From contig MHMH01000022.1 in the NCBI GenBank assembly GCA_001819335.1, positions 1 to 43,840 on the forward strand: a DNA stretch of 43,840 nt, written 5' to 3'. Position numbers and translations under genes: made by a program. The notes beneath the pieces were generated by a model. That model ran no database searches and was not told the DNA's origin. It saw nothing but the letters and a program-made list of their open reading frames with translations. Below, in pieces: positions 1-43,840 of this stretch (positions within the stretch are counted from its first letter, which is position 1; each line of letters begins with the position of its first letter). This DNA comes from Candidatus Nealsonbacteria bacterium RIFCSPLOWO2_01_FULL_43_32 (GTDB taxonomy: Bacteria; Patescibacteriota; Minisyncoccia; Minisyncoccales; MHMH01).

Positions 1-92
1 CTCTTCAAAAATTAACAACAGCAGAGTTAAATAATCAATTAACTAACCGGGAAACCGCGGAGAGACAGTGTGTCTAAAAAATGGGTACTTGA

Positions 93-869
93 CATCCGCA
101 GCTTTCCGAGATAATCAAAATTTTGAAAAGTTCCGGAGTTCGAACACGACTCTCGACTAATACAACCATTCTTACGAAAGAGAAATCTTTTGAGTTAATG
201 GGGGCGGGTTTGGACTATATCGTATTTTCGGTGGATGGGAATACCAAAGAAACCTATGAAAAAATCAGAAGGGGAGGCATTTTTGAGGAAGTCGAAAATA
301 ACATTTTAAATTTCCTTAAAATAAAAAAAGATGAAAATTTCAAGATAGAAACGCAGGTCCAATTAGTAAGAACAAAAATAAATGAACGCGAGATTAAACC
401 ATTTATAAAAAAATGGAAAGAAACTGACATAAATTATATTAATGTGAAGTCTTTCTCGACTAGGGCATGGAGGGTTGCTGAAATTAACAAATTCAGTGAT
501 TCTTATAGGCTCGAAAAGAAAATTTTTAATCGACCACCCTGTTTTTTTCTGTGGGAAACACTTATTATTTTATGGAATGGGGACGTGCTGGCATGTTGCC
601 AAGATCTTTGCGGAGAGCTGAAGTTGGGCAATCTTAAGGAAAACAATTTCATGGAGATTTGGGATAATTCTAAGTTGATAGATTTAAGAAAGAGACAACT
701 TAACAATGATTTTTCAATGGAACCGTGCAATAGGTGCCCTGACTGGAAGGGTTATCCCAGAAATTATTTTCATTACTTTCTAGACGTTCTGTCGAGGCGG
801 TTTTTAAAGGAATTTTTCAATACAGAAAAAAAAGACGAGGGTATTCACATGATTTTTAATCGAAAATGA
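93..869 (+). pseudogene. Radical SAM/SPASM protein, 5'-truncated
   Basis: The open frame begins at 93, just after a TGA, with HPQLSEIIKILKSSG, which is how the strand after the GGEP loop of radical SAM enzymes normally reads. The N-terminal third with the CxxxCxxC iron-sulfur motif is missing. A TTG at 123 could start translation but would give a protein without the catalytic cluster. The C-terminal half is a typical SPASM domain: CCQDLCGELKLGN, an EIWDNSKLIDLR segment, then CNRCPDW. It overlaps the next gene by 4 bp (ATGA at 866-869), so the two were one operon. In the 92 bases upstream I see no matching N-terminus in any frame, so this is either a decayed gene or an assembly break near a contig end. 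The peptide or cofactor it modified is unknown. Confidence 0.6.
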
Positions 870-2104
870 AGCAAAAGCAATTTCGGTCAAGTCAAATCAA
901 GCAATTATCGAAGAATATTTTCACCTTTGTCCAAAAAGGAAGAGTGATTTTATTTAATAGGATAACGTTTCAACAAAAATATTTAGAAGATGCATCTTTC
1001 GCCGAAATAAAAAAAATAGCCAAGGAAATGGAGAGAGAAACACCCAAAATACGATTTTCTTTACCACAAACTAAAAAATTTAGGATTGAAATAACTTTTA
1101 ATTGTAATTTAAATTGCGACTACTGCTTGGTGTTTAAAAATAACCTGGTTCAATTGAATAATTCAATGAATGAGAATACCGCTAGAAAGACCATCGCTTT
1201 TTATAAAAAAAATATTCGCAAAGGATCATTAATGATAACCGGAGGGGAACCTTTAACTAATTGGCCAGTTGTGAAATTATTTATTTCAAAGATTAAAGAT
1301 CCAATCAAAATATTTACCAATGGAACGATTATCAGCCGGGACATTATCCGTACTTTAAAAGAGAACAGAAACGTTCAGTTGATAATATCTTTAGACGGCA
1401 GGAGGGCCGAAAATATAATGCGAAAATTCTCCAACGGAAAAGAGGTTTTCCCGCTTGTTATAAAAAATTTGAAAAGATTACGGCAGCAAAGTTGCAATTT
1501 AGGTATTGCCTGTCTTTACACGAATAAAAACGTTGATAAGTTATATGAAACTGTAAAATTTTTTACGAGAGAACTTGGGATCAGATTCTTGGGAATAAGT
1601 TTTCCCCACTACATTGCAAAAAACCTTAATAACGAGATCAATTCAGATATAAAGAAATACACAGAAGCAATGATAAAAATCTTTGACTTCGCGCTTAAAA
1701 ATAATATTTACATTGATCAACTGGCAAAAAGGTTCTCCCCGTTAATTAATGGGAGGTTTCGGTTTTACGCCTGCAAATTAGTCGGAGAGCAGAAAACTTT
1801 TTATCCTAATGGCGATCAGACTTTATGCACCAAAATAGATTCTTTAAAAAATCGTAAAAAATACGATTTGAGATATTTTGAAAATAAAATTCCGATAAAT
1901 AATAAATTTTGCCAAAAATGTCCGGCTATAGGGATTTGCGGCGGCGGGTGTTTTTGGGACGGAATAATGAGATTTAGAAACGGCGTCGATGAAAGAGAGT
2001 GTATTTTAAATAATAATTTACTTGATTATTTTTTGTGGAAGATATATTTTGCTTATAAAAATGGGGAGAATTTAGATAAAAAATTCCATTCACTAATCTT
2101 ATGA
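866..2104 (+). CDS. Radical SAM/SPASM domain protein
   Basis: A 412-residue radical SAM enzyme. The [4Fe-4S]-SAM motif is FNCNLNCDYC (C80, C84, C87) and the SAM-binding GGEPL lies at 126-130. The C-terminal part has the SPASM/twitch cysteines, including CQKCPAIGICGGGC, expected to hold one or two auxiliary clusters. Relatives include anaerobic sulfatase maturases, PqqE-like and RiPP-modifying enzymes; the substrate cannot be told from sequence. An N-terminal extension of about 70 residues precedes the core. It overlaps the truncated SPASM gene before it and the nucleosidase-like gene after it, each by an ATGA, so translation is probably coupled. No peptide precursor gene is visible here. Confidence 0.85.
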   Translation: MKQKQFRSSQIKQLSKNIFTFVQKGRVILFNRITFQQKYLEDASFAEIKKIAKEMERETPKIRFSLPQTKKFRIEITFNCNLNCDYCLVFKNNLVQLNNSMNENTARKTIAFYKKNIRKGSLMITGGEPLTNWPVVKLFISKIKDPIKIFTNGTIISRDIIRTLKENRNVQLIISLDGRRAENIMRKFSNGKEVFPLVIKNLKRLRQQSCNLGIACLYTNKNVDKLYETVKFFTRELGIRFLGISFPHYIAKNLNNEINSDIKKYTEAMIKIFDFALKNNIYIDQLAKRFSPLINGRFRFYACKLVGEQKTFYPNGDQTLCTKIDSLKNRKKYDLRYFENKIPINNKFCQKCPAIGICGGGCFWDGIMRFRNGVDERECILNNNLLDYFLWKIYFAYKNGENLDKKFHSLIL

Positions 2105-2742
2105 AGCTGAATAAAAAAAAAGCATTCGAGGTTTTTTTTGGCACATTTGAACTTCCGGAAGGAATTATAATAATTACGCCTATTAGTAAAATATATAAAG
2201 AAATTCAAAGTCAGCATCATTTTATTGAAAAGAGTAAGGGTTGGTGGCAAAGAACAAAAACGCATATTAATTCAACCCCAGTAACGATTTTGAAAATCCC
2301 GCAGGGTGATTGCATCAAAGATTGTCTTAAAACATTCGATTATAAAAAAATTAGGAAAGTTATTTTTTTAGGTTTTTGTGGGGCTTTAAATCAAAACATA
2401 AAAATAGGTGAAATAGTAATTCCTCAGACTGCTATTTTTAGAAACCTTAGAGTAGCTTCACGGATTCGATTTAAAAGAAAATATAGAATAAAAACAGTCT
2501 CTTCAATAATTTTAGGCTCAATTTTTTTTAAGAAACTTTTGAGAAATAAAATTAATCTCTTGGATATGGAGACCTATTTTCTTTACAGTTGGGGTAAAAA
2601 ACATAAAGTTAAAGTAATTTCTATATTAATCGTAACCGATCAACCAATATCTTTACCCTTTTTTCTCTGTAAAGAAAAGGAGGTAAAATTAATTAATAAC
2701 TCAATTTCAAGGCTTGCGAATAAGGTAAGTCAATATCTGTAA
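2101..2742 (+). CDS. Nucleoside phosphorylase/MTA-SAH nucleosidase-like protein
   Basis: A 213-residue protein with two hallmarks of the PNP/UDP phosphorylase superfamily: VIFLGFCGALNQNIKIGEIV (the phosphate/ribose loop, usually G-x-AG) around residues 88-107 and LLDMETYFLYSWG (the nucleoside-binding ME motif) near residue 153. It ends TDQP where nucleosidases often have TD, the acid residue. The start overlaps the radical SAM stop by 4 bp. Radical SAM enzymes release 5'-deoxyadenosine, which inhibits them and is cleaved by MTA/SAH nucleosidase in other bacteria, so a clean-up role is plausible. That is inference from context. Its low identity to the family consensus leaves substrate and mechanism open. 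Confidence 0.7.
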   Translation: MKLNKKKAFEVFFGTFELPEGIIIITPISKIYKEIQSQHHFIEKSKGWWQRTKTHINSTPVTILKIPQGDCIKDCLKTFDYKKIRKVIFLGFCGALNQNIKIGEIVIPQTAIFRNLRVASRIRFKRKYRIKTVSSIILGSIFFKKLLRNKINLLDMETYFLYSWGKKHKVKVISILIVTDQPISLPFFLCKEKEVKLINNSISRLANKVSQYL

Positions 2743-2764
2743 TGCCCCAACAAAAGGGGTCTGC

Positions 2765-2792
2765 TTGACAAAAAAGTTAAAGGTTTTATAAT
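2765..2792 (+). promoter_or_regulatory. Sigma-70-type promoter for the PfkB kinase gene
   Basis: TTGACA at 2765-2770, a 16-base spacer and a perfect TATAAT at 2787-2792. A GGAAGG ribosome site lies shortly before the ATG at 2833. This is the strongest consensus promoter in the window. Confidence 0.8.
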
Positions 2793-2832
2793 GGGTTGAC
2801 AAAAGCACATTTACAAAAAGGAAGGTGTAAGG

Positions 2833-3861
2833 ATGAGAGAAGAAAGAATTTTCTGTTTAGGAAGGCCAATTGTTGATATTATGGTAGAAATCAGAGAAAG
2901 CCACCTGGAAAGCTTGGGATTGAGAGAGAGTCAAAAAGACGAAATATCGGACGAAGAAGTCAGAGGGCCGATACAAGCCTTGGCCGGAAAAGCTGATTAT
3001 TTCTTCGTATCGTCCGGTGGAATTGAGACCAACTTAGCTGTTAACATAAGTTTTCTGGGGATCGGAGTTGATTTTATTGGAACGGTGGGTAACGATCATC
3101 TCGGCTCGATTTTTATGGATGGCTTGATGCTGGAAAAGTCTCCAAATCTAAATTTATTTCTAACGTTGAAAGAAGGGAAAACAGCTTCAATCTTATTTAT
3201 TAGAGCAATAAGTGATAGCGGCGAAAGGCAAGATATAAAAGTGGTAAATTACGGAGTTTCTGACTATTTACCCTCGGATGTCTCAATAAAAAGTATTTTA
3301 AGCAGGGCTACGATATTCTTTAGCAGTCTTTTCAGTACAAATACTTTTGAGACGGTGGCTGTCTGGGAAGATGCAGTTAGAACCGCAAAGAAACTCGGTA
3401 AAAAAATCATCATCGACCTCGGCGGCATAAATACAATCCCAAGAAGCATATTAAAGCAGGTAGTAGGTGTTGTAAGGGAATGTGCCGATATAATCTCCAC
3501 AAACACGGGAGAGTGCGAATTCATACAGAATTACGGGAAAGAAGAGATATCTTCGATATTCTCAAAAACAAAGCTAATATTGGTTACACGAAGAAAAAGT
3601 GATTGCGTAATATTGGATAAGGGAAAGAGAATCTATATTCCATTTCCGACTGAAAAAATTCCAGATGAGAGTGAAAAGATTTTTGAGACGGGTTCAACTG
3701 ACGCATTTTGTGCAGGATTTATTTTCGCCCTCCTGAAAGGTGCTAGCTTAGAGCAGGCGGGTGAAATCGCTGCAGGGGTAAGCTTAACAAAGATTAGATA
3801 TCCCGAATCTCACCTTACAAAAACCAGCTTGAGTGATTGCAGGAGGATAATATGCATCTAA
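2833..3861 (+). CDS. PfkB-family carbohydrate/nucleoside kinase
   Basis: A 342-residue ribokinase-like enzyme that should use ATP to phosphorylate a sugar or nucleoside hydroxyl. Seen: the N-terminal strand IFCLGRPIVDI, SSGGIETNLAVNISFLG (PfkB signature 1) and near the C-terminus ETGSTDAFCAGFIFALL. The last is signature 2, but the usual anion-hole GAGD reads GSTD; the catalytic base D is kept. It has its own promoter and an SD-type site, and follows the nucleosidase-like gene, so a nucleoside substrate such as adenosine is possible but unproven. It overlaps the next small gene by 10 bp. Confidence 0.8.
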   Translation: MREERIFCLGRPIVDIMVEIRESHLESLGLRESQKDEISDEEVRGPIQALAGKADYFFVSSGGIETNLAVNISFLGIGVDFIGTVGNDHLGSIFMDGLMLEKSPNLNLFLTLKEGKTASILFIRAISDSGERQDIKVVNYGVSDYLPSDVSIKSILSRATIFFSSLFSTNTFETVAVWEDAVRTAKKLGKKIIIDLGGINTIPRSILKQVVGVVRECADIISTNTGECEFIQNYGKEEISSIFSKTKLILVTRRKSDCVILDKGKRIYIPFPTEKIPDESEKIFETGSTDAFCAGFIFALLKGASLEQAGEIAAGVSLTKIRYPESHLTKTSLSDCRRIICI

Positions 3862-4202
3862 TGTATGAGATTTTCCGAGAAATTAAGAGTCTTGGAAAGA
3901 TAGAAGAGCTAAAAAAACTGCCTACGATTCAAGAAAGATACAGATTAATAGACGAAGCCGTAACTAGGGCCAACATATCAAAGACTCACTTTTCTTTTTA
4001 TGCGCAAGATGAACAACTATATTTGACCTACTTAATTCAGGAAAAAGGGGTAGATATGGGATTATGTCACTACTTCTATATTTTTTTCTCGAGAAGAAAT
4101 CAGAAGTTCCACCACGTATGCAAAGCCACTCCAAAGAAAGAAAGAACATATTGCGGAGGACAGATTCAAAAATGCGATAAAGGTGCCTACAGGGGCATAT
4201 AG
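3852..4202 (+). CDS. Hypothetical protein, about 116 aa
   Basis: Not recognised. The frame is open from 3837, but ATG at 3852 is preferred because a full AGGAGG (3841-3846) stands 5 bases before it. The product is basic at its C-terminus (KATPKKERTYCGGQIQKCDKG) with three cysteines and no membrane segment. It overlaps the end of the PfkB kinase gene and shares its promoter, so translational coupling is likely. The stop codon lies inside the terminator hairpin. Confidence 0.6.
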   Translation: MHLMYEIFREIKSLGKIEELKKLPTIQERYRLIDEAVTRANISKTHFSFYAQDEQLYLTYLIQEKGVDMGLCHYFYIFFSRRNQKFHHVCKATPKKERTYCGGQIQKCDKGAYRGI

Positions 4203-4230
4203 AATATCTAAATTCTATACGCCCCCTATT
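4192..4230 (+). terminator. Rho-independent terminator overlapping a stop codon
   Basis: The arms GGGGCATATAGAAT (4192-4205) and ATTCTATACGCCCC (4212-4225) pair over 14 positions with one mismatch or wobble, followed by TATTTATTTTT. The stop codon 4200-4202 is inside the 5' arm. Confidence 0.85.
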
Positions 4231-4316
4231 TATTTTTAATAGTGCCATTGTATAAAAAGAAAAATTTTCTCAAGTGAGTTAGCTCCAAGAGCGAACAAAT
4301 GCGAGGAGGAGCAGTT

Positions 4317-4341
4317 GGGGGCTTTGCCCCGCCCCCTTTTT
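4317..4341 (+). terminator. GC-rich hairpin with T-run
   Basis: GGGGGC and GCCCCC flank TTTGCCCC, followed by TTTTT. It lies between the plus-strand small gene and the minus-strand zincin gene. No gene is seen in 4231-4375 apart from this hairpin. Confidence 0.55.
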
Positions 4342-4375
4342 ACGTGGACTGTTCCCTACAATTTAAGAGTCCTCA

Positions 4376-5005
4376 TTAACTCTGGCCGACCCTTCTGGTA
4401 AATTCGTTAATTATTTTCTTATAGCCATCTTTTTGGACAACTTGCCAGGACTTTTTATAGTCCGGGAGAAAGCTGATTAGCTTGATATCCCTTTTTAATC
4501 TCTTTTCGTTGAAAAGCTTGTAATAAATGTGAGAATGAATAGCATGGAGAGGAATATGAATCCTGGTATTAAAGGGCAGGTTTTTATATCGACGGTGGAA
4601 ATACTGCCAGGCCCTTCTTGTTTTTTGTTCGTTGCCCGGTTGGATAAACAGATTATGGATTAATTCGTGGATTAAAACATCAACGAAATAATCCGGCATG
4701 TTTTCATAAATGTGAAGGGTTAAGGGGTCTGAAAACGGCTTACATTTTCCAACCACATAACAATTAATAGATTCCTCTTGCCAATTCAGGTGTGTAATCC
4801 TAGATAATTCTTGGAGGATTCTTTTTTCTTCTCTCCGCCACAAATTCTCCATTTTCTTTGTGTAGCTCAAAATTACCCTCGGAGAGGGATAGTTTTTCTT
4901 ACCGAACAAGTCTTTCCAGGTCTGATCGTAAATCCAAGAGTATTTAAAATTTATTTTAGGGTAAATTTCCATAAAAAGATGCTTAATAATTTTGCCACCT
5001 TTCAT
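4376..5005 (-). CDS. Zincin-like metallopeptidase family protein (HELIH)
   Basis: About 209 residues. The centre carries VDVLIHELIHNLF, an HExxH zinc-binding helix of the gluzincin/minigluzincin type. A downstream H-A-I-H or E could supply a third ligand, but no family-specific third-ligand motif is clear. No signal peptide or membrane segment, so it is probably cytoplasmic. The start is chosen at ATG 5005; an upstream TTG at 5017 and a later ATG at 4972 are alternatives. It overlaps the 3' end of ksgA and is likely co-transcribed with it. Substrate unknown. Confidence 0.65.
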   Translation of the reverse strand: MKGGKIIKHLFMEIYPKINFKYSWIYDQTWKDLFGKKNYPSPRVILSYTKKMENLWRREEKRILQELSRITHLNWQEESINCYVVGKCKPFSDPLTLHIYENMPDYFVDVLIHELIHNLFIQPGNEQKTRRAWQYFHRRYKNLPFNTRIHIPLHAIHSHIYYKLFNEKRLKRDIKLISFLPDYKKSWQVVQKDGYKKIINEFTRRVGQS

Positions 5006-5879
5006 GTATTTTGTCAAAACAAAAACTTTCAGTCAATTTTAGCCAATCTTCAATACTTAATGTTTCCGCTCTTTGAGTAGGCTGGATTCCATTTTCCAGG
5101 AGCCAGTTCTCTACTTTCTTTTTATCATATTTTGCTTGCCCGCCGAAGCCTTGGCGAAGGCGGGACAGGTTATTGGCTAATTGCTTTCTGGGCTGGGTAA
5201 AGCCGGCCTTAACGATTTTGAAGAATAGACTAACGGGAAACAATCCCGATAGTTTGGGTTTGGGAGTAATTTTAATAATGGCCGCGTTCACTTCCGGCTT
5301 AGGCCAGAAAGAATTTTTGGAAACATAGGCGATGATTTTTGGTTCAGCGTAAACTTGGACGGAAACCGCTAGAATGTTCATGTCCGGCGGCTTTGAGCAG
5401 ATTCTCTGCCCCACCTCTTTTTGCACCACTAAAACCAGATACACGGGTTGAACCGGTGTATCTTCCAAAAACTTTCTAATGACGGGAGCGGTTAGGTAGA
5501 AGGGCAGGTTGCCGACGACTTTGTATTTTTGGGAGGTCGGACTTCCCCCAAAATTAAGGGGGAGGTCCGACCTCCTGATATCGTCGCAGATAATCTCCAC
5601 ATTTTCAAAATCCCCCACAGTTTCTTGTAAAATTTTCACCATATTCCGGTCTTTTTCTACGGCTATTACTTTTTTAGCCGTTTTTGCCAGTTCTTGGGTT
5701 AAAACGCCAATGCCCGGCCCGATTTCTAAAACCGTGTCTTGAGGAGTTAATTCGGCTGCAGCCACCACCCTGTTAAGCGCCTCCTCGTCAACCAGAAAGT
5801 TCTGGCCAAAGCGTTTGAGGGGCCTTAATGCGTGTTTTTCAAGCAGGTCTTTAATAATTCTTGGCGAGGCAAGATTCAT
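4983..5879 (-). CDS. ksgA: 16S rRNA (adenine1518/1519-N6)-dimethyltransferase
   Basis: 298 residues. Dimethylates two adjacent adenines in helix 45 of 16S rRNA with SAM during small-subunit maturation. Seen: KRFGQNFLVDEEALNRVV near the N-terminus, SAM motif I VLEIGPGIGVLTQELAK, the acidic D of ICDDI, and the catalytic motif IV as NLPF (usually NLPY). Residues around 240 read LSRLRQGFGGQAKYDKK: the GFGGQAK part comes from a GC-rich palindrome (5139-5164) inserted in frame in the helical C-terminal domain. The start ATG is 6 bases after a TATAAT on the minus strand, so the mRNA is probably leaderless. Confidence 0.95.
   Translation of the reverse strand: MNLASPRIIKDLLEKHALRPLKRFGQNFLVDEEALNRVVAAAELTPQDTVLEIGPGIGVLTQELAKTAKKVIAVEKDRNMVKILQETVGDFENVEIICDDIRRSDLPLNFGGSPTSQKYKVVGNLPFYLTAPVIRKFLEDTPVQPVYLVLVVQKEVGQRICSKPPDMNILAVSVQVYAEPKIIAYVSKNSFWPKPEVNAAIIKITPKPKLSGLFPVSLFFKIVKAGFTQPRKQLANNLSRLRQGFGGQAKYDKKKVENWLLENGIQPTQRAETLSIEDWLKLTESFCFDKIHERWQNY
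5139..5164. repeat. GC-rich palindromic repeat inside ksgA
   Basis: CCCGCC and GGCGGG arms enclose a second short GCC/GGC stem (5148-5155). The same kind of nested CCCGCC palindrome is found between genes at 26281-26299 and 26451-26480. Here it is read in frame as part of KsgA. Confidence 0.75.
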
Positions 5880-5885
5880 TTTGAT

Positions 5886-5916
5886 ATTATACCATTTTTA
5901 AAGAGCATATTGACAA
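5886..5916 (-). promoter_or_regulatory. Leaderless promoter of ksgA
   Basis: On the minus strand TATAAT (5891-5886) ends 6 bases before the ksgA ATG; TTGTCA (5916-5911) stands 19 bases upstream. No SD sequence can fit in such a short leader. Confidence 0.6.
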
Positions 5917-5937
5917 AACTTTCGCTTCGTTTATTAT
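5910..5937 (+). promoter_or_regulatory. Promoter of trpS
   Basis: TTGACA (5910-5915), 16 bases, TATTAT (5932-5937). It shares its -35 region with the divergent ksgA promoter. An unusually long SD, AAAGGAGGTATCC, lies 9 bases before the trpS ATG. Confidence 0.65.
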
Positions 5938-6004
5938 AAGAAAGACAGCAATTTAACAATTTATAGAAAGGGTTGTAGAATAAGAAAGGAGGTATCCTAT
6001 TATC

Positions 6005-7048
6005 ATGGCTACAAAAAGAATTCTTACGGGGATGAGGCCGACAGGCGCTTTGCATTTGGGTCATTATGTCGGTGCGCTTAAGCAATGGCTAGCGCTTCAA
6101 GATGAATATGAATGTTTTTTCTTGATTGCCGATGTCCAGGCGCTCACCACTCACGTTGACCGCCCAAGGGTGATTGAAGAGTCGGTACGCGAGGTTGTTC
6201 TTGATTGGCTTGGAGTTGGTTTGGATCCTACCAAGCCCAATGTTTGTTTCGTCCTTCAAAGCAGCCTTCCGGAATTGACCGAGCTGACCGCCTATTTCAC
6301 CATGTTGGTGCCGTTTACAAAAATGGAGCATAACCCCACGATCCGGGCCGAATTAAAAGATTTGAAAAAATCTGCCACTGCCGGATTTATGATTTATCCT
6401 ATTTCCCAGGCAGCCGATATTTTGCTTTTTAGCCCGTATCCGCCAGAAAAAAGCGATAAGCTGTTGGTACCAGTAGGCGAAGACCAGGTTCCCCATCTTG
6501 AAGAAACCAATCAGATTGCCAGGCGATTTAATGCTCTTTACGGCAAGACTTTTCTTGAGTGTAAGCCTGAAGTCGGAGAAATTGGCCGGCTTCCAGGCGT
6601 TGACGGCAAATCAAAAATGAGCAAATCGTTAGGCAACGCCATTCAGTTAAAAGATGGCCCCGATACCGTTAGCAAGCTGGTCAGCAAGATGTTCACTGAC
6701 CCGAAGAAACTGCATAGGGACGACCCGGGCCATCCTCAACGGTGCCCGGTTTACCTCTATCATCGCGCCTTCAGCACGTCTCAAATGTTCAGGGGGAGAG
6801 CTACTAAATGTAAAACGGGAAGGCTCGGTTGCGTAGAATGCAAAAAAGAGCTGGCCGATATTTTGAACAATTTTCTTGAGCCTATCAGAACCCGCCGGGC
6901 CGAAGCAGAAAAAGCCCCTCTTGATACGTATCTGCGCCAAGGGACAGAAAAAGCCAGAGAGATTGGGCAAAATATGATGAAGGTTATTCGTCACGCCATG
7001 CACCTTGATTACCCCTCGGTTAAAAGTTCGTTGACAAAAGGAGGGTAA
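6005..7048 (+). CDS. trpS: Tryptophanyl-tRNA synthetase
   Basis: 347 residues. Charges tRNA-Trp. Class I signatures are present: GALHLGHYVGAL (HIGH motif) near residue 15 and KSKMSKSLGNAI (KMSKS) near residue 205. The C-terminal region has cysteines spaced C-x21-C-x6-C-x2-C (CPVYLYH... to KCKTGRLGCVECKK), close to the C-x22-C-x6-C-x2-C that binds a [4Fe-4S] cluster in Thermotoga maritima TrpRS. The gene has its own promoter and a near-complete SD, not the T-box found later. It is followed after one base by the chorismate-mutase-like/methyltransferase gene. Confidence 0.95.
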   Translation: MATKRILTGMRPTGALHLGHYVGALKQWLALQDEYECFFLIADVQALTTHVDRPRVIEESVREVVLDWLGVGLDPTKPNVCFVLQSSLPELTELTAYFTMLVPFTKMEHNPTIRAELKDLKKSATAGFMIYPISQAADILLFSPYPPEKSDKLLVPVGEDQVPHLEETNQIARRFNALYGKTFLECKPEVGEIGRLPGVDGKSKMSKSLGNAIQLKDGPDTVSKLVSKMFTDPKKLHRDDPGHPQRCPVYLYHRAFSTSQMFRGRATKCKTGRLGCVECKKELADILNNFLEPIRTRRAEAEKAPLDTYLRQGTEKAREIGQNMMKVIRHAMHLDYPSVKSSLTKGG

Positions 7049-7049
7049 A

Positions 7050-8180
7050 ATGCCTAAGGAGTTAGATTTAAAAGAGTTGGGGAACAGGTTGAGAATGGTT
7101 GATAACCACTTGGTGACCATATTGGCTCAAAGAATGGAACTGGCAAAACAGGTCGAGGAATATAAAAGGGAGCATCACGAATCGCTTATCCGCCTTGCGG
7201 TCGAGGACCAAAGGATAGAAAGCGCTAAAGCCCTGGCAAAGACCAAAGGCCTCAATGCTAATTTTATTGCTGCTTTCCAGTATCTTATTATGGCCGAGGC
7301 TTGCCGCGTTGAAATTTTTCAGATGCAAGACGAGCCGGAGCTGAAGGAGCAAGAGCTTTCTCCCGAGCAACTAAAGGAAAACTTATTGGCTTTGACTAAA
7401 GAAATCGCTCCTTTATACGACCAGAATTACGGTTTGGACTTTTTCGCCACCAGGTCTTATCTCTCGTTTGAAGATAGTGTTATCAGCCGAGAAATAGGAA
7501 CGCTCAAAGCTCTGGGCATGCTGGATTCGGCTATAGATTTGGGTTGCGCTACGGGTAAAGTATCTTTTAAGCTAGCCGAAAGTTTCCAGCGGGTAGTCGG
7601 TTATGACATCAGCCCGGAAATGATTGGAGAGGCCAGAAATAATCTTCAGAAGGCGGGAGCTCCGAACAACATAGAATTTAAAGTGGCCGATATCGAAGAG
7701 AGCATCCCGGAAGAAAGCAATTCTGTTTCTCTGGTGGTGATGAGTTTGGGTACAGCCGGTGATATTTTAAACCTGCGGCAGGCGCTGGCCAGAATTAAAC
7801 GGATTCTCAAGCCCAACGGCCGGCTCATTCTTTCTTTCTACAACAGCAGCGCTCTGCTTTATCGATGTTGGTTTTTCCCCTGGCAAGTAAGCTTGGCTGC
7901 CTCCATTAATCAGACTAAGCACTGTTTGGATGTCCGCCTCAAAGAAAGGGTTTTCTCGATATACGCCCGGCCGTATTCTGTTTCAGAAATTAAAAAATTG
8001 CTCAATCAGGCCGGTTTTGAGAAGCCCACACTGTCCACCTACCCCACTATTAGCGCGATTTTACCTAACGAGTTTTTCGGAGAAGAAAGCATGCAGAACC
8101 TGATCAGTGATATTGACCATCAGCTGGCTGGTCTAGAAAGCGGTGCTTACACATTAGCTATAACCAGAAAGGGAACCTAA
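7050..8180 (+). CDS. AroQ-like (chorismate mutase fold) domain fused to SAM methyltransferase
   Basis: 376 residues in two parts. Residues 8-95 resemble the AroQ chorismate mutase helix bundle and align without gaps to E. coli AroQ over the first helix: D18, R28 (LAQRMELA) and K39 fit. The position of catalytic R11 is G11, and the R51 region is unclear, so mutase activity is doubtful. Residues about 140-376 form a class I methyltransferase: AIDLGCATGKVSFKLAE (motif I), VVGYDISPEM, VVMSLGTAGD and RILKPNGRLILSFYN. A stretch near 290-310 is hydrophobic. It lies one base after trpS and just before the tryptophan operon, so an aromatic substrate is possible but is inference. Confidence 0.7.
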   Translation: MPKELDLKELGNRLRMVDNHLVTILAQRMELAKQVEEYKREHHESLIRLAVEDQRIESAKALAKTKGLNANFIAAFQYLIMAEACRVEIFQMQDEPELKEQELSPEQLKENLLALTKEIAPLYDQNYGLDFFATRSYLSFEDSVISREIGTLKALGMLDSAIDLGCATGKVSFKLAESFQRVVGYDISPEMIGEARNNLQKAGAPNNIEFKVADIEESIPEESNSVSLVVMSLGTAGDILNLRQALARIKRILKPNGRLILSFYNSSALLYRCWFFPWQVSLAASINQTKHCLDVRLKERVFSIYARPYSVSEIKKLLNQAGFEKPTLSTYPTISAILPNEFFGEESMQNLISDIDHQLAGLESGAYTLAITRKGT

Positions 8181-8192
8181 CGGTTCCCTTTT
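8168..8192 (+). terminator. Terminator of the trpS-methyltransferase operon
   Basis: AAAGGGAACC (8168-8177) and GGTTCCCTTT (8182-8191) form a 10-bp stem with a 4-base loop and T-run. The stop codon of the preceding gene (8178-8180) lies in the loop. Confidence 0.85.
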
Positions 8193-8202
8193 CCATTAGG
8201 CC

Positions 8203-8230
8203 TTGACAAGGTTGCCTGGCCTGCTAAGGT
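8203..8230 (+). promoter_or_regulatory. Promoter of the T-box/tryptophan operon
   Basis: TTGACA (8203-8208), 16 bases, TAAGGT (8225-8230) with an extended TGC just before it. The stretch CTGGCCTGCTAA is shared with the promoter upstream of nusA at 26406, which supports the assignment despite the weak -10. Confidence 0.55.
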
Positions 8231-8235
8231 TAGAA

Positions 8236-8530
8236 TATAGCTCTTAGATAACCATTAAAGCCTGTGACTTGGGTGATTGGGCCCAACGAGGCGGTTGCTG
8301 CGCAAGTGGCGACCCGGCTTCCTCCGTAACCATAGGATAATCGATGAATCCCGGCGAATCTGGGAAGAGTCGGTGAAAGCGCCCGTCCATAGCTACGCAA
8401 TTGCTGGCGGGAAAAAGGGTGGTACCACGGGATCCTTCAACTCCGTTCAGGACAAGAAGACTTCTCGTCCCTGTTGCATAACATTTTTGGTTGTGCGATA
8501 GAGATGAGAAGTTTTTTATTAACACTTCTC
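8236..8530 (+). promoter_or_regulatory. T-box riboswitch (tRNA-sensing transcription attenuator)
   Basis: The leader has a near-perfect T-box, AGGGTGGTACCACG (8416-8429). The antiterminator pairs AGGG/ACCACG with CGTCCCT (8466-8472). The competing terminator pairs ACTTCTC (8460-8466) with GAGAAGT (8506-8512) followed by six T. The arms share bases, so the two folds exclude each other. The tRNA-binding bulge is UGGU (8420-8423), which needs a tRNA ending ACCA; the tRNA-Trp at 15422-15496 ends that way. A hairpin just before the T-box (8389-8410) fits stem III. I could not fix the specifier loop; UGG triplets occur at 8270, 8278 and 8361. The downstream genes argue for tRNA-Trp. A third copy, ACTTCTC (8524-8530), can also pair with GAGAAGT. 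Confidence 0.88.
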
Positions 8531-8562
8531 GGAAAGTACATTAAAAAATAAGGAGGAAAGAA

Positions 8563-9225
8563 ATGAAAAGAATGGTTTGCGATTTTGATGAAACGCTGGT
8601 TTCTACCGGGCCAATCCATCGTCAATCGTTTGAAACAATAACCAGGAGGAAAATTTCAGATGCTTTGGCAAAAAATCTAAGAGGCAAAAGCGATACAGAA
8701 ATATTGCGCATATTAATTCCTCTTGGTGCCGATCTTGAAAATTTATTGGAGGAAAGACAGAAGTTATTAACCGAAATAGCAATCTTGGTAGATGTGGAAA
8801 AATTGAAAAAACCAGGGTTAGACGAATTTGTTACATGGCTGAGAGCAGAAGAACTAAAATGTGCAATCGCCTCAAGCAGTCCAAATGAATTTGTGAAAAC
8901 AATTATAAAAAATCTGGGCATAGAGGATGTATTTCCAGTAGCTATAGGAGCATCTGTAATCACTAAAGAGGAAGAAAAGAGGAAATTACCGAAAGGCAGC
9001 TTAGCCAAACCCAATCCCTTCTCTGTAGATTTAGCTGCGGAAAAAATGAGTCAAGATGGGAAGATTATATACTTAGGAGATAACGAGATTGATTGTTTAA
9101 CTTGTTGCCAAGGGAATTTTTTGGGGATTATTGTTACTGGGAACAAAGAACTTGCTGAAAAATACCCGACTATGGTATTCAGGAATAATTTAAAGGAGGT
9201 AATCGATGTAATCAAGGGGGTATAA
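8563..9225 (+). CDS. HAD-superfamily hydrolase (phosphatase/phosphoglucomutase-like)
   Basis: 220 residues. Motif I is CDFDETLVS (D7, D9), motif II is IASSS, a lysine follows in SLAKPNPFSV and motif IV is YLGDNEIDC. The cap is the helical C1 type seen in beta-phosphoglucomutase and gph-type phosphatases. It is the first gene after the T-box, with AGGAGG before the ATG, so its expression should depend on uncharged tRNA. Its substrate is not known. Placed in front of a kinase-IGPS fusion, it may act on a phosphorylated sugar or indole precursor; this is inference. A terminator hairpin follows at once. Confidence 0.8.
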   Translation: MKRMVCDFDETLVSTGPIHRQSFETITRRKISDALAKNLRGKSDTEILRILIPLGADLENLLEERQKLLTEIAILVDVEKLKKPGLDEFVTWLRAEELKCAIASSSPNEFVKTIIKNLGIEDVFPVAIGASVITKEEEKRKLPKGSLAKPNPFSVDLAAEKMSQDGKIIYLGDNEIDCLTCCQGNFLGIIVTGNKELAEKYPTMVFRNNLKEVIDVIKGV

Positions 9226-9251
9226 ATTGTTTTGTATCCCCCTTATTTTTT
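9214..9251 (+). terminator. Terminator after the HAD gene
   Basis: AAGGGGG (9214-9220) and CCCCCTT (9238-9244) form a 7-bp stem around a loop that contains the stop codon, followed by ATTTTTT. It could lower transcription into the kinase-IGPS gene. Confidence 0.6.
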
Positions 9252-9266
9252 CAAAATAAAATATTT

Positions 9267-10961
9267 ATGAAACCCGATTTGTTAATCCTTGGATCAATAA
9301 TCCATGAGAAAGTGGTAACTCCCTTTGTCAAAAAGGGCAGAGTTTCTATTGGCGGTTCAGCCGCTTATGCCGCTTTGTCAGCCTCTCGGTTCGCTAAGGT
9401 AGGGATCGTTTCCGCTATCGGCAGTGATTTTATCGATCAGGAACTGCTCTTTCTAAAAAAACAAAATATTAACATTAGTTCAATCACGAAATTAAATGGC
9501 CATACTTTAATTTGGGAGGTAGAATATAATCACCAGGGGAGTATCGTAAAACAAAAAGTTGACCTGGGTATTTATAAAGATTATAAACCCAAGATTAGCG
9601 CCCTAGGTAGAAAGGCCAGGGTTTTATTTATTGAAAGCACCAATCCAAAGTTCGGCCTGGCAGCATTAAAACAATTCGACAAGAATGTCTTAACAGCCAT
9701 GGATACGAGAGATTATTATATTAATAATCGTTTCCAGGATTTAAAAAAACTGTTGCGGCAGGTGGATGTATTATTTTTAAACGAAGGCGAGCTAGCCCTA
9801 ATCATACGAAAGCTTAATTTAAAAAACTTTTCCACCCGGCAATTACTTAAAAAATATACTAATCTGCAAGTGTTGTTCCTCAAGAGAGGAGCTGCTGGAC
9901 TCAGTATTTTTACTAGAGATAAGGTAGCTCATCTAGGGGCACTGCCAGTAAAAAAAATAGTAGATCCTACGGGAGCGGGCGATGTATTGGCCGGAGCTAT
10001 TTTAGGTGAAATGGCCAGTCACAAAAAAATAAATCTGGAAATAAACAGTTTGATAGAATTAGCAAAAATTGGTATGGTCATAGCTTCTTTCGTGATAGAA
10101 AAAAGAAGTTTCTTGGGACTAAGTAAAGCCAACCCCGCCGCCATAAGAAAGAGGTTAAAATTTTTGAATAAATCTAAAGTTCCCAGCATTTTGGATAAAA
10201 TTATTATCCAAAAACAGAAAGAATTAGAAGAGATAAAGAAGATCGTACCATTAGCCGCTATCAAAAAAAATCTTAAAGAACAAAAATGGTTAGGGCGTGA
10301 TTTTAAAAAAGCTTTATTGGAAGACAGCGGCATGTCATTAATTGCTGAAATTAAGAAATCATCGCCTTCAGCGGGGGTGATCAGTAAAAATTTTAACCTT
10401 AAAAGGATTGTCAACATTTACGCCAAGGCAAAAATTAATGCTGTTTCGGTAGTCACGGATAAAAAATTTTTCCAAGGCGACCTTCGATATTTAATGTTGG
10501 CTAGAAAAACGATTAAAGTACCGATATTAAGAAAAGATTTTATTATCGATCCTTATCAGCTCTATCAATCGAAACTCTATGGAGCAGATGCTATTTTACT
10601 TATCGCCGCTATTTTAGATAACAGAACAATAGATAGCTTTATAGAAATTTCCCGCAAGCTTAAGATGGATTGTTTAGTGGAAATTCATACTTTTGAAGAG
10701 TTAAAAAGAATTCAGAAAACCAAAGCGGAAATAATTGGGATCAATAATAGAAACCTGGACACATTTAAAGTTGACATTAAAACTTCTCTAGAGTTAGCGC
10801 CCCAGATCCTGCCTTCAAAAATTATTGTTAGCGAGTCAGGGATTCAATCTCGTCAGGATGTAAAAAAATTAAAGCAAGTTGGGATTAAAGCAATTTTAGT
10901 CGGCACGGCCTTAATGGGGTCTAAAAATATTTTAAAAACCATTAACCAATTAACTTTATGA
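9267..10961 (+). CDS. PfkB-family kinase fused to indole-3-glycerol-phosphate synthase (TrpC)
   Basis: 564 residues, two enzymes in one chain. Residues 1-300 are a ribokinase-type PfkB domain: [16 protein letters not shown] near 27-42 and the catalytic [14 protein letters not shown] near 232-245. Residues about 310-564 are IGPS, a TIM barrel: [57 protein letters not shown] and [13 protein letters not shown]. All catalytic K, E and N positions seem kept. IGPS closes the indole ring from CdRP. No phosphoribosylanthranilate isomerase or anthranilate genes are in the window. The kinase may supply a phosphorylated precursor; this is inference. Its stop overlaps the trpB start by 4 bp. No SD is seen before the ATG. 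Confidence 0.88.
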
Positions 10962-12136
10962 AATCTTCGGGAAAATTTGGGAAATATGGCGGCATGTTTG
11001 TGCCCGAGGCTTTGATGCCGGCCTTAGAGGATTTGGAAAAGGCTTATTTTGGAATTGTCAAAAAGAATAGAAAATTTAAAGAGGAACTAAACCAACTTCT
11101 GAAAGATTATGCTGGCCGGCCTACGCCCCTTTATTTCGCTAAAAATTTATCAAAAAAATTAGGGATCAAAATTTATCTAAAAAGAGAAGATCTTTTGCAC
11201 GGCGGTGCCCATAAGGCAAATAATGCCTTGGGGCAGGGATTATTAGCTAAGTATATGGGAAAAACCCGAATGATCGCCGAGACCGGTGCTGGCCAGCATG
11301 GTTTTGCCACAGCGATGGTTGGGGCTCTCTTGAACATTGGAACAGAAATTTATATGGGAGTTGAGGATATTGAGAGACAAAAAATGAATGTCTTGAAAAT
11401 GAAAGCTTGCGGAGCAAAAATTCATCCAGTTGAAGTAAGAAGGGGGGTAGGCACCCTTAAGGATGCCATTAATGAGGCTTTGCGCGATTGGATTACCAAT
11501 ATCAAAACTACTTATTATTTGATTGGTTCGGTCGTGGGCCCGCATCCCTATCCTTCTTTAGTTAGAGATTTTCAAAAAGTAATCGGTCAGGAGATTAAAA
11601 AACAAATCTTAGCAAAAGAAGGAAGACTGCCTCAAGCAATTGTCGCCTGTGTCGGCGGAGGCAGCAATGCCCTGGGCGCTTTTTATAGCTTTATTCAGAA
11701 CCCGGAAGTTTCTTTGGTCGGGGTTGAGGCGGCGGGTAAGGGATTAAATACGCCAAAACACTCGGCGACCATCAGCCGGGGGTCAGACGGCATTCTCCAC
11801 GGTTCTCTTTCAAAAATTTTGCAAACAAAAGACGGGCAAATTAAAGAGGTTTACAGTATTGCTGCCGGCCTGGATTATCCGGGAGTAGGGCCCCAACATT
11901 CATTTTTGGCAGAAATTAAGAGAGTAGCCTACGCTGCAGCGACCGATCGAGAGGCAATTGAAGCATTTAAGACTTTAAGCGAAATTGAAGGAATAATTCC
12001 AGCGTTAGAATCAGCCCATGCCGTTGCTTACATTTTAAAAGAAGCTAAAAAATATAAAAAAGGAGACATTGTGGTGATAAATCTCTCTGGCCGAGGAGAT
12101 AAAGATTTAGAAACAATGGAAAGATTTTATGAATAA
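10958..12136 (+). CDS. trpB: Tryptophan synthase beta subunit
   Basis: 392 residues; PLP enzyme that joins indole and serine. K86 in [13 protein letters not shown] binds PLP (the usual motif is HTGAHKIN), E108 lies in AETGAGQHG, and [10 protein letters not shown] holds the phosphate. [19 protein letters not shown] is the COMM/helix region typical of TrpB1, the partner of TrpA. It overlaps the kinase-IGPS gene by 4 bp and trpA by 8 bp, so all three are translated together. It is under T-box control. Confidence 0.95.
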
Positions 12137-12932
12137 AGTAATTGAAAAATTCAAAGATTTGGGCGAAAAGAAAGAAATCGCCCTTGTTATTGGAACCGTT
12201 CCCGGCTATCCCGATTTGAGAATAAGCTTCGATATCATTAAAACGATTGTTGAAAGTGGGGCCGATATTCTAGAACTTAGCGCCTCATTTTCTGATCCGG
12301 TGGCCGATGGTCCAACATTGGTGAGGGCTCATCAGAAAGTTTTGAGTTCGGGCGTTACAAAAAATCAAATTTTCGATTTCTATAAAAAAATTTCTTCCAG
12401 TTTCGATATTCCGATTTTTGTGATTGAATATGCCAATGTCATTTATAAAATTGGGCTGGATAAATACTTCAAAAAACTGAAGAAATCTGGGATAGATACC
12501 TTGATTATTCCAGATGTTCCCCTGGAAGAATTAAGCCCTTTTTATGATACTTCATCCAAGCATAAAATTAATTTGGCTTTACTGGTTGCCCCGACAACCC
12601 CTCATCTTCGGCTGAAAGAAATTATCCGAAAATCAAAAAGCTTTATTTATTGTGTTTCGGTAACCGGAGTGACCGGTGCCAGAAAATCCGTTAACCCTAA
12701 AACCATTGAGCTTGTCAAACGAGTTAAAAAACTGACTGGGTTGCCATTAGTCGTCGGTTTTGGTATAAGCAAACCAGAACATATAAAGACTTTATCTGAT
12801 TGCGACATAAACGGAGCGGTAATATGCTCCCAGGTCATTAATATTGTTAACAATAATTTATCAGATAAAAAAAGGATGTTAGGCGAATTAAAAAACTATA
12901 TAGTCAATATGAAACGGGCAACAAAAAAATGA
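12129..12932 (+). CDS. trpA: Tryptophan synthase alpha subunit
   Basis: 267 residues; cleaves indole-glycerol phosphate to indole and glyceraldehyde 3-phosphate. The catalytic Glu and Asp are present in [18 protein letters not shown], although the usual ELGIPFSDP reads ELSASFSDP, an unusual change next to the active Glu. The phosphate site appears as SVTGVTGAR and [13 protein letters not shown]. The ATG lies inside the trpB 3' end. Confidence 0.93.
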
Positions 12933-12945
12933 CGGAGAGAGAAAG

Positions 12946-13012
12946 ACTCTTCGTTTTTGGAGTGTAGAAATTACCTACACCATAGAGACGAGAAGTTTTT
13001 ATTAATTTCTCG
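12946..13012 (+). promoter_or_regulatory. Attenuator-like leader resembling the T-box terminator module
   Basis: ACTCTTCGT (12946-12954) pairs with ACGAGAAGT (12988-12996) in 8 of 9 positions, with a T-run. GTGTAG/CTACAC (12963-12979) forms an inner hairpin. CGAGAA (12989-12994) can instead pair with TTCTCG (13007-13012). The 12983-13045 stretch matches 8498-8562 in order: ATAGAGA, GAGAAGTTTTT, ATTAA, TTCTCGG, then AGGAGGAAA before the ATG. No T-box sequence is present here. Confidence 0.6.
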
Positions 13013-13045
13013 GCAGTTCTTTGAAAGAAATAAAAGGAGGAAAAA

Positions 13046-13801
13046 ATGGAAACCACGGTGGGCATAGAACGAGAGCGGTTTATTGTCCGTCTTTCCGACG
13101 GGATGATTGTCCCGGCCATTAAGGACTTACTTCCAACGGTCCAAGTGGTGGCTCAAAAAAGAGGAATGTTGCCAGAATTATTTGGATATGAATTATTTGC
13201 TGGGCAAATCGAAGACAGAACCCCGCCATGTCGGTCTTTAGAAGACCTGAAGAACGCATTAATTATCAATGATCAAATTTTGGGAGAAGCATCTTTCCGA
13301 GATGGCTTGAGTTTTAATTTCACCGAATTCGCTGAAGAGTCTCAAATCACAGAATTAGTTGTCAATCCGTTCGACCGGCGGCATCAAAAAATTTGGGAAT
13401 CAATATCATCAGAACGACGTTTGGCTGCATCACGAGTAGCTGCTATTCACGTCCATGTAGCCGTAGTAGATACCAATATTGCTATTAAATTGTTGGGTCT
13501 TTGCAACGATAACATGATTGAATATTTATCAAAGATTGGCGATCATTCTGATGGCAAAAGACTTCTTGCCTACAGAACGATGTCGCAGTCAAAAGGAACC
13601 CCTCCAAAATTTTCAACCGGAGACGATTTATTAGAATATATCCGGGAACACGGAGGAGAAAGAGATGTCTGGGACTTGGTTCGTTACAAATCAAAGACGA
13701 GGACTGTTGAATTTCGTATGTTTGGCACTACCGAAGACGTTAACGAGATAATTAGATACGCAGAGGCGTGCCTTGCCCTGTATCGAATTTCACTAAAATA
13801 A
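13046..13801 (+). CDS. GCS2-family carboxylate-amine ligase (glutamate-cysteine ligase-like)
   Basis: 251 residues, short for the family (about 370). Seen: GIERERFIV at the N-terminus, EDRTPPCRSLEDLKNAL, SRVAAIHVHVAV (metal/ATP histidine strand), YRTMSQSKGTPPKF and a C-terminal KTRTVEFRMFGTTEDV. These match the YbdK/GCS2 fold that ligates a carboxylate to an amine with ATP. The middle part is shortened. It has AGGAGG before its ATG and an attenuator-like leader related to the T-box leader, so it is probably the last gene of the tryptophan operon. Amino donor and acceptor are unknown. Confidence 0.75.
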   Translation: METTVGIERERFIVRLSDGMIVPAIKDLLPTVQVVAQKRGMLPELFGYELFAGQIEDRTPPCRSLEDLKNALIINDQILGEASFRDGLSFNFTEFAEESQITELVVNPFDRRHQKIWESISSERRLAASRVAAIHVHVAVVDTNIAIKLLGLCNDNMIEYLSKIGDHSDGKRLLAYRTMSQSKGTPPKFSTGDDLLEYIREHGGERDVWDLVRYKSKTRTVEFRMFGTTEDVNEIIRYAEACLALYRISLK

Positions 13802-13822
13802 CTGTTCGCAATAGATTCTTTG

Positions 13823-13853
13823 AAAAGCTTGCTTCAAAAGCAAGCTTTTTTTT
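13823..13853 (+). terminator. Strong terminator after the GCS2-type gene
   Basis: AAGCTTGCTT and its complement AGCAAGCTT enclose CAAA, with a run of eight T. It closes the T-box operon. Confidence 0.92.
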
Positions 13854-13885
13854 CGGTTTTATTGTACAATAAACTTAATAATATT

Positions 13886-14593
13886 ATGAAGAGGAATATT
13901 CTCTTACTTCAATTTAGAGAAAATAAATTAGTAGCTCGACACGAGGAGAAATGTATTTTGAAATATCTTGGGAGGAGGGCTAATTTAATAAGCAAAAATG
14001 TATTTTTAGATGATTTTAATTTTTCTGATAGTTTTTCCCAAAGAATATCTGCTGTAATATTGGGAGGTTCTAATTTTAGTTTCTCGGAAAGGGGAAAATA
14101 CCCTTCCTTATGGGGCAAAATTAAAAAAATTACCCCCTTTTTAAAAAAAATTATCAAAAAAAATGTTTCCACTTTAGGGATTTGTTTTGGACATCAATAT
14201 TTAGCGTATGTTTTAAGGGCAAAGATAATTAAAGACGAATCTCAACAAGAAATAGGCACCTTTAAGGTTTCTTTAACTAAAAAGGGGCGAGCGGACGATT
14301 TGTTCCGCGGCATACCCTCAAAGTTTTTTGTTCAAGAGGCACACAAAGATAGTATAAAAAAATTACCGCAGAAAACCATTCTTTTGGCTGAGGGGAAGAG
14401 GTGTAAAATACAAGCTTTTCGTTATAAAAACATATATGGAGTCCAGTTCCATCCAGAATTGAATATTAAAGATATGAGGTTGAGATCGAGTTTTTACCCG
14501 GGCTACATTGTCGGGGAAACTGCTCGTTTTAAACCTACTCCATTTTGTAGAAAAGTTTTCGAAAATTTCTTTGATACAAATATCAAAAATTAG
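13886..14593 (+). CDS. Class I glutamine amidotransferase
   Basis: 235 residues from ATG 13886. The open frame reaches back to 13820, but that part is the terminator of the previous gene. The triad is visible: nucleophile Cys in LGICFGHQYLA, and His and Glu in GVQFHPEL. The order and the C-terminal layout fit the stand-alone GMP-synthase-like/GATase1 group rather than TrpG or PabA. No synthetase partner lies next to it; the amine acceptor is unknown. There is no clear SD. Confidence 0.85.
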   Translation: MKRNILLLQFRENKLVARHEEKCILKYLGRRANLISKNVFLDDFNFSDSFSQRISAVILGGSNFSFSERGKYPSLWGKIKKITPFLKKIIKKNVSTLGICFGHQYLAYVLRAKIIKDESQQEIGTFKVSLTKKGRADDLFRGIPSKFFVQEAHKDSIKKLPQKTILLAEGKRCKIQAFRYKNIYGVQFHPELNIKDMRLRSSFYPGYIVGETARFKPTPFCRKVFENFFDTNIKN

Positions 14594-14594
14594 C

Positions 14595-14622
14595 TTGACA
14601 AGATGGATATTAAGGGTAGTCT
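14595..14622 (+). promoter_or_regulatory. Promoter of the GNAT-like gene
   Basis: TTGACA (14595-14600), 16-base spacer, TAGTCT (14617-14622). A GGGAGG stands 9 bases before the ATG at 14670. Confidence 0.55.
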
Positions 14623-14669
14623 AAAAATAGGTCCTTGAAATATAAAAAAGAAGCGGGAGGTTAAAGAAA

Positions 14670-15335
14670 ATGGTTGAAAAAGTTATCGAAATGGGCGACT
14701 GTATCATAAAATTAATTGATAATACAGAAGAATTTTTTACAGCAGGCGAAAATGAATCAATAATTTATCGGTTAAGAGAGATTGCGGCAGATAGTTTCGG
14801 CGTTGAGATTGAAGATAAAAGCCTAGAAGGTATCCGCGATCACGTTATCCATGTAGATGTGTGTGCTTTGGGCTATATCAATAAGGTGCTTATAGGTTTT
14901 GCCTCAGTCAGAATTCTACACGAGTTAGATATACTTTTTGTTCATGGAATAGCTGTTTTAATGGACGAGCAAACAAAAGGCGCTGGGTCGAAATTATTAA
15001 AAGCACTTATTGAACATTACACAAAAAATAGGCTGGCATTCACTACTCAAAATCCGGTAATGTATGATGTGATAAAAAAGTTTTGCCGAGACGTGTATCC
15101 TAGTTTAGAGCAGAAAGTGCCCGAAAAAATTCAGGGCATAGGTTGTAAATTAATGGAAGGCCGTAGAGGAGTTTTTAACCCTAGAACTTTCGTGTCGCAA
15201 AATCTTTACAGTTGTTGTCTTTACGATAGTATTCCTTTATCTAAAAAACCATTTGTCAATGAGTGGTTTGATAGAGTATTAAGAATCCAAAATAGAATTA
15301 CCTCCGATGGAATTTTATTAATCGGTAAACTTTAA
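14670..15335 (+). CDS. GNAT-like acetyltransferase
   Basis: 221 residues. The acetyl-CoA site is seen as LFVHGIAVLMDEQTKGAGSKLLKALIEHY, with the G-x-G turn reading KGAGSK. The N-terminal half (SIIYRLREIAADSFGV) and the mixed strand GFASVRIL fit the GNAT fold. The C-terminal 80 residues are not recognised. It has its own promoter and terminator, so it is a single-gene unit. Substrate unknown. Confidence 0.65.
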   Translation: MVEKVIEMGDCIIKLIDNTEEFFTAGENESIIYRLREIAADSFGVEIEDKSLEGIRDHVIHVDVCALGYINKVLIGFASVRILHELDILFVHGIAVLMDEQTKGAGSKLLKALIEHYTKNRLAFTTQNPVMYDVIKKFCRDVYPSLEQKVPEKIQGIGCKLMEGRRGVFNPRTFVSQNLYSCCLYDSIPLSKKPFVNEWFDRVLRIQNRITSDGILLIGKL

Positions 15336-15384
15336 AAGTGTTGCTAGGAGGGATATAAGAGGCTTATTAAAGCTATAAAATAAT

Positions 15385-15413
15385 AAAAGAGCAGTTGGTT
15401 GACTGCTCTTTTT
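15385..15413. terminator. Bidirectional terminator
   Basis: AAAAGAGCAGT and ACTGCTCTTTTT flank TGGTTG. It ends the GNAT-like gene on plus and can end the tRNA-Trp transcript on minus. Confidence 0.9.
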
Positions 15414-15421
15414 AATTGGCT

Positions 15422-15496
15422 TGGTACGGGCGACAGGATTCGAACCCGCGACACTCGGTTTTGGAGACCGATGCTCTACCGCTGAGCTACGCCCGC
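15422..15496 (-). tRNA. tRNA-Trp (anticodon CCA)
   Basis: On the minus strand the cloverleaf is complete: acceptor GCGGGCG with CGCCCGT (G1 to U72 is a wobble), anticodon stem TCGGT/ACCGA with loop CTCCAAA, T-loop TTCGAAT. The 3' CCA is encoded (15424-15422). The discriminator is A73, where most bacterial tRNA-Trp have G73. It matches the UGGU bulge of the T-box at 8420. Confidence 0.95.
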
Positions 15497-15531
15497 ACCT
15501 TAAAATAAGGTAGGAATATTCTTAATAATGA

Positions 15532-15783
15532 CTAATACCAGCATCCCAGGACGGTTTCACTTTTTCTTAGGCCTTGCTTTCTCAACGCCATATCTCCTTG
15601 CAGTATACGGCATACGTCAGCGGGGCCGACGCAATACTCTCTCTGACAATATATTTCTTGTGATATCCAGCAGGGAGTTTCTTTGTGATTGATAAGTTCA
15701 GTTAGCATCAGTAAGCAAGCCGGATTAGCGCAGATAGGCCACCAGGTGTCCTCGATATCGTTGTTGCAAATCAAGCATTCCAT
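15532..15783 (-). CDS. Small cysteine-rich protein (possible zinc finger), 83 aa
   Basis: Starts MECLICNNDIEDTWWPICANPAC with eight cysteines in pairs (CxxC, CxxxxC, CQREYC, C), suggesting zinc binding. ATG 15783 is chosen because AAGGAGG is directly upstream on the minus strand; the longer frame to 15861 overlaps the promoter. Not recognised beyond that. Confidence 0.65.
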   Translation of the reverse strand: MECLICNNDIEDTWWPICANPACLLMLTELINHKETPCWISQEIYCQREYCVGPADVCRILQGDMALRKQGLRKSETVLGCWY

Positions 15784-15832
15784 CTTTTCCTCCTTTTTAC
15801 GTTTTTTAAAAGAAGCAAATTGGCTATGCTTT

Positions 15833-15861
15833 ATACTAAGAAAAGCAGCTTGGGCTGTCAA
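15833..15861 (-). promoter_or_regulatory. Promoter of the Cys-rich gene
   Basis: TTGACA (15861-15856), 17 bases, TAGTAT (15838-15833) on the minus strand. Confidence 0.65.
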
Positions 15862-15880
15862 GTCCCTGTGGATAAAGAGC

Positions 15881-15909
15881 TTGACCGCCCCGTATCTGGG
15901 TGGTATCCT
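15881..15909 (+). promoter_or_regulatory. Promoter of the LysM/M23 peptidase gene
   Basis: TTGACC (15881-15886), 17 bases, TATCCT (15904-15909). An AGGAG follows before the ATG at 15927. Divergent from the promoter of the Cys-rich gene. Confidence 0.6.
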
Positions 15910-15926
15910 GAAGACAGGAGCAATTT

Positions 15927-17015
15927 ATGGTTATTTTCGGCAGCAGAGAGCTCAAAAACTTAATCGGGCCGTTATTCTTAACCTTAAGGGGATCTGCAAA
16001 AGACCCTTTGCTTTATTTAGGCCTGATTTCTGCTGTTTTGTTCTCAACTGTTTCTTTAACGGTGCCTTCTTCCATAGGTAAAACTCTTTTGCCATTTTCA
16101 AATGAAAGAGCTCAAGCCAGCAGCCTTTTTGCCCAACCGGGCATGAAGATTCAAGAGTCGCCCGAGCTAAGCTTGATCCAAAAAAACAGCTTAGCCGCCA
16201 TTTCCCCTCCCATAATGGTGACTCCCCAGATTTTAGGCGCTTTAATTACAGCGGCTGACTATGAGTGGTCGCAGAAGGAAGTGACCGAATACGCAGTCCA
16301 GCCCGGAGACAATCTTTGGTCCATTGCCGAAAAATTCAATGTTTCCCTGGAAACCGTGCTCTGGGCCAATGATTTGAGTAAAAACACGGCCATTCAGATC
16401 GGCCAGCGCTTAATCATTCCGCCGGTTTCCGGAGTCATCCACCATGTCCAGAAAGGCGATACTTTAAGCCAGATTGCTCAAATCTATAAGGCCGAAAAGG
16501 AAAAAATTGTTGACTTTAACAACTTGGCGACTGAAGACGACATCTATATCGGAGATATTTTAGTGGTGCCGGACGGCGTTCTGCCTCCGCCCACGGTTTA
16601 CGCGCCCGCTTATGTGCCGATTGCTTCAAGTTATTTTATCTGTCCCATCGGTTCGCCTTGCCGCATTACCCAGGGCCTTCATTGGTACAACGCTATTGAT
16701 TTCTCCAGGGGCAAGTGTGGCGACCCGATTTATGCGGCGGCAGCTGGCAATGTTTTAAAAGTAAAATTAACCAGTTCCATCTCTAAGTGGGCTTTTGGCG
16801 GCGCAGGCAATACCATTACGATTTTGCACCCCAATGGCGTAGTGACCAGCTATGGTCATATCCAATCAAGTTTGGTTAATTCGGGTGATTACGTTTACCA
16901 GGGTCAAATTATCGCCCTGGTAGGTGGAGCCTTAGGTATGCCGGGATCGGGCAACTCCACCGGGTGCCACGTGCACTTCGGGGTTTCAGGAGCCAGAAAC
17001 CCCTTTGCCCAATAA
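15927..17015 (+). CDS. LysM-M23 peptidoglycan endopeptidase
   Basis: 362 residues. An N-terminal hydrophobic segment (LLYLGLISAVLFSTVSL) anchors or exports it. Two LysM repeats follow at about 121-166 (VQPGDNLWSIAEKFNVS) and 171-216 (VQKGDTLSQIAQIYKA), then an M23 domain at about 245-360. The zinc ligands are visible as HWYNAIDF, YGH and GCHVHFGV (HxH), so it should be an active metalloendopeptidase that cuts peptide cross-links in the wall. It has its own promoter and lies upstream of a 28-residue membrane peptide. Confidence 0.92.
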   Translation: MVIFGSRELKNLIGPLFLTLRGSAKDPLLYLGLISAVLFSTVSLTVPSSIGKTLLPFSNERAQASSLFAQPGMKIQESPELSLIQKNSLAAISPPIMVTPQILGALITAADYEWSQKEVTEYAVQPGDNLWSIAEKFNVSLETVLWANDLSKNTAIQIGQRLIIPPVSGVIHHVQKGDTLSQIAQIYKAEKEKIVDFNNLATEDDIYIGDILVVPDGVLPPPTVYAPAYVPIASSYFICPIGSPCRITQGLHWYNAIDFSRGKCGDPIYAAAAGNVLKVKLTSSISKWAFGGAGNTITILHPNGVVTSYGHIQSSLVNSGDYVYQGQIIALVGGALGMPGSGNSTGCHVHFGVSGARNPFAQ

Positions 17016-17053
17016 TTAGATGTTTAACTTACGATGTTAAACATGGAAGAGAT

Positions 17054-17140
17054 ATGTTTTCCGAATTCATTTTAATTTGGGTTTTGCTCACCGGAGTAGT
17101 GATCTATATCTTGGGCAATACCTTTGGCATTATAGACTAA
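17054..17140 (+). CDS. Small membrane peptide, 28 aa
   Basis: Reads MFSEFILIWVLLTGVVIYIL followed by GNTFGIID, a single hydrophobic helix with short polar ends. It has GGAAGAG just before the ATG, and a terminator starts right after its stop. Its position directly after the cell-wall peptidase suggests it is translated, but no family is known to me. Confidence 0.5.
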   Translation: MFSEFILIWVLLTGVVIYILGNTFGIID

Positions 17141-17165
17141 AAACCGCCCCCAGGCGGTCTTTTTA
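17141..17165. terminator. Terminator between convergent genes
   Basis: ACCGCC and GGCGGT with loop CCCCA, followed by CTTTTT on plus; AAAA on the other side allows minus-strand use for the DksA-like gene. Confidence 0.88.
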
Positions 17166-17170
17166 GTCCG

Positions 17171-17524
17171 TTATTTTTGGCATTTCATGCAAAGCCGGGC
17201 GGCGGGCATAATCTCTAATCTCTTTTCTTCTATGTCTTTGCCGCATTTCTCGCATTTGCCGTACCGGCCTTTTTCAATTTTTTCCAAAGCCAGAGCAATG
17301 TCTTTTAATCTCGTTTCCAGGCTGAATTCCACGGGCAATCTAGAGGTATATTCTTCCACCTCGTTGGCCGCTTCTTCCAGGTTGCCGTCAAATTTAGGGA
17401 AGCGGGAATCCCAATCCCCTTTCACATTAGGGTCCTGGTCGGCAAAAGTACGCAGCTGCTTTTCCAAAGCAGCTTTTTCTTTTTCCAATTTTTCTTTTGA
17501 TGCTTGAAGCAGTTTTTTGTCCAT
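17171..17524 (-). CDS. TraR/DksA-family zinc-finger protein
   Basis: 117 residues. An N-terminal coiled coil (KEKLEKEKAALEKQL) and a C-terminal four-Cys zinc finger (GKCEKCGKDIEEKRLEIMP...CMKCQ) make the DksA/TraR plan. Such proteins bind the RNA polymerase secondary channel. The D-x-x-D tip of DksA is not clear, so it could also be a general-stress YteA-like member. Last gene of the minus-strand rpsO-pnp cluster. Confidence 0.88.
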   Translation of the reverse strand: MDKKLLQASKEKLEKEKAALEKQLRTFADQDPNVKGDWDSRFPKFDGNLEEAANEVEEYTSRLPVEFSLETRLKDIALALEKIEKGRYGKCEKCGKDIEEKRLEIMPAARLCMKCQK

Positions 17525-17528
17525 ATAA

Positions 17529-19745
17529 TTATTCTACCAAACTTTCTTTTAATTGAATAATTTTTAAAACAGAAGAATTAATCCTTTCTTCTGATATCTC
17601 CTTGTTTGTCACGGCCGTATAAAGGATGGCTGCGGCTGCCCGGGCTTTGACCGGGTCGGAGCAGGTTAAAATGTCCACGCCGGCTTTGATGGGCAGCTTC
17701 ACGATTTCTTCTAAAGAAAATTGATCAAGCAAGGATTCTTGGCAAAGGTCGTCAGACACAATCAGATAATTCTCTCCCAGCTTGTTCTTCAAAAAATCAA
17801 TCGCTGCGGGGGAAAAAGTAAAGGGCAGGTTTTTATCTAAATCAGCATAAACGGCGTTGGCAGTCATAATCAGTTCCGGGGCAGCGGCTGCAGCCCGCAG
17901 AAAATAGCTGGTATCAGGAGTTTTGGGCAGAATGGCTAATTTTTTTTCCGGGTCAAAAATAATACCGTCATAGCCGGGAAAGTGTTTTAGGGCCGTAAAA
18001 ATGCCTGATTCTTTTTGGCCAAAGATTAAGGACTTGGCCAGCTCGGCAGCGGCGGCCAGGCCTTTCTGAAAGGAGCGGCTGAAAAGAAAATCGCCTGATT
18101 CGGCCGAGTCCAGCATTGGTCCCAGATTAAGATTAATGCCCAGGGCCAGCAGTTCCTCGCCTCTTTTCAGGCCGATTCGGAAGGCCTGGTCAGCGTCGGC
18201 TATGTCATTTTGGGCTGTTTTTTCTTGGGCAAAAGTCACTCTAGCAATAGCTCCGCCTTCCTGGTCAGTAGCGATTAAAAGAGGGAGGCCGGTGTAAGAC
18301 AAAGACGCTTTTTGCAGGCCCTGGGTCAGTTCTTTGAGCTGGGTTTCATCCTTAATATTGCCTTCCAATAAAAGCACGCTGCCGGGCTGGACGTTTTCCA
18401 GCAACTTATCCAGGGCTAGAGCGGTTGTTTTGTCGCCCAGGCCGACGAGCAAAACCTGCCCTATCTTCTCCTTAAGACTCAGGCTTTTTAAAACAAATTC
18501 AGCCCCTTGGTTAGGGCTGAATGGCAAAAGCGAGACTGGCTCTCCTTTTAACTTGTCTAAGATTTTCTGCAATCCCTGCCACGAGGTGGTCAGAATAAAA
18601 TATTCGTTATCAATAGTATAAACTATGCCTAAATCCTGCAGGGAGAAAGTTTGGAAGCGGAAAGGAACGTTGAGGTAAGAGCCGTTTTTGAAAGAAGGAG
18701 AAAGAGCCGGCGCTGTCTTGCCCAAAAGGTCAAAGAGTCCGGCCAAATCAGATTCCATAGTTTTTTCCCAAGAATCTAAAATAGGCGCAATGCCTTCTTC
18801 TTTGATTTTAGCCACCAAGGCTATTCTTTGGCCTTCTTCTTGAGAGGAGACGAGCAAGGTAAAATCATGATTAAGCTTAGCGATCAAACCATCGGGTGCT
18901 TTAATCGGCAGCGCCTCAAAAAATTCTTTGATCCCCCAAATCTTATTCTCGGTTGTGTTTTCCAAGACCAGCCTGGTGGATTGCCCCGGAGTGCCAGCTG
19001 TCTTTAAGAGCTCTGCTAAGGCGATATTTAATTCAGCGGCGTTTGAGAACTCAATGGTCTGACTGTTTTCAGAAGTGATTAAGGCAGCCGGGACGATTAA
19101 CTCTGTCTTGATATTTTCAGCCGGCGCTGGAGCCGGCTTTGTTCTGACTTTTGAATACCAGTACCAGAAGCTCGTCAAGCCCGCTATGACCGTCAAAACC
19201 AAGATGATTAAAACAATTCTGACGCCGAGCTTTTGGAAAAAAGAAGTTTTTTTAAAAAAGGATTTGGGGATTTCTTTTTGAGGTTGAGGCGCAGCTATGG
19301 GCGGAGGCGGCATGATTTCATCTTGCGTGTTTACGGGCAAGCTTTCTGCTTTGGCCGCCACTCTTTCTAAAAAACTTTTTCTTGCCTCTTCTTCCCTCGC
19401 TTGGGTTTCTTTCATTATTTCCTTAAAGCCCTCAGTCCTTTCTTCCTGTTTCGCCATTCCTTCTTTTTCTAAAATCGTCCCTTGCTGCTTTCTTTCTTCT
19501 CTCATTCTTTTCATTTCCTCCTCTCTTTTAATGGCTGCTTCTTCGGCCAATTTTCTTTCTTGAACTGCTTTTTGAGCCTCTCTTTCTCTTAATTGTTCTT
19601 TCTGTGTTTCTTCGGCGGTCTTGATTTGGGATATTTTTTCCCTTTCCTGTTTGGCTTCGCCCTCCCTAAGACCGGCCACATCTTTTTGCATGGTTTTTAC
19701 CTCTTCGCGCTTCAAATAGGCTAATTTTTTATCTTCTTCGGGCAT
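17529..19745 (-). CDS. Membrane-anchored glycoside hydrolase family 3 protein with coiled-coil N-terminus
   Basis: 738 residues. Residues 1-150 are a highly charged E/K/R/Q-rich coiled coil on the cytoplasmic side; a membrane helix is at about 173-195 (VLIILVLTVIAGLTSFWYW); residues 215-420 are an unknown extracellular region; residues 425-738 are GH3. Seen in GH3: GQVLLVGLG, ATDQEGGAIARV, LKHFPGYDG and VSDDLCQES, whose first D is the nucleophile. The NagZ His dyad KHFPGHG reads KHFPGYD, so the acid/base residue differs. It overlaps the pnp 3' end by 17 bp. A role in cleaving N-acetylglucosaminides of peptidoglycan is inferred. Confidence 0.82.
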   Translation of the reverse strand: MPEEDKKLAYLKREEVKTMQKDVAGLREGEAKQEREKISQIKTAEETQKEQLREREAQKAVQERKLAEEAAIKREEEMKRMREERKQQGTILEKEGMAKQEERTEGFKEIMKETQAREEEARKSFLERVAAKAESLPVNTQDEIMPPPPIAAPQPQKEIPKSFFKKTSFFQKLGVRIVLIILVLTVIAGLTSFWYWYSKVRTKPAPAPAENIKTELIVPAALITSENSQTIEFSNAAELNIALAELLKTAGTPGQSTRLVLENTTENKIWGIKEFFEALPIKAPDGLIAKLNHDFTLLVSSQEEGQRIALVAKIKEEGIAPILDSWEKTMESDLAGLFDLLGKTAPALSPSFKNGSYLNVPFRFQTFSLQDLGIVYTIDNEYFILTTSWQGLQKILDKLKGEPVSLLPFSPNQGAEFVLKSLSLKEKIGQVLLVGLGDKTTALALDKLLENVQPGSVLLLEGNIKDETQLKELTQGLQKASLSYTGLPLLIATDQEGGAIARVTFAQEKTAQNDIADADQAFRIGLKRGEELLALGINLNLGPMLDSAESGDFLFSRSFQKGLAAAAELAKSLIFGQKESGIFTALKHFPGYDGIIFDPEKKLAILPKTPDTSYFLRAAAAAPELIMTANAVYADLDKNLPFTFSPAAIDFLKNKLGENYLIVSDDLCQESLLDQFSLEEIVKLPIKAGVDILTCSDPVKARAAAAILYTAVTNKEISEERINSSVLKIIQLKESLVE

Positions 19746-21801
19746 CTTTTAAGGATAAATTAATTCTGCCCTTCTCGTCAATTTCAATTACCTTAACCGG
19801 GATAATGTCGCCGACACGCACCACGTCTTCCACTTTTTCCACCCTGCGGTCGGCTAATTGAGAGATATGGACCATGCCCTCCTGGCCGGGTAGGATTTCC
19901 ACAAAAGCTCCGAAATTCAAGATTCTTTTCACCTTGCCCTGGAAAACCTCGCCCACTATAATTTCTCTGGTAAGGTTTTTAACCCATTCCACGGCTTTTT
20001 GGCCGGCCTCTTCTTTCTCCGCGGTGATGAAAACCTTGCCCGAGTCTTCAATATCAATGGAAACCTCGCATTTTTCAATAATTTCATTAATCACCTTGCC
20101 GCCCGGGCCAATCACTTCTCTTATTTTATCAGGATTAATCTGCAACGTATAGATTCTGGGCGCCCAGCGCGAAAGTTCTGGTCTGGGTTCGGGCAGGACT
20201 TTGCTGATTTTGTCTAAAATCTCCAGTCTGGCTTTTTTAGCCCGGTCCAAGGCTTCTTTGAGGATTTTTTCAGTGATGCCGTCAACCTTCACGTCCATTT
20301 GCATGGCCGTGAGGCCATTTTTGGTGCCGGCTGCTTTAAAATCCATGTCGCCGTGATGGTCTTCGGGACCCTGAATATCGGTTAAGAGCTTATAATCGCC
20401 TTTTTCATTACTCATTAAGCCGATGGCAATGCCGGCCGCCGGAGCTTTAATCGGCACGCCCGCATCCATCAGGGCTAAAGAGGCAGCCGAAACCGAAGCC
20501 ATGGAAGTGGAACCGTTGGAAGAAAGAATTTCCGTGACCACCCTCATAGTGTAAGGGAAGTCTTCAAAACTCGGCACCAGATGGAACAGAGCTTTTTCCG
20601 CGAGCATGCCGTGGCCGATTTCCCGTCGGCCGGGCCCTCTCATGGGCTTGACTTCCCCCGAGCAATAAGGCGGAAAATTGTAATGGTGCATAAAGCGCTT
20701 TTTGCCTCTGATTTCCATGCCCTCCAACAGCCTGACGTCGCTGGGTGTGCCCAAAGTTAGAATCGAAAGAGCCCTTGTGACGCCCCTGGCGAACATGCCC
20801 GAGCCGTGGGTTCTGGGCAAAAGGCCTGCTTCTAGCTGGATGGGTCTGATTTCGTCCAGTTTGCGGCCGTCCGGCCTTTTATCTTTGTTTAAAATATTTT
20901 CATGCAAGACCCGGTTGGTCTCTTTTTCCAGGAAGTCCCAAGCATACTTTGTCTTGTTAAGGCCCGGGTATTTGCCTTCGATAAAATAGCGTAAATCATC
21001 TTTAAGCTCGTCGCCTTTTCCTTCGGCCATGGCTTTTTCCAGCCTGTCTTTTAGAAAACCTCTGATTGCTTCTTCTAAGAGCGGGTCTGGGCTGGCTTCT
21101 TGCTGGACCAATTTTTCTTTACCAGCTTTTTTAATGATTTCCTTTTGAAAGTCGATGAGTTTTTCCAAATCAGGTTTGGCAAAATCATAGGCATTAGCAA
21201 TGATTTTTTCATCAATCTCGTCCCCTTCCATCTCAATCATATTAATCAGCTTTTCCATGCCCACCAACAGTAAATCCATTTGGCTTAGCTTTCTTTCTTC
21301 ATAAGTGGGATTTAAAATAAACCGGTCGTTGACTCTGGCCAGGCGCAAGGGAGCAATGGGGCCTGACCAGGGGATATCGGAAATAGCCAAGGCCAAGGAA
21401 GCGGCAACAAGGCCCACGACGTCAGGGTCATTTTCAGCGTCCCAAGAAAGGCAGGTGACGACCACCTGGACTTCTTTGTAAAAATCCTTGGGAAAGCGGG
21501 GTCTAATGGCCCGGTCAATGGCTCGGGCAGTTAAAATAGCCTCGTCCGAAGGCTTAGTTTCTCTCCTGATGAATCTAGACCCCAGGATTTTACCGGCGGC
21601 ATAGAATCTTTCTTCGTATTCCACTGTGAGCGGGAAGAAATCCACGCCTTCTCGGCCTTCTTTGGACATGACGGCCGTGGCTAAGACCACCGTGTCGCCG
21701 TACCTGACCAAGACATTGCCGTTCGCTTGCTGAGCCAAGTCTTTCAGCTCCACCACCAGGTCGCGGCCGTTGATAGTTAATTTGAAAGTCTCTTTAGTCA
21801 T
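19729..21801 (-). CDS. pnp: Polyribonucleotide nucleotidyltransferase (PNPase)
   Basis: 690 residues. Phosphorolytic 3'-5' RNA decay enzyme with two RNase PH-like domains (GREGVDFFPLTVEYEERFYAAG in the first, GPEDHHGDMDFKAAGT carrying the catalytic Asp in the second), a helical linker, then KH (IGPGGKVINEIIEKC) and S1 (GEVFQGKVKRILNFGAFVEI). It overlaps the NYN gene by 4 bp (ATGA) and the GH3 gene by 17 bp. The rpsO-pnp order is the classic bacterial arrangement, here with an NYN gene between. Confidence 0.96.
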   Translation of the reverse strand: MTKETFKLTINGRDLVVELKDLAQQANGNVLVRYGDTVVLATAVMSKEGREGVDFFPLTVEYEERFYAAGKILGSRFIRRETKPSDEAILTARAIDRAIRPRFPKDFYKEVQVVVTCLSWDAENDPDVVGLVAASLALAISDIPWSGPIAPLRLARVNDRFILNPTYEERKLSQMDLLLVGMEKLINMIEMEGDEIDEKIIANAYDFAKPDLEKLIDFQKEIIKKAGKEKLVQQEASPDPLLEEAIRGFLKDRLEKAMAEGKGDELKDDLRYFIEGKYPGLNKTKYAWDFLEKETNRVLHENILNKDKRPDGRKLDEIRPIQLEAGLLPRTHGSGMFARGVTRALSILTLGTPSDVRLLEGMEIRGKKRFMHHYNFPPYCSGEVKPMRGPGRREIGHGMLAEKALFHLVPSFEDFPYTMRVVTEILSSNGSTSMASVSAASLALMDAGVPIKAPAAGIAIGLMSNEKGDYKLLTDIQGPEDHHGDMDFKAAGTKNGLTAMQMDVKVDGITEKILKEALDRAKKARLEILDKISKVLPEPRPELSRWAPRIYTLQINPDKIREVIGPGGKVINEIIEKCEVSIDIEDSGKVFITAEKEEAGQKAVEWVKNLTREIIVGEVFQGKVKRILNFGAFVEILPGQEGMVHISQLADRRVEKVEDVVRVGDIIPVKVIEIDEKGRINLSLKDARRR

Positions 21802-22301
21802 TTTTTAAGTAAAAACTTCTCTGGTGTCTCTCCCAGGTCAATGAATTCATCGGCTATTTCTCTGAGTCTGGAAGAAGTTGATTTGCCGAAAGCAATCACT
21901 TCCGCTCTTTTGCCCTGGTTTTTTAAGTATTCCACCAGTTGGATAAAATCGCCGTCGCCCGAGACCAAAACAATCACATCCACTCCCGAGGCGGTTTTCA
22001 CCGCATCAATGGTAATGCCCACATCCCAGTCGGCTTTTTTCATGCCGCCGTAGAACTCCTGCAAATCCCTGACCCTGGTTTCAAGGCCCAGCTTGCTTAA
22101 GGCCTCAAAAAAAGGTTTCTCCTCTCCGGTTTTGGTCCTGACCACGTAAGCAAAAGCTCTGATGAGCTTTCTTTCTGAAACAGCGGCTTTTAAAATCTCG
22201 GCGAAATTCACCTTTTTGCCGTAAAGGTTCTTGGCCGAATGATACATATTTTGGACGTCGATCAAGACGGCCACCCTTTGCTCTTTGTGTTTAATAGGCA
22301 T
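21798..22301 (-). CDS. NYN domain protein (LabA/DUF88 PIN-like)
   Basis: 167 residues. Acidic residues of the PIN-like nuclease fold are visible: VLIDVQNMY, WDVGITIDA, VLVSGDGDF and the C-terminal LREIADEFIDL. The family has metal-dependent RNase members. Its placement between rpsO and pnp suggests a part in RNA turnover; this is inference. Confidence 0.87.
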   Translation of the reverse strand: MPIKHKEQRVAVLIDVQNMYHSAKNLYGKKVNFAEILKAAVSERKLIRAFAYVVRTKTGEEKPFFEALSKLGLETRVRDLQEFYGGMKKADWDVGITIDAVKTASGVDVIVLVSGDGDFIQLVEYLKNQGKRAEVIAFGKSTSSRLREIADEFIDLGETPEKFLLKK

Positions 22302-22317
22302 GTTATTTAACGAATTT

Positions 22318-22584
22318 TTACTTCTCTAAGCCGACTGCTTTGGCAATCTTATTGTAGCGTCTCGTGTCTTCTTCTTTCAAATAGCCGAGCAGCTTTCTTC
22401 TTTTGTCCACCATTTTCAAAAGACCTCTCTTGGAATGAAAGTCTTTTTTGTGCTTTTTTAGATGTAAAAGTAATTGCTTAATTTCTTCGGAAAGCAAAGC
22501 AATCTGGACTTCCTCGGAGCCGGTATCGCCTTCGTGCCGCTTATATTCTTTGATGATTTTTGTTTTTTGTATCGGCGTTAGCAT
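22318..22584 (-). CDS. rpsO: 30S ribosomal protein S15
   Basis: 88 residues, full length. [33 protein letters not shown] and [10 protein letters not shown] match the S15 consensus that binds 16S helices 20-22. On the minus strand TAAAAT (22599-22594) ends 9 bases before the ATG and TTGGCA (22623-22618) is 18 bases further up, inside hicA. The leader is nearly absent, so no room exists for the S15 autoregulatory pseudoknot known in E. coli. Confidence 0.97.
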
Positions 22585-22591
22585 ATGATAT

Positions 22592-22789
22592 TTATTTTAC
22601 AACATGCGGCGGTTTTATGCCAAGATCTCGGCAGATTTTTCTTGCCAAGAAATCGTCAATTTCATTGTGGCGAGGCAGGGTTGAAGATTTCTTCATCAGA
22701 GGATGAAAAAAGACGCTATGCTTCGCGCCTTCCCTAATAAAAACGCATTTATTTTTGAAAAGATATTTTATTAAATCTCTGCGCTTCAT
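22592..22789 (-). CDS. hicA: HicA-like toxin (mRNA interferase)
   Basis: 65 residues: [28 protein letters not shown] has the GxKHxxF motif with the catalytic His, then [21 protein letters not shown]. HicA cleaves mRNA with a dsRBD-like fold. Its ATG follows hicB without a gap, so the antitoxin is made first. The rpsO promoter lies in its 3' end. Confidence 0.88.
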
Positions 22790-23010
22790 TATAGGGATAC
22801 AGAAAGAGATTCGCGGATAACTCTTCCGCCGGAGAATTCTTTTTTATTAAGGAATCTGTTAGTTTCCAGGATTAATAAAAGCGCCTCTTTAAGATTTTCC
22901 TTCGTTTCTTTAAGGGTTTTGCCTTGGGTATTAACCCCCGGGATTTCTTCTATCCAACCCAAATACCACCCTCTGCTTTTTTTATAAATTGCCGTAAATT
23001 GTCTCGCCAT
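22789..23010 (-). CDS. hicB: HicB-like antitoxin (short form)
   Basis: 73 residues: FTAIYKKSRGWYLGWIEEIPGVNTQGKTLKE is the partial RNase H fold that binds HicA. The usual C-terminal DNA-binding domain (RHH or HTH) is missing, so autoregulation must occur another way or not at all. The promoter gives a leaderless mRNA. Confidence 0.85.
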   Translation of the reverse strand: MARQFTAIYKKSRGWYLGWIEEIPGVNTQGKTLKETKENLKEALLLILETNRFLNKKEFSGGRVIRESLSVSL

Positions 23011-23016
23011 ATGTTT

Positions 23017-23044
23017 ATCTTATCTTTTTTTAAAAAAATGTCAA
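23017..23044 (-). promoter_or_regulatory. Leaderless promoter of hicBA
   Basis: TTGACA (23044-23039), 16 bases, TAAGAT (23022-23017), only 6 bases before the hicB ATG. It starts 4 bases after the tRNA-Lys 3' end. Confidence 0.75.
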
Positions 23045-23047
23045 TTG

Positions 23048-23119
23048 TGCCCCCAGGAGGACTCGGACCTCCAACTCACAGCTTAAGAGGCTGTTACTCT
23101 ACCATTGAGTTATGGGGGC
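23048..23119 (-). tRNA. tRNA-Lys (anticodon CUU)
   Basis: Minus strand: acceptor GCCCCCA/TGGGGGC, anticodon stem ACAGC/GCTGT with loop CTCTTAA, T-arm with GTCCGAGTC. Discriminator A73. CCA is not encoded, so it needs the CCA enzyme encoded at 23729. Confidence 0.92.
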
Positions 23120-23127
23120 TCACGGTT

Positions 23128-23532
23128 TTATTGGCAGCCGATGTCATACCACTGTAAAACAGACGGCGACTGGACAATGCCAATCTGGGTAATAATCGTA
23201 TTGACAATCACCCAGGCGCAAAAAATAATCACCAGGCCGATGACCACCGAAGTCATAATGCCTTTTGCCTTGGTCAGCATGGCCGGGTTGACTCCGCCAA
23301 AAAAGAAGAGCACTCCCCCAACCACCAGCATCAAGGCGGCCACAATAAATACTACGCCGGTCGGAGGGAGCACAAAAAATTTGACAATGTCGTTAATCAT
23401 CACAAAAAAATCACAGAACTGGCAGGGGTCGTCAGTAGTATTGCCGCATGTGACCAAAGCCGCTTGCGTTGGCGACGGCATCAAGTAAAAGGCGAGCAAA
23501 ACTAAAAAACTTATCAAAAGTATTTTCCGCAT
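23128..23532 (-). CDS. TrbC/VirB2-like pilin subunit
   Basis: 134 residues from ATG 23532; the longer frame to 23619 runs into tRNA-Arg. Signal peptide MRKILLISFLVLLAFYLMPS, then a Cys-rich stretch (CGNTTDDPCQFCDFF) and two membrane helices (PPTGVVFIVAALMLVVGG and GIMTSVVIGLVIIFCAWVIV). This is the plan of VirB2/TrbC pilins common in Patescibacteria. No other secretion genes are near. The -10 TACAAT ends 7 bases before the ATG. Confidence 0.75.
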   Translation of the reverse strand: MRKILLISFLVLLAFYLMPSPTQAALVTCGNTTDDPCQFCDFFVMINDIVKFFVLPPTGVVFIVAALMLVVGGVLFFFGGVNPAMLTKAKGIMTSVVIGLVIIFCAWVIVNTIITQIGIVQSPSVLQWYDIGCQ

Positions 23533-23539
23533 CAACTTT

Positions 23540-23567
23540 ATTGTAGCATGTTTTTGTTTCATAGCAA
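23540..23567 (-). promoter_or_regulatory. Leaderless promoter of the pilin gene
   Basis: TTGCTA (23567-23562), 16 bases, TACAAT (23545-23540) with TGC just before it; 7 bases to the ATG. Confidence 0.6.
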
Positions 23568-23592
23568 ACATCTTTAATAAATTCTGCTCGGG

Positions 23593-23666
23593 TGCGCCCG
23601 GCAGGACTCGGACCTGCAACCTCTTGGTTCGAAGCCAAGCGCTCTGTCCAATTGAGCTACGGGCGC
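23593..23666 (-). tRNA. tRNA-Arg (anticodon UCG)
   Basis: Minus strand: acceptor GCGCCCG/CGGGCGC, anticodon stem CTTGG/CCAAG with loop CTTCGAA, T-loop GTCCGAGTC. Discriminator A73; CCA not encoded. Confidence 0.93.
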
Positions 23667-23697
23667 CGATATTTTTCTATTATACTCAAGATTTGGA

Positions 23698-23721
23698 AAA
23701 AATCAAATTTTAAGATATAAT
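23698..23721 (+). promoter_or_regulatory. Leaderless promoter of cca (-10 region)
   Basis: A perfect TATAAT (23716-23721) ends 7 bases before the ATG at 23729; TTGGAA stands 17 bases further up (23693-23698). Confidence 0.7.
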
Positions 23722-23728
23722 CTAATTG

Positions 23729-25219
23729 ATGATGATACCCAAAGAAGTAAAATCTGTTATTAAAAAACTCAAGGATAAAAAATTTGAAGCCTATATTGTG
23801 GGCGGCTGCGTCAGAGATTTTTTGAGAGGAATTGAGCCGAAGGATTGGGACATTACTACCAGCGCTAAACCCGAAGAAATCCGCAAAGTGTTTCCTAAAA
23901 ATTTCTACGAGAACAAATTTTTGACCGTGACCGTGCAGACGGGCAGCAAAGACCCCAAGCTCAAAGATATTGAAATTACCACCTATCGCAAAGAAGCCAG
24001 ATACACAGATAAACGCCACCCCGACGAGGTGAAATACGCCCAAATCCTGGGAGAAGACCTGGCCCGCAGGGATTTTACCATTAATGCCATAGCGCTAGAA
24101 ATCCAAAATAATCACCTCCCGAGGGTGATTAAATCCAACCACCCTCGGGAGGTAATACGGGATCCTTTTGAGGGTCAAAAAGACCTTAAAAACAAGCTCA
24201 TCCGGGCCGTAGGTAGGCCGGAAGACAGGTTTCAAGAGGATGCCTTAAGAATGCTCAGGGCAGTCAGGCTGGCCACTACCCTTGATTTTAAGATTGAGCC
24301 CAAAACAGCCGAAGCTATCCAGAAAAATGCTGGTTTGATGAGAGCTATTTCTCAAGAAAGAATCAGAGACGAGTTGATTAAGATTATCATGTCAAACAGG
24401 GCGGCTCAAGGCATTGAGCTTTTGCGGGTCACGGGCCTGTTAAAATATATTATGCCTGAGCTGGAGCAGGGTTATGGCGTGGGCCAGAATAAGCACCATA
24501 TTTACGAATGCTATCAGCATGCCTTACTCTCCCTTGAATATGCGGCCAAAAAAGGCTTTAATGAGCAGGTGAGATGGGCTGCTTTGCTGCATGATATCGG
24601 CAAACCCAGGGCTAAGCGGGGTGAAGGTCAGGATGCTACTTTTTACAACCATGAGGTCATAGGAGCTAAAATGACCGGCCAGATTCTTGACCGCTTGAGA
24701 TTTCCTAAAAAAGACGCGGAAAAGATTATTAAGCTGGTGAGATACCATTTGTTTTATTACAACGTTGACGAGGTGACTGATTCTTCGGTCAGAAGATTGG
24801 TCAGGCAGGTTGGGCTGGAAAACATGGAAGAATTGTTGCAGGTGAGAATGGCTGACCGGATTGGCTCGGGCGTGCCCAAAGCCGAACCGTATAAATTGCG
24901 ACATTTGAAATACGTCATTGACAAAGTATCGCAAGACCCGATTTCAGTTAAAATGCTTAAAGTAACAGGTAATGACGTAATGCGACAATTGGACATTCCG
25001 CCCGGCCCAAGAATAGGACATATTCTGGACATTTTATTGGGGAATGTCCTATTCGACCCTAAAAAGAACAAAAATGCGACATTGGAGCAAGAAATTGCGA
25101 CATTGGGCAAATTAAGCGGCCAAGAGCTTATGGAAATGTCGCAAAAGGCCAAGCAAGAAAGGGAAAAGGTAGAAATCAAGCAAGACCAGATGACCAAGCA
25201 AAAATATTGGGTCACTTAA
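23729..25219 (+). CDS. cca: CCA-adding tRNA nucleotidyltransferase with HD domain
   Basis: 496 residues. Adds CCA to tRNA 3' ends; at least three tRNAs here lack encoded CCA. Seen: VGGCVRDFLRGIEPKDWDIT (pol-beta GG and DxD), RRDFTINAIAL, DPFEGQKDLKNKLIRAVG, ERIRDELIKI, and HD motif LLHDIGKPRAKRG. Between NAIALE and RDPFEG an extra stretch (HLPRVIKSNHPRE) is encoded by a 14-bp-armed palindrome at 24114-24153. The C-terminal 70 residues are low-complexity and contain repeated GCGACATT units. The stop lies in a half copy of the AAGTGACT palindrome. The mRNA is leaderless. Confidence 0.95.
   Translation: MMIPKEVKSVIKKLKDKKFEAYIVGGCVRDFLRGIEPKDWDITTSAKPEEIRKVFPKNFYENKFLTVTVQTGSKDPKLKDIEITTYRKEARYTDKRHPDEVKYAQILGEDLARRDFTINAIALEIQNNHLPRVIKSNHPREVIRDPFEGQKDLKNKLIRAVGRPEDRFQEDALRMLRAVRLATTLDFKIEPKTAEAIQKNAGLMRAISQERIRDELIKIIMSNRAAQGIELLRVTGLLKYIMPELEQGYGVGQNKHHIYECYQHALLSLEYAAKKGFNEQVRWAALLHDIGKPRAKRGEGQDATFYNHEVIGAKMTGQILDRLRFPKKDAEKIIKLVRYHLFYYNVDEVTDSSVRRLVRQVGLENMEELLQVRMADRIGSGVPKAEPYKLRHLKYVIDKVSQDPISVKMLKVTGNDVMRQLDIPPGPRIGHILDILLGNVLFDPKKNKNATLEQEIATLGKLSGQELMEMSQKAKQEREKVEIKQDQMTKQKYWVT
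24114..24153. repeat. Palindrome inserted in frame in cca
   Basis: The arms ACCTCCCGAGGGTG (24114-24127) and CACCCTCGGGAGGT (24140-24153) are perfect complements around a 12-base loop. It encodes an insert just before the conserved DPFEG. Confidence 0.8.
25011..25054. repeat. Inverted repeat in the 3' part of cca
   Basis: GAATAGGACAT (25011-25021) and ATGTCCTATTC (25044-25054) are perfect 11-bp arms. Around them GCGACATT occurs at about 25076 and 25095 and its complement AATGTCGC at about 25136. Confidence 0.65.
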
Positions 25220-25235
25220 ATGGTTTGACGTGAAA

Positions 25236-25307
25236 CGGGGGCTGGTGTAATGGCAACATGCACGCTTCGGGTGCGTGAGATTAGCAGTTCAACTCTGCTG
25301 CCCCCGA
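25236..25307 (+). tRNA. tRNA-Pro (anticodon CGG)
   Basis: Acceptor CGGGGGC/GCCCCCG with the C1-G72 pair typical of bacterial tRNA-Pro, anticodon stem CACGC/GCGTG with loop TTCGGGT, T-arm AGCAG/CTGCT. Discriminator A73; CCA not encoded. Confidence 0.9.
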
Positions 25308-25309
25308 CT

Positions 25310-26119
25310 ATGAATAGCCAAAAAGGCCAAGTTGAAATTGTCGTATTTTTATTGGTTATCATCGGCGCAGTGGTTTTATTTTTCATTTTTTCCAAGCCAG
25401 GGAACAAAGAAACGCCCAAGTCCAATACATCACCTACCATCTCTTCGCCTGCTTCCCCTGCTTCTTCAGAACAAGAAGAACCAACCAATAACTCTGCCAG
25501 CCCCAGCCAAGCTGCTGACTACAATCCCCCTTATCGTTCTAACGGCCAGCCGTCCGGTGGTTTGTCTGCTTCAACCAGAATAGTAGCTGTGAGCTTGGAT
25601 ACTGATGAAAAAGCTGTTTGCCGGTATAGCGATGTTTCTAATCTGGGCTATGGCGCCATGAAGGTTTTTGCTCATACTGACTCCACTTTTCATTATACCG
25701 ACATTGCTGGTTTGAGCGAAGGCAGAGGTTATATTTATTATGTCAAATGCGCCGATGCCTACGGCAATACCAATACTGACGACCTCATGATTTATTTTTA
25801 CGTCAAAGCGCCGGATGATCTGATTTCGCCGGTGCTTAGCAATCAATATCCGACCGGCACTGTCTTGCCCAGGGGCACAACCCAAACCATGATCGGCATC
25901 AGCACTAATGAGCTTGCTTCGTGTCGTTATGATTCTCGGCAGGGCACATCTTACGATTCTATGAGTAAGAGTTTGGCTGATGACGGTACCAAGAAGTATC
26001 ATACAGCCCAAGTCACCGGTTTAATTGCTGGGAGCAACTATAATTATTTTGTCCGGTGCAAAGATACGGCAGGCAATGTCAATACCGGAGACGTCATGAT
26101 TTCCTTCAGCGTGCAATAG
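25310..26119 (+). CDS. Membrane-anchored protein with two Fn3-like repeats
   Basis: 269 residues from ATG 25310; the frame before it is tRNA-Pro. The N-terminal QKGQVEIVVFLLVIIGAVVL is a membrane anchor resembling a pilin-type helix. A Ser/Thr/Pro-rich linker (about 35-85) leads to two similar repeats of about 85 residues, each with a CRYS/CRYD turn and a Y-x-Y-x-V-(K/R)-C strand followed by D-(A/T)-x-GN-(T/V)-NT. These look like fibronectin-III-type surface modules with conserved Cys pairs. Function unknown; probably faces the outside. Confidence 0.7.
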   Translation: MNSQKGQVEIVVFLLVIIGAVVLFFIFSKPGNKETPKSNTSPTISSPASPASSEQEEPTNNSASPSQAADYNPPYRSNGQPSGGLSASTRIVAVSLDTDEKAVCRYSDVSNLGYGAMKVFAHTDSTFHYTDIAGLSEGRGYIYYVKCADAYGNTNTDDLMIYFYVKAPDDLISPVLSNQYPTGTVLPRGTTQTMIGISTNELASCRYDSRQGTSYDSMSKSLADDGTKKYHTAQVTGLIAGSNYNYFVRCKDTAGNVNTGDVMISFSVQ

Positions 26120-26134
26120 TTTCATATGAAATAC

Positions 26135-26208
26135 GGGCCTATGGTCCAGCGGCAAGACGCCACATTCGCATTGTGGAAACGGCAGTTCGAATCTGCCTAG
26201 GTCCACCA
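26135..26208 (+). tRNA. tRNA-Ala (anticodon CGC)
   Basis: Acceptor GGGCCTA/TAGGTCC contains G3-U70, the alanine identity pair. The anticodon stem CCACA/TGTGG holds loop TTCGCAT and the T-loop is TTCGAAT. Discriminator A73 and CCA encoded (26206-26208). Confidence 0.95.
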
Positions 26209-26235
26209 TTTAAGTGACTCCCGAAGTCACTTAAA
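26209..26235. repeat. AAGTGACT palindrome, copy 1
   Basis: TTTAAGTGACT and AGTCACTTAAA are perfect 11-bp arms around CCCGA. A related copy is at 30630-30662 and a half copy at 25211-25226. Confidence 0.75.
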
Positions 26236-26236
26236 T

Positions 26237-26358
26237 AAAAAACCTCCAGCCAATTGGGAGCCTTTTGGCATAAAGCCGTTATCCCGCCTTTGGCGGGCCC
26301 TCAATAAGGAGGGAATGAGGCGAGACTCCCAAATGGTTGAAGGCATTCAGCGCTTAAT
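26237..26358 (-). ncRNA. Candidate structured small RNA, about 120 nt
   Basis: On the minus strand TTGACA (26393-26388), 17 bases and TATCAT (26370-26365) predict a start near 26358. The transcript folds by closing its 5' part (26343-26326) on its 3' part (26260-26243) in an 18-position stem with two or three mismatches. It ends in a run of six T (26242-26237), so the closing stem doubles as the terminator. Inside are hairpins CCCTC/GAGGG, CCCGCC/GGCGGG and GGC/GCC. There is no ORF. I do not recognise 6S, SRP or tmRNA features. Confidence 0.5.
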
Positions 26359-26364
26359 GAATCT

Positions 26365-26393
26365 ATGATACGTCCGTCACGATATTTTGTCAA
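26365..26393 (-). promoter_or_regulatory. Promoter of the candidate small RNA
   Basis: TTGACA, 17 bases, TATCAT on the minus strand; divergent from the nusA-side promoter at 26406. Confidence 0.6.
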
Positions 26394-26405
26394 TAAATAT
26401 ATGAC

Positions 26406-26433
26406 TTGACAAAGAATTCTGGCCTGCTAAACT
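26406..26433 (+). promoter_or_regulatory. Promoter upstream of nusA
   Basis: TTGACA (26406-26411), 16 bases, TAAACT (26428-26433) with TGC before it; shares CTGGCCTGCTAA with the T-box promoter at 8203. Confidence 0.55.
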
Positions 26434-26502
26434 GAAATTAGTTTGGCCCGCCTACGTCCCGCTTTGCGGGACTACGGCGAGGCGAAGGAAAGCAAAGAAA
26501 CC

Positions 26503-26531
26503 TTGTCCGTTTGACCGCGGACAATTTTTTT
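26503..26531 (+). terminator. Terminator in the nusA leader
   Basis: TTGTCCG and CGGACAA pair around an 8-base loop, followed by seven T. It would stop transcription from 26406 about 80 bases before nusA, forming a short RNA or an attenuator. The 26434-26502 part holds a nested CCCGC/GCGGG palindrome. Confidence 0.7.
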
Positions 26532-26611
26532 AGAAATCAGCGAATAGCGCATTGGTTACGAATTTACGAATTCGTATATTCGCGATAGGTTCGTTATTAG
26601 TTGATTTATTT

Positions 26612-27919
26612 ATGGACATAAAAAATTTTACCTCGGCCTTAAGCCAGATTGCCGAGGAAAAAGGCATTCCGGCCGAAAAAGTCATTGAAACCATTGAAAT
26701 GGCTATTGCGGCTGCTTATAAAAAAGATTACGGCAAAAAAGGCCAAATCATTAAAGCCAAGTTTGATACAAAAACCGGCGATGTTAAGTTTTGGCAGGTG
26801 AAGCAGGTTTTAACGGAAGACATGATTTATTCAGACGCCGAGCTTTTAGAAATGAAAGCGCAGGCGGACGAAGATGAAGCAAAGCTTCATCGCCCAGAAG
26901 AAGAATTGGGAGACAAGGAGGGGAAAATCCGTTTCAACCCGGAAAAACACATCATGCTGGCCGAGGCTAAAAAAATCAACCCCAAGATTAAAGTCGGCGA
27001 AGACTTGGAAGCGTCTTTGGAGGCACAGGGCGATTACGGCCGGATTGCGGCTCAAACAGCGAAGCAAGTTGTCCTGCAGAGAATCAGGGAAGCGGAAAGA
27101 GAGGTTGTTTTTTCGGAATTCAAATCAAAAGAGGGCGAGATTATTTCCGGCATTGTCCAGAGAATTGAGGGCCGAACCGTTTTTTTTGACATCGGCAAAA
27201 CCTTAGGCATACTCTCGCAGGAAGAACAGGTGCCCAGGGAGTTTTATCGTACTGGTCAGCGGCTGAAAGTCTATATTATTAAGGTGGAAGAAACCTCAAG
27301 AGGCCCGGTGGTTTTTCTCTCACGGGCTTATCCCAAGATTATTTCTAAACTTTTTGAGCTGGAAGTGCCTGAAGTTTCGTCAGGCGCCGTCGCGATCAAA
27401 TCGGTCGCTCGGGAACCGGGTTCCCGTTCCAAAATAGCCGTGGCTTCAAACGTTGAAGGCGTTGACCCGATTGGCAGCATGGTCGGCCAAAGAGGCACGC
27501 GGGTGACCGCGGTCATCAATGAACTGGGCGGAGAAAAGATTGACATTATTGAATGGTCGGAAGACCCGGAAGCATATATTGCCCATGCCATGTCTCCGGC
27601 TAAAGTGGTTGAGGTTAAGGTGATGCCCAAGAATAAAGCTTTGGTTTTGGTGCCCGAAGACCAGCTTTCCTTGGCTATCGGTAAAGACGGCCAGAACGTC
27701 AGATTAGCGGCGAAATTAACCGGCTGGAAAATAGACGTGCGGTCCTTTGAAAGGGCCGAGGAGGAGAGGCAAGCAGCAGAAAAAGCAAAGGAAGAAAAAC
27801 CTAAAAAAGAAGTGAAGAAAGAGGTTAAGAAGAAAAAGTCGGCTAAAAAATCCGAAGCACGAAATCCGAAATCCGAAACAAACCCTAATGACCAAAGTTC
27901 AAAATCTAAAACAGTTTAG
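26612..27919 (+). CDS. nusA: Transcription termination/antitermination factor NusA
   Basis: 435 residues from ATG 26612 (MDIKNFTSAL); an upstream in-frame extension is repeat-derived. N-terminal RNAP-binding domain, S1 domain (GEIISGIVQRIEGRTVFFDI), KH1 (VGQRGTRVTAVINELGGEKIDIIEW) and KH2 (LAIGKDGQNVRLAAKLTGWKIDV). The acidic AR repeats of E. coli NusA are absent. A Lys/Glu-rich tail ends in KSEARNPKSETNPNDQ, which is encoded by the dispersed AT-rich repeat that continues downstream. Confidence 0.95.
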   Translation: MDIKNFTSALSQIAEEKGIPAEKVIETIEMAIAAAYKKDYGKKGQIIKAKFDTKTGDVKFWQVKQVLTEDMIYSDAELLEMKAQADEDEAKLHRPEEELGDKEGKIRFNPEKHIMLAEAKKINPKIKVGEDLEASLEAQGDYGRIAAQTAKQVVLQRIREAEREVVFSEFKSKEGEIISGIVQRIEGRTVFFDIGKTLGILSQEEQVPREFYRTGQRLKVYIIKVEETSRGPVVFLSRAYPKIISKLFELEVPEVSSGAVAIKSVAREPGSRSKIAVASNVEGVDPIGSMVGQRGTRVTAVINELGGEKIDIIEWSEDPEAYIAHAMSPAKVVEVKVMPKNKALVLVPEDQLSLAIGKDGQNVRLAAKLTGWKIDVRSFERAEEERQAAEKAKEEKPKKEVKKEVKKKKSAKKSEARNPKSETNPNDQSSKSKTV

Positions 27920-27984
27920 AAAATTAGAATTTATAATTTTTAATTTGTTTCGAATTTCGATATTCGAATTTCGAATTTAAACGT
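27849..27984 (+). repeat. Dispersed AT-rich repeat (nusA 3' end / hppA leader)
   Basis: Contains AAATCCGAAGCACGAAATC, then AATGACCA, TTTAGAAAATTA and GTTTCGAATTTCGATATTCG. The same blocks in the same order occur before hup (38495-38627), and shorter forms before clpP (29966-30043) and nusA (26532-26611). Confidence 0.75.
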
Positions 27985-29964
27985 ATGTTATATTTCCCCA
28001 TTATCGTTTCTCTTTTCGTTTTAATCTTCGCCCTTTTTTTGATTAAACAGATCCAGCAAGCTCATGCTGGAGACGGCAAAATGCTCGCGGTGGCCAATTA
28101 CATTAAAGAAGGAGCTCTGGCTTACCTGAAAAGACAGTTCCAAAGCATTGTTCTCATAGCCCTGGCGCTTTTTCTGATTCTTTGGATTTTCTTGGGCTTT
28201 AAAACAGCCGCTGGATTTTTAATCGGCGCTGGTTTTTCCGCCCTAGCCGGGTTTGTGGGCATGCTCGTTTCCACCCAAAGTAATGTTAAAGTGGCCCAAG
28301 CCGCCCAAAATGGCCAAGGGCCAGCTTTTAACTTAGCTTTTAAGGGTGGTTCGGTCACCGGGTTTCTCGTGGTGGGACTGGGGCTTTTGGCGGTCGCTGG
28401 TTTCTATATTTTAACCCACGATCTTGAGGCCTTGATCGCTTTAGGTTTTGGCGCTTCTTTAATTTCAGTTTTTGCCAGATTGGGCGGAGGCATTTATACC
28501 AAGGCAGCGGATGTGGGGGCTGATTTGGTGGGCAAAATTGAAAAAGGCATGCCTGAAGACGACCCCAGAAATCCGGCGGTGATTGCTGATTTGGTAGGGG
28601 ATAATGTCGGAGATTGCGCGGGCATGGCCGCTGACCTTTTTGAAACGTATGTGGTGACCTTGGTAGCGGCTATGGTTTTGGGTTCTTTGCTTTTCCCTGG
28701 ACAAATAGCCGCCATTTTGCTGCCGCTTTCTTTGGGTTCAATCGGCGTTTTAGCTTCCATTATTGCTAGTTTCTTTGTTAAATTAGGCCAAAAAGGCGTC
28801 ATGCCTGCTCTTTATAAAGGCCTTTTTACCGCCGCTGTTTTATCTGCCCTGGGTTTTTTCCCGGTGATTAAAAACTCGGTTTCTTTTTTAAATCTTAGCT
28901 GGTGGCAGCTTTATCTGCCAGCTTTGATGGGCTTGCTGGTGGCTGGCGCCATGTTTTTAGTCACTGACTATTATACTGCTAAAAAATACCGGCCGGTCCA
29001 ATCTCTCGCCCAGGCTTCAGAAACCGGCCACGCCACCAATGTGATCGCCGGCCTCGCCCTGGGCATGAAAGCTACCGCAGCGCCCGTCATGGTGATTGCC
29101 TTAGCCATTTTAGTCAGTTTCGTCTCCGGCGGCCTGCCAGGCTTAGCCATCTCGGTTGTCTCTATGCTTTCTTTGGCCGGCATGATTGTGGCTCTGGACT
29201 CTTACGGCCCGATTACTGACAATGCCTCGGGCATTGCTGAAATGGCTGGCTTGCCGGATAAAATCAGAGAAGTCACCGATGCCCTTGACGCCGTAGGCAA
29301 TACCACCAAAGCCGTGACCAAGGCTTATGCCATTGCTTCGGCCGGCTTGGCCGCCCTGGTGCTGTTTGCTGCTTACGCCCAGGCCATTCAGGATTTGGGC
29401 GCTAGAGTGTTATTTCTTTTGGCAGATTACAAGGTGGTGATCGGATTGTTTTTAGGCGGCCTCTTGCCTTATCTTTTTGCTTCTTTGGCCATGACAGCCG
29501 TGGGCAAAACCGCGGGCAAAGTAGTCGCTGAAGTGAGACGCCAATTCAAAGAAATCACTGGCCTGATGGAAGGCCAAGCCAAGCCGGAATACGGCCGTTG
29601 CGTTGATATTGTCACCAAAGCTGCTTTGAAAGAAATGGTCGCGCCTGCTTTAATCCCGGTTTTAGCGCCTATTTTGGTTGGCTTTATCTTGGGCCCCGAA
29701 GCCTTGGGCGGTTTGTTAATCGGCAGCATTATCACCGGCTTTTTTGTCGCCATTTCCATGACCACGGGCGGAGCGGCCTGGGATAATGCCAAGAAATACA
29801 TTGAGGACGGCCATTTGGGCGGCAAAGGCAGCCTAGCGCACAGCGCGGCCGTGACCGGCGACACCATCGGCGACCCTTACAAAGATACGGCTGGTCCGGC
29901 CATTAACCCCATGATTAAAGTTTTAAATATCGTCGCCTTGCTAATTGTCAGCTTCTTAGTATAA
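27985..29964 (+). CDS. hppA: Membrane-bound proton-pumping pyrophosphatase
   Basis: 659 residues, about 15-16 membrane helices. Splits PPi and pumps protons. The substrate loop is intact: [40 protein letters not shown], and the second loop [17 protein letters not shown]. The [13 protein letters not shown] segment has Lys where K+-dependent enzymes have Ala, which points to the K+-independent H+ type. Such a pump could energise the membrane in a fermenting cell. Confidence 0.95.
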
Positions 29965-29965
29965 T

Positions 29966-30043
29966 AAAATCAGCGAATAATTAATTTGTTTCGAATATAC
30001 AAATTCGTAAATTCGTGATTGATTCGTTTTTCGTTGATTTAAT
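29966..30043 (+). repeat. Dispersed AT-rich repeat (clpP leader)
   Basis: Contains ATCAGCGAATAATTAATTTG, TTTCGAATATACAAATTCG and TTCGTTGATTTA before the ATG; close to the block at 26532-26611 before nusA. Confidence 0.65.
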
Positions 30044-30628
30044 ATGAACTTAATACCTACGGTCATCGAAAAATCGCAATATGGCGAAAGGGCCTATGAC
30101 ATTTATTCCCGGCTTTTGAAAGACCGCATTATTTTTTTGGCCGGGCCGATTAATGACGCGGTGGCCAATTCCATCATCGCCCAGATGCTTTTCTTGGCTA
30201 ACCAGGACCCCAAAAAGGATATCCAGCTGTACCTCAACACGCCCGGTGGCTCGGTGACCGCCGGCATGGCGATCTACGACACCATGCAATACGTGAAATG
30301 CCCCGTGTCCACGGTGTGCGTGGGCATGGCAGCCAGCATGGGCGCCACGTTATTGGCGGCCGGGGAAAAGGGCAAGCGTTTTGCTCTGCCCAATTCCGAG
30401 ATTCTACTGCACCAGGTGATGGGGGAAGCGGGCGGCCAGGCCGTGGAGATTGAAATTACCGCCCGCCAAATCATTAAAATCAAAGATAAATTAAATAAGA
30501 TTCTAGCCCTTCGCACGGGCCAGCCTTTGGCCAAAGTGGAAAAAGACACGGACCGGGATTTTTATCTGACGGCTGACGAAGCCAAAGTTTACGGCCTGAT
30601 TGATCAGGTTATCAAGACTAAAGATTAA
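30044..30628 (+). CDS. clpP: ATP-dependent Clp protease proteolytic subunit
   Basis: 194 residues, full length. Catalytic triad S98 (GMAASMGAT), H123 (EILLHQ) and D172 (DTDRDFYL). Forms a barrel that works with ClpX or ClpA-type ATPases; none is in the window. Stands alone between hppA and a surface-protein region. No SD is visible; the leader is repeat-derived. Confidence 0.96.
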
Positions 30629-30629
30629 G

Positions 30630-30662
30630 CCATTTAAGTAACTTCGGGAGTCACTTAAGTGG
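30630..30662. repeat. AAGTGACT palindrome, copy 2
   Basis: CCATTTAAGT and ACTTAAGTGG arms around AACTTCGGGAGTC; inverted relative to copy 1. Could also fold as a clpP terminator, but no T-run follows directly. Confidence 0.65.
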
Positions 30663-30713
30663 TTTGCGCACTTGCCCGGTTTTTTTGTTTTATGGTAAAA
30701 TATAGATAGCATC

Positions 30714-30950
30714 ATGATGAAGAAAATAATCATTTCGCTTATGGTCGCTCTGGCTTTGTTTTTGGCTCTGGCTGTTGGTGTTTTTTTAATCTTGAAATTC
30801 GGCGAGAAACAGCCGGTTCAGGCTCCCAAAGAAGAACAAACCCTGGAAGAAAAAATAAAAAGCGCTACAGCTCCCGCAAGAACGGGCCCCTTATCCACGG
30901 AAGAAGGGCAAAGAATAGAAAAATTATTAAAAAGCGTAACTGCGCCATAA
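30714..30950 (+). CDS. Small membrane-anchored protein, 78 aa
   Basis: MMKKIIISLMVALALFLALA is a membrane or signal helix; then a charged tail with two similar motifs, KIKSATAP and LKSVTAP, the second at the very end. TAAAAT/TATAGA boxes lie 12-20 bases upstream. Next to surface-protein genes, so probably part of the envelope. Not recognised. Confidence 0.55.
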   Translation: MMKKIIISLMVALALFLALAVGVFLILKFGEKQPVQAPKEEQTLEEKIKSATAPARTGPLSTEEGQRIEKLLKSVTAP

Positions 30951-30970
30951 TAATTAATAAAAATAAATCT

Positions 30971-31834
30971 ATGCAAAAACAAGTTTCGCCAAAAATAGTC
31001 GCTTTAACCTTCGGGATTTTAACTATTGCTTTTCTGGCGGCTTTCTACGTCGTGGCCTGGCAGGAGCCGACCCAGGCTCCACCCGGAGGCAATGTGGCCG
31101 CACCCCTGAATATCAGTAATGTCGGCCAATCGAAGGAGGGCGGTTTGATTTTAAACACCGGCGGAGCAGAGTATGGTCTTATTGTAGATGAAGGAAAAAC
31201 CAAATTGGAAGGAAATGGCTTAATTCTTCCGCCGATTTATCGCCCAGATGCTCCAGAAATTGGTCAAATTTATCTCGATCAAAAAGATAATTATCTATAT
31301 TATTATAATGGTAACCAATGGATAAGAATAGGAACTTCTCTTTCGGGGGCAGGTTGTACTTCTCCCGAGGATTGTGAAAGTGGTTTTTGTTATCGAGATG
31401 AAGACGGTGATGGTTATAGTATGGCAACAGGACAAAAATTTTGTCAGACAGTTGCTTCTGCTGGGACCGACTGCTATGACGCAAACGTCAATGCCCGGCC
31501 GGGGCAGACCTCATACTTCACGGTCAACAGAGGAGATGGAAGTTTTGACTATGATTGTGATGGTATTCAGGGAGCTTCGTGTGCCACTGTTAGCAACCTT
31601 TCGCCGACGACCTGCAAATGGACTTACGGCAACGAAACCGACGAAGCAATAGGAGGCTGGCTGGGTTCCTCGCCCGCATGCGGTACCGTTGGCGTGCTCC
31701 GATATGTCAATTCTTTCGGTATGGTAGGTGGTTATTGTGTAGGAAAGCAGGGGTATCTCCTTGGATGTGGTCAGAAGTCTGGGCATGGGTATTATGGAAC
31801 ACTTGATCTTAGCGAGACGCAGACGTGTAAATAA
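30971..31834 (+). CDS. Secreted/anchored surface protein, GGNVA-type paralogue 1
   Basis: 287 residues. N-terminal membrane segment (FGILTIAFLAAFYVVAW) followed by EPTQAPPGGNVAAPLN, VGQSKEGGLILNTGGA and a GLIVDEG repeat, the same N-terminal module as the protein at 32794. The C-terminal part differs: a calcium-binding-like DEDGDGYS loop, several Cys pairs and a DYDCDG stretch resembling thrombospondin-3/MopE-type DxDxDG loops. Function unknown; likely cell-surface or pilus-associated. Confidence 0.65.
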   Translation: MQKQVSPKIVALTFGILTIAFLAAFYVVAWQEPTQAPPGGNVAAPLNISNVGQSKEGGLILNTGGAEYGLIVDEGKTKLEGNGLILPPIYRPDAPEIGQIYLDQKDNYLYYYNGNQWIRIGTSLSGAGCTSPEDCESGFCYRDEDGDGYSMATGQKFCQTVASAGTDCYDANVNARPGQTSYFTVNRGDGSFDYDCDGIQGASCATVSNLSPTTCKWTYGNETDEAIGGWLGSSPACGTVGVLRYVNSFGMVGGYCVGKQGYLLGCGQKSGHGYYGTLDLSETQTCK

Positions 31835-31934
31835 ATTGAAAAACAGAGGCGTTCGGTATGTTTAAAATTTCAAAGCAGGCTTTGATTAAGATTGGAAAAT
31901 GTTTTTTGATTTTTTTTGGGGCGGTTTTAATCAA

Positions 31935-32342
31935 ATGAAAAAAGAAGATCGGCAAAATTTAATAAGATTATCAAAGAAAATTTTTCAGAAGGAGAGAGGG
32001 ATTTTGTTTTGTTATTTGTTTGGCTCTCAAACAACCAAAAATACCGTTTCGGATAGCGACGTGGATTTAGCTGTTTTCTTTGAGAAAAACCAGGTCAACG
32101 ATTTTTTTGAAAGACGATTGGAGTTGATTGGCGAGCTTTCAAAACTTCTGGGAAAAGAAGCGGATGTAGTAGTTTTAAATACTGCGCCGCCATTCTTGAG
32201 ATACGTGGTTTTAAAAGAAGGCAAGTTAATTTTTGAAAGAGATAAGGGCAAAAGAATCGATTTTGAGCTTAAAAGCCTTAATGAATATTTTGATTTCAAG
32301 CCTATTTTAGAAAAGTATCATCAACGATTATTAACTTCTTAA
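31935..32342 (+). CDS. MNT-type nucleotidyltransferase (antitoxin of HEPN/MNT pair)
   Basis: 135 residues from ATG 31935. FGSQTTKNTVSDSDVDLAVFF is the minimal nucleotidyltransferase motif GSx10DxD; a third acidic residue is in EADVVVLN. In studied type VII systems the MNT protein adds AMP to a Tyr of the HEPN toxin. It is followed after 9 bases by a HEPN gene. The pair sits between two surface-protein paralogues. Confidence 0.85.
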   Translation: MKKEDRQNLIRLSKKIFQKERGILFCYLFGSQTTKNTVSDSDVDLAVFFEKNQVNDFFERRLELIGELSKLLGKEADVVVLNTAPPFLRYVVLKEGKLIFERDKGKRIDFELKSLNEYFDFKPILEKYHQRLLTS

Positions 32343-32351
32343 TGTTGATTT

Positions 32352-32783
32352 ATGACTTCTTTAACCCGCCAGAAAATTTTAGAAAAATTAGAGAATTTTC
32401 AGGAATATCTGAAATATCTTTATCAACTTCGGCAGGAAGCAAGGAGTGAGAAGGTGTTTTTAAGAGATTTCCATTTATTTGGGAATACCGAAAGATATCT
32501 TCAGCTGTCTATCCAGAGTATTATTGACATCGCCCATCTGATAATAATTGACCTCAATTTAAAGCGGCCCGAAGATAATTATGAAGCAATTTCAATTCTT
32601 TTTGAAAAAAGGATAATTTCCGATAGTTTGGCCCAAACATTGACAAAGATGGTTGGATTGAGGAATATCTTGGTTCATGAATACGGTAAAATAGATAGAA
32701 AAAAAGTTTTCAAAATTCTTACGGGAAAACTTCAGGATCTAGAGTTATTCAAAAAACAAATTATAGTTTTTCTTAAGAAATAA
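32352..32783 (+). CDS. HEPN domain toxin (DUF86)
   Basis: 143 residues, all helical. RNILVHEY at 104-111 is the RX4HXY RNase motif with the Tyr that the MNT partner modifies in HepT-type systems. Directly downstream of the MNT gene, no SD between. Confidence 0.85.
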   Translation: MTSLTRQKILEKLENFQEYLKYLYQLRQEARSEKVFLRDFHLFGNTERYLQLSIQSIIDIAHLIIIDLNLKRPEDNYEAISILFEKRIISDSLAQTLTKMVGLRNILVHEYGKIDRKKVFKILTGKLQDLELFKKQIIVFLKK

Positions 32784-32793
32784 ATAATTATTA

Positions 32794-33429
32794 ATGAATA
32801 TGCGAAAACAAATCTTTTCCAAAATTTCATCTTATTTCCCTCAAATATTAGCCCTGCTTTTATTGTCGGCTTTTGCGGCATATGGCTGGACAGAGCCGAC
32901 GCAGGCCCCGCCCGGGGGAAACGTGGCCACGCCGCTTAACACCAGCAATATTGGCCAGTCCAAAGAAGGCGGTTTGATTTTAAACACCGGCGGAGCAACT
33001 AACGGCCTGGTTATAGATAAAGGGAATCTTTGTCTTGGCGCTGATTGCAGGGGCAGTTGGCCCGTAGCGGGGGCAATCCCTTCCGGTATGATTGCTATGT
33101 TTGATACTTCCTGCCCTGCTGGTTGGACGAGGTTTGCGGCTTTGGATAACAAGTTCCCGCAGGGTGCGGCTACTTATGGCGGCACTGGAGGAGCATCTAC
33201 GCACACGCATGGTTATACTGATAAGATGTTGGGTACTCCGGGCGGGGCCGGTCCGCAGATAAGTTCGAGTGGGTCAGCATGTGGTGAGTACGGGAGCCGG
33301 ATATTCACCGTGGAGATCATACCAGGAGGTGGCGATGGGGCTCCAACCTGTTCAAGTGCCTCAAGAACTACTGGAAGCGGTGACAATATGCCGCCGTACC
33401 TCAATGTCATCTGGTGCAAAAAGGATTAA
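32794..33429 (+). CDS. Surface protein, GGNVA-type paralogue 2 with tail-collar-like domain
   Basis: 211 residues. Shares the membrane segment plus EPTQAPPGGNVATPLN and GQSKEGGLILNTGGA module with the protein at 30971; 30 bases are identical (31139-31168 and 32968-32997). The C-terminal half, PSGMIAMFDTSCPAGWTRF, GGASTHTHGYT and MPPYLNVIWCKK, is a phage tail-collar/fibre-like fold. This suggests a host- or surface-binding tip. Start ATG 32794. Confidence 0.7.
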   Translation: MNMRKQIFSKISSYFPQILALLLLSAFAAYGWTEPTQAPPGGNVATPLNTSNIGQSKEGGLILNTGGATNGLVIDKGNLCLGADCRGSWPVAGAIPSGMIAMFDTSCPAGWTRFAALDNKFPQGAATYGGTGGASTHTHGYTDKMLGTPGGAGPQISSSGSACGEYGSRIFTVEIIPGGGDGAPTCSSASRTTGSGDNMPPYLNVIWCKKD

Positions 33430-33438
33430 AATAGATAT

Positions 33439-33528
33439 ATGCCGCGGAGAAAAATTATTTATATTTTCGTTGCAGTGATTTTAGCCGGAGGGTTGGTTTA
33501 TGCCGGGGCAAAACCGAATTCGAGGTAA
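33439..33528 (+). CDS. Possible 29-aa membrane peptide or gene fragment
   Basis: MPRRKIIYIFVAVILAGGLVY plus AGAKPNSR: a signal-like helix with positive start. It may be a truncated 5' end of a surface gene. No clear SD. Confidence 0.3.
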   Translation: MPRRKIIYIFVAVILAGGLVYAGAKPNSR

Positions 33529-33556
33529 AGACGATAAATATTTTATAGGTTATGAA

Positions 33557-33640
33557 CCCCATTAGAAATCTCGTGTTTACAAACGAATTTCTCGAGTGGG
33601 GGAAAAACCATGAATAATCTATCAAAGATTTCTAGCGGGG
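33557..33640. repeat. Nested palindromes with three alternative arms
   Basis: CCCCATTAGAAATCT (33557-33571) can pair with ATTTCTCGAGTGGGG (33587-33601) or with AGATTTCTAGCGGGG (33626-33640). The second pairing would hide the ATG at 33610. No other gene is seen between 33529 and 33609. Confidence 0.55.
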
Positions 33641-33750
33641 CAGGAAAAATATTATTTCTAACCATTTTAATAGTTTCCGGTTTTTTCCTTTTGCCGAAAG
33701 ACGCGGGGGCAGCTATCGCCGCTTTTGGGCATTGTGCGGGGTCGGGATAA
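33610..33750 (+). pseudogene. Truncated surface-protein 5' end (signal peptide copy)
   Basis: 46 codons: MNNLSKISSGAGKILFLTIL and onwards, ending at TAA 33748-33750. Bases 33645-33696 are identical (52 bp) to 34690-34741 inside the signal peptide of the large surface protein. After the signal peptide the frame quickly stops. It appears to be the left half of a gene split or copied around the DUF6922/AbiEii cassette. Confidence 0.6.
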
Positions 33751-33773
33751 GCACAATCTCAACCTCCGGTCTC

Positions 33774-33802
33774 TTCAATTGTTGCCGAAAATATGATAGA
33801 AT
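33774..33802 (+). promoter_or_regulatory. Leaderless promoter of the AbiEii cassette
   Basis: TTCAAT (33774-33779), 17 bases, TAGAAT (33797-33802), 6 bases before the ATG at 33809. Confidence 0.5.
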
Positions 33803-33808
33803 TAAATC

Positions 33809-34123
33809 ATGAAGAATCTTCCGGACGATTTCCCCCGGTCCCTTAAAAAATATTTTTGGGACACGGATTTCTCAAAATTAAATAAAAATTCTCATTCTCA
33901 ATTTATTATCGGGAGAATTTTAGAGTACGGAGATGAAAGAGCGATAAAGTGGCTGTTCAAATCTTTTAAAAGATCCGAGATTGGAGAAACGATTGAAAAG
34001 AGACGAAATATGTCGCCATTAAGCGCTCATTATTGGGGTTTGATTTTAAGCATCCCCAGAGATAAAATTTTATGTTTACAGCAACAATCTCAAAACAAAC
34101 TGCAGAAAACTTGGCCTCATTAG
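33809..34123 (+). CDS. DUF6922-like protein, putative antitoxin partner of AbiEii
   Basis: 104 residues: KKYFWDTDFSKLNKNSHSQF and IIGRILEYGDERAIKWLFK then RRNMSPLSAHYWGLIL is the pattern of a small helical protein often found just before AbiEii-type nucleotidyltransferases. It overlaps that gene by 52 bp in another frame, so translation is coupled. Confidence 0.7.
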   Translation: MKNLPDDFPRSLKKYFWDTDFSKLNKNSHSQFIIGRILEYGDERAIKWLFKSFKRSEIGETIEKRRNMSPLSAHYWGLILSIPRDKILCLQQQSQNKLQKTWPH

Positions 34124-34689
34124 GAAAGTCAAGGATACTCGGCGATGCTTATTTGGCCGGCGGCACCGCGCTTGCTTTGCAGATAGGTCATCGCATTTCT
34201 TATGACCTTGATTTTTTTACCGATAAAGAATTTAAAGCCCAGGTTTTTCTTAAAGCAATGAGTCGGTTCAAGCTATACCAGCATGAAAGGGTGGAGTGGG
34301 GAACAATCTTAGGCAAACTGGGGGGCGTTAAATTCAGTCTATTTTATTATCCCTATCCTCTTTTAAAAAAAACAATTAGTTTTAGAAATATCAATATCGC
34401 CAGTGTAACTGATATTGCGGCAATGAAGATAGCGGCTATCAGCGAAAGGGGAACGAAAAGGGATTTCATAGATTTATATTTTATTCTTCAAAAAACTACC
34501 CTTGCCGAAGTGTTTAATTTTTATAACAGAAAATATCAAAAATTATCTTCTAATTTGGTTCATATCAAAAAAAGTTTAGTTTATTTTAAAGATGCCGAGA
34601 ACGACCCTTCGCCAAAAATGATAATTCCCATTTCTTGGGGGAAAGTGGAATCTTTTTTCGAAAAAGAAATTAAGAATATCAATGTGTAA
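34072..34689 (+). CDS. AbiEii-type nucleotidyltransferase toxin
   Basis: 205 residues. YLAGGTALALQIGHRISYDLDFFT has the GG and DxD metal motif of the AbiEii/MenT fold; DIAAMKIAAISERGTKRDFIDLYFI is the conserved second signature. MenT-type relatives block translation by adding nucleotides to tRNA; phage defence by abortive infection is known for AbiE. The gene end overlaps the large surface-protein start by 8 bp. Confidence 0.87.
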   Translation: MFTATISKQTAENLASLGKSRILGDAYLAGGTALALQIGHRISYDLDFFTDKEFKAQVFLKAMSRFKLYQHERVEWGTILGKLGGVKFSLFYYPYPLLKKTISFRNINIASVTDIAAMKIAAISERGTKRDFIDLYFILQKTTLAEVFNFYNRKYQKLSSNLVHIKKSLVYFKDAENDPSPKMIIPISWGKVESFFEKEIKNINV

Positions 34690-36892
34690 AAAAATATTAT
34701 TTCTAACCATTTTAATAGTTTCCGGTTTTTTCCTTTTGCCGGATGCCGCTAAGGCAGCCGCCGAAATTTTAAGGCCCGATGCGCAAGGAAGCGAAATGGC
34801 TCCCTGGGGACTTTCGCAATATCCTTCAGAAGGAAATCGTTGGGATAAAGTGGATGATGTTTTGCCAGACGAACTTACTACCTTTATTGTGACTGTTTAC
34901 GATGGCGATGGCGCATACTACAGAGATCTATATAATTTACCTAACCATTCGGGCATCGGCAGTATCAATAAAGTTACTATTTACATCAGATTTGATGGGA
35001 GTCCCGACCCTTATCGCACTTACTATAAGCCCAGCTTGAAAACGAACGGGCAAAATTGGGATGGTTCAGAGACATCATGGACCAGCTGGGAGTGGCATAC
35101 GGCCAGCCAGGCATTAATTAAAAATCCTATTACCAATCAGCCGTGGACCTGGGAAGAAATAGATGCTTTGGAAATAGGCGCTAGTCTGAAATCGGGTCCT
35201 AATTATAGCGCTAAAGTGACCCAAATATATGCAGAGATTGATTATACGGTTCCTCCCTGCCAATCGCATAATGTTTCCGGCTGGGCGTGGTCTAATATGT
35301 ATGTCCCGCCCACTGACGAACAAACGCAGTCAGATAGCGGTTTTGCGATGAAGCTTATGGGGACGAGATTGGGCCAGAAAAAGACAATAAATAACGGCCA
35401 TGTTCCCAAAATAAGTTTCTATATGTACAAAGGGGGTTCTCCTGCGGGTAATATAACCTTTACCATTAGAAGAACTTCTAACGACAGCATTATTGTCAGT
35501 AAGGTGTGGGGGGACGCCAGCACCTTGCCCACTTCTCCGACCTGGGAATCTGTTATTTTTGACAGCCAGCCGTTAATTAATGAACAAATATACCTTCTTG
35601 CAGAATGGTCTGGCAGCGGCGGCTTCGTTATTCTAAAGGCATCGGGATCAGACGTGAAAGCAAATGAAAACGCAGTTGCTTATTCCAGTTCTTACGGTAA
35701 TTGGAGCGGTTACGATATTGCCTATAAAATTGAATATCTTTCGCCACCGCATGATGAAACCATCGGCTGGATTAGTTTCAGCTGTAAGAATCCAGAAGCC
35801 CCTGCTCCTTATGATTTCGGAGTAGATATTAATGGTGTAAGTGGTCTATTTTCCGGCCATGCCTGGTCGGAAAATATCGGCTGGATTGATTTTGCGCCGG
35901 CAGGACCCTATCCCGCTTCCCCAAATTATTCTGCTTGTTTGGATTTTCCGGGGAATGGCCAAGCTTGCGACGGCATAGGGAATTATAAAATTGGTGGCTG
36001 GGCCAGGGCCCTGAATTACGGCGGCGGTTGGGACGGCTGGATAAAATTAAGAGGTACTGCCCAAGATGGCAGTCCCTACGGAATAGATTTAAATCAGCAG
36101 AGCGGCGAATTATCGGGTTTTGCTTGGTCGGATGCGGTGATCGGCTGGATTAGTTTTAGCGGGAATAATTATCAAGTGAAAACTATATCTCCCAATCAGC
36201 CGCCCGACAAACCCACCGAAGCCTCGCCCACCACCTGGGACAATTGTATATTTTTAGACAGAAGCATCCCGACCTTTTACTGGACATATATTGACCCGGA
36301 CGATGTGCCCGCAGGTACTGATCCTCAAACTGCCTATATTTTGGAGGTGGATGAAAAGAGCGCAAGCTTTAACCCCCCGATATTCCATTACGTATCCGGC
36401 CCGACCGATTCCCATTTCTACACTTTGAACGTTGATTGGCTTAATTGGAATACAGAATACAAGTGGCGCGTCGGCGTTAAGGACAGCCACGACAACTGGT
36501 CAGCCACATCAACCCCGAAAGAATTTAAAACGCCGCATGAGGCCTATCCTTACTCCGGTTTCTCCTGGGATCCCCAAGACCCTAATCAAGGGGAAGTGGT
36601 TATTTTTACGCCCGATGACCCGGGTTTGGAATATCTTTGGACTATTACTGAAGGTGTGGAAAAGGCGACCTTTGTTGATGATACCGGACCCACTTCCGAA
36701 AACCCTCACATTATCTTCGGCAGCTGGGTCAATAAGATAAAACTCCAAGTAACCGAAAATTCTTATTCCTGCACGTCAGCGGAATACAAAATCAGCGCCG
36801 CCTTGCCTTTGCCCGAATACCGCGAAGTGCCGCCCATCATTTGGCTGCAGAAAGCCATGGCTTCTTTGATTGACTTTTTCCATACTTTTTGA
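34682..36892 (+). CDS. Large secreted surface protein with GWAWSENIGWI repeats
   Basis: 736 residues. Signal peptide MCKKILFLTILIVSGFFLLP (52 bp identical to 33645-33696). Residues about 30-190 are a jelly-roll-like domain with a C-terminal cysteine, 200-360 a second beta domain; then GWISFSCKN, HAWSENIGWIDFAP, GWARALNYGGGWDGWIKL and FAWSDAVIGWISF repeats typical of Patescibacteria envelope proteins; then Fn3/PKD-like modules (NQPPDKPTEASPTTWDNC, GFSWDPQDPNQGEVVIFTP). It ends in an amphipathic helix (WLQKAMASLIDFFHTF). Probably cell-surface; ligand unknown. Confidence 0.7.
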   Translation: MCKKILFLTILIVSGFFLLPDAAKAAAEILRPDAQGSEMAPWGLSQYPSEGNRWDKVDDVLPDELTTFIVTVYDGDGAYYRDLYNLPNHSGIGSINKVTIYIRFDGSPDPYRTYYKPSLKTNGQNWDGSETSWTSWEWHTASQALIKNPITNQPWTWEEIDALEIGASLKSGPNYSAKVTQIYAEIDYTVPPCQSHNVSGWAWSNMYVPPTDEQTQSDSGFAMKLMGTRLGQKKTINNGHVPKISFYMYKGGSPAGNITFTIRRTSNDSIIVSKVWGDASTLPTSPTWESVIFDSQPLINEQIYLLAEWSGSGGFVILKASGSDVKANENAVAYSSSYGNWSGYDIAYKIEYLSPPHDETIGWISFSCKNPEAPAPYDFGVDINGVSGLFSGHAWSENIGWIDFAPAGPYPASPNYSACLDFPGNGQACDGIGNYKIGGWARALNYGGGWDGWIKLRGTAQDGSPYGIDLNQQSGELSGFAWSDAVIGWISFSGNNYQVKTISPNQPPDKPTEASPTTWDNCIFLDRSIPTFYWTYIDPDDVPAGTDPQTAYILEVDEKSASFNPPIFHYVSGPTDSHFYTLNVDWLNWNTEYKWRVGVKDSHDNWSATSTPKEFKTPHEAYPYSGFSWDPQDPNQGEVVIFTPDDPGLEYLWTITEGVEKATFVDDTGPTSENPHIIFGSWVNKIKLQVTENSYSCTSAEYKISAALPLPEYREVPPIIWLQKAMASLIDFFHTF

Positions 36893-36962
36893 TAGAGTTA
36901 ATATATCTTTAAATTTAACTTTGGACTTTTGGTGATGAACAGCCAAAATTTCATTCAAAAAC

Positions 36963-38492
36963 ATGGATTTATTGATTCCACTTATCGTGGCCACCTTGTG
37001 TTTGGCAGTCGGTTCGATTTTAGGTTACTTGGCTCGTCAATCAATTGCCAAAAAAAGAATCGGCACTGTCGAGCAAAAACTTCAGGAGAAAGTTTCTCAA
37101 GCTAAAAAAGAAGCTGAAATAATTTTATCTCAGGCCCAAGACAGGGCTTCAAGTATTGTCAGCAAAGCCAAAACGTCAGAAAACGAAGTTCGGGACCGTC
37201 TGGTCAGGGCAGAAAATATTCTTTTAAAAAGAGAAAGCCTTTTAGACCAAAAACTGTCCGAGCACGAAAAGAAAGAAAACGAATTCCAGCAAAAAGCAGA
37301 AAAGCTGAAAGAAGTTAAAGAAAATTTGGAAGTTTTGCGTCAGGAGGCGCTGACGAATCTGGAAAAAGTTTCCCATCTTTCCAAGGAAGAAGCCAAACAA
37401 GCGCTCTTAACGGGTTGCGAGAAAGAATTTGAGCAGGAGCTTTTAGCCAAAACCAGAAAACTGGAAAAAGAGGGTCAGGAAGCGATTGAAAATAAAGCCA
37501 AGGCCATGATTGCTTTGGCTATTCAGCGCTATGCCTTAAGCCAGGCCCAGGAAATGACGACTACCACGGTGGCCTTGCCTAGCGACGAAATCAAAGGCAG
37601 GATTATCGGCAAGGAAGGCCGGAACATCAGGGCTTTGGAAAATTTAACGGGCGTAGAAATCGTGGTGGACGAAACGCCTGAGGCTGTGGTGATTTCCGGT
37701 TTTGACCCCATCCGTCGGCAGATTGCTAAACTGACTCTGGAAAAACTGATTCAGGACGGCCGTATTCAGCCCACGAGGATCGAAGAAATCGTTAAAAAAA
37801 CCGAAACAGAAATCGTGGCCCAAATCAAACAAGCCGGCGAAACCGCGGTTTATGATGTGGGCGTCATCGGCCTTGACCCCAAGCTGATTCAGCTCTTGGG
37901 CCGATTGAAATTCAGAACCAGCTACGGCCAGAATGTTTTGCTTCATTCCATTGAGGTAGCTCATTTGGCTGGGGGATTGGCTGGCGAACTGGGTGCCAAC
38001 ATTGCTTTGGCCAAAAAAGCCGGGCTTTTGCACGACATCGGCAAAGCCATGGACCAACAGGTGGAAGGCTCTCACGTTGATATCGGCATCAAGATATTAG
38101 AAAAGTTCGGAGTGGAAAAAGAAGTGATTACGGCCATGAAAGCCCATCACGAAGATTATCCGGCCGAATCTTTGGAGGCGACTCTGGTCCAGGCTGCCGA
38201 CCAGATTTCCGGAGCCAGACCCGGCGCCAGAAAAGACACTTTAGAAAACTATCTTAAAAGATTGGGAGAGTTAGAGAATATTGCGACCTCTTTTGGCGGC
38301 GTGGAAAAAGCTTACGCCATTCAGGCGGGCCGGGAAATCAGAGTTTTCGTCAAGCCAACGGAGATTGACGACCTGTCCGCCCATCAATTAGCCAAAGAAA
38401 TAGCTAAAAGGATTGAAGACGAACTAAGCTATCCCGGAGAAATTAAAGTTAACGTTATCAGGGAAAGCCGGGTAGTGGAATACGCCAAGTGA
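36963..38492 (+). CDS. rny: Ribonuclease Y
   Basis: 509 residues. An N-terminal membrane helix (LIPLIVATLCLAVGSILGYL), a long coiled coil (35-190), a KH domain (GRIIGKEGRNIRALENLTGV) and an HD domain with LLHDIGKAMDQ. Membrane-bound endoribonuclease that starts mRNA decay, working beside the PNPase encoded at 19729. The leader holds no clear SD. Confidence 0.95.
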   Translation: MDLLIPLIVATLCLAVGSILGYLARQSIAKKRIGTVEQKLQEKVSQAKKEAEIILSQAQDRASSIVSKAKTSENEVRDRLVRAENILLKRESLLDQKLSEHEKKENEFQQKAEKLKEVKENLEVLRQEALTNLEKVSHLSKEEAKQALLTGCEKEFEQELLAKTRKLEKEGQEAIENKAKAMIALAIQRYALSQAQEMTTTTVALPSDEIKGRIIGKEGRNIRALENLTGVEIVVDETPEAVVISGFDPIRRQIAKLTLEKLIQDGRIQPTRIEEIVKKTETEIVAQIKQAGETAVYDVGVIGLDPKLIQLLGRLKFRTSYGQNVLLHSIEVAHLAGGLAGELGANIALAKKAGLLHDIGKAMDQQVEGSHVDIGIKILEKFGVEKEVITAMKAHHEDYPAESLEATLVQAADQISGARPGARKDTLENYLKRLGELENIATSFGGVEKAYAIQAGREIRVFVKPTEIDDLSAHQLAKEIAKRIEDELSYPGEIKVNVIRESRVVEYAK

Positions 38493-38494
38493 TT

Positions 38495-38627
38495 AAAATC
38501 CGAAGCACGAAATCACCGCTTCAGCGGGATCCCGCAATGGCGGGACAAATTCAAATGACCAGAATCCAAAATACGGGTTTAGAAAATTAAAAATTAGAAT
38601 TTAGATATTGTTTCGAATTTCGAATTT
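38495..38627 (+). repeat. Dispersed AT-rich repeat (hup leader)
   Basis: AAAATCCGAAGCACGAAATC, a small CCCGC/GCGGG palindrome, AATGACCA, TTTAGAAAATTA and GTTTCGAATTTCGAATTTA in the same order as at 27849-27984. Confidence 0.75.
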
Positions 38628-38900
38628 ATGACAAAAGATAACTTAACTGATGCTTTAGTCAAAAAAATGGGAATTTCGGAAAGGCAGGCTTTGGAATGCA
38701 TTAATGTGCTTTTGGATGAAATCAGCAAGGCTTTGGCCAGGGGCGAAGAAGCGGTGCTGACCGGCTTTGGGAAATTCAAAGTGGCTCAAAGAAAAGAAAG
38801 AGCAGGCATTAACCCCAAAACCGGAGAAAAAATCAAGATCCCAGCTAGAAAAGCGCCGGTTTTCAAACCCGGCCAAACCCTTAAAGCCGCGGTCAAGTAG
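38628..38900 (+). CDS. hup: HU-family DNA-binding protein
   Basis: 90 residues, full length. TKDNLTDALVKKMGISERQA, GFGKFKVAQRKERAGINPKT and the DNA-arm/C-terminal IPARKAPVFKPGQTLKAAVK match HU. Nucleoid protein. Its ATG follows the repeat, and a strong terminator follows its stop. Confidence 0.96.
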   Translation: MTKDNLTDALVKKMGISERQALECINVLLDEISKALARGEEAVLTGFGKFKVAQRKERAGINPKTGEKIKIPARKAPVFKPGQTLKAAVK

Positions 38901-38931
38901 AAAAATACACGGGTTCAACCCGTGTATTTTT
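38901..38931 (+). terminator. Terminator of hup
   Basis: AAAATACACGGGTT and AACCCGTGTATTTTT form a perfect long stem with the T-run. Confidence 0.93.
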
Positions 38932-38936
38932 CATTG

Positions 38937-39022
38937 GAGCGGGCGAAGAGAACGAAGTTCTCTTCTTTGCTCTGCACTCGGCTTTGCCTCGTTTGAGCGG
39001 GCGATGAATCTAAAGATTCATC
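38937..39022. repeat. GAGCGGGCGA-tagged hairpins, two copies
   Basis: GAGCGGGCGA at 38937 leads into GAAGAGAAC/GTTCTCTTC and at 38995 into GATGAATCT/AGATTCATC. The tag is repeated, the stems differ in sequence but not in form. Confidence 0.6.
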
Positions 39023-39299
39023 TTCCACTCCTCGCTACTGCTCGGAGCAGGTTAGTAGACCAGGTTAGAACCTCTTTCCAGTCGCTAACCGATTACACTA
39101 TATTTGAAATAGTATCATCCTGGTAGCTTATTTTCAAGGGCTCCAGAGAGCTTCTAGACGGCGCAAGAGAGCAGAAAATGCCCTACATTGGTAAAATATC
39201 CTTCTACGGTTAGAACCTCGTCTGTGCCGTCACTTCCAGAACGTTCACTACATTCACATCGTTAATAAAAAAAATCGGCAAAAAATTGTTTCTTAGGTA

Positions 39300-39327
39300 C
39301 GCTTCCACAGGAAGCGCAGTTTTTTTA
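39300..39327 (+). terminator. Orphan terminator
   Basis: CGCTTCC and GGAAGCG with loop ACA, then CAG and eight T. No plus-strand gene precedes it, so it may end a non-coding transcript. Confidence 0.6.
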
Positions 39328-39360
39328 TATTTGCAATATGGCAATATATAACCTTGTTGG

Positions 39361-39458
39361 TCTTCGGCTTCCATGCTCTTGCGAGCATATATACAATACT
39401 TAATAGGAGGAGCAATGACAGGAGTTTGACTGCGAATCTGCGTTGTTGTTTGTTCCAT
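39361..39458 (-). pseudogene. Serine recombinase N-terminal remnant
   Basis: Minus strand reads MEQTTTQIRSQTPVIAPPIK followed by YCIYARKSMEAEDQQ. YxARKS with its Ser is the catalytic start of large serine recombinases common in Patescibacteria elements. After EDQQ the similarity stops and the frame is non-coding, so only about 33 codons of the gene remain. Confidence 0.6.
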
Positions 39459-39670
39459 ATCTTTGAATGGTTGTTAATCGCTATATTCGACCTTTCAAGG
39501 GGAGGATGTCGCAACGGCCCTAGGGAGTCCAGACCCCCTAGTTGGTAAGTTATTGGTAACTAAGACTTCGTAAACTCTTGAATTTAAGCTAGGGTGTTGG
39601 CATAAAAGGTCGAAAGGTGTAAAATAAATTAAAGCTTTAAAATTATGCCACTATTTTTGGAATCTAGATT

Positions 39671-40540
39671 ATGTTACTTAAATCTTTAAATAAATCCCTC
39701 ATTTTAAGAATAGTCTTAATTATAGGAATTTTTTTAGTTGCAGTTTTTGTGACAAATCAAACTTTTAAGAAATCTTTATCTTTGCAGCAGGAACAAGAAC
39801 AAAAAGAGGTTGAAAGATTGTCTAAATTATCTCAAGATGAGTTAATAAAAGAAATGGAAGAAAAAACTATTTATCAACCCTGTCTCGAGATGGTGGATGC
39901 GTTAAAGAATGAGAATGATTGCGAAATATACCGTAAGACTACCGATCGAGATAGCTGTTATTTTTGTTTCGCGATTACACAAAAAGACAAATTATTTTGT
40001 AATAAAATAACTGAAGGGACTTCTTTAAGGAAAAGCTGTGAAAAAGAGTTTTTAGTAATCGAAGAAATGGAATGGGAAACTTATAACGGAGCTGGATACT
40101 CCATTGAATATCCCCCTTATTTTAAGGTTATTAATGATGAATTATCTTTTACGACCCTTGGATTTGGCGATCCAGATTTAACCAGAAAAGCCGGTTTTAA
40201 ACTCGAAGAATATATAACCATATCTGTCCAGATTATCGATTTGACTAGAGAAAGTATTGCCGCCGAAGCATTCCATAATTTTTTCAAAGAGGGAAGCGAA
40301 AAAGAAATTGATGGGCAGACATATAAAGATATTGAAGAAATTAATGGGCAGATATTTTATAAAAGAGAAAGTTGGTATTCCTACACCTCTTTAAAAGAGG
40401 TGACTTTCGCATATATTACAAAAAATCAAGAGGGGACAAGAGCTGCCATAATATATTTTGAATCACACAGAATTTTAAAAGATGATATTCCTTCAAAACT
40501 GAATTTTAAAGAAAAAGTGCTTTCCAGTTTTAAATTTTAA
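39671..40540 (+). CDS. Membrane-anchored hypothetical protein, 289 aa
   Basis: An N-terminal helix (LRIVLIIGIFLVAVFVTN) anchors it; then a coiled stretch (QQEQEQKEVERLSKLSQ), a Cys-rich motif CEIYRKTTDRDSCYFCFAI...CNKI...C, and a C-terminal domain starting YNGAGYSIEYPPYFKVIND that resembles the PsbP-like fold. Outside-facing and probably disulfide-bonded. Not recognised further. AAAGGTCGAAA occurs on both sides of the gene (39605 and 40539). Confidence 0.55.
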   Translation: MLLKSLNKSLILRIVLIIGIFLVAVFVTNQTFKKSLSLQQEQEQKEVERLSKLSQDELIKEMEEKTIYQPCLEMVDALKNENDCEIYRKTTDRDSCYFCFAITQKDKLFCNKITEGTSLRKSCEKEFLVIEEMEWETYNGAGYSIEYPPYFKVINDELSFTTLGFGDPDLTRKAGFKLEEYITISVQIIDLTRESIAAEAFHNFFKEGSEKEIDGQTYKDIEEINGQIFYKRESWYSYTSLKEVTFAYITKNQEGTRAAIIYFESHRILKDDIPSKLNFKEKVLSSFKF

Positions 40541-40575
40541 AGGTCGAAAATAAGTCATAAGTTAACCTAAATTTT

Positions 40576-41034
40576 ATGAAGAAACAAAGCTCTAATTGGT
40601 ATATCGCCGCAACTCATTATTTAACCGCTGGTTTTGTCGCCCCATTACTTTTGGGATTTTTAGCTTCTTTCTTGACTTCGATTATGCCTCTTTTTACTGC
40701 TGGAATCGGTAAAGTTTTGTTTGGATTTATTTTCCTGGTTTTAGCTATTTGGTTGGGGACTATGTACTCGGCCAGATACTTAAAGAAAACCTACGTTATA
40801 ACTTCTGAGAGCAAGCAACGGATTGCAAATCTAGCGACTATTTACTTCGTTGTCTTAAGATTGATTTTCTATATGTATGGTTTTTTATGGGCGATAACGA
40901 AAATAAGAATTAGCGGTGGCATGATAACGGATTTTCTGTTGAATATCTTGATTTTCGTGGCTATGGGCGGCGCTTTATTCTATTATCTAAGCCGGAAGTA
41001 TATTACCGAAGATTCTGCAATAACGAATCAATAA
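40576..41034 (+). CDS. Hypothetical four-helix membrane protein, 152 aa
   Basis: Four hydrophobic segments at about 15-35, 42-62, 88-108 and 118-138. No motif recognised. It follows the anchored protein after 35 bases and may share its transcript. Confidence 0.5.
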   Translation: MKKQSSNWYIAATHYLTAGFVAPLLLGFLASFLTSIMPLFTAGIGKVLFGFIFLVLAIWLGTMYSARYLKKTYVITSESKQRIANLATIYFVVLRLIFYMYGFLWAITKIRISGGMITDFLLNILIFVAMGGALFYYLSRKYITEDSAITNQ

Positions 41035-41105
41035 AAATAACGAGATAAAATTGGAAGGGGCAGTTTTGATTTAGAGTGATGCACCTTATTTATAAATAAA
41101 AATAA

Positions 41106-41136
41106 GACACTTTGTGTCTACTTTTCGGGGTACACC
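41106..41136 (+). mobile_element. Solitary IS end
   Basis: CTTTGTGTCTACTTTTCGGG and the following GTAC match the complement of the IS end at 43752-43780 in 21 of 24 positions. It has the orientation of a right end, with no transposase beside it. Confidence 0.55.
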
Positions 41137-41309
41137 ATATTTTATTTAGCGGAACAGTATCCCAAAAGACGGCGTTTTGTGTTCCACTTGTCTTATTTCC
41201 CGAACAAAAATTTTCCACCTGTGGCAAATCCTGCTGCATGGGGCGGTCAATCCGGTTATTTTTATTGCATTTTCAAACGGCAAATCTGAATAAAGCAGAA
41301 TAAAACCCG

Positions 41310-41357
41310 AACTTTATAAAATTATAAATCCTATAGGGATTATAAAGTTATAAAGTT
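41310..41357. repeat. AT-rich inverted repeat
   Basis: AACTTTATAA (41310-41319) and TTATAAAGTT (41348-41357) are perfect arms; inside, ATCC and GGGAT pair around TATA. Confidence 0.65.
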
Positions 41358-41627
41358 TAACCTGCAAAATCTATCAATTGAGTGGTAGGTTTTTTTTGTT
41401 TGTGCAAGATCGTGCAAGACAGCGTTGGCAATAACGACGTTTAAACATATTATATGTTTCCTGTCTTTGCTGGAGAAATGAATTCAAAATCCAAAGATTT
41501 CATTCGCCTAGAATAACTATAAAAGGGCCGTACATACCTTTGGTGGGTCAATTCTTTTAAATCTTAGCGTTGTAGAACGCTATTAGAGGGCAGACTGCGG
41601 GGTAAGTAATGGTTTATATCAAGGTAG

Positions 41628-41655
41628 TTGAAAAACCGTCAGATTTCAGTAGAAT
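41628..41655 (+). promoter_or_regulatory. Leaderless promoter
   Basis: TTGAAA (41628-41633), 16 bases, TAGAAT (41650-41655), 8 bases before ATG 41664. Confidence 0.6.
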
Positions 41656-41663
41656 AGAAGTTG

Positions 41664-42419
41664 ATGAGCACTCAAAAACTGCCATTTGAAATAACTCCGC
41701 AGATTAAAAGATATTTGGAAGAAATATCAAATTTTAATAATGAATTTTTTGCACATGATTCAGGAAAAGTATTTACCCAAGAATTCTATTTAGCCAACGA
41801 AAAACCCACACATAGGTTAGAAGAAAGTAATCAGAATTTCTGGAAGTATTTGCAAGAAAATAAGGCGATTAAATTAGTTGGAAAACCAACCCTTAAGACG
41901 GTTTATTATTCTGACTTGGATGAAGGCATGGTGGTTCCCTTTCAGTACAGGTTTAAAGTACTGGACATAAAACCAATTGAAGAACTTTTGAAAAGAATTA
42001 AATCTGACGAAGAAGAAATACAAAAAATAGATGAGGTTATTCTGGCAGAAAACTATAGACCATCAAAAGTAGAGTTTGATGGACAAAGTGCTGTTTTAAG
42101 ATACAAGACACTCTCACACAAATTCCAAAAAGGTATTAGGGGCGACCCCCCAAAACTTAAATTATTCAAACAGTTATGGGATAACAGGTCGCATATAAGA
42201 AAGGGTAAAAAAATTGCGGTTGGCTCAACCCTTGACCATGTTGTATTGGCAGTTGATCTTGGTTTTGCGCAAGAGCGGCATTCATACGAACTAAACAAAG
42301 AACTTAGGAACAAGTTTGACCAGTTGGTTAAAGATGTAAAAAGACCATTAAAGAAAAAGGGATTTCCACTTGAAATAGAAAGAAAAAATGGTATTCAACT
42401 GGTTATTGTAGAAAAGTAA
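41664..42419 (+). CDS. Hypothetical protein, 251 aa
   Basis: Not recognised. From ATG 41664. Mixed alpha/beta, charged, without a membrane segment. It contains a coiled stretch (LKRIKSDEEEIQKIDEVI) and ends in ERKNGIQLVIVEK. Its place between an IS end and replication genes suggests mobile-element cargo. A strong terminator follows. Confidence 0.6.
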   Translation: MSTQKLPFEITPQIKRYLEEISNFNNEFFAHDSGKVFTQEFYLANEKPTHRLEESNQNFWKYLQENKAIKLVGKPTLKTVYYSDLDEGMVVPFQYRFKVLDIKPIEELLKRIKSDEEEIQKIDEVILAENYRPSKVEFDGQSAVLRYKTLSHKFQKGIRGDPPKLKLFKQLWDNRSHIRKGKKIAVGSTLDHVVLAVDLGFAQERHSYELNKELRNKFDQLVKDVKRPLKKKGFPLEIERKNGIQLVIVEK

Positions 42420-42444
42420 AAGAGTAAGAAAGGTGGTAAGTTTT

Positions 42445-42475
42445 GCCCCCAATAAAATGGGGGCTCTTTTGTTTT
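42445..42475 (+). terminator. Terminator after the 251-aa gene
   Basis: GCCCCC and GGGGGC around AATAAAAT, then TCTTTTGTTTT. A second GGGGCAAAC/GTTTGCCCC pair follows (42479-42507). Confidence 0.8.
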
Positions 42476-42520
42476 AATGGGGCAAACTTTCTATGCCCGT
42501 TTGCCCCCCGCAATTTTGGT

Positions 42521-42553
42521 AAGCTCGAAACATAATATTGTTTCGGGCTTTTT
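42521..42553 (+). terminator. Hairpin-T-run directly before the next ATG
   Basis: AAGCTCGAAACA and TGTTTCGGGCTT pair in 12 positions (one wobble), then TTTTTATAT; the ATG at 42556 follows 2 bases later. It may act as attenuator. Confidence 0.7.
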
Positions 42554-42555
42554 AT

Positions 42556-42762
42556 ATGATTTCGCAATCAGCATTAGAAAAATTCAAAGAGATTTATCAA
42601 AGGACGTTCAATGAGCGGTTGGATAACGCAGAAGCGTTAGATCGAGCCAATCGTCTTTTGAACATTTATTTGGCCGTTTACGGCAATCCTCTCGAGGAAA
42701 AGGTCGAGGGAGAGGAGGAAAAATTATCAATTAACAAGGAACAATATGAACACACAAAATAA
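42556..42762 (+). CDS. Small helical protein of recombinase/replication modules, 68 aa
   Basis: MISQSALEKFKEIYQRTFNE then LDNAEALDRANRLLNIYLAVY. This SALEKFKxIYxxxF(G/N)E pattern is found in small genes near serine recombinases and replication genes of Patescibacteria. No known activity. ATG 42556 is preferred over 42538, which lies in the hairpin. It overlaps the prim-pol gene by 17 bp. Confidence 0.65.
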   Translation: MISQSALEKFKEIYQRTFNERLDNAEALDRANRLLNIYLAVYGNPLEEKVEGEEEKLSINKEQYEHTK

Positions 42763-43762
42763 GTTATTGGAAGAAGCATTGCGATATCTTGACCTGGGGT
42801 TTTCCATTATTCCGGTTCAAGGTAAAACTTGTCTTCTGCCAGGTTGGTCTGAATATCAGACGAGAAAACCGACAAAGGACGAGGTTGAAAACTGGTTTTT
42901 TGAGTTGAATCCCACAGGTATTGCCATAATAACAGGCGAGATTTCGGGGATAGTTGTCCTTGATGTCGAAAAAGACGCTGATGTTTCGGGGATTGATATT
43001 CCAGAAACACCGACGGTAAAAACAGGCGGCGGGGGTTGGCATTATTATTTCAAGCATCCCGAAAATACGAAACTCCAGAACGTCATTAGGATTAAACCCA
43101 AGATGGATTTCAAGGCTGATGGCGGCTATGTGATTGCTCCGCCATCTCAACACAAATCGGGAATTCGTTATGAGTGGTTGGTTGGTTTCGAAAAAGCGCA
43201 ATTAGCCGATATTCCGACTTGGCTGACTCAAGAAACTAGTCAAAAACAAACACAACCGAAAGATTGGGAAAAGATTCTTGAAGGCGTGCCAGAAGGCGAA
43301 AGACACACCAATGCCGTTTCGCTTGTCGGCAAATTATTCAGACACTTGCCGATGGACGAGTGGAAAACCGTTGTACTTCCGCTTGTGGAGGGTTGGAATG
43401 AAAGGAACGACCCACCGCTTGCCGAGGATGAGTTAATGCAAATCGTTAAATCTTTAGCAGTGAAAGAAGCGGCCGAAAAAGCGACAAGAGAAAGCGTTAA
43501 AAATACCGTTGCCGACGCTACCGATGCCGAAGAAATTGATTTAACCCTAGTAAGATTAGCGGATTTGCTTTCAAGAGAATTGCCCGAGATCCAATGGACC
43601 ATTGAACAGCTTATCCCAAAGGGCGGTCTTGTAGTTCTATCCGCGCCACCAGCACACCATAAAACTTGGCTGGCATTATACTTTGCCATTCAAGTTGCAC
43701 ACGGAGATTTGGTATTCGATCGGTTCGAGACTAAGCAATGCAATGTTGGCAGGTACCCCTAA
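42746..43762 (+). pseudogene. Prim-pol/helicase replication protein, truncated by an IS element
   Basis: 338 codons remain. Residues 1-180 are a bifunctional primase-polymerase domain (GIAIITGEISGIVVLDVEKD with catalytic DxE, TGGGGWHYYFKHP, ADGGYVIAPPSQH). Residues about 185-245 are a PriCT-like module (EGERHTNAVSLVGKLFRHLP). A RepA/DnaB-type ATPase begins at 300 (GGLVVLSAPPAHHKTWLALY; Walker A reads PPAHHKT rather than GxxGxGKT). The frame is lost at QCNVG where the IS starts, before Walker B, so the helicase should be dead. Confidence 0.85.
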
Positions 43763-43840
43763 AATTAGACACAGAGTCCATTCCTGCGGTATCCTGAAAG
43801 AAAAACTATGCCCAGAGGATACCCATCGCTCACTCCCGAG
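43752..43840 (+). mobile_element. Insertion sequence, left end
   Basis: Starts with GGTACCCCTAAAATTAGACAC in the prim-pol gene. A near match, inverted, is at 41106-41136. The element runs past the window. Confidence 0.7.
43808..43840 (+). CDS. Transposase, partial N-terminus
   Basis: The frame begins MPRGYPSLTPE and leaves the window after 11 codons. The start resembles transposase HTH domains; identification rests mainly on the IS end 56 bases upstream. Confidence 0.5.
   Translation, partial: MPRGYPSLTPE

Follow-up and report, generated by a model that had tools for sequence, protein, structure and literature searches.

The DNA analysed here is a stretch of 43,840 nucleotides (the window) from Candidatus Nealsonbacteria bacterium RIFCSPLOWO2_01_FULL_43_32. 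At 8255-8517 on its forward strand, it carries a tryptophan T-box leader that precedes trp genes of this Patescibacteria genome. The leader and its surroundings hold the following features:

6005-7048 (+), trpS, 5′ of the T-box (TIGR00233, 255 bits); the sole copy in the examined stretches by tblastn
8203-8230 (+), sigma70-like promoter TTGACA-N16-TAAGGT, recurrent ahead of homologous leaders
8260-8292 (+), ultrashort Stem I of 33 nt (pair covariation in nine sequences; fold)
8260-8262 / 8290-8292 (+), Stem I P helix, GCC / GGC
8263-8267 / 8288-8289 (+), Stem I K-turn, UGU-GA / GA
8269-8273 / 8282-8286 (+), upper 5-bp helix of Stem I, UUGGG / CCCAA
8278-8280 (+), Trp specifier UGG, within terminal loop UGAUUGGG and with G8281 as the next base (the covariance-model alignment shows UGG plus a purine)
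8293-8314 (+), Stem II with an AGUG-type loop and a 7-bp helix, four pairs of which show two-sided changes
8315-8339 (+), Stem IIA/B pseudoknot, CGG 8315-8317 / CCG 8324-8326 and UCCU 8320-8323 / AGGA 8334-8337
8340-8374 (+), additional hairpin lying between IIA/B and Stem III, outside the Rfam consensus and inserted relative to RF00230 in the alignment
8375-8379 (+), purine string GAAAG (sequence and fold)
8380-8410 (+), Stem III (sequence and fold)
8416-8472 (+), antiterminator (constrained fold; RF00230 alignment)
8416-8419 / 8469-8472 (+), antiterminator helix A1, AGGG / CCCU
8420-8426 (+), 7-nt bulge UGGUACC between A1 and A2, whose UGGU would pair with tRNA NCCA
8427-8432 / 8463-8468 (+), antiterminator helix A2, ACGGGA / UCUCGU
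8460-8517 (+), intrinsic terminator, a hairpin of about -30.5 kcal/mol with a six-U tract at 8512-8517
8563-9225 (+), HAD-family phosphatase, the first gene after the leader, with Shine-Dalgarno (SD) sequence AGGAGG at 8551-8556
9267-12932 (+), PfkB-TrpC fusion, TrpB and TrpA (NCBIfam)
15422-15496 (-), tRNA-Trp(CCA), candidate ligand, with A73 and an encoded CCA (ARAGORN and direct reading)

An Rfam covariance search aligned positions 1-219 of the T-box model RF00230 to 8255-8475 with 39.7 bits (E 2.2e-7), the sole T-box match in this genome. The score falls below the RF00230 gathering score of 93 bits, which is a curated cut-off and not a structural feature, and the T-box is absent from a scan at the gathering threshold; the low score has a structural cause in the ultrashort Stem I. 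The leader fold is more stable than those of dinucleotide shuffles (z -4.1). A first-pass annotation, made from the letters of the window, had proposed that trp genes are preceded by a T-box specific for Trp, complete with antiterminator and terminator, and the full-length RF00230 match, the constrained fold and the UGG specifier bear this out. That annotation would have given up its reading had the covariance score been zero or the specifier other than UGG; the search gave the score above, and UGG was found. Its start at 8236 lies slightly upstream of the structured part, which begins at 8260, and its description as textbook-like suits the antiterminator and not the whole element, whose ultrashort Stem I it had not seen.

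The leader shares with Firmicutes-type RF00230 leaders the specifier, K-turn, Stem II, IIA/B pseudoknot, Stem III purine string, 7-nt UGGN bulge and terminator/antiterminator switch; GAAAG and Stem III fit the pattern RRRxG-Stem III-AA of PMC7583486. It differs from them in the additional hairpin after IIA/B, in its score (39.7 versus 93 bits), in lacking the distal part of Stem I and in carrying the specifier in a terminal loop, which caps the 5-bp hairpin above the K-turn. The distal, elbow-gripping module (AGAGA/UGxRA T-loops, IDTM) is absent: the 33-nt Stem I contains no such motifs. In a review of the family (PMC7583486), a long Stem I bearing the IDTM is given as a general requirement of transcriptional T-boxes, the rationale being that tRNA binding must precede arrival of the polymerase at the terminator, and ultrashort forms are described as translational. 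The leader is unusual because its ultrashort Stem I in a transcriptional T-box departs from this rule.

Leader DNA of the window matched 13 of 196 related genomes including its own, and eight of the 12 others gave clear T-boxes. In an alignment of these eight and the window, 97.8% of pair cells were paired and 11 of 26 pairs showed two-sided changes, beyond both shuffled and slid controls. The sequence of the IIA/B pseudoknot is near-invariant among relatives, while the arms of the extra hairpin vary yet fold as complementary arms at the same place in relatives with a T-box motif. In searches with R1, a covariance model of the T-box core built from Trp leaders, the element turned up in 20 genomes of the order (247 searched; own genome counted, one marginal match discounted), in 23 of the class (383 searched; own genome counted) and, as five further clear elements, among 379 genomes of the phylum; in all, this nine-sequence model located it in about 45 additional genomes of the phylum. 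The pattern of the IIA/B region occurred on 44 named GTDB contigs, mostly from Staskawiczbacteria, Falkowbacteria, Doudnabacteria and other Patescibacteria. T-boxes were sought in the trpB-bearing genomes G156 and G043 of the order, and none was found. A MAG labelled Lysobacteraceae contains two Trp T-boxes of the Patescibacteria type (L111 and L135; JAACEG010000002/19) and is probably mislabelled or a mixed bin.

The sub-threshold Rfam score, the weak -10 of the promoter and the finding of no T-box in the eight other genomes of the same family would all be expected of a remnant of a canonical T-box that had become degenerate or inactive. We regard this as improbable, since each pairing element is preserved, with compensatory changes, and other families share the ultrashort form (G098, G214, G215, G285, G317 and others). 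The promoter scored at least 10/12 in 69% of 59 leaders versus 5.6% of shuffles; the window's own copy scores 9/12.

The segment 8463-8472 belongs both to the 5′ arm of the terminator and to the 3′ strands of the antiterminator, so the two hairpins are mutually exclusive. The fold without tRNA favours the terminator, with -107.6 kcal/mol versus -89.5 kcal/mol when the antiterminator A1 helix is enforced, and 58 of the 61 leaders that carry a T-box motif have a strong hairpin with a U-tract. An ultrashort T-box acting on translation, as in Actinobacteria ileS leaders, with a 3′ helix hiding the ribosome binding site, would agree with the translational class for which ultrashort Stems I have been described (PMC7583486) and with a pseudoknot-free fold in which the SD at 8551-8556 is paired with high probability, apparently with the IIA loop UUCCUCC, a partner read from the sequence. 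This is very unlikely, because the strong six-U terminator, with an equivalent in those 58 homologues, stands between the antiterminator and the SD, which lies more than 30 nt past the U-tract, and because the IIA loop is already engaged in the conserved pseudoknot. In place of the antisequestrator and sequestrator of the translational (class II) ultrashort T-box, the window has a terminator with the SD beyond it. The complementarity itself, between the conserved IIA loop at 8319-8325 and the SD region GGAGGAA (8551-8559) of the HAD gene, may be chance or may link translation to switching.

We are highly confident that the leader is a T-box riboswitch that attenuates transcription, has an ultrashort Stem I and responds to uncharged tRNA-Trp, on the basis of its anatomy, covariation, conserved UGG and exclusive hairpins and of the target genes in relatives. 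By analogy with the T-box family, RNA polymerase would start near 8235 and make the short K-turned hairpin first, whose terminal loop would offer UGG to the CCA anticodon of tRNA-Trp. Stem II and the IIA/B pseudoknot would brace the codon-anticodon duplex, standing in for the absent elbow-binding module. The 3′ NCCA of an uncharged tRNA would then pair with the UGGU bulge and stabilise the antiterminator, allowing read-through into the HAD and trp genes; with charged Trp-tRNA the terminator would form and transcription would stop at 8517. Binding of the tRNA, sensing of its aminoacylation and the direction of control are thus those expected of the family, and the tRNA-Trp gene of the window may encode the ligand.

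The contig could also have been mis-binned from another organism, given that other family members show no T-box and the nearest leader (75%) belongs to another family; a contamination estimate of 0.11% and the origin of all close leaders in the same order make this, too, a very unlikely explanation.

Leaders form a series from a long canonical Stem I with AGUA/GAA-UGG (L092, L113, L117, L118), through the short apical hairpin of most leaders, to the ultrashort form with a terminal-loop specifier (the window's own, L063, L066, L067, L081, L084, L140). IDTM sequences were looked for in the short Stem I forms, and none shows them. Wherever genuine members have letters in the specifier columns, these read UGG followed by G or A, except for half of one tandem pair, a conservation that is partly ascertained among R1 matches because R1 was built from Trp leaders. 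Two T-box cores stand in tandem before an asparagine-synthase-like gene (L086 1318-1458 and 1501-1633; G464). Since AUU, GAU, UUG and GGG all lie within the loop as well, the leader could be read as a T-box for the tRNA of Ile, Asp, Leu or Gly, a reading we dismiss because only UGG is constant in relatives while the preceding base varies, long-Stem-I relatives have GAA-UGG at the canonical specifier position, and the targets are trp genes. The UGG specifier matches this regulated pathway.

The A73 and encoded ACCA end of the window's tRNA-Trp were read correctly in the first-pass annotation, which had further held that a UGGU bulge needs a tRNA ending in ACCA and that the two features support each other. 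Neither argument survives: 17 relatives combine UGGU with G73, and U stands opposite G73 in 46% of Trp T-boxes in TBDB (PMC7778990). Co-variation of the bulge base with N73 was considered and rejected, as, in the relatives whose tRNA-Trp was read, G73 occurs with both UGGU (17 genomes) and UGGC (8); N73 of tRNA-Trp in G215 is G. The A73/UGGU match of the window is compatible with pairing and is not evidence of co-adaptation. In relatives, including G001 of the same family, tRNA-Trp has G73 and lies within a Tyr-Thr-Trp cluster, and G179 has a second tRNA-Trp convergent to its T-box operon, 3′ of a GshA-like gene, in a layout like that of the window. For these reasons the tRNA-Trp of the window may, judged from sequence, be an accessory copy. 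A search of nearly the entire assembly gave no second tRNA-Trp or trpS. At about 88% completeness the bin also lacks tRNA-Tyr, so a canonical tRNA-Trp copy may be in the missing part.

As to targets, the first-pass annotation had named trpBA. TrpB and TrpA are indeed downstream, although the HAD phosphatase comes first and is separated from PfkB-trpC by a terminator-like hairpin (9216-9241, -14.9 kcal/mol). Because of this hairpin, the T-box probably, though not certainly, controls trpCBA; the hairpin and the weak -10 both bear on the extent of read-through into trpCBA. First genes in relatives encode TrpB, TrpS, TrpE, Glycos_transf_3 (TrpD-like) and EamA transporters, as well as GshA-like, tyrS-like and other proteins. 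A GshA-like carboxylate-amine ligase lies behind the Trp T-box together with a convergent tRNA-Trp both in the window (13046-13801 and 15422-15496) and in G179 (L318 5096-6776), and GshA-like genes come first behind several Trp T-boxes; a tRNA-Trp- or Trp-conjugate pathway with this ligase is possible. Operons of HAD, PfkB, BtpA and TrpD-like (Glycos_transf_3) genes behind Trp T-boxes (window 8563-10961; L197 2788-7668) suggest a variant tryptophan or anthranilate route.

The first-pass annotation had held that a T-box in a Patescibacteria-like genome would be notable. T-boxes are not rare in this phylum: at E<=0.001, RF00230 matched 127 of 379 Patescibacteria genomes, only 13 of them above the gathering cut-off, and 5 of 14 control genomes, B. 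subtilis among them. The span was at most 175 nt in 48 of the 114 listed matches measured. Forty short matches were read, with the specifier placed only where the hairpin above the K-turn could be located, and specifiers of aminoacyl-tRNA synthetase (aaRS) leaders were assigned with a simple script and, in part, by visual reading. The 3′ end of the loop carries AUC before ileS, GUC before valS, CCC before proS, and GAC and AAC before two different nondiscriminating aspS genes; aaRS leaders with matching specifiers are also found among sub-cut-off matches. The UGG of the window lies in the same loop register, and the agreement of loop specifiers with the downstream aaRS supports both this reading of the window and a phylum-wide class. 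It is likely that ultrashort-Stem-I terminating T-boxes (Trp, Ile, Val, Asp/Asn, Pro) form such a class, which would show that co-transcriptional tRNA sensing can do without the elbow-binding module, and a few aspS leaders may lack Stem I. Three aspS leaders (L233, L254, L264) seemingly have no Stem I: GCGACC lies just 3′ of a promoter-like -10 and is followed directly by a Stem II-like hairpin, then by the T-box motif and terminator, and GAC may be presented single-stranded. Three other short T-boxes (L234, L238, L260) have loop triplets such as GCA; downstream of L234 and L260 is a DNA polymerase IV-like (DinB) frame, with no known link to amino-acid supply.

Open-access literature on T-boxes in Patescibacteria, Parcubacteria or CPR yielded no relevant report, subscription papers and TBDB being outside the scope of this search. 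The Actinobacteria ileS ultrashort T-boxes of Sherwood et al. 2015, in the account given in PMC7583486, resemble the window in their apical-loop specifier and reliance on Stem II; as portrayed there they are translational, in contrast to the window with its intrinsic terminator, Trp specificity and different phylum. Trp T-boxes on trp genes outside Firmicutes are also described in Chloroflexi (Dehalococcoides trpE, trpB-like; Wels et al. 2008, PMC2494555), a likeness drawn from the description. Set against the reviewed rule, a transcriptional T-box whose Stem I is ultrashort is a departure within an already known kind. Most of these elements in Patescibacteria escape standard Rfam annotation, as the 13 of 127 matching genomes above the cut-off indicate. 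Natural transcriptional T-boxes without IDTM make the requirement for a long Stem I (PMC7583486) testable, the alternatives being that Stem II is sufficient or that the polymerase of these organisms gives more time. The finding further suggests that Patescibacteria, with their reduced genomes, sense amino-acid starvation by means of tRNA.
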